A DNA stretch of 64,000 bases from Pedinophyceae sp. YPF-701. Lineage: Eukaryota; Chlorophyta; Pedinophyceae. The stretch covers positions 248,001-312,000 of the forward strand of contig CAJZHL010000012.1 in assembly GCA_916048055.1 (NCBI GenBank). Reading direction: 5' to 3'. Shown here piece by piece: positions 1 to 64,000 of the stretch (position 1 is its first letter; every line of letters starts with the position of its first letter). The notes beneath the pieces were generated by a model. That model worked only from the letters and a program-made list of their open reading frames with translations. It searched no databases and had not been told where the DNA came from. A program made the position numbers and the translations under genes.

Positions 1-540
1 ACATCCGTATGCGGTGGTTCAGCATCGCGCTCCCTGCTGTCAGTGATCGTTAGCGCAAGCGGCGACGCTGTGCTTGCCTGCATGGGACCACGCGGAATGC
101 GGCGGCCGCGAGGGACGAAGCCGCGACTTCTCGCCCCCGAGATCGCACTCGCTATCGGCTGAGCGCATGGACGTCACTCAACCCTCGCCTCGCTCCACCA
201 CCGGCCCGCAGGAGCGCGCGACCCAGCCCGCGCCCGCTGGCGTGCCCACGGTCGCCCCCGCACCTCCTGTTCCGGGAGCCACCTGCATTTTGACGGCCCA
301 GCGCGGTCCTCCGGCGTCGAGCGACGCGCCTGCTGCGCTGCGTGGGCGCACGCGCCGGCACGGCCTCTGCACGACCTCGAATTGGAGCTGCTAGGCACCA
401 ATCGTATACAGTCACGCCGCGCACGCGAGTCGCGCGCGGCCTGCGGGCTACCAGGGCCGCGAGGGCCCGCACAAGCGGCCGCGTGCACCGCGTTCGCGTA
501 ATTCGCGCGCGGCCGCAAATCACCTGACTGCAGCGCTGCG

Positions 541-1345
541 TGATGACGCGGGAGAGGGAGCTGCGGCGCGGTTCCGGGCGCGCGGGCGGCGTGTCGACGG
601 GCTGGTCTGGTGCTGCGGCGGGCTGGTGCGCGCTCTGGCGCTGGGCGGGGGCCGGGGCGCGGCCGTGCGTGCTGGCGACAACAGCGTGCATCACAGCGCC
701 GCGGGGGCCGTTGCGGGGGCGGGGGCGGTGCGCGAGGACGCTGGGCGCGCGATGCGTGGGCGCGGACGTCGGGCGGCGGCCGGCATCGCGGCGCGGCGCG
801 GTACAGAGACGCGGAGTGACCTGCGGTGCGGGAGTGGTGGGTGACGCGGGGGGGGCGGGTCAGCGCGCGGTCGGCGTGTCGACGGGCTGCTCTGGTGCTG
901 CGCCGGGCCGAGGCGCGCTCCGCGGCTGCTCGCGGGCCGGGGCGCGGTCGTGCGTGCTGGCGACGACAGCGCGGTTCCGCAGCGCCGCGGGGGCCGTTGC
1001 GGGGGCGGGGGCGGTGCGCGAGGACGCTGGGCGCGCGATGCGTGGGCGCGGACGTCGGGCGGCGGCCGGCATCGCGGCGCGGCGCGGTACAGAGACGCGG
1101 AGTGACCTGCGGTGCGGGAGTGGTGGGTGACGCGGGGGGGGCGGGTCAGCGCGCGGTCGGCGTGTCGACGGGCTGCTCTGGTGCTGCGCCGGGCCGAGGC
1201 GCGCTCCGCGGCTGCTCGCGGGCCGGGGCGCGGTCGTGCGTGCTGGCGACGACAGCGCGGTTCCGCAGCGCCGCGGGGGCCGTTGCGGGGGCGGGGGCGG
1301 TGCGCGAGGACGCTGGGTGCGCGATGCGTGGGCGCGGGCGTCGGG
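541..1345. repeat. 286-bp tandem repeat array, about 2.7 units
   Basis: The segment beginning CGCGAGGACG recurs at 731, 1017 and 1303, exactly 286 bp apart. Units 2 and 3 (about 843-1128 and 1129-1345) are nearly identical. The first half of unit 1 is clearly diverged, and unit 3 is truncated where it meets an inverted copy of a dispersed repeat. The unit is G-rich on this strand. Long open frames cross it on both strands, but they are low-complexity Arg/Ala/Gly or Pro/Arg strings expected from GC-rich DNA, so I call it non-coding. Confidence 0.9.
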
Positions 1346-1349
1346 CGCG

Positions 1350-1455
1350 ACGAGCATGTGACGTGGGTGGAACGCAGAGCCGCCGCTTGCATGTCGTGCG
1401 CGGCCACGTCATGTGTGTTTTGTTGTACCTGACGTGATGCACGTGGGGCGAGCTA
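1350..1455 (-). repeat. Inverted partial copy of the NBP35-3'-end dispersed repeat
   Basis: Read on the minus strand, this stretch matches the dispersed element at 11,850-11,920 and 13,380-13,450, including the marker CAGGTACAACAAAACAC. It lies against the truncated end of the 286-bp array. The parental sequence is the 3' flank and last exon of NBP35 at 16.8-17.2 kb. Confidence 0.7.
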
Positions 1456-1667
1456 CAGCGGTGCATGCGGGCCCGAGCGGGCTCGTCGGTGGCGCGCCCG
1501 TGACGGACAATGCCGCGCCTGTGCGGGTTGACGCTCTCGGGGTGCTGATCTGAGTGTTGTTACAGCATGCATGACTGGCAGGACTCACGAGCCTGCAGCT
1601 CGTGCTGTCGTGCCGTGTGACGTCCCGCCCGCCCGACCCCCACCACCCCCCCCCCTGGTCGACTCGC
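1456..1667. other. Short intergenic stretch, no gene seen
   Basis: No open frame with gene-like composition. It contains a C-rich run near 1640-1655, just downstream of the nuclease gene's stop codon, and is probably that gene's 3' untranslated region. Confidence 0.4.
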
Positions 1668-2717
1668 TCACTCGTCGAACTCGTCGCGGTCGTCCAGCCC
1701 CAGCTCCTTCGTCCGGCGCGCGACGATTTGAGCTGCCGCCGAGCCCGGCGGATACACCGGCGGCGCTTGCTGCGTCTCCGAGCGCGGGAAGGTCGCGAAG
1801 CGCCGGCTCGCGCGCGCCTCGGCGCTCGTGCTCACGTAGGGGCGCACCCAGTCCGGGATGAGCTCCTTGACGAAGTCGCTGCACTCCGTGATGTCGGCGC
1901 CACGCACGGCGGGGTTCATGAAGTCGAACACCTGCTGGACGTCCTCGATCTCGCCCAGGCCCTTGACGTGCTCCAGGAGCGTCATGAGGTCCTGCGCCTT
2001 CGAACCCTCGTCCCCAAACCTGCACCTCTTGACAGCGTCTTGCTGCGCCAGGAAGTTCAAAGGGATCGGCATCGCGTCGTCGTAGAACAGGGTCGTCCAC
2101 GACATGACGACGCCGTCCGTGAGCTCGAAGTCCGTGTCGAGGTGCTCGCTCTCGAGCGCCTCGACCACCGCGGCGGCGATGCGGTGCAGCCGGTACTGCG
2201 AGGAGACGTGCATCCCGCGGCGCCCCCGGTGCTCGAACTCGTCGACATTGGCGCACAGAATGCGCGTCGGCAGGCCCGTCAGCCTGCACCAATAAATTGC
2301 GAGGTCCTGCGCGCGCCGCAGCTGTTGCGGGCCGTCGTACAGGTCGTGGGATCTTTCGTCGATCTCCAGCACCACCACGGCGTGCTCCCCGACGAACACG
2401 ATGTCCCCTCGCGACTTGCGACCAAAGTCACTGTTGGTCGTGTTGCGTCCCACGATCGTCAAGTCGTCCACCCTGAGCTTCAGAATGCCCAGGATGAAGT
2501 GCAGGTTGGCGCGCTCCGCCGAGGACTTCCACCCGAGCGGCGTGTCGGGCGCGTCCAACCCCTTCATGTGGGGGCTGCCGTGCCCCTTGCAGTACCGGCG
2601 GCGCACCGCCCCGCGAGTCCGGTTGCTACGCGCCATCGTGGCGACGTAGACCGCCTCGGCGCCGCATCCCTCCTCGGAGCACTGCCAGCGCTTGGAGAGC
2701 TTGCTGATCGGGTCCAT
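1668..2717 (-). CDS. PD-(D/E)XK-like nuclease with Cys-rich N-terminal motif
   Basis: Single open frame of 349 residues from an ATG at 2717. Residues about 12-45 hold a C-x4-C-x24-C-x2-H motif followed by SPHMKG; the layout resembles the EsV-1-7 type cysteine motif of algae and large DNA viruses, although the central spacing is longer than usual. Residues about 90-150 have the look of a restriction-endonuclease fold: RGDIVF, then VVVLEIDERSH, then a helix with Arg/Gln, then a strand ending in CANVDEF. Similar D...ExDxxxH proteins occur in giant viruses and algae. The remainder is unrecognised and the C-terminus is acidic. The frame continues upstream of the ATG without a stop, and an echo of the SPHxKG motif occurs there. 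Nuclease activity is inference; no partner gene is adjacent. Confidence 0.7.
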   Translation of the reverse strand: MDPISKLSKRWQCSEEGCGAEAVYVATMARSNRTRGAVRRRYCKGHGSPHMKGLDAPDTPLGWKSSAERANLHFILGILKLRVDDLTIVGRNTTNSDFGRKSRGDIVFVGEHAVVVLEIDERSHDLYDGPQQLRRAQDLAIYWCRLTGLPTRILCANVDEFEHRGRRGMHVSSQYRLHRIAAAVVEALESEHLDTDFELTDGVVMSWTTLFYDDAMPIPLNFLAQQDAVKRCRFGDEGSKAQDLMTLLEHVKGLGEIEDVQQVFDFMNPAVRGADITECSDFVKELIPDWVRPYVSTSAEARASRRFATFPRSETQQAPPVYPPGSAAAQIVARRTKELGLDDRDEFDE

Positions 2718-3297
2718 GTCGTCGAAGAGCGCTGGTGACGTCCAGCCTGCAGCGAGAACGACGTGCAAAGCCCCCTTTGAAAAAAAACGAGGTCGATGTG
2801 CGGTGCCTCGCTGCGGGAACCAGAGCCGCTTGATCACGTCCCGGGGGCACGCGGTGACGCCAGGCCGCGACGGGACGACGCAATCGCGGGACGAGGCTCC
2901 CGGGGAGGGCCTGGGTGTCGCACAACAGCATTTCAGTCCGGCCGCCACGCACCTCGACTCCTCGCACTCGCGTCCCTTGACGTGCGGCGACCTGTGACGT
3001 CGACGATAAGTGAACGTCTCCAGTCCCCGGCGGACAGCTGATGGCGCACGAGCGACAAGGCACGGCAAGCCGGGACTGACTGGAGCGACGACGCCTGACG
3101 GGCTCAGCACGGCTGCGGCGCGGGCTGTTTCGCCCGCGCCGTCGACATGTCGCAGTCAAAAACAGCGGAACACCGTCCAGCCACGCTCGTGGATGCTCCG
3201 CGCTCCACGCTGAGCGCCCAAGCAAGAGACGCTTGGCGCCTTCCCTCGTGACGCCCGCTCAGAGGACGAAGCGAGGCGCCGTGCGCGCAAAGCGTAG

Positions 3298-5358
3298 ATG
3301 GACTCTTCACCTTCCGCGATGACGGAGCTTGAGCTGTCACTCGCCGAGGAGGAGGAGGAGAGCAGCGACGAGGAGGAGGAGCAGCGCGAAGAGGGCGAGC
3401 GCTACCTCACGGAGGGCGCTCTCCATGCCCTCGTACGCCTGGTGCGCGCTCATGGTGCTCGGGTTCGTTCCCGACCGCTGCATGTCTCCGTGTCGCGTCC
3501 GAGGAGTGCGGAACCGCTGTGCAACAGTTTGAGAGGGCCCAGCACGCGCAGCAGCACGCGTGTTGTTTGAGCGCAGGACTGGGCCACACTCGCCGGCCAC
3601 GTGAGCAGGGAGCCTCGCGCCGATCGGGCCGAGGCGAGCGTGGACGGCGACGACGGGCAGGCGCGCCTCTACACGGCGCGCCAAATGCGGCACGCCTGGG
3701 CGGTGCTCACGGCGCCGGTCCGGGCGATGCCGGGCACGAAGGGGGCCGCGGCTGCGCCGAAGAACCCGTACCTGCCGACATGGTACACGGTCGAGGACGA
3801 CATCCTCGTCAGTCTCATCGACGCGCTGCTGGCGCCGCCTTGCCTGCAGCTGGAGCCGCGCCCGCCGGTCAAGTCCGCCCAGGACGTCGACTGGCAGGAG
3901 ATCGCGGACAGGCTGAACGGCCAGGTGGCTCGGCAGCTCAAGGAGTGGGGTCTCGACGGGCAGCACCCGCCGCGGTCCGCCGCGGCCGTGCGCGAGCGCG
4001 TGTGTTGCGCCTTGGACGTGACGTACCACTGGCTCGCGCACGACCGGGCCCGCGCGAACCAGTTCTCCGGACCGGTGGAAGGCAACGCGCAAGGCGCCCG
4101 GAGGAGGCAGCCGGGCTGCTTCGACAAGCCAGACGGCGGGAAACTGCGCGCGGCCGCCTTCGCGGCCGGGAAGGTGAGCAAACCCCACCCACGTGCCCGT
4201 GTCGCTGCAGCTGCTACTGGCCGGCGTGGGCCGCAGTGTGTCGCCCCGGCGGCGGTTCCATCGGCGCGGAGCACGATGTGGCAGAGCATGCCCCCGTGCT
4301 CGTCGCAGGACAAGGAGAAGCTCAACAAATTGGCGCGCAAGAACAAGAGGAAGCTTGACGAGATGCGCAAGCAGGACGTGGAGAACGGCAGGAAAGACAG
4401 GGCGGAGTCGAACCTGGCGGCGGGGTGGTCGAGGAGGGGAGAGCAGGATGCGTGGCCGGACGAGCAGCGCGAAGCCTTCATGGCGCTCATGGTCGCGAAG
4501 CTCAAGGCCCGCCCCCCCCCCGAGGGCCGGCCGGAGGTGCGCATCCCCGCCCTGCTCTCAGCCCCCGCACCCCCTCTCCCCCGGCGCGGCCCGCCAACGG
4601 TCGATCTTGCCCTCGACTCAGTCAGTCAGTCAGACTGACTCTATGACGACACACACCGCGGCGCGGTCGATCGTCAATCCCCTCGTACCTCCCAGTCTGA
4701 CGTCCAACCCCATTCTCCTTTCTCCCGCCCCGTGTTTTTTCGCAGGCGCTGGCGCCAGTGTTCGAGGATGTCGCCGCGGAGCTCAACCGGCGGTTCGGAA
4801 CCAATAGGGGTGTATCTGGACTTCACAATCAGTGGAACAAGGGCGCAAGGCAGCGCGCCATCAACGAGCACGGGCTGCAGGACGTCCTCACGATCCGCCA
4901 TCCGTGGGGGGCGGAGGAGGACGGGATGATCTTGGACCTGTGTGTCAACCAAAACAACACGGTGAGACGCACGACCGACGAGATCTTCGCGCCCGACGTG
5001 CGTCCTCGATGCCCGCGACCGCGGCCTGGACGCGGCGTGGGCAGGTGCATCGCATGTGCTTGCGGCGCATTGACTCGTAGTTTGCATAGTCGGCACCGTC
5101 CACGTGCGCGCACTGCAGAGCTGGAAGCACAAGCACCAGGCGTACAACGACAGGGTTCGTGCTCGGAACGCCGCGAAGCCTCCGGAGGACAAGCTGCCCA
5201 CTCGGACTCGACAGGCGTTGGAGGGCCGCTACCAGTCGCTGGCGCCTGAGGGTACTAAGAGACTGGTGGACGCCCAGGCTCGCTACAGGGCGGAACGCCG
5301 GGTGCGGGAGGCTGCCAAGCTTGCTGCGGCAGGCGAGGCGGCCCAGGGGACGCCGTGA
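3298..5358 (+). CDS. Multi-module Myb/SANT-like (trihelix-like) DNA-binding protein
   Basis: Proposed exons are 3298-3441, 3661-4173, 4309-4536, 4746-4997 and 5119-5358; the last four join in phase. The 3' end of intron 1 is uncertain, because the sequence at 3601-3660 is also open. The protein begins with an acidic Glu/Ser stretch. Module 1 contains W-A-V-L-T-A-P and then WYTVEDD ... DWQEIADRL ... RSAAAVRERV. Module 2 runs DAWPDEQREAF ... FEDVAAELNRRF ... LHNQW across an intron. Module 3 runs HPWGAEEDGM ... RTRQALEGRYQSL across another. The spacing of Trp, acidic and Arg residues fits Myb/SANT or trihelix folds. A transcription or chromatin role is inferred. A paralogue lies at 12.3-13.0 kb. 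Confidence 0.7.
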
Positions 5359-8106
5359 GTCCCGCAGCGCTGGTCGCTGCAGCGATGGTAAGATGGCAGT
5401 TTGGGGAAACGTGAGAATCGCACAGACACAGCGGCGCCCACGCAGCGCCCGGTGGTGGACAGTATCAAGGCCGCGTGCCCTACGACAATAGGTGGGTCTG
5501 TGACGACGTTCGAGGAGCTGTGCGCGGTTGGTACGAGACACAACCTGTTGCACAACCACTGTCGCCATGACCACCAGCTGCATCATCATCGAGGTCCTGT
5601 CGCGTGGATCGGCGCGCAGCTCGCTCGGCGGCGATCTCTGCGCCGATCGCATGCCCGGGCGGAGGAGGGCGTGGATCTTGCTGGGCCAGCAAGACCACCT
5701 GGGGCTCGGTTTGCTGTCGTGCCATCCACGCGGCGACTCCGTCGCCGTCGCTGCGTTCGGCCGACCCGTCGCACGGTGGCCGTGACACTCAGCCAGCCCG
5801 GCTGTCACGCCTCTCGTTCGTCACACGACACACGCAGCCGTATGGCCAGCAGCGCTGCGGTTGTGCGCCCATGTCATGGGGGTAGCGTGGGGGCGAGGAG
5901 GGCGTGGGGGGCGGGCAGGGATCCCGAGCGATCCGGCGCTTCAGCGCGCGGAGTTGTGGCTTCGCGCCCCGTCGTCCGAACTCGGCTCGCAGCAGCGCTG
6001 CTGCTGCTAGCTAGCAGACCTCGTGAGCAAGGTCGCGTGGCATCGCGATGTCGTCCAGCCGGACGCTCGTCGTCTCGTGTCGTGGGCCGCTGGCGCTCCG
6101 TCCGCTCCCGCCCGGAGCCGCAGCACCCCCTCGTCGTCGGACCTCCTTCTCCTCGCAACGCCCCATGGAGCTCTTGAGCGCGCTGCTGCTGCTCGCCATG
6201 CGCTCCGCCGTGCGCGACCGCGCTGCTGTGCCGCCGCGGATCGGGGGCAGCATCGCGCTGGCCGCAGCCGCATTCCGTCCAGATCGCCAGCAACATTAAA
6301 AAAATAAACAGCTGGGGATCCCCTCTCCGAGGACGGCCCGGGAGACGCTGCGCCCCCGCGCCCCGAGGACTCGGACTGCAGCGGCACGGGCTCGGAGGCG
6401 CCCGCGTGTGGACGCGGAGGGCGTTGCGGGCTCGATCTGCGCGGCAGAGCAATGCACGGCGCACTAAAAGGAGGCGCGCATGCGCGGAACGACCGTGGGA
6501 TTTGGTGTTGTCTCTGTCGCGCGCAGGGAATCGCAGGGCGGCAGCGAGCTCGCCTCGCGGTCGCGCGTGAAGCCCATGCGCGGCGCGGGCGACTTCCGCG
6601 CTGACGCCGACGCAGTCCGGCCTGGGGCGTCGCGGTGCGCACGCCGGACGCACCGGGCACGCGAGAGCGCGCGGCTCAGCTGCCCTGCGTCGAGGGCGCT
6701 TGACGCAATCGCGATCCACTGCGAGGGGCCGGGAGAGCAGCAGGGACATCGGTGCGCGTGCAACCCGAGGCTGCCGTGCTGCCCGCGGGCAGGCGGGGAG
6801 CGGCGTGCGAGGCGGGCGAACACAGATCATGCAGGGAGGGGCCGGCGCACCAGCGCGCGGCGCTCGTGGTCGCGGAGGGCGTGGGAGCGACGGCGTGGAG
6901 AGCGCCGCCACGCTGTCCCTCCTGGTGGTCGCGTCCTAGACGTCCTGGCACGAAGGGAGGGGCCAGACCACACGCCGGGTGTCGTGTCATCCGGCCGCAC
7001 ATCGTCAGCGCCGGGGCCGGCAGCGTGCCGCCGCCACAGCACGGCGCTTGTCCGTGGGGGCAACCTTCGGCTGGGGTGGCCTGCGCGTTCGCCGCCGCGC
7101 TCATGGCGAGGTCCGCAGGACGCAGAGAGCGCAGATGAACGGCGGCTCGTGCTCAAGCAGTGCATTCCTCCCACGTGCAGGGCCAGCGCCTGCATCCAAC
7201 CAGGGACAATCCACCCGCTACCGCTGTGACGACAATCACGCCGAAGTGCCAGGGAATCCTGACAGGTCGACAAACAACCGACCTGGTGCGTGCGCAGCAA
7301 CGGCGTGGCACGCCCCTGTGCGGCCCGGGTGGGTGTGCACAGTGCAGGTCAGAGGCGCCACGCGCAGCTTTCCTGGGACTCGCCCTTCCAGCAGCCCATC
7401 ATCGCCGCTGGAGGATGTAGAGTGCCATTTTCTGCGTGGAACTCGCCCTCACGGAGCGCGGAGCCGTGGGCGCCGTACACCTAGCTGCCGCTGACCACCT
7501 CGCACCCGATGCCCCAACCTACGCGATCGCGTGCTCGGCGCACGAGCCTCGCATGCTCGTGATGGCTGGCCGCACAGGCAGGGCGTGCATGTATCGCCAG
7601 TGATCGCTCGACGGGTCATGTCACACCGCCCCGAGGGTAGTCCCATGCCCCAGCTCACGATCACGACAGCCCCGCATCGTAGCCGCCGCGAATCCCACGA
7701 CCACCGCACTCTCGCTTCGAAGGCGCGCAAGAGAGACGTTCTCCTGTTCCGGACCGTGCCAGGCGCGAGGAACCCCCCATCATCCCAGCAGCATGGTTTC
7801 GCTGCCTCGCACAGCGTACTCACCAAGGCGCCGATCAGGATGGAGGGACTTGACGGCTTTCGCTGCAAGATTCTCGCGCCGTCCTCGCGGGGGCAGGCTT
7901 TCGCCGCACGAGAGAGCGCCCACTGGAGATCTCAGCCGCTTCCGAGCAGCCGCCCCGGCGGCGGGCGCGCAGTGAGGCCCACCCGGAAGCTCCTGTCTAG
8001 GAAGACCACCTCCAGGTCCACTCGTGTTTGCTTCGCGACCGCAGGTGGGCCCGGACAGCTACAAGTACTAGGTCACCCGTCCGGTAGCGCGGCTCTCGGG
8101 CTCGAC
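5359..8106. other. Long stretch without a supported gene
   Basis: About 2.7 kb. Several open frames of 200-350 residues exist on both strands, but they are Arg/Ala/Pro-rich, overlap each other and contain no motif I recognise, as expected in about 70 % GC DNA. I see no repeat shared with the rest of the island. An A-rich patch at about 6297-6310 stands out from the composition. Confidence 0.4.
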
Positions 8107-8280
8107 ATGGCCGCCCCCGCGGCTTCCCTGGAAGGGCCATCGTTCACGCTCGCTGTCGACGGCGGCGCCACGTCCGTGGTGATCGAGATCGACGAGAGCG
8201 CGTGTACGAGCACCTGGTCTGCTGCTCTCAGGCTGGAAATGCGCAGACTGGGCGCCATCCTGTTCCGCTTCCGCACCTGA
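8107..8280 (+). pseudogene. Possible remnant of a PD-(D/E)XK-type nuclease
   Basis: From an ATG at 8107 a short frame reads VVIEIDES about 20 residues in and, after a helix rich in Leu/Arg, ILFRF just before the stop. The E-x-D core followed by an R-x-x-R helix and an I-x-x-x-F-R-F strand is the pattern of VSR or DUF559-like endonucleases and echoes VVVLEIDERSH in the nuclease at 1668-2717. The conserved His is missing and the fragment is only 57 residues, so if real it is a broken copy. Chance resemblance is quite possible. Confidence 0.2.
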
Positions 8281-8896
8281 CGGAGTGCTGGTCAGGCCTG
8301 GCCTGTCGTCAGGCGCGCCGACGGGGCGCGCTCAGGCCTGTGAGAGCCGCCTGCTCGATGTCTGCAGTGCCGCAGACGTTCCCGTTGCGGAAGGCCCCGT
8401 TGCTGCTCGCTTCGCCTCACACTCGCCTCGTTTCAAGGTTGCCTGGAAAATCGGCAGCCAGAGAAACGTCGATACGCTCCCCTGTGCGGCGTCACCGTCC
8501 CACATTGATTCCTAGCTATCAAAACAACAATTCTCACCGCTGGTCTGTGTCGCCAGCCGACGACTTCAGGGCGCAGTGCGGGGCTCGCCGATCAAATCGC
8601 TCGACCGCCCGCGAGCTCTGTGCCGAACGAGCGCCCCCTCGGGCGTTCTTGCAGTGCTTGAGTGTGCAGTTTGTGTGACAGTTTGACACCACTTCGAAGC
8701 CGTGCGCCGCATCGCACTTCCGCCTTGACCTCATTGTCGCCAAGACCAGGGACACACATGACGCGAGGCGAGTCAAGATGCACTACTTTTACATGCGCAC
8801 GGATCCGTGCGGTCCGGGACGGTCCGGACCGCAGTCGCCCCCTACACCCCCCCCCCGGTCAGACACGTACGCCGATGTACGCGCACGACGGTCAGG
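8281..8896. other. Intergenic stretch, nothing supported
   Basis: No gene-like frame on either strand. The only visible structure is a C-run at about 8852-8860, just downstream of the minus-strand gene's stop codon. Confidence 0.4.
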
Positions 8897-10188
8897 CTAG
8901 TCCTCCTCCGAATCGAGGTCGGAAGCTCCCGCATCATGCTCCGCAAGCATCTGCTCCCGCCACTCGTCCGCGCCCAGGGCGGGTGCGTTGGTGAACGCGG
9001 GCTCGTCGAGCGCCTCCATCTGGCACCATTGCCGGTCGACGGCCACGGGCTGCCACACCCCATCCACCAGACTGATCACGCCGCCGACTGGCTCCAAGCC
9101 CTGTGAACAAAGAGCTCTGCAGTCTGTGTGAGTTCGAATCAACAATAACAGCCCTTCTCGGCTCGTTGGGCTCGCCCCGTCGCGTGGGCGGGATGAGGCG
9201 AAGGCGCGCGGAGGGCTTTCGCGGCCAGGCAACAGACATGAGCGAGCAGCTGCGAGCACGTCGTAGTCTTCACCTTGGTGTCTGGGTTGGGAAACAAGCC
9301 CTGCTCGCCCATCTGCACGACCCTGCGCACGCTGCCCGCCGGCGCGCGGAAAGCCTCCTGCACCAGTGCACGTGCATGGCGCTCGCCTCCGCCCGCACCA
9401 GTGAGGCTGGTAGCGGCGCGGACCATGCCCGCCGTCAGCCGGTGCAGCAGATCGTCGCGCAGCAGCCGCGCCAGGATCAGGTCCGACTCGGCGGCCGCCT
9501 CGTCGACCCGGACACCGCAGACGAGGCACCAGACCAGAATCGGCTCAACGGCGTGGGCCAGGCGCAGAGGAACCTCGACACACGACCCTGGCTCGATGAC
9601 GAACTCCTTGCGATCGACGCAGAGCGTGAACTTCGGAAAGTTCGACGCCACCATCGTTAAGCACGTCTCCCACGACATTGCCGGGCGGGGCGTCCGCATA
9701 AGGCCCGGGTGCGCCAGTCGAGTTGTACGCACCACGAGGGTCTTCCGTGCGACCCCGGCGCCATCGAGGACAGCGACGAGGAGAAGTTGGCCGCCACGCG
9801 CACGTGACACGCCCATCACCTGCGCCCCGCCGGGGCGCACCGCTCCACAGACCTCGGGGGAATCCGGCTCCGGCTCCATCAACAGCCGGTACGTATACGC
9901 CGTCTGCCGCGCAAACGCCTCCGAAGGTGCCGCCGGGTATTGCGCCGCGGTCACGTCGCTCTCGACGACCAGCCGGTCCAGCGGCGGTGTGTCGATCGTC
10001 GGCGGCACCAGCGCCGGCGCCGTCAGCACCGCCCATTGCTGCTGCAGCTGCCGCATGAGGTCACCGCTGGTGACCGGCGCGCCGCCCCCGACGACGGGCG
10101 CGCCGGCGCCCTGCAGCGGCGTGTCGCCCGCAGCCGCCGTGCCGCCGGCAGCTGCAAATGCATTTGCAGCTGCCAGGTCCAGATCCAT
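8897..10188 (-). CDS. Unknown protein sharing a W-x-x-L-T-A-P motif with the Myb-like genes
   Basis: Two exons, 10188-9274 and 9100-8897, join in phase across a 173-bp intron to give 372 residues from the ATG at 10188. A start at 10305, or a spliced start near 11,319, is also possible. Residues about 45-60 read QLQQQWAVLTAP, matching the motif in the Myb/SANT-like proteins at 3.3 and 12.3 kb. After it come several beta-rich segments (LLLVAVLDGAGVARKTLVV, FTLCVDRKEFVIEPGS) and an acidic C-terminus ending DLDSEED. No known domain recognised. The resemblance to its neighbours suggests a lineage-specific family; function unknown. Confidence 0.55.
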
Positions 10189-10339
10189 TGCATCTGCCGG
10201 CACCGCGGCGGATGCGCCCACGACAGGGCCGCGAGGGACCGCCGGCCCGGTCGCCGGCGCTGCGGGCGGCAAGCTCGCGGAAGTGCCTCGCGGCGGCGGA
10301 CGCATCCCCGCGCGGCCCGTCTGGGTCCTACGGCGGGCC

Positions 10340-10911
10340 GCCGTCGACGGCGATGCCTGCGATCGGCACGCGGGGCGGTGGTCCGTGGGCGCGCGACCGG
10401 CAGAGGGCGTGTGCGCAGCAGAGCGCTGCGGGGCTGTGTGCCGGTGCGGTAGTGAGGAGGAGGGGGAATGTAGCGTGTCGGGGGGGGGGTGTGTTTGGGC
10501 CAAACAACGCGGGGGCGCGGGTGGCCCGGCGGCGGCGGCGTGCGCACCGTTGCGGGCATGTTCTCCTCCTCCTCCTCCGACGCGAAGCGGTCCGACGCGG
10601 GCTCAGGCAGCCCCATGCGGCCCCTCCGGACTATTGCGGCCCACGACGATGGGGCCGTCGGCGGCGCCTGCGATCGGCACGCGGGGCGGTGTTCCGTGGG
10701 TGCGCGACCGGCAGAGGGCGTGGGCGCAGCGCGCGCTCCGGCGAGCGCCGCGGGGGCTGTGTGCGGTAGGGGGGGGGGGGAGAGAAATGTAGCGTGTCAG
10801 GGGGGTGTGTTTGGCAACGCAGGGGGCGCGAGTGGCCCGGCGGCGGCGTCGAGCGCACCGTTGCGGGCATGTTCTCCTCCTCCTCCCCCGGCAGCCGCGG
10901 ACCCGCCAGCG
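10340..10911. repeat. 311-bp tandem duplication, two copies
   Basis: The stretch from TGCGATCGGCACGCGG (10,358) to the block TGCGGGCATGTTCTCC (10,551) recurs 311 bp downstream (10,669 and 10,862). The copies differ by several small indels, mostly in G-runs of 9-12 bases at about 10,480 and 10,770. The duplication lies immediately 5' of the minus-strand gene at 8.9-10.2 kb and could have duplicated part of its promoter or an N-terminal exon. Confidence 0.85.
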
Positions 10912-11547
10912 TCGCCGGCCCCCTGGCGAGGCCCTCCAGGCGCGGGGTGGTGTGAGACGCTGTAGCAGACGCCCTAGGCGCCGGCGCCGCTTCGGCCGTC
11001 GCCGGCGTGCCGACGGGCACAGCAGCGGCTCCGACGGTCGCGGGCGCGCCACCAACGTGGCCGCTTGGGCCCGCGGGCGCCGCCGTAGCAGCGGCCGTCG
11101 CCGGCGCGTCTACGTCTGTGGCCTGCGACGAACAGGGAGCAGGTGGACGATAGTACGCGCCGACCACACGATGAGCGCGTGTTCCACGATGCAGCGTGCT
11201 CTGCGTACGGGAGTCACCTGCGCGGCGGGCGGCCGCCCGCCGGTGAAAAAATTCATCGCACGTAGGCTCCTGATTCCCCTTCCCCTCCCTCTCTGCTGGG
11301 CAAGCGTGGGGCGGCCCATCGCGTGCACTGCATCCACACCGAGACAAAGACAGATCATCGGACTCCGGCCCGGGCCTTGCGAGCTCGACGCGGACGCTGC
11401 TGTTGCAGGGAAACAAGCCGCGCGTCGAAGCGGCTCGGTGCCGGCGCGTATCGAGATTGCGCGACGTTCCCTCGGTCCAACATAATGTGAAAGAGCTCGC
11501 ACGCAGTAAGCACGGAGCGCTTCTCCAGGAACGGGGCGGAGGTCCCG

Positions 11548-12060
11548 AGAAAAATCAGTTACGAAGCAGTTGAGGCCGCGCACAGCCCCCGCGCCACGCG
11601 CGAGGTCGCGCAGCTCGCGGATCGCGCGCGAAGCAGCCTCCGTGAGCCTCGCGCAGCTCTGGCTGCCCCTCGCCGCAGCGCGCGACCGCGTGGCACGCAC
11701 CTGTGGGGAAAAGCTTGCTGGTCGGTCGACCTGGCGGTGGCGTCGGTCCCCGGACGACGCAGGGGGTAGCAGCAGAAGCTCTGAGGAGTACTCGCCCGCG
11801 CCGCGGCCGGATCGCAATCAGCGCCGCGCGGCCAGACCGACGCGCCCCCACGTGCATCACGTCAGGTACAACAAAACACACATGACGTGGCCGCGCTCGA
11901 CGTGCGAGCGGCGGCTATGCGGCACCTCCGCACGCCACGTGCGCGTCGCGCACACGCCGCGCCCCTGCGCACCGCCCCCGGCGTCCAGCCGCGCCACCAG
12001 CACGCCCCACAGCAACACCGCCCCCGACAGCGCGCTGGCGTCCGCACGTGACTGCGCTGC
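11548..12060 (+). repeat. Dispersed repeat, copy A (NBP35 3'-end derived)
   Basis: It begins with sequence matching 16,799-16,840 (GGTCCCGAGAA, then ATCAGTT), is interrupted by about 290 bp absent from the NBP35 locus, and resumes with the CAGGTACAACAAAACAC block. It continues into a fragment of the last NBP35 exon (GCACCGCCCCCGGCGTCCAG at about 11,970). It is nearly identical to copy B at offset about 1,533 bp. Confidence 0.8.
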
Positions 12061-12290
12061 CGAGGGCCACAGCGGCTTGTGCGCGGCCTGGCGGTGCTAT
12101 TCCCCGACGGACCGATGGAGGCATCGTCGCGTTGCGACGATGCCCCGCAAGCAGACGGACGTCCTGAGACGGGCAAGTTGCTCACATTGAGCCTGATGGC
12201 CGCTGCGCGCCACTACACCCCAAGTTTGCGATCCCGCGGCCCAATCGGCCGCCCGCCCTCGCCCTCCAGGACGTCCCGAGGCGCCGAGTC

Positions 12291-13027
12291 CTACTGGTTG
12301 TTGGGCGCCTGGTCCGGCGCCAGCCAGTGCAGCTGGGCGTCCAGGACCAGAACGGCGCGCTTCCAGACGTCGTTTGCGGACCTGGTGAGCCCATATGTTG
12401 AGCCGTCAAGCTCGGCGTCTTCGGATACCCGCGCATGCAGGCGGTCGGCCAGGCCCTCCCAGTCGATGTCCGCCGTGGTGGGCTGCGGCGATACGTCCAG
12501 CGCAGCGATCTGGTAGCGGAGCAGGCGCTCGAGCCACATGTCCTCGATGGAAAACCAGTCCTCCACGTACGGGTTCGGCGTCATCGCCGCGGCCTCCGCC
12601 GACCAGGGATGGAACAGCCGCGGCGCTGTGAGCTCGTCCCACATCGCCTTGCATTGCTCGTCAGTCACCGAGCTGTCGCACTCGCGGTTGACCAGCGCCG
12701 CGATTGATGCCCAGGCCTGCGGGGAACAAAGCGAACGCTGCCGCTCGCTGAGACCAGGCCCGGGGGGGCACCAACCAACCACCAGGTGGTTGGTAGCCGA
12801 CCCGCGCTTTCTGGACCGCCACGACGTCCACGAGCGTCACTCAGGCGCTGTACGGACAGGGAGCGTACCCGAGCGCCATGCTTCGACACCCACTTGACGA
12901 GCGAGTGAATCATCGCGGTGGTCCAGCGAAGCGCAGCGGGCCACGTGTCGTCCTCGCTCGCGCTCTCCTCGGCGGGCCGGACACTCAGGAGAACGACGAC
13001 CACCTCCTCAATCGGCCTCACATCCAT
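12291..13027 (-). CDS. Myb/SANT-like protein, shorter paralogue of the gene at 3.3 kb
   Basis: Exons 13027-12890 and 12716-12291 join in phase to give 187 residues. Module 1 is split by the intron: RWTTAMIHSLVKW, then WASIAALVN ... VTDEQCKAMWDELTAP. Module 2 reads NPYVEDWFSIEDMW ... DWEGLADRL ... RSANDVWKRA ... LHWLA and aligns along its length with the first modules of the 3298-5358 gene (NPYLPTWYTVEDD ... DWQEIADRL ... YHWLA). The exon-1 boundary falls at the equivalent place in both. It stops after this module, whereas the longer gene has two more, so it may be a truncated duplicate. The ATG sits in a 5' flank that is itself duplicated near 11,319. Confidence 0.65.
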
Positions 13028-13106
13028 CGCGTACTGCAACCACACAGAAAGACAGAGACAGATGATCGGACTCCTGCTCTTGCGAGCTCACCGCTGGCCC
13101 GATTGA

Positions 13107-13530
13107 AGCCACGCGCAGCCCCCGCGCCACGCGCGAGGTCGCACAGCTCGCCGGTCGCGCGCGAAGCAGCCTCCGTGAGCCTCGCGCAGCTCTGGCTGCC
13201 CCTCGCCGCAGCGCGCGACCGCGTGGCACGCACCTGTGGGGAAAAGCTTGCTGGTCGGTCGACCTGGCGGTGGCGTCGGTCCCCGGACGACGCAGGGGGT
13301 AGCAGCAGAAGCTCTGAGGAGTACTCGCCCGCGCCGCGGCCGGATCGCAACCAGCGCCGCGCGGCCAGACCGACGCGCCCCCACGTGCACCACGTCAGGT
13401 ACAACAAAACACATGACTCGGCCGCGCTCGACGTGCGAGCGGCGGCTCTGCGGCACCTCCGCACGTCACGTGCGCGTCGCGCACACGCCGCGCCCCTACG
13501 CACCACCCCCGGCGTCCAGCCGCGCCACCA
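13107..13530 (+). repeat. Dispersed repeat, copy B
   Basis: Near-identical to 11,575-11,995, with only a few substitutions and a 2-bp deletion in the CACATGAC block. It includes the HindIII-like marker GGGGAAAAGCTTGCTGG at 13,240 (11,707 in copy A). It runs straight into the decayed NBP35 exon that follows. A shorter upstream similarity links 13,045-13,090 with 11,340-11,390. Confidence 0.85.
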
Positions 13531-13775
13531 GCGCCTCCAGCATTGCTGCGTGACGCGCCCCCGCAGCAGCGCCGCCCCCGACAGCGCGCTAAGCGCCAGC
13601 AGCCGGCGTCCTCCGGCATCGACCGCCCCTCCGCAGCCGCCCCGTCGATCGCCACGTCCAGCGACGCGCGCCCCAGGATCGCCACGCCCAACCCCGCTCT
13701 GTCGCTCGCCGCCTGCACGTGCACCGCCCGCACCACCAGCGACTCCGGCGACGCACCAGCGACGCACCAGTGTCG
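13500..13775 (-). pseudogene. Decayed copy of NBP35 last exon
   Basis: On the minus strand one frame reads SPESLVVR ... LGVAILGRASLD ... AAAEGRSMPEDAG, and after a shift another reads [12 protein letters not shown]. These match, in order, SPESLVVR ... [12 protein letters not shown] ... [13 protein letters not shown] and ALSGAALRG of the intact NBP35 exon at 17230-16946. At least one frameshift and several substitutions break it, and no upstream exons are present. It is a 3'-end fragment, not a functional gene. Confidence 0.75.
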
Positions 13776-14913
13776 CACGCCCTCTGCAAGGTCGGGCGGG
13801 GAGCCGCACGCCGTCCCGCCACGCGCAAGCTGAGTCAGGTCGGACCGGCATCCACGCAAGTGCGTCCAAGTGCGCTCTCACACGCGAGCCCTGCTCGCCC
13901 CCGCCTGCTGACCGCTCCGCGCAGCTTCAGTGTCCTGCCAGTCGATGGCAGAGAACGGCGGCCGCCCCTGCTTGCGCGTTGCCACCAGTGGCCGCGTTCA
14001 CGTTCATGTGCCCGACCAGGAAGTTGGCCTCGATGGAGTACAGAGGACGATGTCTCGATCGGGCACCTCACCACGGTGCGGGCACATATCGCTGCCCGCC
14101 CCGAGCTGGCCCTGAGCTGTTGCTGCTGCCGAACTCACCTGACACGTGGTGCTCACTCCACCGGGCCCTGCCAGGAGCCCCAACGCGCCGAGGCGAGCTT
14201 GATGGGCCGGCTTTCGGACGCGGTATGGGATGTACTGCACCATCTCGTGCCAATACGGAGCGACTGCGGGCTGGTCGGCGCGCCGGAGCGCGGTTGGCAG
14301 CTGAAGAAGCAGCACGGCCGGACCGCGAGGCTGCAGCGACGCGGACGTACCTTCGAGCATCCCATCGCACGTTCCGAGTTTCAAGGTGCGCCGCAAGCAC
14401 CCTGATAGAACACGTCAACGCACCTGGCACGTGTAGCGCGCCGAGCACTCGCCAGGCGCGCCGCTGCTTCGGGTTGCGTTTCAGGAGCTGCACAGAACGT
14501 TCCAGGCAACTTGGGGGCGCTGCGCACGACGATCAGATAGCTGACAAGCAGCCGCGACACGTGGCTCTATAAACGGTCCTTGATAGGCACGGTGTGCGAG
14601 CCCCCTTGTTTGCAGGTGGTTGGAGCAACGACAGGCTCGAGCTCCGTCCGAACTAGGCACCCGTCTGGCGCAGAATCACGAGCGAAGCACGCAGAGATGC
14701 CGAAGACGTCGGGCGCGGAGACCCCGAAGCACTCAAACGCGAGCGCGCAGGTGGGAGCTCACTGCCGTGGCCCGTCACGCCGCGAAGCACGCACGGTGGC
14801 GCGACCGCGGTCAGCGACTCCTTGTGACGGGGGAGCATAGCAGGGCTGCTGCGTGCGGCCCTCATCGCGCACCGTGCTGATCAACCCATCCCTCTTGCGC
14901 GTATGCGTGCAGG
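13776..14913. other. Intergenic stretch of about 1.1 kb
   Basis: No gene-like frame recognised on either strand. A TATA-like CTATAAAC at 14567-14574 lies about 350 bp before the first plausible ATG (14914) of the F-box/LRR gene and could be its promoter; this is weak evidence in isolation. Confidence 0.35.
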
Positions 14914-15076
14914 ATGATGGCGGGCGGCCGAGCGACAGGGGGAACGCTGGCGGTATGCCGAGGTGAGCACCGTGCTGCGCATCTGTGCCTGGTGCCGCTC
15001 GTCAAACACGGTCTGACCTCGATGTGGATCACGTGCACGAGACCCTTGTCATCCCTCTGTGCATCATCACGTGCAG

Positions 15077-16757
15077 GGGGCGTGACGTCGAGCTGAGGGA
15101 CGATTGTCTGCTTGCGCGGACGATCCGCCAGCTGCCCGGCGGGGAGATCGTCAGCAGGTTGTCGGAGCCGGACCGCGCCGCGTTTGCTGCTGCGTCGTCG
15201 ACGATGATGGCGGCGGTGCTGGAGGGCTGCGAGAACGCGTGTTGGACTACAATACACGAAGATGTCGGCGTGCAGATGCACGGCAAGCTGCGGGGCAAGG
15301 TACCGCGTCACTGCAGGGGGCTCGTGGGATGGCCGGAAGGCAACACTTTGATGGAGTTCCACCGACGTGCGGGCGCGGACGTGCAGGACCCGAGCGCCAT
15401 CGAGTGCATTGGCCTTGCTCGATCTATCCAGGAAGCGGGGCGGAACAGCCAGCGCTTTTCGATAACGCCGGACATGACGGGCCTGCGGGAGCTGACACTG
15501 CCCGTGGGACAGGGCTTGAACGCGGACTGCGCTGGAGGGGACAACTGGCTCCCGGCCAACGTGGCGCAGGGCATCAGCGTTCTGAATGTCTCGGTGACCG
15601 ACGTGCAGCGCGTCCCGGCGGGGATGGCAGAGCTGCAAGAGCTCAGTGTGGGGTACTGCGAGGATCTCGACCCCGACGAGTGGCTGCCAGCGACGAGCTG
15701 CGCGAGGCTGCGAGTACTGTTCGCGAGCAGTAGCTCGGTTTCGCGGCTGCCGGAGGGCATGATAGCCCTGGAGACGCTGGAGTTGGAAGAGTGTGCCAAC
15801 TTGGCACCCGACTCCTTCCTGCCTTCTTCGAGTGCTTCGAGGCTGCGAGTCCTGTACGCGAGCAGCAGCTCGGTTTCGCGGCTGCCGGAGGGCATGATGG
15901 CCCTGGAGACCCTGGAATTGGACCAGTGTCACAAGTTGGCACCCGACTCCTTCCTGCCTTCTTCGAGTGCTTCGAGGCTGCGGGAGCTGACGCTTTTCGC
16001 CACCAACGTGGAGAGGCTTCCCGCGGGCATGTCGGCGCTTGAGGAGCTGAATGTGTCGCGTAGCATTTGCCTGGACGTGGATGAGTGGCTGCCGGAGAGC
16101 AGCAGGAGGGCACTGCGCAAATTGGACGCCTGCGGCACCGACCTACTGCGGGTCCCGGACAATATGCCGGCACTCGAGGTGCTGAGGCTCTATGGCTGCG
16201 AGGAGCTCCTGGAAGACGACGACGAATGGTTGCCTGTGTCGTCCCGCAACAGGTTGCGTGCACTTGTTTTGTCCGCCAGCTCGATCGCCATCATCCCGGA
16301 GGGCATGCCGGCACTCGAGCACCTGGAAGTGGAGGAAAGTGAGCTGTTGGTGGACTTCTTGCCTGCGTCGAGCGCAGGCCGCATCCGCAAGCTCAACGCA
16401 AGGAATAGCGGTCTGGCGAGGTTGCCGCCAGGCATGCGGGCGCTCGAGGAGCTGAACATCGTGAATTGTCGACATGTGCGCGAGGACGTCCTTCCGCCGT
16501 CGAGCGCGGCGCGGGTGCGGGTGCTCAACGCATGCCAGAGTGCGTTGAGAGAGCTCCCCGAGGGGCTTGCGTCACTGGAGGAGCTGGACGTGAAGGACTG
16601 CGAGCTGCTCGACCAGGACATGGACCAGGACATGGCCGCACGGCTGAAGGCGTGGGACGTTCGGGGCAGCAATGTGTGTCTGCCAGACGGGATGGCGTTC
16701 TTCTGCGGAGAAATCAGTGCCTTTCAAAGGGTACATGTATATAGTGCACGCATCTAA
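15077..16757 (+). CDS. F-box plus leucine-rich-repeat protein
   Basis: The main exon opens just after a CAG acceptor at about 15,076 and runs to the stop at 16,757; the first exon is unresolved (an ATG at 14914 is a candidate but does not splice in phase with this acceptor). Near the start [18 protein letters not shown] followed by AASSTMM fits an F-box, the motif that docks substrate adaptors to SKP1-cullin ubiquitin ligases. From about 15,545 on there are eight to nine units of about 45 residues, each a pair of LRRs: RLRxLxxxxSxVxRLPxGMxALExLxLxxCxxLxxDxxLP. Units 2 and 3 are almost identical even in DNA (135-bp period), so the repeat is expanding. It converges on NBP35 with only about 190 bp between stops. 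The ubiquitin-adaptor role is inference; the substrate is unknown. Confidence 0.75.
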
Positions 16758-16945
16758 CGTGTGAACATATGTATACTTGTGTGCCGCACCGGAGCGGCAA
16801 AGGTCCCGAGAATATCAGTTGCGAAGAAGCTGAGGCCACTGGCACGTCAGGTACAACAAAACACGGTGTCACGCAACATGACGGGGCCGCGCTCGACGTG
16901 CGAGCGGCGTCTCCGCGCTCCCCCCGCACACCACGTGCGCGTCGC

Positions 16946-18500
16946 TCACACACCGCACCCCTGCGCACCGCCCCCGGCGTCCAGCCGCGCCACCAGCGCC
17001 TCCAGCACGCCCCGCAGCGCCGCCCCCGACAGCGCGCTGGCGTCCTCCAGCACCGACCGCCCCTCCTCCGCCGCCCTGCCGATCGCCGGGTCCAGCGGCA
17101 CGCGCCCCAGAAACGCCACGCCCATCCCGCGCGCCATCCCCTCCCCGCCCGCCTGCGCGTGGAAGACGTCGGTGCGCACCACCAGCGACTCGGGCGACAG
17201 ACCGGCGGCCGACAGCGCGTCGGACACCATCTGCGACCGAGCGACGGGGAAGCCGGGCGTGTCGGGAGAGCAAACGACGACGACGCACACCGTTGCAAAC
17301 GGCGGGCGTCGTTGTTGTTGTGGCTCAATGTCGCAGTGCCGCAGCGTCGCGCGACGGCGGCGCACGTGGCCAGGACACTTCGTGCGTCCCACACCCGCGG
17401 CGATCCCGCGCGCGCCGCGCTCACCTGCGTCAGGTCCTCCCCGGAGGCCCCCAGCACGCTGCACTGCGGCAGGCGCTGCACGAGGCCCGACATGTTCTCC
17501 ACGACGCCCAGCATCGGCATCGACACCTTCTTGCAGAAGTTCACCTCCTTCCGCACGTCCGCGAGCGCCACGCCCTGCGGCGTCGTCACCACCACCGCGC
17601 CGTCCGCCGGTGTCGCCCTGAGCAGCTGCACGATCGAGATGTGCTCGTCCGAGGTCCCGGGCGGCGCGTCGATCACCAGGTAGTCCAGGTCCCCCCAGTC
17701 CACGTCCTTCATGAACTGCTTGATCAGCCCGTTCTTCCTGCACGCCCCGCACGCGCCGCACAGCACATGTCATCCCCGCGCAGCGCAGCGACGGGCCGCG
17801 CGCGTGGCGGCGACGAGGGGCGCGCGCGCACCTCGGGCCGCGCCAGATGACTGCGTCGTCGGGGTTCCCGAGCATGAACCCGATCGACATGACGCCCAGG
17901 TTGTCGTCGACGTACACGGGGGACCACCCGCTGGCGCTCTGGTGGATCTCCTCGCCCTCGAGGCCGAGCATGCGCGGGACGGACGGGCCGCAGATGTCGA
18001 TGTCCATCAGGCCGACCTGCTTGCCCGTCTGCGCGAGCGCGAAGGCGAGCTGCGCGCTGAGCGTGCTCTTGCCGACGCCGCCCTTCCCGGACAGGACGAG
18101 GATCTTGTGCTTGATGCGGGACATGCGCCGCTCGATCAGCGCGAGGTCCGGGTCCGGCGGGGGCGGCACGCCCGACGCGCAAACGGCCTGGTTCGGGCAC
18201 CCCTGCGTCGCCGACAAACTCGAGGCGAGCCGGGAGTGAGCAGCGCGGCGTGCGAGGCTCGTTCTGCGCGTGCAACGACGACTCGTGTCCCTCGTCTGGC
18301 GCCGGGCCAGGTTTCGGGACGAGATATGGCTTGAGGAGCGCGCGCGGCGACGCGAGATGCCACGCGGGCCACGCCGTGCGAGTGCGCGCCCGGCAGGCCC
18401 CGCGGACGGGACGACGCACCGCGCAGGCAGATGCCTTGCCCGCCCCTTCATTCCCCGTGCCCGGGCAGCCCTCGTTCGCGTTCGCCGGAACGTCCGCCAT
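16946..18500 (-). CDS. NBP35: Cytosolic Fe-S cluster assembly factor NBP35 (NUBP1)
   Basis: Exons 18500-18420, 18202-17832, 17737-17425 and 17230-16946 join in phase to 349 residues. The N-terminal C-x13-C-x2-C-x5-C motif that holds a 4Fe-4S cluster is formed across intron 1 and is intact. The deviant Walker [28 protein letters not shown] and APPGTSDEH are all present. The family builds Fe-S clusters in the cytosol on a homo- or heterodimeric P-loop ATPase scaffold. After VVENMSGL the CPxC motif found in animal and fungal NBP35 is absent, replaced by a longer segment and [11 protein letters not shown], as in plant NBP35, which works without CFD1. Start chosen as the ATG that begins the Cys-motif exon. 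Degraded pieces of its last exon are scattered in the first 14 kb. Confidence 0.92.
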
Positions 18501-19060
18501 GGCCACAACCTCCGCCGGCAACCAGCACCAGGGATGTCCTTCCTGCGTCCGCGTGCCGCTGCCACCACCACTTCTGTGCGATCCGAACGGCGGCTACGGC
18601 TCCCTGCGTGGAGTGTGGCCGCCGCGCGGCGCTCGCGGTCCGCTGTAGGCGCGCTCGGAGCGCAAACACTCCCCCGGAAGGACTGATCGGCGGCCGTGTG
18701 CGCGGCAGCGGCGGGACACGAGGGCGCGCGCGACGCGGGCCGGCGGCAGTCGTGGCGCTCTTTGCCCTGCCGGGCGTCAGGCGGCATGAGTGACGCGGCG
18801 CGCGTCGAGCCGAGCGGCCGCCACGAGAGCAACTTGCACGACGGCAGCGCCCCGGTACGCGCGCCCCACACCACAGACGCACACGCCACGCGACGCAGAG
18901 CGCATCGACCCGCCCACGACGCGCCAAGCGTCCCGCCCGCTGTGCGTGTCCGCTTCCCAGAGCGCGAGCAGCCGCAGCACACAGCCGCTCCCTCCCGGGC
19001 CCCGTAGCGTCGCTTTCGTCGCGTCAGGACGCTCACATCTCGCGCTCGTTCGTCAACTCC

Positions 19061-20029
19061 GTGCAGCGGGCGGGACATCGATCCAGCGCGACGATCGAGG
19101 CCATCGCGGCGGCCATCCCCTGGCTGCGCACCAACGACCGAGGGGCGCTGGCCCGCACATGCCGGCGTCTCCGCGACGCGGTGGCCGCGGACGACCTCCT
19201 GTTCACAAGGGACATCTCCCGGGGCGCAGAGCCGCGCGCCATCCCGCTCACGCGCCCCGGCAAGGACGCACACCTGCGGCCTCCACCGCACCGCTACGTG
19301 CGCACCTCCGTCGCCCGCCTGGGCAACGGCGCCCTCGTCGACCCGCCGGACGGCCCCGGCTGCGACTGCAGCGCGCCCTGCGGCCCTGAGACCGCCTGCC
19401 CGTGCCTGGCGGGCCAGAGCACAGCGCAGCCGTCGCTGGCGCCGTCCATCCTGGAGTGCGGCCCGCGCTGCGCGTGCGCCGCGCACGGGTGCCCCGCCGC
19501 GCTCTCCTCCCGCGGCGCGCAGCGGCCGTGCGAGCTCCGCTGGACCGGCGACGGCCGCGGCTGGGGGCTGTTCGCCACGGCCGACGTGCCGCCGCACGCG
19601 CTGGTGCTCGAATACGCCGGCGAGATCCTGTCGACCGGCGAGGCGCGCCGCCGCCTCGCGCAGTACGACGAGGCGCGCATGGGGCACGCGCTGCTCGTCG
19701 TGCGCGAGGTCCTGCCGTCGGGCGTGACGGCGCTGCGCACCAACGTGGACGCGACGCGCGTGGGGAACGCCGCGCGGTTCGTCAACCACGCGTGCGGGTC
19801 CGCGGCGACGTGCGTGCTCGGCGTCGTGCGGCGGCGCGGCAGCCTGCTCCCGCGGGTGGGGGTGTTTGCTGGGGCCGGGGGAGTCGGCGCCGGCCAGGAA
19901 CTGACCTTCTCGTACTGCTTCGGGGCGGAGGGCGAGGCGGACGGGCCGGAGCCGGAGCGCGGCGACCGCGTGCGGTGCCTCTGCGGCGCCCCGGACTGCA
20001 TGGGCTTCCTCCCGCGCAGCGAGGCGTGA
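19061..20029 (+). CDS. F-box-like plus pre-SET/SET histone lysine methyltransferase
   Basis: About 320 residues from an acceptor-like CCGTGCAG at 19,066; the first exon with the start codon is not resolved. The N-terminus ([16 protein letters not shown] then [12 protein letters not shown]) resembles an F-box. Next comes a Cys-rich pre-SET region (GCDCSAPCG ... ACPC ... [13 protein letters not shown]) like that of SUV39/G9a enzymes. The SET domain follows: [23 protein letters not shown] and ELTFSY. A post-[15 protein letters not shown] ends it. The family methylates histone lysines, typically H3K9, using S-adenosylmethionine. The canonical N-H-S-C-x-P-N loop is N-H-A-C-G-S-A here, so catalytic strength is uncertain. 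The gene is divergent from NBP35. Confidence 0.8.
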
Positions 20030-20074
20030 GGTGCGGCGGTGCTGCGACAACAGAAGCCTGGCGGCGAACGTAGC

Positions 20075-20381
20075 AGGTGAGGGGGGCGCGGAGGGCCACT
20101 TCGGCGGCGGCGCCCCCGCCACGGCCAGCGGCGCCTCGCGCGCTCGCGAGCGTGGGCCGGGGGGCGCGTCGTGTCGTGCCGCCGGGCGAAAGTCCCCGGG
20201 TGCCTAGGCAGAGAGTGCCAGCCCGAGAGGGCAGGACCCCCAGCAGCCCGCGCGGGCGTGCTCGCGAGCGGGCGCTGGGGCAGCTCACCAGTGCTACAGT
20301 TATGTGTGCCGGCGGGGCGGTCGCTTTGCGGCCGGTCTGTCAACTCAACGGGGCTTACTCCCGCGCTCACCCCACGCTCTC
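20075..20381 (+). ncRNA. RNase MRP RNA, copy 1
   Basis: The core GCGAAAGTCCCCGG (about 20,187) followed by GGCAGAGAGTGCCA matches the CR-I and adjacent segment of RNase MRP RNA almost base for base. The 3' part has CAGCTCACC ... TAGTTATG-like sequence and then ACGGGGCTTACT (CR-V). Two closing helices are possible: GAGCGTGGG (20148-20156) with CCCACGCTC (20371-20379), or GGTGAG/GCGCGG near the 5' edge with CCGCGCTCACC (about 20361-20372). The limits given are those of the duplicated unit; the shortest core is 20146-20381. MRP is the nucleolar ribonucleoprotein that cleaves pre-rRNA. RNase P RNA was considered and fits worse. A TTTCTT run follows directly. Confidence 0.88.
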
Positions 20382-21177
20382 TCTTTCTTGTGCCGACGCA
20401 CAGGGCTGACGGCGGCGGATGATCGGTCGGCGGAGGCTGCGACGTGCTCGCACACGCGTCGGCGCTCGTAACAACAGGTGTGGTGTGTTCAGCTCAGCTC
20501 CCCTCACAGCGCATTTTCTGGCCCCCGCCTGGGCCTTCGTGCCGCTTGCGTCGACGCGCTCCGATGCGCTGCACGCCGGCGAGTGCGGCACGCGCGCGAT
20601 TTCCCCCCTCTCGCCCACCGGTGTGCGAGAGAGGTGCATGTGTTTCGGCGTAGGCTGCGTTGCGGGACGATGAGAAGCAGACACTCACAGACCTGTTCTG
20701 AACTCGGGGCTCATGGTGGAGCCCCCCTTGAGGAAACAGTCTCATGCACCACTCTGACCGCACGCGCCCGCGCCCTCGTGTCGACAGCGCTCCCTCCCTT
20801 CCGCCTCCGCTGCGAGCGGCTGGCCCGCTGCACCCACGCTCCCCTTGCGCCCGTGGTTGCTTTTCGTTCGAGCTGCTGCGGGGTCCGGATGAAGAAAAAC
20901 CTCAACCATACACCAATTCCGAAGACAATGAATGTTGGAACAAATTGAACATGCACTACCAACCGACGGACCCCGCAGCAGCGCAGCGCGCCCCACCTTC
21001 CGCTCACACATTTCCCCGTGCACCTCCTCGCGCACCGCTTCCGCGGCCCGTGCCACGTTCCGCGGCGAACCATGCACGCACCCTGCCAGGAGCGCTTGCA
21101 GGTGCTGGAGCTCGCGCGTGGCTGTGGTCGGGCGCAAGCAAGACCTGCCGGGCAAGCCGAACGCTGCCGCTTCGTCA
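20382..21177. other. Spacer between the two MRP RNA copies
   Basis: About 800 bp without a recognisable gene. A strikingly AT-richer patch lies at about 20,880-20,955. The upstream flanks of the two RNA copies share no sequence outside the 307-bp unit, so any promoter element more than a few bases upstream was not duplicated. Confidence 0.4.
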
Positions 21178-21484
21178 AGGTGAGGGGGGCGCGGAGGGCC
21201 ACTTCGGCGGCGGCGCCCCCGCCACGGCCAGCGGCGCCTCGCGCGCTCGCGAGCGTGGGCCGGGGGGCGCGTCGTGTCGTGCCGCCGGGCGAAAGTCCCC
21301 GGGTGCCTAGGCAGAGAGTGCCAGCCCGAGAGGGCAGGACCCCCAGCAGCCCGCGCGGGCGTGCTCGCGAGCGGGCGCTGGGGCAGCTCACCAGTGCTAC
21401 AGTTATGTGTGCCGGCGGGGCGGTCGCTTTGCGGCCGGTCTGTCAACTCAACGGGGCTTACTCCCGCGCTCACCCCACGCTCTC
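21178..21484 (+). ncRNA. RNase MRP RNA, copy 2
   Basis: A second copy of the whole 307-bp unit, offset 1,103 bp, with no difference that I can find on reading both. All conserved elements of copy 1 are therefore present, including both possible closing helices (CCCACGCTC at 21474-21482). It is followed by CCACTGCC, without any T-run, so if this RNA is made by RNA polymerase III copy 2 lacks even the weak terminator of copy 1. It may be a recent duplicate or retrocopy and not necessarily expressed. Confidence 0.85.
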
Positions 21485-21934
21485 CCACTGCCGCACCTGC
21501 GCGCAGGCCGCGCGGCCACGAGGACGCGGGCACGCACACGCACGCACAAGGTGCTCTCACCACGACGACGACCGCGGGTCGAAGACGTTCCGTCCGGACG
21601 GGTTCCCGATCGACCGATTCCAGGCGTCTGTCGACGCCAATTGTCCGGAAACGCGCCGTGTCCTCCGCGTCAGACTGACTCACGATGTGTCAAGTGGGGG
21701 TCCATGTCGCACGCTCGAACGCGGCGGTGGATTCCGCCGCCGTTGCGACGGCCAGCAGGCAGCGCTTGGCACTCGAGAGCCTCACCGACGCGTACTCTAG
21801 CAGCGCAACGAACATTTGCTTGTGCCAGCACACAGCTTCCCAGCCCTCGCGGATCGGTCAGCGCCGCGCAACTTGCCAGGGCGTGGCGTGCAGCGGACGA
21901 TGGCACCCGATAGAGCCGATCCTTCGCAGGCACG

Positions 21935-24280
21935 ATGAGCGGGGCGAGCCAGGGAGGCGGTGCGGGAGGGCAACCGACTGACGGAACCCCGGGGCTCGCC
22001 CAGGGCCCAGAGCCGGCGGCCACACGCGACGACAGCCGCACGCCGTCCTCCCGCGCTGACGAAGACGGCATGCAGGCGCAGGACGCGTCGGGAGCGGCGA
22101 CCGCGTCTGCCATGGAGGAGGACGAGCCACCGGACTCGTTTCCTTCTGGCCCCGTAGAGAACGGCTGGGGCGCCCCCGGGGACTCTGACAGCGACCCCGG
22201 CCACGTACGTGAGCTGGAGGGTCCAGATAGCCCACCAGGTGAGCCCGTGCGACGCGGACGCGATGCGCACGACGCGCTTGCTCATGCAGCATCTCGCGTG
22301 CTTCCCGACGCGCCCCAGAGGCATGCTAGGCGCCACGCGTGCGCAGACACACTCACACGTGATTCCATCACCGACCCGCGTCTGCGACCGGGCACCCGAC
22401 GCCTCGCGCTGCGAGCACCCGCACCCTCCCCTCACGCTGCGCTCCTGTGCTTCGTGCGCGGTTTCAGCAGAAGCCGAGGCGCTGGATCCGTCCGGGGCCG
22501 GCATCAGAGCCATCAGCGCACTAGTGGAGAGCCTCGTGGGTGACAGTCCGCTCGGCGCGCAGCTCCTCGAGGACGGAACGGCCCTCCTGCGCATGTTGCA
22601 TCGCCGCGTGGTGTCGACGGGAGCCGGCGCGGGCGTCCGGCAGGACATGAGCGGCAGCGAGAGCTCCGCGGACGACAGCGACGACGAGTACGAGACGGAC
22701 ATCGAGGACTGGGCGATGGACCGCGACGAGGACTCGGGCAGCGAGAGCAGCGCGGCGGGCGACACGCTGGAGCCACGCGCGTCCGCCGGGGCGCTGGACC
22801 CGGGCGTCGTGTTCCAGCACACGTACCTCGGCGATGTCGGCGACGTCGGCGGCGGGCGCACGTTCATCGAGTCTGACATGGAGCTGCAAGTCCCCCTCCT
22901 GCTGCTGCGCGACGTGGTGGTGTTTCCAGGAGACACCCTCCCCCTGCGGGTCTGCGTGGACCGGCAGCGCCGCGTCGTCGAAGCCGCGCTCACCGCCCCG
23001 CGGCCCACGCGCAACGTCCTTGGCGTCATCAACCTCCAGGCACGCCCTGAGACATAGCACGTCGCGACAACGCAGGCTCACACGCGCTGCTCAGGCCGAC
23101 ATCGCCCTCTCCGCGCGCTCGCAGGGCTACCGGACGACCGTCGGCCCCGCGGAGGTCGGGACGCTCGTCGAGGTCACCCAGCTGGAGCCGGCGGCCGGGG
23201 GCGCCATGCATCTGATCACCCGGGCGCGGGCACGGTTCGAGCTGGTGTCGATGGGGCCGCGGCCGAGCGCGCCGGAGCTGGACGTCACTGCACGCGTCCT
23301 GCCGGACGACGAGCCGCCGACGCTCCCGCGGGACCTCACGGCGCGAGAGTGTGCGCATGGTGCGTGTTGCACAGGCCCCCCCGCCATCTCCTGACGCAGG
23401 CCGTTGGCGCCGCGCCTTTGCGCGGACAAGGCTGGCACTCGCCAGTTGTGGTAGCCGCTGCTGCGCTCGGCGGCCTCGCGTGCTCTCTCGCCCCGGACGA
23501 TTCCCGTGACGCATTTTCAGACCTGGTTTCTCGATTCTCGCAGTCCCGGCGCGGTTGTGGTCCAAGGTCGACCCCCCCGCCGTGGCGCGGCGCGTGCGCG
23601 CGCTCTACGCCGAGACCCTCGGCGCCGCGCAGCACCCCGGCGCGTCCGACCGCAGCGACGGCGTCGCCGGGTCCTCCGTCGACGGCCTCGCGGACTTCTC
23701 CTTCCGCGTCGCCATGAAGCTCCCCGTCGACACGCTGGCGCGGCAGAGGCTGCTCGAGAGCCCCGACGTGCCCAGCCGGCTGCAGCTCGAGGAGGTGCTG
23801 CTGCGCAACCTCTCTGCGCTGCGGTGCGCGACGTGCAGCACGAGGATCTCGCGATGCAAGTATCTGCTGCAGCTCGGCGGAGGCGAGGCCGCGGGGGGCG
23901 TGTTCGTGAACGCGTACGGTTACGTGCACGACATGCTGACGGTGACGCGGACGCGGCACATTCGGCTGCAGGGGTCGCCCGAGACGGAGCACAGCTGGTT
24001 CCCGGACTATGCTTGGACGATCGCGAACTGCAGCGTGTGCCTCGGGCACCTCGGGTGGCGGTTCTCGGCGGTGACGCGCGGGTGTCGGCCGCGGGTGTTC
24101 TGGGGGCTGCGGCGCGCGGCGATCACGCAGCAGTCGTCGCGGGACGCGGGGTTCCCGGAGCAGCGCGGCGACTTGGTGGCGCGGGAGTCGCGGCTGGCGC
24201 TGGACTGGATGAACATGACGCGGGCGGACAGCAGCGGGTCGGACGACGACGTGCTGTGGGAGGAGGGCACGGACGGTTGA
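21935..24280 (+). CDS. CRBN: Cereblon, substrate receptor of CRL4 ubiquitin ligase
   Basis: Exons about 21935-22208, 22468-23039, 23095-23350/23359 and 23544-24280. A long acidic Ser/Asp/Glu N-terminus precedes a LON-type domain (PLLLLRDVVVFPGDTLPL ... VLGVINLQ ... GTLVEVTQLE). The last exon carries the CULT domain: CATCSTRIS, VNAYGYVHD, HSWFPDYAWT, NCSVCLGHLGWRF and FWGLRR. The two C-x-x-C pairs bind zinc, and the three Trp residues in HSW, AWT and GWR form the aromatic cage that binds cyclic imides in the human protein. In animals it recruits substrates to DDB1-CUL4. Intron 2 is only 55 bp and appears to use a GC donor. The donor of exon 3 has two in-phase options. Confidence 0.88.
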
Positions 24281-24650
24281 GTGCCAACCCTTCTCAGCAA
24301 AGCAGATGACTTGCTGAGGGCCGCTGGAAATAGGACCGAGACGGGGTGGCCGAGAGTAACGGCAGCAGGTGAGGGTGGAGCGGGCGGGGCCGCTGCTGGC
24401 TGACGGCGTGGGGCTCGCAGGACGGGCGGCGCACGACATACATACGAGGTGGCGCAGGAACGCCGGACACAACTTTTGCATTGCCAGATTCATGGTTGAA
24501 TTACATCCCCCGGATGTTCCTAGAAGGGCTTGGGCGGGTTGTGGTGCCAGTCAGGTCCCGCACCACACCAGGACACCTGGCATGGCGACTGTGATGCGAC
24601 GGTCGACGACGCTCAGTGCCTTGCTTTTCTGTGGGCTCGCGGGGGGCGCC
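24281..24650. other. Convergent 3' spacer
   Basis: Lies between the stop codons of cereblon and the acyltransferase. No gene seen; probably 3' untranslated regions. Contains an AT-richer patch at about 24,470-24,520. Confidence 0.5.
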
Positions 24651-26690
24651 TCACGCCGGCCGCACCTCGCCGAGCTCCGCCGTGTCGTCCCACGCGCGCA
24701 TGCCGGCCGCGGACAGGACGTAGTGCTGGAACCGCCGCGCGACGTCCGCGAACTGCGACGTCGTCCACTTGCCCAGGTTGTTGTGCAGCGTGACGACGAT
24801 CCTGCCGTTCACCGTGCTCGCCTGCATCTCCAGCCACGCGCCAGCGAGCGACCGGTCGCCGCCCGCCCACCAGTACACCGCCTCGACGCCCTGCAGCGGC
24901 GCGCCGGCCGCGTCGACGGGCGCGATGACGCCAAGGTTGTTGAGGGAGCACAGAGGGATGAGCTTCTCGCCCCAGTCCAGCAGCTGCTCGCGCTGGGCCT
25001 CGTCGCTGCCCTTGCGGTCGCACATGATCTCCGTCGAGCGGACGAGCTTCATCGGCTTGTTCGCGGCCACCTGCTTCTGCAGCACGCGCCACTGCGTTGA
25101 CGCCATCTTCCAGAACTCCTCCCTGCGTCAGGCAGCTTGCAACGCACGTGCTAGGCCGACGGTCGCACGGACAAAAGCACGGAGATATTGCGGCGACGTC
25201 GGGAGCGCACCCTGACTCAGGTAGGAAGATGTTGACGGGATAGATCAGCTGGTAGGCGAAGTTGCCGACGCCGTCGGGGTCGCTGGGCAGCGCGGGCGGC
25301 ACCATAGCCGGACGCAGCGACAGCGACATCGACGTGCACACGGTCTGCTGCCGCGGTGTCTTCCGACACGGCCCACACCCCTGCTCTGCCGGCGGCGGCA
25401 TCCAGCCCTGGTCCAGCAGCGCGGAGTACACGGCCAGGTTCGCGGCGCCCGCGAGCGCGGCCATCAGAGACACGTCTCTGGCCTTCGAGATGGTCCGGAG
25501 CTCCGTCGTCATGACGTCGGGGAACGACACAACAAGCAACCCGTCCATCTGTTCGTGCAGGTCGCGCCGAACACGCATGAACTCGTCGACGCCGGCCGCG
25601 TCTGCGGTGGGAGCAGCGCCGGCGTCGGCTTCGGCGAGCTGCGAGACATCGGCCGCGGCGTCGCGAGCGTCGGTGACCGAACGGACCCCGAGCTCGCTGC
25701 ACATCTTCACCGCGGAGGGCCTGCCGAGCGGCAGCGGGGTGACGGAGCGCTTGTACTTCCAGTAGGCCAGAGCACCGGAGTTCAGCGCCGCCCACGAACC
25801 GAAAAGCCCACGCAGGCGCCGCGGGGGCTGGAACTGACGCGGCAGACTGGAGGAGTCCCTGGGGCCGGAGTCAACGCCGCTGAGATGCTCCAGGAGGTCG
25901 ACGAGGAGGCGGTCGCGGAAGGCCGCGCCGTCGAGGGCCGCGTGGTGCAGGAGCACGAACACGACGCTGCGCTGCGTGCTCGCGATGCGCACCATGCACA
26001 CGCGCATCAGCGGGCCCCGCTCCGGCAGCGGCTCCAGCGACAGGCGGATTGCCTCCTGCGGCGAAGAAGCGCACGGCATTGTTGTCACGGAGGACCGGGG
26101 CGAGAGTCAGCTGCTGAGGAATGGCAAGATCGTGAGAGCAGGTTTGATGTTCAAGACGATTGTTTGTGTGTTGGGTGGTCGCGGTGAGCGCGCTGCTTGC
26201 CTTCATCCAGCGGTGCGTCGCCGGCGTGCTGACGCTGACGGTGCCTTGGTTCTCGAGGCGCATGGGCGTGGGAGCGCTGCACCACCGCAGACCCTGTTGC
26301 GCTGCCTGCGGGGAGTCGTCATCCAGGATTTCGACAGGAATCGCAGGGCACGCGAGCCCGGACGACTCGCGGAAGAAAGCGCGCCCCTCGGCATCCTGCG
26401 AACAAGATCCACGCGGCCGGGAATCTCGACACGCAAGAAGGAATGACGGCTGTCCCTTACATTGGAAACCCTCAGAGGGGTTGCTCAGCCGGCCAGGTGG
26501 CCTTGATGTTCGTGATGGCGCACGTCGAGCACTGCCGAGATGTGGTCGTACCCGTACGATGCCGGACCGCAGTATCGCGTGCCTGGCCTGCATGGCTTTG
26601 ACAGCGTTGTGGAGAGCCTCGCCTTCAACGAGGCATGACAGCTCGACAGCCGCAACAACCTGCGCCCGCACAGATACGACCGAACACGGG
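24651..26690 (-). CDS. Condensation-type (HHxxxDG) acyltransferase
   Basis: At least four exons on the minus strand. The first seen, near 26,680-26,560, reads AVELSCLVEGEALHNAVKAM then QARHAILRSGIV. The next, near 26,400-26,300, reads DAEGRAFF ... CPAIPVEILDDD. The third, 26055-25211, has VLLHHAALDG and later SMSLSLRP. The last, 25122-24651, joins it in phase and ends GELGEVRPA-like. RHxxLR near the N-terminus and HHxxxDG are signatures of the chloramphenicol-acetyltransferase fold: NRPS condensation domains, PapA enzymes, alcohol acetyltransferases. The His of HHxxxDG is the general base for acyl transfer from CoA or a carrier. No NRPS or PKS partner lies nearby, so a stand-alone acyl-CoA enzyme is more likely. 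The start codon is unresolved; substrate unknown. Confidence 0.65.
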
Positions 26691-27319
26691 TAGCTCAAAC
26701 AGCGACGCAGGACGACACGGTCGAACGGCGCCCATTCGAAGCTCTCCGAGCCGTTTTGGTCACGTAACTATGTTCGTATCAAACTTGGCGAAGATCCGCA
26801 CCTGCATGCCCCCCTTCGCCACTGCCCAGGCGAGGAAGTCGTTCACGACTCCCAGAGGCGCCGTTCCAGCTGCATCCTGTCCAGGCTCCGCTTTGCCTGC
26901 TTTTGAAAACACCATGTTGAGAATCCCGATGGTCAACCACGGCGACTGCGTGATCGTCCCCTTCCGACAGTCCTCCGCCGTTCACCACAGCGCACCTGTC
27001 AGGTCCAAAAGCTTGCGCGGGAGCTGCAGGCGACGCCCCTCGTCGTCGGCCGCAGGAGCGCCACTGACGTGCAGTCAGACCGCACTCAGTGCCTCGTGAT
27101 GCTCGAACGCTCGCCCTTGGCCCTTTCAGCCGACTCCGACAACGCTGATCACATGCAGTGTCATGCTACTCCTTGAACATCGAAAACCCAATCAAGGTTC
27201 GGCCATCGGCCCACGATTAATAAGTTGTGTTTCCTGACCTCATGTCATGCAAGCCACGACAACGAGCTCGCGGGAACCTACGGGCGTTCCCGGCATTACG
27301 CGTCCTCCCCTCCTGTCGG
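26691..27319. other. Spacer upstream of the acyltransferase
   Basis: Probably contains the unresolved first exon of the acyltransferase on the minus strand; otherwise no gene recognised. Base composition is noticeably less GC-rich at 27,100-27,240. Confidence 0.35.
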
Positions 27320-30044
27320 TCAGGACATGCGCATGGACCCCATGGGAGTCTGCGGCTCCTGATGCAGGGCCGCGAGCGCCGCGGGCATGCCGCGCATGGT
27401 CTGCGGCGACGGCATCGGCATCCTCTCCTCGATCTTCACGTTGCCCCCGGCCTCCTTGGTCAGCGTCTCCGTGCCGTCGAAGTTGCACGCGTAGCACAGC
27501 ACCGTGCCCTTGTCCTTGGCGCTGCACGCGGTGTGGTTCGACTGGACGTCCGAGGTGCGGCACTCGAGGACGCCGCCGCGCGACGCGTACAGGGCCACGC
27601 GGTTCCCGCGCACGAAGCAACCTGCACCACGAAAAAGCAAATGCAAACAATCGAGGAATCATCACCATTCGCAGTGTCTAACATGGCAATCCCATCAAAC
27701 CGGATCTGCAGCGACGTGGGCGGGCTCCGCGCGAAGGACAGGCGCGGATCGAAGCGGGCGCGAGGGCGTCTCGCGGCGCGTCGTTCTCACCGGCCAGGAG
27801 CATCGTCGCCCGCGTGTGGCACATGACACCAATAGCCGTCTCCTGGACGGCCGTGCGGCGCACCGCGATGGTGGCGCGGTTCGCGAAGATGCCCCACTGG
27901 CACCGCTGGACCGTACAGTCCACGAGCGTGCAGTTCACCGCCACGTCCGCGGCCGGCTGCGGCGGCCCCCGGGGGGTGTCCAGCTCCGAGCGCTCGGCGC
28001 AGTGCACCACGAGGCCGATACCGCACATCCCGCTCGCCTCGCACCTGCGCCAACAAGTAAATCAACGTCCATCAGTGCCAGACAGACCGGCCGCGCACCG
28101 GTCGGACCAGTGCACCAGACATCCCCCCCTGAAAGAGATGTGGCAGGAAGCGACGACGGAGGACCCATGCGCGCTCTCCCGCCCGTACCTCCGCAGCACG
28201 ACCTCGCGCGCCACCTTGACCATGATTCCCGACTGCCCCGGGTAGCTCTTCGCCTTCCGCCCCGCCCCCTTCACCACGACGTTCTCCAACTTGCATCCAG
28301 GGGCCTCCACGACCACGCCCGGCGCGCACACCGCCTCCTGCGGCTTGCCGTTCGCGTCCGGCGGGCCCGGCACCGTCGTGTTGTCCGGCTGCGCCTCCCC
28401 CAGCGACGACACCACGCCGTTCGTCAGCGCGCATCCGGCGCGTCGCAACCGCAGCGACTGCCCGAACCGTCCGACGAGCTCGCGCCCACCCAGGTCGACC
28501 GTGCCCACGGAGACGTCGTCGAGCAGCGCCTGGACGTCGTCGACGGTCAGCTTCTCGCTCGGAACGACCACGGTGCGGCCCGCGCCCGCCGCGCCCTCGG
28601 CCTGCGACGCCGTGGCCGACGCCTGCGACGCCGGCGTGCCGGACACCGGCAGCGGCGACGCGGCTGGCGGGGGCGTACCGCGCTGCGAGCCCGGGAGCGT
28701 GGCGGCTCCGCGGTAGGACGGGGTCTGCACCGCTGACGCAGGCGTCATGGGGGTGCCCGTGCCTGACCGTGCCTGCGCGGGACGGCGCGGAACGCGCACA
28801 GCGTGTCATCACCGACGTTGTGCAGTATAGACATCCGTGAAACACGCACAAGGACGTCGTTCGCCGGCCAAACAACAGAAACAACTTCAAACGCGCACAA
28901 ATCCACGCGGGTGCGCCTGTACGCAGCACGCGCGCGCCAGGTGTAAGCCACGTGCATGGGCCGCCGTCGTGGGCCGCGTCTGTGCGCGTCGCACCATCTG
29001 CAGGTCCTGCATGGCCACGCGCAGCTCCTCCTCGCGCGCCCCGAGCTTGTTCCTGGCCTCCGTGAGGGCCCTGCGCAGGTCCAGCACCTCGGCCTCGACG
29101 GCCGTGCGGTTCCCCGCCCACTTCTTCCAGTAGTCGTAGTCCCGCTGCCACCTGCAGACAGGGTGCCCGCCGAACGACCTGAGAGGACGCGTGGCGGGCC
29201 ACACGCGCTCGCGCGAGCGCTGTCCTGTCGAAGAGCGCATCCTCACTTTCGCGTGGTCGTGGGAACCGGCAGGTCGCAGACGGTTGCGCGGTGACGGCGC
29301 GGGCAGGGCCGTCGCGGTGCAGGTCGTGTGGTCGGGAGCGTCTCACCTGAGGCGGTCCGCCTCGTGCTGGTCCCGCGCGCGCGCGTACGCATCCCGCTCC
29401 TGCTTGAGCTGGGTCTCCAGGAGCGCTGCGTTGCATGCGGCGGCCGCAAGAGGCTCTGGGGCGCGTGCTAGGACCTCGCAGCAACCAACGCAGCGTGGCG
29501 CTCCGGGGCCGGGTCAGGCACGAACGAAGTCGCGAGGATCTCAACACAGTCTGCGACATGCGTTCAAGCAGGGTGATCGACAGCCTCAAGGCGTCCACGT
29601 CCCGCGCGGCCCCTATAGGGTGTGCAAAACTGCGCACACGCCCGCGCGCGCGGGGGACGCGGGCTCCATGTCCCAGAAGCGAACGGCAAAGTCTACACGC
29701 CCCTCTGCGGGAGAGGCGGCGTCCTGCTTCGCTGTGGGCACGCACTCACCGATGCGCTCGCCATGCTGGCTGAGCGACTGTTCCAGGGTCGCGACGTCGT
29801 TGCCGAGCTGTAACTTCGCCGTCTGCGCGTCCGCGAGATCCGAGAGAATCTTCGAGAACTCCGCGCGGTCCACCTCACCGGCCTCCTCGGGCACCGGGGC
29901 CTCCCCAATGCTCACGCTGCCGCCCTCGCTGCTCGACGGGGGCGCGCGGTGCTCCGGCAGCTCTATCGGCCCCGACGGCTGCCCGTCGACGCGGCCCTTG
30001 CCCGGACGCTGCGCGCCGCCGTACACGGACGGCCCCGGCTCCAT
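27320..30044 (-). CDS. Coiled-coil plus right-handed beta-helix protein
   Basis: Six exons join in phase: 30044-29750, 29425-29347, 29151-28995, 28772-28189, 28044-27791 and 27621-27320, giving 556 residues. Residues about 60-180 are heptad-rich coiled coil (FSKILSDLADAQ, LLETQLKQERDAYARARD, DYWKKWAGN ... LRRALTEARNKLG). After a Pro/Ser/Thr-rich linker, residues about 290-520 show short hydrophobic strands ending in Cys/Asn turns (CTLVDCTVQRCQWGIFANR, TAIGVMCHTRATMLLAG, RGNRVALYASRGGVLEC), the look of a parallel beta-helix of the pectate-lyase fold. No catalytic residues recognised, no signal peptide. Coiled coil fused to beta-helix is unusual; a scaffold or cytoskeletal role is only a guess. 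It is divergent from TRM1. Confidence 0.7.
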
Positions 30045-30442
30045 GGTGCCCGTTGCGAGGCCCGCGCGCGACGCGACGTGCACAGAGGACACGCAATGAG
30101 TGGTGACGGGTCGCTGGGGACGGACGCACGTCGTGCACGCGGTGCGGCGGTCTGGCCGCGCGCCGTCGTGGCGCGGCGTGTCGAGCTCGGCCCGCGCCAC
30201 GTGGGGTGGTGGAACCCCCCCGGGATGTTGCGGTACAGGCCCGGAGGCGCGGGGGGGCGATCTTCGGCGTCCCTGGCCGCGCGGGAGCAGCACACGTGCG
30301 CGCTGGTCGCCAGCTCCGCCGCAATTCGTCCAGCGTGGTGTTCGACGCGACTGAGAAGAACACAGCAGTTGTGCGCGGCCCTCTGGTCGCCGGGGGTGTA
30401 TTCCGGCGGGAGTTATACCTCGCGCTCGCCCTCACAGCGTAG

Positions 30443-30489
30443 TTAGGGTTCTGGACAGCGTGCGTTGCGTCGGAGGCGTCCGTTAGGGT
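30443..30489 (+). promoter_or_regulatory. Two telobox-like TTAGGGT motifs upstream of TRM1
   Basis: TTAGGGTT at 30443-30450 and TTAGGGTC at 30483-30490 lie about 45 and 5 bases before the TRM1 ATG, in the 450-bp space shared with the divergent gene. Plant genes for ribosome biogenesis and translation often carry telobox elements (AAACCCTA in either orientation). Two copies in 50 bp of very GC-rich DNA is suggestive but not proof. Confidence 0.35.
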
Positions 30490-30494
30490 CCGGA

Positions 30495-32868
30495 ATGTCG
30501 GGCGAGGCGCAGCCTGGAGGCGCCGGGAACAGCGAGGTGCCCGAGGGGTGGTCGGAGGCGCAGGAGGGCAAGGCGAAGCTACTCCAGCGTGGCAATGACG
30601 TCTTCTACAACCCGGCCATGGTAAGTCGCTGTGGTGAAACGGCCCCGCGCCGGCACTGCGGGCGCTCTCAGCCGCCACAGTGGTGCGCTCGGCCTGCGAG
30701 CCACGCTGCATTCCATCAACGCCGATGCCGCATTTCCGACCACTTATCACTGGCACATGCGTAAATCCTCTCGAAAACTGTTATTCGTCCCGCCCCGCGC
30801 ACGCTGCGGGCTTGCTTCCCCCTGTGCCGTCCTCACCGCCGCCCCTCCGCTGCAACGCGTCCGCTCGCTCCCGGACGCCACGCAGGCCGTCAACCGCGAC
30901 ATGTCAATCGCTGTGCTTCGCGAGTTTATCAAGATGCGCGACGAAGAGATTCGTTCGGGCGCCCTGAAGCGGTGGAAGCGCAAGCCGCTCCACAAGGCGC
31001 AGCCGGGGGCCGGTGCGGGCGCAGAGGGCGGGTCCGCGGCCGCGAAGGATGTCGCAAACGACGCGGAGGAGCTGCCGCTGCAGTTCAAGGCCCCGGGGGA
31101 GCCCAACACTGATGTCAGGATCTTTGAGGGGCTGGCCGCGACGGGGCTGCGGTCGCTGCGGTACGCGCTCGAGGTGCAGGACGGCGTCGAGGAGATCGTC
31201 GCGAACGACATGGACCCCGGCGCGGTCGAGGTGGGTGTCGCGACGCCCGCGCGCGGCCTGCATGTTGTCGCCGTCACGTGCGCAGCGTTCCCGCCCCCGA
31301 CGAAGCCGTGCGCTCGGTGTCGCTCTGGACGGCGCGTGCGGGCATCGAGCGGCGCCGCGCGCACGGTCGTCGAGCCCACCGTCCGCCGCGCACACACTCC
31401 TGCGCGCACAGAGCACACACGTCGACATAGATAGGATACATCTATGAAAACTAGGATATGTATCCTATTTTTCGTTCGCTGAGAAAACGCCCGCGCGCGG
31501 CCCACCCTGCCGCCTCGCCCCCCGCGAGCGCCCGCAGGCCATCCGGCAGAACGTCGCGCGGAACGGCGCGCAGGCGGCGGCGCGCATCACCCCGTCCGTC
31601 GGCAGCGCGAGCGTGGTCATGCTCTCCAACCCGCAGCAGTTCGACGTGGTCGACCTCGACCCGTACGGGTCCCCGGTGCAGTTCCTGGACTCCGCGGTGC
31701 AGACCGTGACCGACGGCGGGCTGCTCATGGTCACCGCGACCGACACCGCGGTCCTGTGCGGCAACAACGGCGAGACGTGTTTTGCCAAGTACGGGGCCTA
31801 CCCGCTGCACCGGTACTACTGCCACGAGCAGGCGGTGCGCGTGCTGCTGTCGTGCATGGAGGCGCACGCAAACCGGTACAAGCGCCGCATCGTCCCGCTG
31901 CTGTCGCTCTACATGGACTACTACGTCCGGGTGTTTGTCCGCGTGTACACCTCGGCCAAGGACGTCAAAGACACCCCCAGCGACCGCCTGGCGTACGTGT
32001 ACCAGTCGCAGAACTGCGACACCTTCCACCTCCAGCCCGTCGGCACGCGGACCGTCAAGGGCAGCTCGGTCAAGTACTCGGCAGGCCGCGGGCCCGCCGT
32101 GCCGCAAAAGTGCGACGTGTGCGGGTCGGGCTTCCTGTTCGGCGGGCCGATCTGGGCCGCGCCGCTGCACGACAAGGACTTCGTCACGCGCCTCGGGAAG
32201 GGCGTCCGGGCCGCGGGGTCCTCGGGGCTCCACCTGTACGACTACGTGGAGGCGCGGCTGACCAACGTCGAGGAGGAGCTGATCGACGTGCCGCTGTACA
32301 TCGACCTGCACCACATCTGCGGGACGCTGAAGGTGACGCCGATCAAGATGGACACGTTCCGGAGCGCGCTCGGCAACGCCGGGTACCGCGTGTCGGGGTC
32401 GCACGCCAACCCGCTGGCGGTGAAGACGGACGCGCCGTGGGGGGTGATCTGGGACGTGCTGCGGCAGTGGACGAAGGAGGCGGCGCCGGACAAGCAGTAC
32501 GACCCGGACGGCGTGCCGGCGGCCATTCTGAGCAAGCCGATCGAGACCGCTGTGTCCTTCGCGCGCCACGTGCCGTCGCTGAGCAAAGCCAAGATGAACA
32601 ACGTGGGGCGCTTCCTTCCGAACCCAGGTACGGCCACTCGCAGAGGTGCCCGCGTCCGTGCGCTGCGTTGCGTCGAGGCGCCTTGGCATGAAAAGCAGGG
32701 TCTTTTTTTTGCTGCGTCGTTGCAGACGAGAACTGGGGGCCGCAGCGGAAGCACGGGAAGGCGAAGATCGGCGAGAGCGCGAAGGACATCGAGCGTGCCG
32801 CGCAGGCGAAGACCGGGAAGCGCGGCGCCGGGGCAGACGGCGGCGGTGGCAAGAAACAAAAGCAGTGA
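30495..32868 (+). CDS. TRM1: tRNA (guanine26-N2)-dimethyltransferase TRM1
   Basis: Exons 30495-30620, 30886-31230, 31538-32627 and 32726-32868 join in phase to 567 residues. The enzyme uses S-adenosylmethionine to dimethylate G26 of tRNAs. FYNPAM joined to AVNRDMSIAVL gives the family N-terminus. FEGLAATGLRSLRYALE is the cofactor motif, and VVDLDPYGSPVQFLDSA the catalytic D-P-x-G-x-P. A treble-clef-like CDVCGSGFLFGGPIW follows, and the C-terminal region has the typical HANPLAVKTDAPW and ENWGPQRKHG. The tail is Lys-rich and low-complexity, consistent with tRNA binding or a nuclear signal. Exon 1 starts at an ATG following telobox-like motifs. Length is close to yeast and plant enzymes. Confidence 0.93.
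31431..31468 (+). repeat. AT-rich 11-bp inverted repeat inside TRM1 intron 2
   Basis: ATAGGATACAT (31431-31441) is perfectly complementary to ATGTATCCTAT (31458-31468) with a 16-nt loop. It lies in the 307-bp intron 31231-31537, in a region of unusually low GC for this genome. Confidence 0.85.
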
Positions 32869-33056
32869 CTGCGGCGCATGACTGCCACGGACACGGCGCA
32901 GCGTGCCGGCCTGTGGGGCCGCATGTGAGACGGTATGTGTCCAACGTGCGGTCGTCACCATTCATTCGTATCCGCTGCTCGCAGGACGCCCCGCGTTGCC
33001 CAACTAGGTACTTGCGCGACACGTTGGCTCGGTTCGACTCTGCATCGGCGGCGCGG

Positions 33057-34481
33057 TCACTCCATGTCGTCGTCGTCGTCCACGTCCTCGTGCTCGTCGA
33101 ACGCCAGGTCTGACACCTCGAGGGTGATCATGCCGCCGAGAATGGTGTACGCGACGGCCATCACCGCCACGCCCGCGATCCACATCCGACTGTACTTCCG
33201 TTGGCTCAGCTCCGCGGGCGTCGGCTCCTCCCGCTTGGGTTTCCGCGGACCGCCCTGCCCCCTGCGCCCAAAGCACAGAAACAAACGAAAGTCAATGATC
33301 AATGATCCACATTTGTCTAGCAATCGCACATCCTCGACTCCAAGCGGCTGAAGGGACCCCCCGCGAGCGCAGCGCACATCATGCTCTACGCGTCCACGCG
33401 ACGCCTGCACACGCATCATCGCCGGCACGACGCGGGGGCGGAACGTACGTGTACTGCTGACCGGGTGTCACCGCCGGCAGGGGCGCGCCCATGTGCTCCG
33501 TGGCGATGCGCGTGACGAGCGCCGTGACGCTGCCGCACCGCTCCAGGTCGCTCGCGAGGTCCGGCGGCGTCACCGGGGCCGCCCGGAGGTACCCCACCAG
33601 CCCGTACGCCACCGCATCCGCCGAGGAGGGCCTCTCCCCGGTGAGGTACGGGCCCTTCCCCGCCGCGAGGATGTCCTGCAGGGCGTGCAGCGCGTGCGAG
33701 GCCTCCCCGTAGATCTGGTCCTGCCCGAGGTGGCCGAGCGCGCCCGCGATGCTGCGCCGTTGCATGGCGGGGGCGGTCCACGAGAGGGGGAACGGCAGCG
33801 ACTTGCCGAGCGCGGGGCGCGTGTGGGAAGAGAAGGAGGCGCTGTCGACCCAGGTGCAGTGCAGCACCGCGGGCGCGACGTGCGTGAGGAGCATCGTGAC
33901 GATGGCGGTGGCCTGGGCCCTCTGGGCGGCGTCCAGAGACGCGTCGAGGTCCATTTGGTGCGCGGCGAGGTAGCGCAGGATGGAAATAGCGTCGTCGAAC
34001 TCGCACGGGACCCCGCGCATTGCGGGAACCGCGGGCCAGGACGCGCTCGGGACGCCGCTGCCGGGGCCCGCGCACACCACGTCGCCCTGCGTGTCGAGCG
34101 CGGGGAGCCTTCCGACGGGGCAGCGGCGCGCCGAGTCGAATTCCTCGACGTCGAACGGCTTGTTGAGGAAGCGCAGGTACGCCTGCACGCGCCGGGGCCT
34201 CGCAGCGGCTGTTGGGCCCCGCAGGACAGCACAGCGCCGCCCTGAGTCACCGCGCCGTTGTTCGAGATACATTCAATCCAGGACGGGGAATCCGTAACCA
34301 AGATACCACGTTGCGCAGCCGAATGGGCTACCAACGGCACCGGTGACGCCCGTGGAGCTGCATGAGGGGCACTGCAGCAACTATGGCGCCGCACCTCGAC
34401 GATCAGGCACCCGGGGCTGATCGACGGCAGCTCCCAGCCACTCCTGAGCTTCAGAAGCTTCGGTTCCACTGCCGAACCCAT
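33057..34481 (-). CDS. Metaxin-like mitochondrial outer-membrane protein
   Basis: Exons 34481-34395, 34182-33449 and 33261-33057 join in phase to 341 residues. The N-terminus (LKLRSGWELPSISPGCL, then AYLRFLNKPFDVEEF, PVGRLPAL) is the thioredoxin-like part of the metaxin/Sam37 GST-like fold. Residues about 75-235 contain the helical part (ILRYLAAHQMDLDA, LLTHVAPAVLHCTWVD, GPYLTGERPSSADAVAYGL). A basic linker (PRKPKREEP) leads to a hydrophobic helix MWIAGVAVMAVAYTILG and an acidic tail, a tail-anchor layout like plant metaxin. The family works with the SAM complex in importing beta-barrel proteins. Start and phases are consistent throughout. Confidence 0.85.
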
Positions 34482-34966
34482 CGTGCACCGCCTCCCGTGC
34501 ACCCCAGCGCACTCCTAGCGACCCACCCGCCACACACAAACAGTCGCGGCTCCCACCAACGCCGCTGCCGATCTGAGCCACGCCGTGCAACGGGTTGGCC
34601 TAGAGATTTCCGGTGCGGTGGCGAGGTGCGAGCCTCGTATCTCGCCCCCTGCCTCGCCAATTACCGGCAGAAGTTGCACAAATGTGGTGTCCCGCGATCA
34701 CGTAGCGGACGATGGTCAGTGCCAGCGCCACGCCTGCACTGCGACATGGCCGGGCGCCGCCCGAGCGGGCCGCGATCAGCCCGAGCGGCCCGTGTGCCCG
34801 CTATAGGCCCCACGCCCCCCTGTGTCAGCATCGCAGGCGCCTGCTCGTTGTTTCCCGCCCCCGGCGCCCGTGCCACTTTCCCGTCACGCAACGACCCCGC
34901 AGACGCCGAGCAGAGCACCAGGGGAACGAGCAGGGCCGCAGGAGCGACGCGCCGCGGGCGCGAGTC

Positions 34967-35442
34967 ATGGCGCGGGGCAGCGCCGCGCTGCGCTGGGCCA
35001 GACCGATCGGGGCCCCGCGGGCGGGTGAGGAGGGCAGCAACGTGGGCGGCAAGGCGGTGGTGATAGCGCTGTTTGGGTGCGTCGGGGGGCTGGCGTGGCT
35101 GACGGTCGGACCCGCGCTGGGGTTCGGGAAGCCTATCGAGAGGCCAGAGGTGCGAGGGACCCGAGCTGTCGGCCCTGCGCGGCCACGAGCGGCGCTGACA
35201 CCGTGTGTGCGCGCTATACAGGAACTGTGTTGCCTTCTGATGCGCCCGCGGCCGCATGGGAGGCGGCGTGGGGGAGCTGTGCTGCGCGGACGTGGTGTGT
35301 GTGCGTTCGGGTGATGCTGTTGTTGTTGAGACGCGACAGGTGCTGTGGTGCTGTGCAGGGCGTGGTGGCGCCGCAGGGGGGCGGCGGCGTGCGCGGGGGG
35401 TCGATATGGAAGCAGATGAACCGCCACGTCAGGGAGGAGTAG
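34967..35442 (+). CDS. Small single-pass membrane protein, structure uncertain
   Basis: From the ATG at 34967, a 61-residue exon ends at a GTGCGA donor (35,150). It has a basic N-terminus followed by a hydrophobic segment, VVIALFGCVGGLAWLTVG, and a tail GFGKPIERPE. A later piece, 35359-35442, reads IWKQMNRHVREE before a stop and looks like a real C-terminus. The middle exon can be drawn in more than one way, so total length is roughly 90-120 residues. The basic N-terminus and single helix would suit a small mitochondrial inner-membrane subunit, but I cannot name a family. Confidence 0.35.
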
Positions 35443-35624
35443 CAGCACAAGTGACGTCAGCGCCCGTGTGACGCCCGGCACCGCGCGGAAGTCGACACCA
35501 GTGCCGCGGCAGAGATGGTTCTCGCGTCAACGCAGCTGCAGACCCCTCAGCGGCAACACTCTCACACCCGTGCACTCGCTGACGCTGTCAGACAGAGCAA
35601 ACCCCCCCACTTCTCTGCTCCGTC

Positions 35625-36839
35625 CTACGCAAACGGCGAGAAGTGCGGCTGCCGCATCCCGCTTCCGGCCCCGCCCGGCTCCCCGGCCCCGCTGTCCGCC
35701 GAGCGTCCCAGCGACCCCGCGCGGATGTTGGTCTCTGAGGACCCCGCCAGCGGCGCAGCGCGCCGCGCGCCCGCGAGCCCGCCCTTGCTCCCCGCCGCGA
35801 ACATCGCCGCGCTGCTGGGCGGCTCGGCGTCCCAGGCGCCGGACGCGCGCGCCCACGCGCCCATGTCGGGGCTCTCGTTGCTCTGCGACCCCTGCCCTGA
35901 CCCCAGGGGGGGTGTGTCGCAGGACCCCCCATCCGCCACCCCCGCGCACCCCGCCCTCGGCGCAGTCCCCTCCGCCACACGCTGCGCGTCCGCCGCCGTC
36001 GCCCGCGGCAGCGTCTCGATCGGCGACGCCAGGGGCATCTCGCACGACCCCGGGGTACTGTTCTCCGACCCCGTCTGACTGCCGACGACGGACTCCCCCG
36101 GCCCCGCGCCGCCCGGGCCGCGCCCGCCCTCGCGGTGCAGCCCCGTCAGCGGCGTCGGCACGCACCACGACCCCGTCGCCGCCGCCCGCGCGCCGCGCAT
36201 CGGCGTGGCGTACTGCGCGATCGGCGCGACGGCCGGCGCCACGGGCGTCCCGCCGCTCTCCGCCGTCCCCGGGCTGCGCGTGTCGTGGCTCCCGAGCGCC
36301 CAGCTCCCGAACGCCCCGTCCTCGGTCGGCGCTTGCTGCGACGCCGGCGTGGGCCTCGTGCCGCCGGTGGCCGCGCTGTCCTGCCGGTACGACGCGCTGA
36401 ACGTCGAGGCCATGCTCGCGTGCCGCCCCGCGACGTCCGCGAGCCGCGCGAGCGGCCCGGAGGCGGCGGGCGCGCACTGCGCGGGGCGAGCGGGGTCCGC
36501 GGGCGCGGCGCCGTGGTTGCGAATGTCCTCGACGAGGTCCATCATGGTCATCTCGAGGCACGCTTGTGGCGAACCGGCCTCGACGTCCTCGGAGTCGTCT
36601 GTCCCGAGCGTGTGTTGCCCTGGGGCCTCGACCGCGTCGACGACGCGGGCGCCAGCGGGGACGCTCGGCTGCGCGCCCGCATGGTCTGTCTGCGCGTGAG
36701 GTGTGGGCGCGGACGCAAGTGCTGCCGCGGGCCGCGCCCACGCCGGAGCGAACGCGCTTGTGGGGTGGCTTGCAGGCTTGCCGGCGCCGACGCCGGCGTG
36801 CACGTCGACGCCCATCCTGCACCGCAACGGGATTAACAT
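35625..36839 (-). CDS. Intrinsically disordered Pro/Ala/Ser-rich protein, unknown
   Basis: One open frame of 404 residues from a real ATG at 36839. It is dominated by Pro, Ala, Gly, Ser and Thr with short acidic clusters (GTDDSEDVEAG, EMTMMDLVEDIRNHG). No domain, signal peptide or membrane segment seen. The composition differs from random frames in this genome by having fewer Arg residues and recurring Ser-Pro and Thr-Pro steps, possible phosphorylation sites. EMTMMDLVEDIRNH may be a short binding helix. It may be one exon of a larger gene. Confidence 0.45.
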   Translation of the reverse strand: MLIPLRCRMGVDVHAGVGAGKPASHPTSAFAPAWARPAAALASAPTPHAQTDHAGAQPSVPAGARVVDAVEAPGQHTLGTDDSEDVEAGSPQACLEMTMMDLVEDIRNHGAAPADPARPAQCAPAASGPLARLADVAGRHASMASTFSASYRQDSAATGGTRPTPASQQAPTEDGAFGSWALGSHDTRSPGTAESGGTPVAPAVAPIAQYATPMRGARAAATGSWCVPTPLTGLHREGGRGPGGAGPGESVVGSQTGSENSTPGSCEMPLASPIETLPRATAADAQRVAEGTAPRAGCAGVADGGSCDTPPLGSGQGSQSNESPDMGAWARASGAWDAEPPSSAAMFAAGSKGGLAGARRAAPLAGSSETNIRAGSLGRSADSGAGEPGGAGSGMRQPHFSPFA

Positions 36840-37053
36840 GTAGCGTTCAGTGTGGGCGGCCGCAGGAGCGCGATGGAAGCGGCCGTGCGAGCGCGGGAGG
36901 CTCCAATTCGGCCTGGGACAGCTGTCATGCTTGTCCGGCCCCTGCTATCCTGACAGTGGTATGAAACTCTCAAAATTTCATGTTTCCAGAATGTTCACGG
37001 TATGTCCATTCGTCCGAGCGCAAGAACGCGAGCCACGCATCCGCATGCGGCCG

Positions 37054-37467
37054 TCACCTGAGCGTGCCCAGAAGCGCCGTCACCTCGACGCCCACGCGCC
37101 CCGCGCGGCCCCACCGGGACAGCGCCGTGGCGCCCGCGTCCACGCTGACGTCGACCAGCTTGCGGACCATCCTGAGAACGAGCTCAACGGCGCGGCTGCG
37201 CAGCGCCATGGCCGCGAACCGCGCCACTGTCTTGAACTGTCGCACACCAGGCAGCCTCCCAGCAGCAGCGACCACGGCGCGCGCGCGCCGGCAGACGGCA
37301 GTGTACACGGATCCAACCAGCGCGGAGAGTCCGGCGATGCCGTGGCGGAGCACCAGCGCGACGAGGGCGCGGCCGTAGCTCGCCAGAGGTGGACGCTGCG
37401 CGCCCCGCGCCGGAGCCGCGGCTGTTGCGGCGCACTGCGAGGCCTGCATCGTCTCAACGATACGCAT
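37054..37467 (-). CDS. Small helical, Arg/Ala-rich hypothetical protein
   Basis: An ATG-to-stop frame of 137 residues. It has alternating hydrophobic and basic stretches (YGRALVALVLRHGIAGLSAL, then GSVYTAVCRRARAVVAAAG, then FAAMALRSRAVELVLRMVRK) that would form amphipathic helices, possibly a mitochondrial targeting region. No family recognised. GC-rich DNA gives Arg/Ala frames by chance, so this may be spurious. Confidence 0.25.
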   Translation of the reverse strand: MRIVETMQASQCAATAAAPARGAQRPPLASYGRALVALVLRHGIAGLSALVGSVYTAVCRRARAVVAAAGRLPGVRQFKTVARFAAMALRSRAVELVLRMVRKLVDVSVDAGATALSRWGRAGRVGVEVTALLGTLR

Positions 37468-38778
37468 CTACTGCGTCACGAGCGCCGGAGACGGTCGAAC
37501 GAGGCGCAGGACGCTCGTGCCCCGTGCACGCCTCCCGAGTGCTCTCCGCAGGAGCACAACAACTATGCCAACGTCGCGGACCCGTGCGCCGCTGCCGACC
37601 TCCTCCTGCCCGTAAGCGCGCGCTGTACTCACCCGCGGACGCGTCGCTCGCCCCCTACGTCCCCAGCCCTACCCTCTAGGAGCTGAGCTCACCTGGGGAC
37701 TGTCACAGGTAGAACAAAACCTCACCTGGCGATGTTCGTCGAGGCAAGCGATGAAACGCTCGCGTGTGACGCCCCCCGCCCTGGAACGTGCAGCTCGCCG
37801 CGTCCGACCCCACGGACGCCACATGCGGGGCAATCAGCGCCGCCTCGGTATTGTTGCGCGACCGCTGTCAAGCCACACAGCCGGCGTCGGCCCTGCCGCT
37901 CAGGGGGGCGGTAGCGGAGCTGGCTGCTGGCGCTCGGGCTCGGTGGCGACGCCGTTCGAGGCAGTTGGGCGGTCGAGGTGCCTACGAGTTGGTGTCCGTC
38001 ACGAGGCGCGGCGAGGTGGGTGGTTTGGTGACGATGCGGCCCAGGCGTGCGTGCGGTGGACCAGGCTGCGTCGGTGCGCTGGGCTGCGGCGCCGGCGAGA
38101 CATGCGTCGTGACACTGCGGGGGGGGGGTTGCGCCATGTGACAGACGCGCCATGCGGCGCTGGGGGCTGGTGTGCTGAGCGCGCCGCCGGTGTGCTGAAT
38201 TCGGGTGGTAGAGGAATGTCGGCGGGCCGGGAAGTGATCGGAATCTGGCGGGTGCCGCGCTCCCCCCGTCCCGCACTTGCGCGCTGAGCCTCTGGCCGCG
38301 CGGGGCTGCGACGGTGTGCGCGTTCCTAGGCCAGCGGCGCTCTGAACCACGCTGTCTGTCGCGCGGGCAGCTTCGCAGGCGCCAGCATGCACACCGCGTG
38401 CCTTGTTTCGGACAGTTCCTGTGAGGTGCGGAGACGTTCCAGCATGCAGAATCGCCCTTGTCCGCCTCCCACACACGTCGACGTACTCGCAATCGCGAAA
38501 CAACGATACGAACGACCGATACGTCGGAGCTCACCCCTGCCTCGACCCGTGTCCGACGTGCACCAGCCCGTCCCTGCTGCGCATCGTTTCCCTCCATCTC
38601 CTCGCCCGTCTCGTCAGACGCACGCAAGCGCCCCAACCACCCCCGAATCGCCTCCACCTGTCCACCTCCACGCACCACCCAGCCGCAGTGCAGCCCTGTC
38701 CCCGCACCGCCCACGGAACCGCCACCAACTAATTCGCAGGCGCCAGAACGCGCGTACCACGCAAGCTCCCTCCACGGC
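37468..38778. other. Intergenic stretch of 1.3 kb
   Basis: Overlapping open frames on both strands lack gene-like features. A run of G at about 38,119-38,129 and a faint AGGTAGAACAAAAC (37,707) reminiscent of the dispersed-repeat marker are the only notable points. Confidence 0.4.
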
Positions 38779-41005
38779 ATGACCGCCGCGCGCAGCGTCG
38801 GCGACTCTGACGACGACATCGAGGTCGTCACGCCCGGGCGCTACCGCCCGCTCGGCGAGCGAGGGACCAACCCTGGCGCGACACCAGAGTCCGGTCCTTT
38901 CGGCCTCCGAGCGCTACAGCTCTTCCACGAGCACCTGGACGGCATCACGCCCGTCCCGCAGCACACGCCGCCGCGCTCCGCCGCGAACAACGCCGCGACC
39001 CAGCCCGCGCTGCCTACGCTGCCCGCTGGGCCCCCGCGCGACGCCGCCGGGCCCGCCCGGCGCATCTTCGACTCGCCTGGGCGCGATGGCACGACGGAGG
39101 ACGCGAGCGCCGCGCAGGAGGCGCGTCGGACGCGCAAGCGGCCGCGGAAAGCCGCGGAACGGAGAGCGCAAGCCCGCGACTACGGGGAGTCGGACGACGG
39201 GGACTGCGTGATCGTCGGGCGGCGCGACGCGGTCATGGATAGGGACATCGAGAACGAGTTCATCGCGCGCATTCGGGCGGATCCGAGCCTGCCTGGGCCG
39301 TCCTTTGTGCACAGGTTGCCTCCGACGCCGCGGAGGGCGCCCGCGGGCGGCAAGCGGCGCGCGCCGGCGGACGAGTGGCGGCCGGAGTCGTCGGAGGAGC
39401 GCAAGTCGTCGTCGCAGGAGTCGGAGGAGAGCTGGGGCGGGCGTGACCGTAAGAAGCGCGGTGACGCATGGAAACGGCGGAGCAAGCGGGCGGCGGCGGG
39501 GCGGGGCGGCGAGGACGCGACGGTGCGCGGGGGCCGCGTGCGTGGGGCCGCGGCGGCGGGTTTCGCGGCGACAGCGGCGACGGGGGCAGGAGATGGTGGC
39601 GGCGGGGCGGCGCATGCGGTGCCTGTGCCTGTGCGGGCGGCGGCGCCGGAGGCGTCCGCGCCGCAGAGCAGGGTGGTGAGGCTGCAGGGGCTGGGCGGGA
39701 GGAAGGGGGCGCGTGCAGCCCCGGCGGTGCACGGGGCGGCTGGAGGTGGCAAGGGGCAAGTGCCGTGTTCGCCCGGGCTCGACGCAGAGAGCCGGATGCA
39801 GATGCGGCTGCGGGAGAAGATCCTGACCCTGCGGTCGGGGCTCAAGTGCGCTTCCTGGCCGCTGCGAGACACCCACGTCGCCTCTCAAAACCATTCGCGG
39901 ATTCATGTACATTTTTTTTTCGTTGGCTCTGCGTTGCATGCAAGGCTCTGCCTCGCGACAGCAAAGCTTACGCCGTCCCTAGCGCGTTCATTCGTCCCTG
40001 CAGCGACCGGCTGGGCGGCGAGCGCGCGCAGTTCCCCCGTCTGACTGACAGGGACCTGCCCGCTCATGTGGGGCGCTTCTCCCAGGCGCTGCTGGACGCG
40101 GCGCGCGGCATGTGCGCGGGCGCGACGTACGAGAACGACTCTGAGGACTGGTGGAGGCGCGCGTGCTCGATCCTGCCGCAGGTAGGACTCGGGCGACCGC
40201 CCTGCACTCCCCCCCCAAACTGGCCAACATAGGTGTCGCGTTGACTGTGGACTCCGACAGCGATGTGGCGCGAAAGTTGGAACGTGGCCAGTCCGCTGCA
40301 TGCGCACTGCGCGGGTGGGCGCATCGCACCTGCTTGCCCCATTGGCGGTCGAAGAAGATCAATTGAACACCGCACTTCATTCACAGACTGCCTCACCTCC
40401 GTTCCTGCCCGACACCGACCCCCTCTACCGCGCAGGAGGCCCCGTCCAGCGACGACCGTCTACGGGCGATCTGCCGCACGGTCGAGGCGTGGCTCGGCGC
40501 CGGCGCCACGGCGGCAGCGCAACAAATTGCCTCACACGACCCCAACAGATCCCTGCCGCAGCCCCTGCCCGTCGCCGGGCAGAACCCGAGCCAGAACCCC
40601 GCTGCGCAAGCAACGCTGCGCACCGCGACGCAGCACGGCGCCCAGCAGCGCGGAGGTGCCGCGCAGGGCAACCCTGAAGGCGCGGCAGGTCGCGCTTCGC
40701 CGCCGAGCGGCGCGACGCCTCCGCGGACTCCCCCGGCGGCACAGGTGCAGTACGTGAGCGACAGCAGCGCCGGCGACCGCGAGGACGACGACAGTATCTG
40801 GCTCGGGGGCCCGGTGCGTCAGAGGGGACAGGAGGTAGAAAGCGGCCCGGGGGGGGTCGTCAGCGCGGGGGGGGCGACGGGCGACCCGTCGTCGAGCTCC
40901 GCGGACGTGGTGCAGGTGTTGCCGCGGGGCGACGTCGCGGCGCAGGACGGCGGCAACGACGCGGAAAGCGGCTCGGTGGTGTCAAGTCTCGACATCGACG
41001 ACTGA
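38779..41005 (+). CDS. Unknown nuclear-type protein with several candidate SUMO-interaction motifs
   Basis: Exons 38779-39845, 40004-40181 and 40436-41005 join in phase to 604 residues. The protein is low-complexity with alternating acidic and basic blocks (RRTRKRPRKAAERRAQ, DRKKRGDAWKRRSKRAA), fitting a nuclear location. Four short hydrophobic strings sit next to Asp/Ser clusters: DSDDDIEVVTPG near residue 15, DDGDCVIVGRR near 141, ADVVQVLPRG near 570 and VVSSLDIDD at the C-terminus. These fit the SUMO-interaction consensus. The middle exon has a compact predicted helical piece (FPRLTDRDLPAHVGRFSQAL ... DWWRRACSILPQ). No RING or other catalytic domain seen. Function unknown. Confidence 0.6.
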
Positions 41006-41364
41006 CGAGTCCCCGGGAGGACGTACTCGCACGATGCATTCGCAGTGCAGCGAGGGAGACTTGCGCGCGGGGCGGATGGAATGCAGGGAAAGAAGCGACG
41101 ATAGAAAAGGAAGGGAGAGTCACGGTGATGACTGGAATATATACCGCGCAGAATAGAGTGGAAAACACCCAGCACCTGGGACCCCGCGCAAGATGTAATT
41201 TACATACGCAGAGACTTCGTACTCTCGTGTCGCGTCTTCCGACGTCTTCCGTCCGCCCTTGCCGCACTTCTGCACGACGACATGCACTGCGACACCCCCG
41301 TGACCAGCGACGCACTCCCCCCCAGCACCTCCCGTCACAACGCCCACCTCCACATCACCGCAGC

Positions 41365-42469
41365 TCACCGCCCGACCTTCCCGAGCTTGCTGTCCGTCCG
41401 CGGGTCCGCCGTCAGCTCCTGCACCTCCACCAGCGCGCGGTCGACCGCCGTCTGCAGCGCGCGCAGGTCCCGCACGAACAGCGCCCGCAGCACCGACGCC
41501 GCATTGTTCAGCTGCGCGTCGCCCGTGTCGAACCCGGGCGGCAGCAGCCCCAGCGCGGCCGGGGCCCCCATCGACGCCAGCAGCGGTGCGGCCTCCTGCG
41601 CGGACGGCGCCGCCAGGGCGGCTGCTGCGTCGGCCGCGGCCGTCAGGCGCTGCGCAAGCGACCCCTGCGCCGGCACGCCCAGGGCGGCGCAGAGGTCGTT
41701 CGCGGCGGCGGCGAGCTCCGGAGTCTCCACAAGCGCTGCTGCTGAGGGAGGCGCGGACTTCGCGGCGGTCGCGGCCGCGGCGGTGTACTTCTCCGCGTTG
41801 TCCTGGTATTCGAACCCTGCGCAGCATGAAACGGGTCCGACGGCGACTTCGAGCGCGCCTTCGCGGATAGCGCAACGGGCAACGGATGTACGTCTGCAGG
41901 GCCGTGGGCCGCGACCGGGCAAGCGACGGCGCACTCGGAGCGACGTACCGACGGCCTGGACGAGCATCCACTCGAGCGCCTGCGCCCTCGGTGCGCCGTC
42001 GCCCCCCAGGGGGCACTCCATGGCGGCGAGGTACTTGGCAAAGGTTGACGGCCAGGAGGCGTCGTTGACGGCACGCAGGGCTGTGCGGTCGGCGGGCTTG
42101 TACAGCCGGATCTGCGGGCGGAGAGCGGAGCGGTGCCGGTGGGTCGTAGGCGGGCGCTGTGTGCGGCGGAGGAGACAGAGGAGTGGCGTGCCTCGTGCGG
42201 GCGCGTTGTGGGATGTCATGTGCCGCGAGAGCGATAGGTGCATGATATGCGATGTGGCCATGGTGGTAGAGGCAGGGAAGGGTGATTGTGGTCCTCGTGT
42301 GCGGTGCGCTGCCGCTGGAAGAGGACAGCTTCGCTAGAGGGTCGAAAAAGAGTACCTTGGTGTCTTCTAACCACACGACGAGCTTCCTAAACGCTGCCTC
42401 ATCGTCGACCCTGAACGTGTCGGCGCTCTGGTACTTGAGCGCCTTCAGGAGGGTCGTGATGAGCGCCAT
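41365..42469 (-). CDS. RTRAF: RTRAF / hCLE (C14orf166) homologue
   Basis: Exons 42469-42356, 42111-41949 and 41816-41365 join in phase to 242 residues, against 244 in human. KALKYQSADTFRVDDEAAF then KLVVWLEDTK, SWPSTFAKYL, LEWMLVQAVG, EYQDNAEKY, GFDTGDAQLN and the C-terminus DPRTDSKLGKVGR all match the family in order. The human protein is a subunit of the tRNA-splicing ligase complex with RTCB and DDX1, binds RNA polymerase II and shuttles RNA; the plant and algal role is little known. It converges on the unknown gene at 38.8-41.0 kb. Confidence 0.93.
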
Positions 42470-43244
42470 CTCTGGCACCTGGCTCAGAGCGCGCCGCAGC
42501 GGCCGGGGAGCACCCCACTCTCCTCGTTCTGGTGCGGACGTGCAGGGAACTAGGCGCTGGACTCCTTCCCCGCAACCAAACTCTATTGATAGCGCGATGT
42601 CGCGTCGTGTCACGGCAAGAAGAGCTCTCCCAATGTCTTTTCGCGCCCAAACTCCCTAGATCGCGCAAAGGAGTGCAGTTCGACGCGTGTGCAAGATGAT
42701 CATCGCGTGCACCGCGCCACGGTCGTGTGGGCGGGCATTCGCACCCCGCGTGAGGCCACCAGGAGACCCCGGAGGTGTGTTGCGCAGCGCGCAGCTCCCG
42801 CCCGTCGTTGCGCGGCCGCGCGCGCAGCTCGGCGCACACCGATGCAACGACGCGAAAGTCCGTGTTCAGGCCTGCTTGTGACGATCGATAGCGTTCGGGA
42901 GAGGCGCTGCGGGTGCTCTGTGCGGGAAGGAGGTGGCCGCGGGAGACACAGGTGGTAGCAGAGGGCGGGGGGAGTCGCCATGGTGCGTGAGCCTCGGCGC
43001 AGCTGCGTTACAGGAGCGGGAGCTCTGCGCGCGCCGGAACGCGCAGGCCGCTTGGCGCCGCGAGACCCGATGGCGCCGGATGCTCCACATGCGCACGACG
43101 GGCAGCGCTCCCGCGCGTCTCGCACGGGCCACGCGCCGCGGCCAAGCCGCTTGCATCGCGTTTTATGAAATTCACGCACCGAACGCCGCGGCTATGCCGT
43201 CGTGCGGGCCCCGGAGCACACGCCGCGAGGAGTAGCGGGCATAC
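42470..43244. other. Intergenic stretch, divergent promoters
   Basis: Separates the starts of RTRAF (minus) and the roadblock light chain (plus). No gene or motif supported. Confidence 0.5.
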
Positions 43245-43827
43245 ATGCCCACTGTGCGAGCCCTGCCGGACCCTCCGCGCGCAAGAGACCCCCACGCAAG
43301 CAGCACGCGCCCCTCTCAGAGCTCGTCACCCGTCACGCACCGTCAGAGGGCCGGAACATCCAGCCCCGGCTCCGTTTCAGCCCAAAAGCAGGCCCTCGTT
43401 CGCCGCAGCCTCATGTGCCCGCCGTTTCCGCCCTTCCCAGCCCCGCAACCGCCGCGACGCCGCCCTTCCTGCCCCCGACAGTTTCCACGCCGCCCTTCCC
43501 ACCCCCTCCCCCCCCTCCGCGGCGGCCGTGCAGTCGGAGATCGAGGCTGCTCTGCAGCGCATCACGGGCTACCAGGGCGTGCTGGGACTCATCATCGTCG
43601 GGAAGGACAAGAGCGTGCTCCGCTCGAGCGTGTCCCCCGAGATCTCGCAGCAGTATGCGCTGGAGATGCCGGACCTCGTCGACCTCGCGCGGCGCTCCAT
43701 TAGAGACCTGGACCCACAAAACGACCTCAAGTTCCTCCGGATAAGATCCAAGCAACACGAAATCATGGTCGCGCCCTTCCCGGAGTTCTCCCTCATCGTC
43801 GTCCAGGACGTCCAGGCCGAGGAGTGA
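43245..43827 (+). CDS. DYNLRB: Dynein light chain roadblock/LC7
   Basis: The main exon 43534-43827 encodes 97 residues after a CAG acceptor. IEAALQRITGYQGVLGLIIV, QQYALEM, RDLDPQNDLKFLRIRSK and HEIMVAP follow the roadblock family closely, and the length fits. Roadblock dimers bind dynein intermediate chains in cytoplasmic and flagellar dyneins. The start codon must lie upstream: ATGCCCACT followed by a GTGCGA donor at 43245-43253 would add just M-P-T in phase across a 280-bp intron, giving exactly 100 residues. That tiny first exon is plausible but unproven. Confidence 0.88.
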
Positions 43828-44200
43828 CGCGGCGCGGCCCCACCTGCCGTCCACTGCGCAGCGCCAGCCCGGACCGCAGCGCGGCGCCCTGTGAACGCAC
43901 GCCGCGCACGCAGCCGCGCCGCCGCTTCGCCCGCGCGCGTGGCCCTCGCACTCGCACAGCTGCCGCGCACTGTCGGGCTCGGATGCGGTTCTGCGACTAA
44001 AACATGCAGAAATCCCTTACAGCGGATATTCGCCCCTCTGGCCGTCGGCCGACCGAAGCGCTCGCCGCAGCACATCGCGGCAGGCGTCCCGCCCACCGCC
44101 AGCAGCTCCGCGCGCCCGGTCGGCCCCTTCCCCGGCCTCCGACCACCCAACCACCCCTCGACGTCCCCTCCACAACCACGGATTCCCAACCGCCAGTCAC

Positions 44201-46119
44201 TCAAAAGTCCATATCCGACACGAACGGCGCGGAGCCCTCCCCGCCCGTCGCGAGCCGCTCGAACCGCAGCGCGAGGCCCTGCTCCGCCTTGGACACCCCC
44301 CCCCTGCTGAACCCATACCCCAGCAGGCTCGCCTGCTTCAGTCCCCCCCCCTGCGTCGGGCCCGACACTGCGAGCTGCCGCCGCGCCGCGGGCGCCTCGT
44401 GCTCCGCGCCCACGTGCCGCTGCGCCTCGCGGTACCCCAGCTTGACGGGCGAGCCCAGGTCCGCGAGGCGGGCGCTACGCTTCTGAGCGGTGCGGGGCGC
44501 GGGGGGGGTCGTGGCCATCGCGGCCGGGTCGCCGAGGGAAGTGACGGGGGCGCGCGCGTTCTTCAGGACGGCCTCCTGCGCGCGGACACGGGCGGGAGGC
44601 AGGCGTTGGAACGGGGCGGGGGCGGGGGGTTGACAGGTGCAGCAGACGCGACGTCGGGAGCCACGTCCGGCACGGGAGTCCTCGCGAATCGCATCGCAGG
44701 CGGCTTGAGCGGGCCCGCGATGTCGCGCAGGAGCTACGGCGACAGCGCGCCCGTTGTGGTGTCGTCGTCGTGCATGTGTGTGTGCGCACCGTAGCGAGCC
44801 GCCGGCGCTGCCGGAACGCGTTCATCGCCCCCGCCGGCGCTCCGTTGCCCGCGCGATGCCGCTCCGCGCCCACCTGCGCCGGCGCGGCCCCGAACACGGG
44901 GACGGGCGCTGCCTTCGCCGCCCCCCACCCGCCGTACGGCTCCAACGGAGCCGGAGCCGGACACCGCGGACTCCCGCTGTCCGCCGACCCGCTATCCCTG
45001 CGCACGCCGCACCCGAGCGGCGTCGTCAGCGCCGCAGCAGCAGCCGAGCTGTCGCGCACACGCCCGCTCAGCGGCGCGCGGGGCGGCCTGGGGCGGCGGA
45101 AGGGGCCGCCGGGACGCGCGGGCGGAGGAGGGACACGCACCTGCGCCTGGAGTCGGGCTGGCTGAGCTGGAGCGTCGACGCGGTGGACGCGGCGGGGGAG
45201 CGCGGGTCGTGTGCCGCGGGGAGCATCCCGAGGCCGAAGCGCGGCTTGCTGGGGGAGGCCTCGAACGCCGGCTCGGCTGCGCGCTCGTTGTAGGTGTCGC
45301 TGCGCGCCCTCTGGTTCTGGTCGATGCTGACCCACAGCCAACCGTCGTCCACGATGACCTTGTGCACGCGCTGGACGGCCTCTGGCCCCTCGCGCATGCA
45401 GCCGTCCAGGCCCGTCTCGGCGCGCTTGCCGTTGTCGAGGAGGATCTGCGCGAGACGGAGGGGTTGTGCGCGTCTGCGTGGGCGGCGGGGCAGCGCGGGA
45501 GGTGCCAACAGCCCGCGCACAGCACCCGGCCTCGCGCGCGCTTCTGCTGCCTTTTTCCACGTCGTGGTTTCCGCTTCGTGGATAGCTGATACAATGGACA
45601 TCGCGAAATTCATTCGCTGCGCGCCGGAGGGTCGCCGGCCGCCCGCTGGCAGCGCTGCGACCCCTCAGGATGGTGATGGTGCAACAACGGGGAAACGGCG
45701 CCGCGTGGCGCTCACCTTGTGCTTGTGCCACGGACACGTGATGCTGAGCCGTCCTCCCACGTCCTCGATGTCGCCCTCGGCCCCGATGGGCCCGCCCATG
45801 TGGTAGCACGACGAGTCGATGCAGTAGGCCTTTCCCTCCGCCCGCAGCACCGTCACCGTGCGCCCCGCGATCTCCTGCACGGAACGATCGTCACGAATAG
45901 CATTTGATCTGTCGAAAATGTGCACCAAGGTCACGTTCTGCCCCCGCGTAGGCCCGGCCGGGCTCGGCTAGGACGGGGCGCCCGCACCTTGCAAATGCGC
46001 TGCCCCTCGCCCAGGTGGGCGTCGCGCATAACCTTGAACAGCATTCTAGCGGCGGATTCCGCGCGCCGCGGGCCGCACGCCCCGTTCTGCGCGACGCACG
46101 CCGCGCCTGCTGCCAACAT
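44201..46119 (-). CDS. RFESD-type Rieske Fe-S protein with long C-terminal extension
   Basis: Proposed exons: 46119-45988, 45874-45716, 45445-45141, 45048-44790, 44733-44635 and 44575-44201, in phase throughout (442 residues; a start at 46044 is also possible). Exon 2 holds the Rieske motif CYHMGGPI ... CPWHKHK, whose two Cys and two His bind a 2Fe-2S cluster. Exon 3 continues ILLDNGK ... VQRVHKVIVDDGWLWVSID, matching the RFESD layout. About 270 residues after this are Pro/Ala/Ser-rich without a recognised domain and end SAPFVSDMDF. The donor of exon 5 is weak, so the last one or two exons may belong to another gene. Soluble Rieske proteins of this kind transfer electrons; the partner is unknown. 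Confidence 0.75.
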
Positions 46120-46288
46120 GCCCAGCTGGCTGTCGTGCGCTCATCGACCCCCCCGCGCGGGAGCCCGCCCAACCGGCCCCGCGCGCCTTCGCGGCCGCCC
46201 CGCACCACGGCCGCGCACTCACGGCGCCCCTGGGACGCGCCCTGGCCCTCGAAACGCGCCGGCTTGGCTCCGGAGCGGCTTGGCGGCA

Positions 46289-47754
46289 ATGGCACACAGG
46301 GTGGCGATCCCGCGCGTGCCCGGCGCGGGGGAGGCGGCGGGCCTGCCCGGGGACCTCTCCCTGGAGCAGTACGACACGCTGAGGAAGCAGGTGCGGGAGC
46401 TGGCCGCGGAGGCGAAGGGCCGCGCGCCCGCTGGGGAGGCGAGCGCCCGGGCACGCTACGTGCGCGAGCGGGAGGAGCTCGTCCGCGCGCAGATGGCCGA
46501 GGAGGTCGCGGAGCTGCGGGACGAGCTCGCCGCGGCGAAGGCGCGGCTCCGGGAGGCCAACGAACGGTGCGTCGCGGCCGCTGCGGGGCGCGCAAGCGGG
46601 CGGAGCTGCACTCTGCAGCTTGAGCCGCGGGGGGGCTCCCTGCCGCCCCACGGCCCGCTTCGCCCGGTGTTTCGCCCGCATAGCGAAGTTGTTGAGTGTT
46701 ATTTCATTTTGCGGTGGTCTTCGCGCGCTGGGACGCACTGAGCGCTCCGCGGTTTCGGATGGTCTGTGGCGGTGCAGTTCCGCTCGGCACCGGGAGGCGC
46801 AGGCGCGGGAGCTCGAGAAGGCCGAGCGCAAGATCGAGCGGCACGCGGCCCGCAGCGAGGAGCAGCGCGAGGGCTTCGAGAAGGCCCTGGCGCGGCAGGC
46901 GGAGGACCACGAGGCGCGACTGGAGGCCGTGCAGCGCGAGGCGGAGCAGGCCTCGCTGCAGCACGCCCGCGACCTCCGCGCGACCGAGGAGCGGCTGTCC
47001 GCGCTCCACCGCGGCGAGCTCGAGCGGCTGCGCCGGGAGCACGCGGACGCGGCGCGCGCGCTGGCCTCGTCGCGCGACGGCCTGCAGGCGCAGCTGGCGA
47101 CAGCGCAGGGGAGGGTGGAGCGGCTCGAGGGGGAGCGGGACGACCTGACGGTGCGGCTCGAGGGCGCGGAGGGGCAGTGCAGGGCGCTGCGGCAGGAGAT
47201 TCGCGACGCGTGGCGGCCGCAGGCGCGCATGTTGGAGGGGCGGGTGGCGCAGTTGGAGGAGGACTTGCGACGGGAGAGGGAGCGCGGGAGCGAGGCGTGC
47301 AGGTGCGGAGGAACAGCGGGCTTGTCTGGGCGGCCTGGCTGCGGTCTATATATGAGGCTCTAGGGCGGATGTCGCAAGTGTTGCTGCACGCAAAGCACGT
47401 GGCGTTGTTTTGGCGTTCCCGCGCTCGATGTCGCGGCGCTGCGCGCAGCTAGGGCCGCGCAGGGAGCACCGTGCAGGTGGCGGGGTAGCTGCGGCACGGC
47501 AACGTCGCGGCGTGCGGTGGGCGTGTGTGTGCAGGCAGGAGGCGGCGCGCTGGCAGGGGGAGATGGAACGGTATCGCGCGCAGAAGAGCGAGGAGCTCGC
47601 GGCGCTGGAGGGCCGCGTGCAGGCGGCGATCGCGAAGAAGGACGCCGCCATCGACACGCTGCGGTCCGACCTGACAGCGGTGCGCGAGCGGCTGGCGGCC
47701 GCCGAAGCCGCCCTGCGCGCATGCGCGGGCGAGGCCGGCGTCATTGTCAGATAG
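46289..47754 (+). CDS. Coiled-coil protein of unknown function
   Basis: Exons 46289-46566, 46778-47302 and 47535-47754 join in phase (both introns phase 2) to 340 residues. After about 30 residues the chain is almost continuous heptad repeat, starting SLEQYDTLRKQVRELAAEAK and rich in Glu, Arg, Leu and Ala (HAARSEEQREGFEKALARQA and so on), to about residue 320. No other domain, no membrane segment. This composition is common in basal-body, centrosomal and flagellar structural proteins, but I cannot assign a family. It is divergent from the Rieske gene with only about 170 bp between ATGs, so they may share a promoter. Confidence 0.75.
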
Positions 47755-47890
47755 ACTCGCTGCTTCCGCGCAGCCTGCGCGTTTCACAGACGCAGCGCAG
47801 GGCACAAACAGCGACGAAAAGAGGGTCATGTGAACCAGGTGCACAAATGAGAGCGTTCACAACAACCTCCACGCAGGGCGGCTCCGGCTG

Positions 47891-48259
47891 CTACGTGAAC
47901 CTGCTCTGCAGCAGTTCGAGCCCCCGGCCGACCGCTGCGACGCAGTGCCCGCCTACGAAGGCCGCAGCCCACCAGCCGGTGGCGCCTGCGCTGCTCGCCA
48001 GCCGCCGCACGACGCCGCCCGGGCTGTCGACGAGGCGCGGACGCGCTGCGAAGGCGCCCGCGAAGAGCGCAGGCACCACCGCGACCTGCCAGAAGGACGG
48101 GTGTCCCGACAACTCTGCCAGCGGGGTTGTGTGCGGGCCCGCACCAGCCCGCTCCGCGGCCGTGAACGCATCCTTCGGGAGGGCCTTGCTTTCCGTGCTG
48201 CTGGCCGGCCTCGGACCATGCCGCGACGCCCTGCAAGGCAACGAGTGCAGTTGCCGCAT
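47891..48259 (-). CDS. Small predicted membrane protein
   Basis: An ATG-to-stop frame of 122 residues. The C-terminal half has two hydrophobic segments, WQVAVVPALFAGAFA and GWWAAAFVGGHCVAAVG, separated by a short basic loop. The N-terminus is Arg/Ser-rich and might be an organelle-targeting peptide. No family recognised. An in-phase first exon further upstream cannot be excluded. Confidence 0.4.
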   Translation of the reverse strand: MRQLHSLPCRASRHGPRPASSTESKALPKDAFTAAERAGAGPHTTPLAELSGHPSFWQVAVVPALFAGAFAARPRLVDSPGGVVRRLASSAGATGWWAAAFVGGHCVAAVGRGLELLQSRFT

Positions 48260-48426
48260 GTCATGCCGCTTCTGACCACGGTCTCTGCGGCGCCGCGCAG
48301 CACCCTCCGCGCAGCGCAGCACGAAAGCGCAGCGGCACAGGGTACGAGGAAACACGCCCGGTGCACCGATGGCACCGCGTGCGAGCGGCACCAACAACAG
48401 CAGCGCTGCCGCGGCAGCGCGAGGTC

Positions 48427-49851
48427 TCAACGCAGGGGCGCGCACCCGTACACCAGGAAGCAGTAGATGACCATGTTGATCAGGAACGCCACGAGCATCC
48501 GCGTCAGCACCTCGAGCGCCGCCCCGCTCATCCCCCGCACGCTCTGCGCCGCCTTCCCAGCCCCCGCGCCGCGAACACCCCGCAACACCCCCCCCAACAC
48601 CCTCCCCAGCGCACTCCCCTTCCGCACCGCGGGCTCCGGCGCCGCCTTCGCCGCAACCGCCGGCACCGCCGGCACGGCCCGGTGCAGCCCCACCTGCGCC
48701 TCCAGCTGCGCAATCCGCCGCCCCATCGCCGCCATCTCCGCCCGCGCCCGCACCAGCTCGTCCCGCAGCGCCTCCGCGCCAGGGACCTTCTCCGGCGCCG
48801 TCACGATCTGCTCCAGCATGTTGATCCTCTGCTGCATCCTCACTGCGTTGCCGCGGTCCGCCGCGGCCTGCTGCGCCGCGTTCTCCAGCTGCCGCACCTC
48901 GTCGCGCATCTCGTTCAGGCGGCTCTCCTGCGCGCCCACGCGGAGCTCGAGGCTCGCCTTCGCGCCGACCGAGCGCCCCGCTGCGAGGGGGTTGGCGAGC
49001 TCGCGCGCGCTGCGGCCGCGCGCGGGGGTGGCGTACGAGGGCGTGAACTGGTTGGCGGCGCGGCCGTACTCCGCCACGACGCGTTTCAGGTCCGCGACCT
49101 CGAATTTCAGGGCCTGGAACTCCGTGTCCACGCGGCGCACTTTCGACGACAAAATGTCGTTGTTGTTCGAGGGCGTTGCGGGCAGGGGGCGGAGCGTGGG
49201 GAGCGAGTCCGCGGCGTCGCGCGGCGGCGTGCGCGGGGAGGCGAGCGCGCCGGTCTCGCGGGGCGACGCGAGCTCGGCGGCCTCGTACGGGCGCGACCCG
49301 GGGGAGAGGATGGCTGCGAAGTGCACGGGGGCGTGGTGGTGAATGTCTGCGCGCCGGTGTGCGTGCGGGGACGCAGGGAGGGCGCGCGCGCGCGGGGGCG
49401 GGCGTTGCGTGCGAGCGGACGCACCGGCGAGGCTGGTAGCGGCGTCCAAAGGTGACCCGGGGGCGGCGCGACGAGGGGACTCGTCGAGCGTCCCATTCTG
49501 CACGGCACGGTGGAGTTCGACTACGGTGTTGGAGCGGGGTGGCCGGCGGGAGCGCGATGTTGCGCCCCCTGACGGCGGGTGGCGGCCGCGGGGAGGTGCA
49601 GCTTGAATGCAGCGGTGCGCGGCCTCCAGGCGCTGCGACGCTGGTGACGCGCGGCGCCGCGTGAGCCAGCGTCGGGATGATGCGAGGACCCGCGTGCCGC
49701 GCGTTGTTCCGGTCGCGGGAGGCGTGCGGAGCGACACAGGGTGGAGGTTGCACGAGAGGGCCAAGCGCTCGCACGGCGCCGGAGGGGCTCGGGGGCGCAC
49801 CAGGCTCATTTCCCCGACGGAGCTCGTCTTCGGGGAGTCCATGAAATCCAT
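48427..49851 (-). CDS. Tail-anchored coiled-coil protein
   Basis: Exons 49851-49801 and 49497-48427 join in phase to 373 residues. The first part is Ser/Pro/Arg-rich and disordered. From about residue 160 there are two coiled-coil runs (VDTEFQALKFEVADLKRVV; LELRVGAQESRLNEMRDEVR and on to MGRRIAQLEAQVGL). A basic Gly/Arg linker leads to a C-terminal hydrophobic helix MLVAFLINMVIYCFLVYG and only five more residues. That is the layout of a tail-anchored protein facing the cytosol, as on ER, Golgi, outer mitochondrial or nuclear envelope membranes. It lacks the Pro-Pro-x end of KASH proteins. Unknown function. Confidence 0.65.
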   Translation of the reverse strand: MDFMDSPKTSSVGEMSLVRPRAPPAPCERLALSCNLHPVSLRTPPATGTTRGTRVLASSRRWLTRRRASPASQRLEAAHRCIQAAPPRGRHPPSGGATSRSRRPPRSNTVVELHRAVQNGTLDESPRRAAPGSPLDAATSLAGASARTQRPPPRARALPASPHAHRRADIHHHAPVHFAAILSPGSRPYEAAELASPRETGALASPRTPPRDAADSLPTLRPLPATPSNNNDILSSKVRRVDTEFQALKFEVADLKRVVAEYGRAANQFTPSYATPARGRSARELANPLAAGRSVGAKASLELRVGAQESRLNEMRDEVRQLENAAQQAAADRGNAVRMQQRINMLEQIVTAPEKVPGAEALRDELVRARAEMAAMGRRIAQLEAQVGLHRAVPAVPAVAAKAAPEPAVRKGSALGRVLGGVLRGVRGAGAGKAAQSVRGMSGAALEVLTRMLVAFLINMVIYCFLVYGCAPLR

Positions 49852-50456
49852 CTCTCCGTGACGCGGCCACCGGTGAACGGCGTGCGGGGGAGGTCAGCAA
49901 CGCTGCTTGGGTTCACGCGCGCCTGTCAGTACCGCTTCACTCGCGCCGCCGGGGGACTGCGCGCCAGCACTTGGGACAGGGACGCGTGCGTGAGTCGGCC
50001 GGGGGAGGAAAATCCGGGCGCGCGCTCGCGAGGGCCGGAGGTGAAACGTGCACAATCTGCTGTGCGTTGGCAGCGTGTTTCCTTGCCTGCGAAGCTTCGT
50101 TCGACGAGCATCCAGGCCATGCAGCTCTGCACATGCTGCCGAGCGACCGGCGCTCTCGTAGCCGCGCCTCCAGCGCCCAGCGGGGGTCTGTCCGGGTCCC
50201 CGACAGCGAGAGGCCTGAAGCCGCGTTTCCGGGGGCTCGTAGGCGCTGCGCCGCGGCTCGCGGGGCGACTGCTGCTCACCGGACAGCCGGGATCGCCCGA
50301 GACTGTTGGTAGTGTCTAGGAGCGGCGGTGCGGAGCCCACGGTGCTGTTCGCGGCAGGTCGCGTGCGCCGTTCCGCGGCCGTCGCCGCGCCGAGCCTCTG
50401 AGCGCGAGCCGGGCGACGAGCTTCGGTACGAGTGACGGGGCTCTGGGGGCGGGAAG
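49852..50456. other. Divergent intergenic region of 600 bp
   Basis: Between the starts of the tail-anchored coiled-coil gene and kinesin-2. No supported gene; probably promoters of both. Confidence 0.5.
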
Positions 50457-53208
50457 ATGACGCAGGCGAAGCACGCGCACGCGGGGGGCGCGGCGAGTTC
50501 GGAGTGCGTGAAAGTGGTCGTGAGATGCCGCCCGCTGAACGACAAGGAGGTCTCTGACGGGCGCACGCGCATCGTGGACATGGACACGAAGATGGGGCAG
50601 GTGAGCGCGCCCCGCCAGACGGCCTGCCACGCGCGTGCGCGACGCGTGTGCCACGCGCAGCTGTGGTGGCGATCTGTGGGCCGCGCGGCCCCTTCGCCGC
50701 TGCGCATGTCCCGCCGCGGATGCATGAGACGTCCACCTCCGCGCATGCGCTGCTCAACGCGCTGCTTCATCCCTCCCCGGCCGCGCTGCTGGCCCTGTTC
50801 ATCCCACGCTGCGCTCCTGCCGCGCGTGGGGCGCGCGCGCAGTCCGGTCCAGTTCCAACCGCCGCGGGCGCCTGCCGACTCGATATCGAGCCCCCCCCCG
50901 CCGCACGGCCGGTCGCGTTCCCGCCCGGACGTCCTCGCCCACCCACCTCGCCCACCTGCCTCAGCTGCACCCACCCGCTGCGCCCGCCCCGGGCGCCGTC
51001 GCGCGCAGGTGTCGATCCGGAACCCGAAGGCCGATCCGCAGGACCCCCCGAAGCAGTTCACGTTCGACTACATTTACGACTGGACGTCGCAGCAGCTGGA
51101 CATTTACAATGAGGTGGCGCGGCCGCTGGTGAACTCGGTGCTCGACGGCTACAACGGCACGATCTTCGCGTACGGCCAGACGGGCACGGGGAAGACGCAC
51201 ACGATGGAGGGCAAGGGCGCGGACGCGGCGCACCGCGGCATCATCCCGAATTCGTTCGACCACGTCTTTGCCTCAATCACTGGGAGCGAGGACCAGGAAT
51301 TCCTGGTCCGCGTGTCCATGCTGGAGATCTACAACGAGGAGATCCGCGACCTGCTGTCGCGCAACCCGAAGAACAAGCTCGAGCTCAAGGAGACCGCCGA
51401 GGGCGTGCCCTACGTCAAGGACCTGTCGACGTTCGTGGTGCGGTCGGCCGAGGAGATCCAGAAGGTGCTCGACGTGGGGCGGAAGAACCGCAGCGTGGGG
51501 GAGACGCAGATGAACCGGGACTCGTCGCGGTCGCACTGCGTGTTCACGGTCACGGTGGAGTCGGCGAACTCGGATGCCAAGGGCAACGAGCACGTGCGCG
51601 TGGGGAAGCTCAACCTGGTGGACCTGGCCGGGAGCGAGCGGGTGGCGAAGACGGGCGCGACGGGGGCGCGGTTCAAGGAGGGCGTGAAGATCAACATGTC
51701 GCTGTCGGCGCTGGGCAACGTGATCAGCGCGCTCGTCGACAGCAAGGTCGCGCACATCCCGTACCGCGACTCGAAGCTCACGCGGCTGCTGCAGGACAGC
51801 CTCGGCGGGAACACGAAGACGGTGATGATCGCGAACATCGGCCCCGCGGACTGGAACTTCGACGAGACGATGTCGACCCTGCGCTACGCCAACCGCGCCA
51901 AGAACATCCAGAACAAGCCGCGCATCAACGAGGACCCGAAGGACGCGATGATCCGCGAGTACCAGGACGAGATGAAGCGTCTGCAGAAGGAGATCGAGGA
52001 CATGGGCGAGGGCGGCGAGGACGCCGGGCCGACGGTGCAGGAGATCGAGGAGCGCGTCGAGAAGGAGATGACGGACGCGGAGAAGGAGCGCCTGCGCCAG
52101 GAGGTCGTCGCGCAGCTCACCAAGGACCTCAGCAAGCAGGGGAGCATCCACCTCGCGCCGGACCAGGTCGCGGAGATCGAGAGGGAGGCCGAGGCGGCGG
52201 CCGAGCGCGAGAAGCAGCGCATCCGCGCGGAGCGGGAGCGCGGGCTGCGGGAGGCCGCGGAGCGCAAGAAGCAGATCGAGGCCGCGAAGGAAAAGGCGAT
52301 GGCGGCGCAGAGCGAGGCCGAGCAGGTGCGGCGCGTGCTGGCGCGCGCGGGGAAGCGCGCGGGGGGCGCTGGCCGCTCCGCGGCGCGGTTCTTGGGCTGA
52401 AGGAGAGGGGTTTCGTGTGTGTTGTGCGCAGGTGTCGGCTGCGAAGGCGGCGATGAAGAAGAAGCTCGACATGATGCGGTCGAAGCTGTTGCATGGGGGC
52501 AAGGACGAGCTGGCGCGGGAGGCGCGGGCGCGGCAGGCGGACGTGGAGAAGAAGCGGCGGGAGCTCGAGGAGCACCGGCAGCAGGAGCGGGAGCGCGCGC
52601 GGCGCATTCAGGAGCTCGAGGAGCAGAAGAAGAAGAAGGAGCTCAAGGGGAAGAGTCTAGAAGAGGAGCGGACGAAGCTGCGGGCGGCGCTGGAGCTGTC
52701 GTGGAGCCAGCTGCAGAGCGCGGTGCGCGACGTCGAGGACGCCGAGGAGGAGTTCGCGCGGGAGCGGCATTTCCTGCTGCAGCAGGTGCAGGACCTGCAG
52801 AGCGAGCTGCGGCTGCGGGAGGCGATCATCGACGCGTTCGTGCCGCCGGACGAGCGCGACAAGGTCACGGCGCGCGCGCAGTGGGACGCCGAGGCCGAGG
52901 ACTGGGTCATGGGCCCCGCGCACAGCAACGAGAAGGACGGCGGTCGCATGCAGCGGCCGGTCTCCGCGTCCGCGCGCCGGCGGCCCATGTCCGGGTACGC
53001 GCTGCAGCAGGCGGCGGCGGGCGACATGAACCCGCGGTTCAAGGCGGACAACATCCTCAAACTCGAGCTAGACATGCCGGAGCGAACCACGTACACGTAT
53101 GATGAGGCCGCGCTGGGCAACCCGGAAGTGCAACAGGCGCTGCTGAGCGCGTTCGTCGACGGGCAGGTGCTGTTCTCGTCGCCGCAGCACGGCAACGTGT
53201 ACGGGTAG
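50457..53208 (+). CDS. Kinesin-2 heavy chain (KIF3/FLA10-type)
   Basis: Exons 50457-50600, 51009-52325 and 52432-53208 join in phase to 745 residues. The N-terminal motor has [12 protein letters not shown], the ATP-binding [12 protein letters not shown] near residue 103, switch [12 protein letters not shown] and switch [10 protein letters not shown]. The neck [20 protein letters not shown] is the hallmark of heterotrimeric kinesin-2. A long acidic/basic coiled coil follows, then a globular tail beginning [14 protein letters not shown] with W-D-x-E-x-x-D-W, as in KIF3A/B. Kinesin-2 drives anterograde intraflagellar transport. Which of the two motor subunits this is cannot be told by eye. Start ATG fits the first exon. 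Confidence 0.92.
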
Positions 53209-53355
53209 CCGCGGCGCGCCGCAGCGTGTGAGATTCCGCGACGAACGAACGAACGACGTCTTTGTTTACAAAAGCGTCATGGCTCGGGTTTGCACGCAAC
53301 AATCGCGGCTCAAACCCCCTGTACGAGCCTGCACGTGACTGTGGCTCCGTCCTGC

Positions 53356-56319
53356 TCACTCGTCTTGCTTCTTGGCAGCTCCACCGCCGCCAAGAAGGCT
53401 TCGGAAGTCGTTGTTGGACATCGGCTTCTTCTGTGGCTCGTCGCCCGCCGCCGACCGCGCCAGCAAGCTCCGCGGCACCAGGGACGCCGAGGCCGACAGC
53501 GGCGGCGCGGGGCCGCCGCCGTCGACGTCGAGCCGGTTCCTCTGATGGCTGTGCGCGTTGTCGACACCCCCCGAAAATCCAACACCCCCCCGCCGCCCGC
53601 GCCCGCCGCCGCCGCCGCCGTCGAACCGGCCCCTGCCGTAGCGCCCACGACCCCCCTCGTACCGCCCGCCCCTCCCGCCATCGAACCTGCCCCCGCGGCC
53701 GCGCCCACCGCGTCCGCCACCGCCTCCAGACCTCGGATTCGACACCGCTACAAACAGCGTGGCCCCGGCGAGCTCCGTCCCGTTGAGCTCCACGGCGCGC
53801 TCGACGTTGTCCTTCGCCTCGAACTCCACGTACGCACACCCCCTGTGTCGGTCGGGGTGGTGTTTGTCCATCACCATGCGCACCTCCTTGAGACCCCCCA
53901 CGGGCTCGAACAGGCCCCGCAGCGTGTCGGACGTCACCTCCGCCTTGATGCCCTTGACGAACACCGTGTTGCTGTCGTCGTGCCACTGCCGCACGGGCCC
54001 GCCGCCCTCACCCTGCGCGGGGGTGGTCACGGCGCCCTCGCCAGCGCCCGCGTCGCCCCGGGCGCGCTTCGGCGCCGCGACCGCCGCGCTGGAGTCGTCG
54101 CGCTTCCGCTTCGAGGACTCGCCCTTGCCCTTCTTGCCCGCGTCCGCGGCGTCTTTCCGCCCGTTCGCCGCCTCACCGCCATGCGCCGCGTCGCCTGGTT
54201 TCCCCGCCGCCGCAATCTTCGCGCGGCAGTCCGCGACCGACGCCGCGGTGCCGTACCGCCCCTCCATGCGCTCCCACGCGCGGCACACGCGCCCGTCGTC
54301 CGGCTTCAGGTGCCGCTGGTAGCACCTCTTGAACACCCCCCGCGCGCCCGCCACATCCCCCGCACGCCGCAGGAACTCCGCGTACGCGATCCACGTGTTC
54401 GCGAGCTTCCCGTGCGGGCCCTTCACCGCGCCCTCCCACACCTGCGCGCCCTCCTCTTTGCTCCCCTGCGCCTCGGCACACACTGCGTGCAACTCCAATC
54501 GAGGATCGAAGATCTCCGCGCCGCACCGCTCCTGTAGCACCTTCATCGCGTGCGCGAGCGAGGCCCGGTGCCACTCCGCCGACTCCTCCACCACCAGCGC
54601 ACCGCTGTCAGGCCCCCACTCCCCCCCCCCGCGCGCCATACGCCCCAGCATGTCGCTGCAGGCTAGGGCGACCTCCACCACATCCTCCGCCTTCCCGCCG
54701 TCCGCAGACAGCACCTCCACCGCCTCAACGAAGACCCCGCTCTGCTTCGCCGCCAGATCCGCGGCCCCGTCCAGATCCTCGCCCTCCATGGCCAATTCTT
54801 GCGCGTGGTCAATCGCCCGCAGCAGCTCGAGCCACAGCACCCCTGACCGCGACCGCACGGCCTGCCGCTTCAGCGCCCGCGTATACACGTCTACCGCGCT
54901 CTTCGGGCCGCCCCGCGCGCCGCTCCGCGCCGCAACGAACGCGCCATACTCGCGCCACAGCTCATCGTCGTCGGGGGCGGCTGCGACGCCGCGCTCGTAG
55001 AGGCACGCGACGTGCGCGTCGTTCTTCGCGGCCTTCTCGATCTGGATGTACTTCTTCAGCGGCTCGCGCGCGATGCCCTTGCCGTCGGGGGCCGCGAGCT
55101 GCGATTCGAACGGCATGCGCCGCGCCAGCAGCGACGTGGCCGAGGCGTGCGCGCGGAGCGTCTTTTGCGGCACCTCGCGCCCGCCGAGCCACTGCTTGTA
55201 CCGCTCGAGCGCGGCGGGCCCGTCCGCGAGGGGCAGCGCGAGCCGGCGGCGAGCGACCTCGTCGACGTCGTCGCTGCTCGCGGCACCGGCATGCGCGGCG
55301 GCGTACTCCGTTTCGAGCCACGCGTCCCAGACAGCGCCGCCGTGACTGAGATCCTGGCCGGCGACGGCCACGGCCCGCTCCGCGAGCGCCCTGCAGGACG
55401 ACAGACAGGAAAACTCGTCTTGCGTGCACACTGTGATTGCTGTTGCATCAGCGACGCGGAGCTGCAATGTTCGGGCCGTTTCCGAGCGGGAGTGCGCTGC
55501 CGTACCTGAATTCTTTGAGGCCCTCGGCGTCGAAGGAGGCCACGCTTGGTTGTTTGGCGAAGGCTTTGAGGTATGCGGCCCAGAGGCTCGGCACCTCGAA
55601 GTGCTGCACAGCCCGCTCGTACAGCTCGACGAGGTTCTCGGCTGTACGACGATACCCCTCGATCCATTCCTGCCACATCTGCGCGTGTTCGCATTCGTTG
55701 CGAAACGAGGAGGGTTTGCATGTTTCGTGGAAATGTGTTTGTGCGAGTGTGCGCGGTGCCAACGGCCCCAGAGCGCAGTGTGAGGCGGCTGTGAGCGGTG
55801 CGCTGTGGGTGGGCGTCCGGGCGGCGCACCTCGGGCGGCATGAGTCCGACTTTTGCGTACTGGTCTCTGGCCTGATACACTTGCGTCTCCAGTTTGGGGT
55901 ACTTGTCCAGCAACGCGATCAGCTGCAACGCACGTCGGAACGTACGTGCCGTTTCGCTCTCGGAGGGCGCGATGACGCGCCGGGGCACATCGTGCGCTGG
56001 CAGGGCCGGAACCCGGCCAACGGACGTCTGTCAAGCAGAGCGCGAAACCGGCCGCTCCGGCTTCGTGATGGAATCTCTGGCAACGCGCTCTCGCGGAGTC
56101 TGATAGATTCAATCCTCAGGAAGGAAAATCATCCCCGCGGACGCGCGCAGTATCGTGTGCGGGGGGCACGCTCACCTTGCAGCGCGTTGCGTCGTCGTGT
56201 GGCCGCTTGACGAGGACTTCCTCGAACTTGAACACCTGCTCGAGGACCTCATCATCCACCGATCCCTCAGACCCGCTCATGGACGCATCGTCGTCCGACT
56301 CTCCGGCAGAACGCGGCAT
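53356..56319 (-). CDS. SART3: SART3-like U4/U6 snRNP recycling factor
   Basis: Exons 56319-56176, 55922-55830, 55678-55506 and 55390-53356 join in phase to 814 residues. An acidic N-terminus is followed by HAT repeats (WQEWIEGYRRTAENLVELYE, VWDAWLETEYA, LWREYGAFVAARSG, WIAYAEFLRRAGD, ACRAWERMEG-like). A Lys-rich nuclear signal near GESSKRKRDD precedes one RRM (NTVFVKGI ... RGCAYVEFEAKDN). Then come Arg-Gly-Gly repeats, and the C-terminus SNNDFRSLLGG is the Lsm-interaction motif. SART3/Prp24 reanneals U4 and U6 snRNAs via LSm2-8. Human SART3 has two RRMs; here I see one and an RGG region in place of the other. Confidence 0.9.
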
Positions 56320-56768
56320 GATGCACCGCTGCCGCCTACCAGCGCCCTCTCAGCGCAGAACACAGCACGCCACGTGCTTCTACGACAGAGCAGGCCACGG
56401 TGCGGACGCAATACGCGGCCACGCATCACGGGCAACCGAAGTTGCCCGCCCAAGCCAGGATACAGCACCCCGGAGGTGTGATGTTCAACTACCCCCCGAC
56501 CTGACGTGTGGCGGCGGTCCCACGGCCAGGCCTACCACGCCCTGCCCCACGCACACCTCGCACCGCGTCGTACAGAGACCGCCAGGCAACGGCTGCTCCC
56601 CGGGGATCCAAACACCCCCAAGGACCCCACAACTCAACACCCCCCGCCGACGCCGCAAGCGAGCCGCCCCAGCGCAGCCGCGGCGCGAGCGTCCCTCTCG
56701 CGGCCCGTCACCCGCCGCGCCCTCCCGTGCGTTGCGCGGTCACACGGGCCCGACCGTTGCGTCAGCGA

Positions 56769-57825
56769 TCAGTCCATCTTGACTTTCGCCCCCACGCCCT
56801 CGAGCTTCTTCATCAGCGCCTCCGCCTCCTCCTTTGGGATCCCCTCCTTGATCGGCTTCGGCACGCTCTCCACCAGCTCCTTCGCCTGCGAACCACCACG
56901 CCCGCACAAGCATTGCGTCACGCGACCACGCACTCTCTGCTTGCGTGCAGACACGCGCTGTCACGACAAGGACGACCGCTGCGCGGCGCGGTGCCAAGGG
57001 CCGCTCCGGTGGAGCGCCGCGGCCACCGCTGGTCGTCAGTCTGGCAGCACCGGCGCGAACATGCCCGGCAGTGAGTGGGTGTGTGACGCGCCTCCTTCAG
57101 ACCGAGCCCCGTGGCCACGCGGACCTCCTTGATCACCGTGATCTTCTTCGCGGCGTCGAACCCGTCGAGGATGACCGAGAACGACGTCTTCTCCTCCGCA
57201 GCCTCCGCGGGCGCGTCGTCCCCGGCCGGCGCCGCAGCTGCAACGGGCGGTGGGCCGTGGCGCGCGCGTTTCAGCGTGGCTCGCGTCGCACGGCGAGCGT
57301 ACTCAACGGCACGCTGCCGACCCGCGGAACAGATGCGGTAAATCCGGCAGGGCGGACGTGGAAGATGCACCGGGCTGTGGCGCCAGGGACTAGGGCGCGG
57401 TCGTGTGAGCACGATCTGGGCTCTGGCGGCGCTCGCTGGGCGCTGGTGGGATGCGGACGGTGATTGGGATCGGTTGGGGCACGGTGCGACTGGTGCGTTT
57501 CCCGGGCGGGGGAGCGGGCGTGCGGTGTACCTGGCATTGCAGGCATTGCCGCCATCGGGAACGCTGGGGCCGCGGCTTCGATGCGCAGGCGCTTCTTGAG
57601 AATGGCATGCAAGTCTGCGACCTCGAGGACGGTCAGCCCGCAGATCTCGTCCGCAATTTTCTTGACGCGCTCGCTGGCCTCAGGCTCTGGCTCCTCCCCC
57701 TCCGTGCTGAAGAAGCGCACGCGGTTCGCGGCGCAGCATCCCGCCGCTGACGAAACAGATGCCTCGCTAAACAAGCCGCCCACCGACCCCAGCGCCCTCC
57801 CGGCCCGCGCGACCCTGCTGAGCAT
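56769..57825 (-). CDS. Mitochondrial ribosomal protein L7/L12
   Basis: Exons 57825-57531, 57237-57092 and 56885-56769 join in phase to 185 residues. The first 45 residues are Arg/Ala/Ser-rich without acids ([17 protein letters not shown] ... VRFFST), a mitochondrial presequence. [20 protein letters not shown] is the dimerising N-domain, a Pro/Ala hinge follows, and [35 protein letters not shown] and AKVKMD form the C-domain that recruits translation factors. The second intron starts GAG|GCGCGT: only a GC donor restores the conserved L-K-E-A-K sequence, so it appears to be a GC-AG intron. Confidence 0.92.
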
Positions 57826-58605
57826 CGTTACTCGTCCTCCCCGTCAACCCCGATATGCCCCGGACGCGCAAACTACCGAACACGGAACTCTGTAATCACC
57901 CATACACTGTTTCGTTCCCGAACGGCCGCGGCGCAGTGTAGGCGGCGATCACAGGACCCCTCAGCAGTCGTCACTACACCGTTCTACCTCCCACCACACC
58001 GGTATACGCGGCCCCTCGCCGCGCGGCCTGCAGCTGGAGAGCGCGCTGCCTGCCTGCGTCGCTGTGGATCCCGCGAGCCCGGCCACGTCGAAGCGAAACG
58101 CAGAAGTGTGTCAATGGGTCGTATACACGGCGCACGTGGGTCGGACTCGCAGGCAGGGGCGCCGCGACCCGCCCTGGACCAGCCCGCCTCTGCACGCGCG
58201 CGTTCGACCGCGTCACCTTGGCTGCGGCGCCCTCGACGCCCCCTGGACCGCCATGATTCGTGTCCACACTATGTGTCACGCAGCGCGGTCGAATCGGCGT
58301 CGGGACGGCCGCGCGGCGAGCCCCGAGAGCGGGCGTGCGCCGTGAGGGTGGGGGCGCAGGCGACGTCGCGATCGACCGCGGTTGCGGCCCTCACGTGGCG
58401 GACAAGTAGCAGGTATGAGGCGTGCAGGCTGCGGTGCCTGACGCAGGCCTGGTCGGGCGCTCGGCGCGCCAACACGCCGCGCGCGGCGGCAGCGGACGTA
58501 TGTTTGTGTCCCGGGAGCCTGCTGGACGTCGTGCTCACGGACGGCTTGCGTAGAGGCAGCGGAGACCTGGTTTCTGGTAGAGGGCCTGGGCCCTGAGCTG
58601 TGAGG
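57826..58605. other. Divergent intergenic region of 780 bp
   Basis: Between the starts of mitochondrial L12 and SWC5. No supported gene. Confidence 0.5.
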
Positions 58606-60014
58606 ATGGCCGACGTGGACGAGCTCCCTTCGAGCGACGAGGAGGATGAGGACTACGACCCCACGGCGGAGTTGAAGGCGGAGAAGGCGGAGAAGAAGCG
58701 GAAATTGAAGCAGCAAAAGCTCAAGCAGCCTCGAGGGTGCGTCTCCGGCCCCCCCCGCGCCGCCAGCACGCCGTCCACAGGCCGCGAGCAAGAGCTCGTC
58801 GTGTAGCTCCATGGCCTTGGCCGCTGCGCTCGTGCACCTTGCAGGCGTGGCCAGGCGATGCTGGCTGGCAAGGAGGACGATGACGACGACGACGACGACG
58901 ACGACGCGGATTTAGACGTCAATGAGGACGACGACGCGGACGTGGAGTTCGTCGAGGAGGACCTCGGCGCGCTCGGGAAGGTCGAGGAGCTGGGCCCGCG
59001 CGCGCGCGACCGGGCAGCCCGCGTGGCCGCTGCGTGGGACGCCCTGAAGAAGCGCACGGCCGTCAGGCCCGCGTCAGCGCCGAAAGAGGCCGAGGAGAAG
59101 CAAGAGATGGACCAGGACGGCGCGGAGGAGGCGGAGGAGGGCCAGGAGGAGCCGGCGCCTGCCCCGAAGCCAGCAGGCGTGGTGGGGGGCTACTTCACGG
59201 ACGGCCTGATGGAGAAGATCGCTCCGGCGAAGCGGCGCGCGACGGGGGACGCGCACTGGAAGCGCGTGCTGTTTGCGGAGGGCGGGGTCAAGAAGGCGCC
59301 TGCCCGGGGGAGGGCTGCCAAGGCGACGGGCGGCGCGAGCATTGCCTTCGCAATGGACTTCGTGGCTCCGGTGGAGCAGGTCAAGTTCCACAACGAGCGC
59401 ATGGTGCGACCCGCGGCCCTCCCCTCTCTGCGCGCGAACAACCACGGATTCATATTTGTTTGTGTGGGCCTTCGCTTGGTTCTTTGCCGCTCCTATCCAC
59501 CGCGCCGCGCCGCGAGCTGCCCGCGCAGAAGGTCACGGATGCGCAGCAGGACGCCGAGCGCGCCGCGCGCGCCGAGGCGGCGGCGGCTGCGGCCCTTGCG
59601 CTGAAGCAAGCGCAGGCGCTCATCCCAGGCGCCCGCACCAAGGACGGCCGCACGGAGATGGTGGTCAAGGAGACCTTCGCGGGGCGCGAGATCGAGGTCA
59701 CGCGCATGGTCGACGACGGCGAGCGCGAGGCGCTGCAAGAGAAGCAAAAGCGCATCGCGTCCGGCGGGCTCGAGGCCATGGTGGCGAACCTGAGCAAGAA
59801 GAGCAAGGTCAACGTGCTGGACAAGACGCGGCTGGACTGGGACAGCTACAAGCGGAAGAACACGGAGATCGATGAGGAGCTCGAGGCACATAAGAAGAGT
59901 GGTGGGCGGTACTTGGAAAAACAGGAGTTCCTGCGGCAGGCTGAGCTCAGGCAGTACGAGAAGGAGCGGGACGCGCGGCTGGCGTCGGACATCCGGACGA
60001 GGGGGCGCGTGTAG
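58606..60014 (+). CDS. SWC5: SWC5/CFDP1, SWR1 chromatin-remodelling subunit (BCNT domain)
   Basis: Exons 58606-58736, 58845-59403 and 59529-60014 join in phase to 391 residues. The N-terminus is acidic (ELPSSDEEDEDYDP, then a run of ten Asp from a GAC microsatellite at about 58,878-58,905), as expected for a histone-binding tail. The C-terminal 80 residues form the BCNT domain: VNVLDKTRLDWDSYKRK, GGRYLEKQEFLRQAELRQYE. SWC5 is required for exchange of H2A.Z into nucleosomes by SWR1/SRCAP. The Asp run shows the usual length-variable repeat. Confidence 0.92.
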
Positions 60015-60435
60015 CGCGGTGTGACGCGCGTGCGTACTACACGTGTAGCGTGCTGTGTTGCGTGGGCTGGGCTTGCTCGTCAGGGGGCGGCTGAGCGGGC
60101 GCGGCGGTGGTGGAGGGCTCGCACGGAAAGGGGGAAGGGGGAAGGGGGTGCGGAGGGGGAGGGCGCTGCGGGGGGGCGGCGACAGGGTCCGTCGTTGGGC
60201 GCGACAGTTGCACTAAAGCGAGCGAGTGCGTGGCATGTGCGTGTGCGGGTCTCGACGCCGTCGCACGGCGATGAACAGTGCGTTACACGTCGTTCTCTTT
60301 CTCCGGCCGACCTTGCACCGCACCTGCACATGCACATGGCACCTCGTGCCGAGCGCCGACGGCGACGACGCTCGCGCTCCGGACCCTACACGCCGTCCGG
60401 ACCGCGAGCAGTCCCTGACAGACCCCTCTGGCCCC
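60015..60435. other. Convergent 3' spacer
   Basis: Between the stops of SWC5 and SPT16. Contains GGGGGAAGGGGGAAG-type purine repeats at about 60,128-60,150; no gene seen. Confidence 0.5.
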
Positions 60436-63400
60436 TCACCGCTTCACCTTCTTGGAGGGTCCCGCGGAACCCCCCCCCGGGGGCCTCTTCTTCTTCTTGG
60501 GGGGCGCGCGCTCCTCCTCGCCGTCGATCGCGTCCCGCTCGCGGTCCTGGCGCTTCGCCTCGCGCTCCAGCTCGTCCCAGGTCTTCCCGGCCTCCTCGTC
60601 GCTGTCGGCCTCCTCCTCCGAGTCCGGCTCCTCGTCTGCACTGTCCACGTAGTCGTCGCTGTCCTCCTCCTCCGAGGACTCCTCCTCCTCGCTGTCCGTC
60701 GGCTCGAAGTCCGACTCCTCCTCCTCCTCCTCCTCGTCCTCCTCGTCCTCCATGCCCAGGAACCCCTTCCACCCGCCGCACTCAATCAGGGTTTCTGGGT
60801 CTTTGATGAGCGCCTTGAGCACCTCCGACCACTTGATGTTCTTGCGGTGCTCGTAGAACGCCGTGTCGGACTGCGTGAGCCACAGCCGGACGGTGTCCAG
60901 CCGCGTCGTCGGGATCGAGGACACCGCCTTGGCAGGTTTCGTGAAGTCCTTGAACACGATGACCATGTCGAACGACTTCGAGCCGAACTCGACGCGCTCG
61001 AGCGACACGAGCTCGATGTCGTCGAGCGGGCACACGAAGAACGGCATCTCCTGCAGCTCGACCAGGCAGTGCGCGCTCGGCAGCATCAGCACGTTGGACT
61101 TGGCGTGGATCCCGTGGAAGCCCAGGTCGCGGTACGGCTTGTCGAACTCCTTGTCGCGCAGGCGCGCGTCCTTGTCCCAGATGTCCTCCATGACCTTCTT
61201 GCAGAACGCGCGGAACTGCCGGTTGGTCATGTTGCGCTTCTCGCGCTCCCGCTGCTCCTCCTCGATCTCGTCGGGGTCGTACGCGTTGCGCCGCCCGCCG
61301 TCGAGCGTCTGCACGACGTCCATGACCTCCACGTACACCTGCACGTCCGAGGTCTTCTTCTTGTTCACCATGATCGGGTTCGCCAGGTGGAAGTGCAGCA
61401 GCGTGATGTGCTCCCCCTCCGACTCCTGCGGACGACGAACGAGGCGGTGGGGCGCGTGGGGAGCGCGCGGGGCCGGGCGCGGGGCCGGGCGCCGTCTGTA
61501 CCTGAGCGCGCTCGTACAACGAGAGAGCATGGCAGGCAGCCGCAAGCAGCACAGAGCCACAGCAAGGCCGCACGCCGGGGTCGGCGGTCAGAAATCCCGG
61601 TCGAGCGGCCACCGGAGTGCTTCGTGCCGGTTGCACCGTCGTTCCGTCGCGCGCTGGTTGTTTGCGCGCGCACCTGGAGGAAGCAGTGCTGGATGTTGCG
61701 GTACATGATGTCGACCACCTCCTCGCTCCGCGGCGACGAGTACCGGAACCCGTTCGTGTGCGCCTCGAGCACCCCGGGGACCTTCCGCCCGCGGCCCGCC
61801 GTCGTCGGCCGGATCCAGCAGTCGGTCAGGCGGTAGATCTTGCCCTTCATGGGCACCAGCTTCTCCTGCGACACCAGCGTGCTCTTCTCGAGCCGCTCCT
61901 TGTCGCGCGCGCGCACGTGCCGCAGGAGCTGCTTGGCCTCCTGCACCACGCGCGCCGCGTGCTTCGGGTCCCCGCTGCGGAAGTTCATCTCCTTGACGAA
62001 CACGTGGCTCTTGAACCTCACCGCGGCGTCATAGCCCTCGGTCCCGTGCGCCGCGGGCGTGTTGAAGATGACGCGGATCTGCGCGTGCTCGAGGTCCTGG
62101 CTGAAGTTGATCGAGCGCACCGTCATGATGTGGAAGGGCACCAGGACGCCGTAGATGGGCAGAAGGAGGCACTCGTGCCGCGCGTCGCACTGGACGACCA
62201 TCTGGTGCATCACCGGGACGAGGTCCGCCAGGGACTTGAACGCCTGGATGGTCTTCGACGACCGCGCCTGCTTCTGCGGCCCGGTCTCGAGCTCCTTCTT
62301 CGCCGCGAGCAGGCGCTCCATGGTCTCCTGGTTCTTCCGCTCGACGATGTCCTTCTGCCGCGCCTGCATCTGCAGGTTCTCGTTCTGCCCGCGGTCGCGC
62401 AGGTTGTCCTTCCCGATCGCCGCGCCGTCCCCGTCGTCCGACTCCACCTCCATCTCCTCCTGACCCTCTGCGACGTGTCAGGGCGCGTGACGGACGGGAA
62501 CGGAAGGTCAGCGGGGGCGGGGACGCGCTGCGGAGGCCCGAGGCGGCCGTGCGCGGGACGAGTGTTGGCGGTGTGTGTTTGGACGAGGAAAGGAACATCG
62601 AGTGGAGGATATTTGGCGGCTGAGTACCAGGGCGTGCATCGCAGCCGCGGTGGTGTTGGCTGGTCATGGACCTCGCTCGCACGCCACGGCCGCTTGTCGT
62701 ACGCGATCTGAAAACGATGGTCGTACAGAAAGTCCTGTCAAGAAACGTATGAAACGAATACAGATAAGATGGCGCACCTTCAATCTTGTAGGCCACGTTG
62801 CCCCAGTCGCGCTTCGAGAAGTCCGTCAGCGCCTCCGCGGGCTTCCCCTCGCCCTTCACGAGCACCGTGTCCGCGACCAGCAGCGAGTACGTGCGCCCCG
62901 CCCCGCCCTCCTGCACCGAGCTGTCCTCCAGCGGCCCGCACCCGAGAATGACGTTAAACACCATCCCCGCGCGCGCGGTCGTCCCCGCGGCCTTCGGCGA
63001 CAGCATGAACCGCGAGTCCTTGAACTCGATGCCCGTCCCGAACCCTATGTGCTTCGTCAGCGCGTCGGCCATCTCGGGGCACCCCGCGGCCCGCAACGCA
63101 TCCTGCGCCGCGGCATAGACCCCCGCGAGGTCCGCGCCGTCGGTCAGCGCGGCCAGAACCTTGCCGTGCGCGTCGATCAGCGCCTTGTACTTCTTCTCCT
63201 TCTCCTGCACGCCGCACGCACGCACCTCAGCGCCCAGCTCAGCGATGCGCAACACAACAACAACGTACAGCGCGCCGCAGCCGCGCAACGCCCGGGCGCG
63301 GGGCGACGACGGGGCGTGGCAGCGTGCGCGCACCTCGGTCGCGTTGACGAAGAAGGTCCGCGACACGGTCGCGCAGTAGGACTGGTAGCGCGCGCCGAGC

Positions 63401-64000
63401 GACACCGCGATCATCGACGTGTCCAGGACCTGGTTCGGGTCGGTCTGCGCGGAGATCTTGAGGTCGAACTGCCCGCCGCTCTGCACGACGGGGTCGTACG
63501 CGATGTCCACGGAGTTCTTGTTCAGTTTCAGTCCGATCTTCGCCTTTGGGTCCTGGATGGCCTCCGAGGCCTCATTCGCGAGCTTGCCGTGCTTGATCGA
63601 GCGGCCCTGGTCGACGACGCCCTCGACGCGCTCGCGCACGACGGACTTCATGACCTGCGAGCACAGCAGCGCCGCCTTGCGGTGGTGCCGCTGCTCGGCG
63701 TCGTCGCGCACCGCCATCACCTCCGCGAGCCCCGCGGCGCAGTCCTGGCGGTCCAGGGCCGCGGCCGCGAACACCGAGTTGTACACCTGCACCATCTTGC
63801 CCTCGGGGTCCTCCTTGAGGAGCGTCCCGACCTGCACGCCCAGCAGCAATCGCGGCATCGTGTGTTGTTGTTTTGCTGTTGTTGAAGGTGGAAACGACAC
63901 AGGGGGCGGTCGCCGTGCAGGGCTAGTGCCGCGCTGCGCGGAGGGGTACGCGGTTTTATTTGCGAGGACGTGGGTCGGCGTGCGCGGGGGGGGAGTGTTG
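60436..64000 (-). CDS. SPT16: FACT complex subunit SPT16, 5' end beyond the window
   Basis: Four exons are visible and in phase: 63831-63334, 63204-62778, 62467-61674 and 61425-60436 (902 residues). The first begins at a CAG acceptor with VGTLLKEDPEGKMVQVYN, so the start and roughly the first 200 residues (the rest of the pita-bread N-domain) lie in exons beyond 64,000; the ATG at 63858 is inside the intron. Middle-domain markers (VVQCDARHECLLLPIYGVLVPFHI then FHLANPIMVNKKKTSDVQ) and the acidic C-terminal tail with many Asp/Glu/Ser, then a short basic end PSKKVKR, are typical. FACT is a histone H2A-H2B chaperone for transcription and replication. Confidence 0.93.

Follow-up and report, generated by a model that had tools for sequence, protein, structure and literature searches.

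Analysis of a 64,000-nucleotide stretch of DNA (the window) from the green alga Pedinophyceae sp. YPF-701, renamed Akinorimonas japonica (PMC12574857), identified two identical RNase MRP RNA genes with two box C/D snoRNA candidates between them. The order of the array is MRP, C/D candidate, C/D candidate, MRP, all on one strand and flanked by protein genes. The assignment of both copies to RNase MRP RNA is well supported. Polymerase III start and stop signals of the usual kind are missing, which suggests that the MRP RNAs are produced in an unusual way; taken with the order of the array, the lack of any recognisable signal of this type is suggestive of a polymerase II precursor. On this reading of the sequence, which we give an even chance of being correct, both MRP RNAs would be processed from a polymerase II snoRNA precursor, and gene conversion would keep the two copies identical. 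The features of the locus, in positions of the window, are as follows.

18786 to 20029, forward strand: SET-domain gene (SUVR3-like histone methyltransferase), upstream neighbour, with one inferred intron
20075 to 20381, forward strand: RNase MRP RNA gene (copy 1), spanning the entire repeat unit (RF00030 56.4 bits at 20150-20371; 307-nt identity)
20186 to 20199 (copy 2, 21289-21302), forward strand: mCR-I core GCGAAAGTCCCCGG (motif scan, Rfam alignment)
20207 to 20219 (copy 2, 21310-21322), forward strand: GGCAGAGAGTGCC, forming the P8 hairpin (GGCA-GAGAG-TGCC), whose loop is the MRP-specific GARAR (motif, fold)
20347 to 20357 (copy 2, 21450-21460), forward strand: mCR-V AACGGGGCTTA (motif)
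20663 to 20759, forward strand: box C/D snoRNA candidate of the SNORD25/snR56 type (C box ACGATGA at 20667, D box CTGA at 20754)
20872 to 20982, forward strand: box C/D snoRNA candidate of the SNORD33/32 type (guide CATGCACTACCA, D box CCGA)
21178 to 21484, forward strand: second RNase MRP RNA gene (copy 2), with the sequence of copy 1 (RF00030 56.4 bits at 21253-21474)
22158 to 24280, forward strand: probable cereblon-like gene, downstream neighbour (successive ORFs encoding a LON substrate-binding and a Yippee-type domain)

Sequence alignment of the two units showed the same base at 307 of 307 positions, on the same strand and with 796 bp between them. The preliminary description, which had placed two identical MRP RNA genes 1.1 kb apart within 20075-21484, was confirmed in this respect. 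The CR-I and CR-V motifs that it quoted were present in copy 1 and, like the P8 sequence, were found again 1,103 bases downstream in copy 2. Covariance analysis with cmscan gave each copy a score of 56.4 bits (E 3.9e-13) for RF00030 (RNase_MRP), exceeding the gathering score of 50 bits, and the matches listed for 18.5-24.5 kb at E <= 5 included none to the RNase P family. That outcome, a match to MRP above threshold in both copies and none listed to RNase P, agrees with the Rfam check proposed in the preliminary description. RNase P RNA was rejected as the identity of the repeat, as no RF00009 match was listed at the locus at E <= 5. One lower-scoring match of the same clan was omitted from the 18.5-24.5 kb scan; it recurs in a scan of the MRP-free 821 bp, and we take it to be a snoRNA match. 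The mCR-I and mCR-V elements are both present in the unit and aligned in the RF00030 match. GARAR in the P8 loop distinguishes MRP from P RNA (PMC4287351), and the P8 of the unit, GGCA-GAGAG-UGCC, carries this sequence.

The unit was folded with CR-I and CR-V held unpaired, since formation of P4 requires both. The most stable fold, at -167.1 kcal/mol, paired unit nucleotides 3-19 with 284-301 as P1 (20077-20093 and 20358-20375 in copy 1) and nucleotides 20-25 with 230-236 as P2, with a long P3 at nucleotides 28-110, most of which is skipped by the Rfam alignment, and a P19-like hairpin at nucleotides 237-267. This minimum-energy fold has the MRP layout, with P1 closing the ends, then P2, and the P3 domain between P2 and CR-I. 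The identity of the repeat begins 2 nt before this P1 and stops 6 nt past it. In terms of the fold model, the 307-nt repeat probably corresponds to the complete MRP RNA, closed at either end by P1, and we infer that the 5′ end of the RNA lies at the repeat edge. The qualification reflects the small margin of 1.9 kcal/mol by which the best fold exceeded an internal P1 near Rfam's placement (-165.2 kcal/mol). Rfam aligns only 20150-20371 of copy 1, and if P1 lies where Rfam puts it (20150), the repeat would hold 75 nt of 5′ flank and its edge would not be the 5′ end of the RNA. Forcing one outer-P1 register (GGUGAG/CUCACC) cost 6.2 kcal/mol. The whole unit was not more stable than shuffles (z -0.94).

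A protein-coding reading of the repeat was rejected. The ORF across copy 2 (20949-21800, 283 aa) has no Pfam match, and its single match in the protein search, the 178-aa P0010, is the MRP RNA of another organism read as protein. The additional matches, obtained by searching with P0010 aligned to the copy-2 ORF (ten more relatives, P0012-P0021, at E <= 0.1), are likewise MRP RNA genes read as protein. The residues corresponding to CR-V (NGAYS) were present in 11/11 relatives and those corresponding to CR-I (GESPR) in 9/11. Two pairs among them, P0013 with P0014 and P0015 with P0017, are closely related, and a search of this kind detects a gene only if its frame is open. As an observation in its own right, eleven public predicted proteins (P0010 and P0012-P0021) are thus MRP RNA genes translated in error, and mistranslated proteins of this kind offer a cheap route to unannotated MRP genes. 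A scan of viral contigs for the CR-I/P8 pattern gave no matches.

The covariance model and a DNA search identified no third MRP place in the 27.9-Mb, 32-contig genome, the genome-wide covariance search having scored 25 of 186 first-look candidates. The DNA between the two copies is single-copy. In ten windows of 20 bases, ungapped comparison of the flanks gave 4-10 matches per window (5.8 expected by chance), and local alignments of the 300-base flanks scored no better than shuffles. The first 40 bases downstream agreed at 19/40 positions, which is somewhat above chance; the upstream side did not. Duplication of the unit during assembly was rejected on these grounds, and an assembly artefact is an unlikely source of the second copy, because the flanks differ on both sides and a false duplication would normally bring its flanks along.

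The preliminary description had attributed the identity to a very recent duplication or to ongoing gene conversion, and this proved to be the right pair of alternatives; the edges close to P1 and the unlike flanks lean toward conversion, or toward an RNA-templated copy. The evidence leans away from a simple recent tandem duplication because the identity ends 2 and 6 nt outside P1 while the flanks share little or nothing, and a plain tandem event of recent date should have copied the flanks too. The 19/40 matches downstream may represent the decayed flank of an older duplication. That one copy is instead a recent RNA-templated retrocopy, and possibly a dead passenger, would fit identity edges that track the RNA so closely at the 5′ (2 nt) and 3′ (6 nt) sides in the best fold. 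Against this, no convincing target-site duplication was found, the longest flanking word being 4 nt at copy 1 and 7 nt at copy 2 (a length reached by about 6% of random places), and no poly-A was present in the flanks of either copy. A chance landing 1.1 kb from the parent is also improbable, and we regard a retrocopy as very improbable overall. As there is no convincing target-site duplication and such a landing is unlikely, gene conversion would be preferred over an RNA-templated copy for the two genes. Other near-identical local repeats were noted in the window at 11570-13532 and 694-1347. Repeats spaced 1.5 kb apart match over 300 bp (97% identity) and 127 bp (94%), and a tandem repeat of 286 bp was also present. 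The MRP genes are therefore not the only sequences here subject to local duplication or conversion.

The two snoRNA candidates differ in the features that identify them. The candidate at 20663-20759 has a D′ guide, ACAGACCTGTT, of the snR56/SNORD25 type and a D guide, CATGCACCAC, before its D box, the latter presumably resembling that of SNORD32. It also contains ACAGACCTGTTCTGA, as in snR56/SNORD25, and a box scan showed a 5-bp terminal stem. Its score with RF01188 was 25.1 bits, under the gathering score of 54 (E 0.37 in 821 bp), and its fold was no better than those of shuffles. The candidate at 20872-20982 scored 29.8 bits with RF00133, under the gathering score of 44 (E 0.0044 in 821 bp). 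A stem scan identified a perfect 16-bp terminal stem (20872-20887 with 20967-20982), and the fold had a z of -5.2, with 0/200 shuffles as stable. Its D box, CCGA, is non-canonical (not CTGA). All three guides (ACAGACCTGTT, CATGCACCAC and CATGCACTACCA) presumably fit conserved segments of 18S rRNA. An Rfam scan of 130 kb elsewhere in the genome, covering 13 of 19 stretches, returned one tRNA and no snoRNA above cut-off. The domain scores of the downstream protein gene were 20.3 and 23.3 bits, under the Pfam cut-offs of 28.7 and 26.6 bits, respectively, and we take the pair of LON substrate-binding and Yippee-type domains to justify the cereblon-like name.

The promoter and terminator signals of the MRP copies were compared with those of four control genes of the same genome (U6, U3, U2 and U5), whose 5′ ends were placed by eye; U2 and U5 are presumably polymerase II genes. 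An AT-rich box was present approximately 30 nt upstream in 4/4 controls, with 8/8 A/T in U3, 7/8 in U2, 7/8 in U5 and 6/8 in U6. Random places reach 5 A/T in an 8-mer in 39% of cases, 6 in 12%, 7 in 2.4% and 8 in 0.4%. A TATA-like box was absent at both MRP copies, where the best 8-mer in the -45 to -18 interval had only 5/8 A/T; the stretch before the 20663 snoRNA candidate reached 6/8. No 8-mer with at least 7 A/T was present in 18701-21960 outside the SNORD33-type candidate, and the TATA result is therefore independent of the placement of the 5′ ends. No A box and no B box (<=2 mismatches) were found in 19901-21960, and a word search of the same interval found none of the upstream-element words CCACGTTT, TATACCA and CTGCGTG. 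The stop codon of the SET gene lies 45 bp before copy 1, so an element at -60 or -70 would fall in coding sequence. A tRNA-driven dicistron was rejected, there being no tRNA in the window and no B box in the cluster. Absence of the known motifs at the MRP copies is not equivalent to absence of a promoter.

The first TTTT starts 133 nt past copy 1 and 2,030 nt past copy 2. The rate of TTTT in 252 kb of the genome is 0.67 per kb per strand. In U6, TTTT was found 7-10 nt past the model match. U3 has a TATA box, yet no TTTT was present in the 141 nt read past its match, and a missing T4 run alone thus proves little. Copy 1 is followed by TCTTTCTTG, with TTT 3 nt past the copy (TCTTTCTT), and TCTTTCTTG could be a weak terminator. 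Back-translation of the eleven relatives read as proteins excluded TTTT from the 12 codons following CR-V in 6/11 (five of ten relatives by script, and P0012 by eye) and allowed it in the other five. The missing T4 run is neither peculiar to this alga nor general.

These signals bear on whether the copies are two ordinary, independent polymerase III genes whose promoter elements are of an unrecognised kind and whose place next to snoRNA genes is accidental. Transcription of MRP RNA by polymerase III is considered probable for all eukaryotes (PMC1796607), and polymerase III signals were kept at MRP in 26/26 insects surveyed (PMC4287351). The MRP gene of Ostreococcus is intergenic and monocistronic, with a T-stretch (PMC7671301). 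The TCTTTCTTG that follows copy 1, and the lack of TTTT after a U3 gene that has its TATA box, can also be read in favour of such genes. However, the TATA-like box seen in all four controls is missing at MRP, TTTT is missing for 2 kb past copy 2 but occurs within 10 nt of the U6 match, and neither an A nor a B box is present. Moreover, nothing is shared upstream of the copies, so that two different promoters would be needed. We consider independent polymerase III genes rather unlikely.

The edges of the repeat also allow a model in which the MRP RNA of each copy makes up the body of a spliceosomal intron, the second copy having arisen by intron transfer. The introns would span 20077-20403 and 21180-21506 (both 327 nt), with a 5′ splice site AG/GTGAGG at the repeat edge, a branch point CTCAC in the 3′ strand of P1 and a 3′ splice site CAG/G. 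The repeat begins exactly AG/GTGAGG, a sequence with 15 occurrences in 504 kb on both strands (9.5 expected), and the first AG past both units is CAG/G at an equal offset, as in 0.015% of random pairs, a feature that was chosen post hoc. There is also the precedent of intron-borne RNase P RNA in insects and crustaceans (PMC4287351). Against the model, the last 22 nt of the supposed introns differ while the rest is identical, which copying of a whole intron does not predict. In the best fold, the edge bases are paired within P1, so that the 5′ splice site and the branch point would be masked. The small number of introns read in this genome begin with GTGCGY or GTACGC, namely GTACGC in the SET gene, GTGCGT in U2 and GTGCGC in two introns of the PRORP gene (by eye). 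Despite AG/GTGAGG and the equal CAG/G offset, the intron model is improbable and is ranked below processing from a polymerase II precursor.

Under the preferred reading, that of a polymerase II precursor, both MRP copies would be working genes, and a transcript would start in or upstream of the SET gene. The precursor would be cut and trimmed, or spliced and trimmed, to release each of the four RNAs, and the folded, protein-bound core of MRP would halt exonucleases at the P1 helix. The copies would derive from a local duplication, and gene conversion, limited to the stretch that they still have in common, namely the RNA, would keep them identical. We infer both the mode of expression and the conversion of the copies. 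More broadly, and arguing again from sequence, MRP RNA may have left polymerase III and become a passenger of a polymerase II snoRNA precursor, encoded by two conversion-linked copies, perhaps in other green algae too; this has slightly less than an even chance in our view. The switch of MRP away from polymerase III, taken alone, is about as probable as its opposite.

Comparison with canonical polymerase III MRP genes (human RMRP, plant and Ostreococcus tauri) shows the same mCR-I, P8 GARAR, mCR-V and P1-P3 in a single short gene unit. The alga differs from these in having two identical copies 1.1 kb apart with snoRNA candidates between them, and in lacking a TATA-like box and a nearby T4 run. 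The O. tauri MRP gene, in contrast, stands alone between genes and has a T-stretch (PMC7671301). The nearest precedent for an MRP RNA off polymerase III would, by analogy, be the intron-embedded RNase P RNA of insects and crustaceans, a sister RNA that has lost its polymerase III signals and is produced from a polymerase II transcript (PMC4287351; PMC6797745). Some of these species have two local copies (PMC4287351). That case differs in that the RNA is RNase P and its intron origin is established there.

Both polycistronic and intronic clusters of snoRNAs are found in green algae, and some of them have inverted-repeat stems (PMC7671301). As in the clusters of plants and green algae, the C/D candidates here are close-set on one strand, and the inverted-repeat terminal stem of candidate 20872-20982 resembles the cluster stems of O. 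tauri (PMC7671301). The array differs from those clusters in having MRP RNA at both ends. No snoRNA cluster containing MRP RNA is named in the accessible parts of the plant and green algal cluster literature examined. Trypanosomatid MRP is mentioned beside snoRNA clusters and, in the accessible text, is not stated to lie in one (PMC3091756). Within the accessible text of the open-access literature, no description was found of MRP RNA in a snoRNA cluster, or of two copies in this alga.

The interest of the locus lies less in the duplication of MRP than in the snoRNA and signal context. The preliminary description had overlooked this context, namely the intervening snoRNA candidates, the 45 bp that separate copy 1 from the upstream stop codon, and the lack of recognisable polymerase III signals. 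If the preferred reading is true, the array would be the MRP counterpart of the switch of insect RNase P RNA, and a ribozyme subunit for rRNA processing would share one transcript with snoRNAs for rRNA methylation. A change of polymerase would thus bear on the coupling of rRNA cleavage and rRNA methylation. As the alga is sequenced and in culture (NIES-2566), whether MRP RNA can switch polymerase as insect RNase P RNA did is directly testable. For a fast-evolving RNA that is usually single-copy, the two identical copies also provide a natural test of conversion limited to a functional RNA.

Two further observations were made in the genome. A gene for PRORP (protein-only RNase P) is present at G000:C1:1878699-1879337, in line with the finding of no RNase P RNA. 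No RNase P RNA (RF00009) was found genome-wide, in a search in which the control genomes were equally silent. Given PRORP and the RF00009 result, MRP RNA may be the only RNA of the P/MRP family in this genome, used in rRNA processing, the established role of the MRP family.

The U2 snRNA gene (L007 1411-1560, G000:C8) is seemingly split by a 102-nt mRNA-type intron. The sequence TTCTTTCTCGGCCATTTG ends at 1433 and is followed by an intron GTGCGT...TTTGTGCAG at 1434-1535 and then by GCTAAGATCAAG; the 5′ end of U2 fits Rfam's contiguous alignment poorly. No description of snRNA introns in green algae was found in the literature searched. U2 and U5 share CTACAAATAC near -29, with ACCACGTTT exactly 45 nt upstream of it in both, and the two elements together are a likely snRNA promoter of this lineage.
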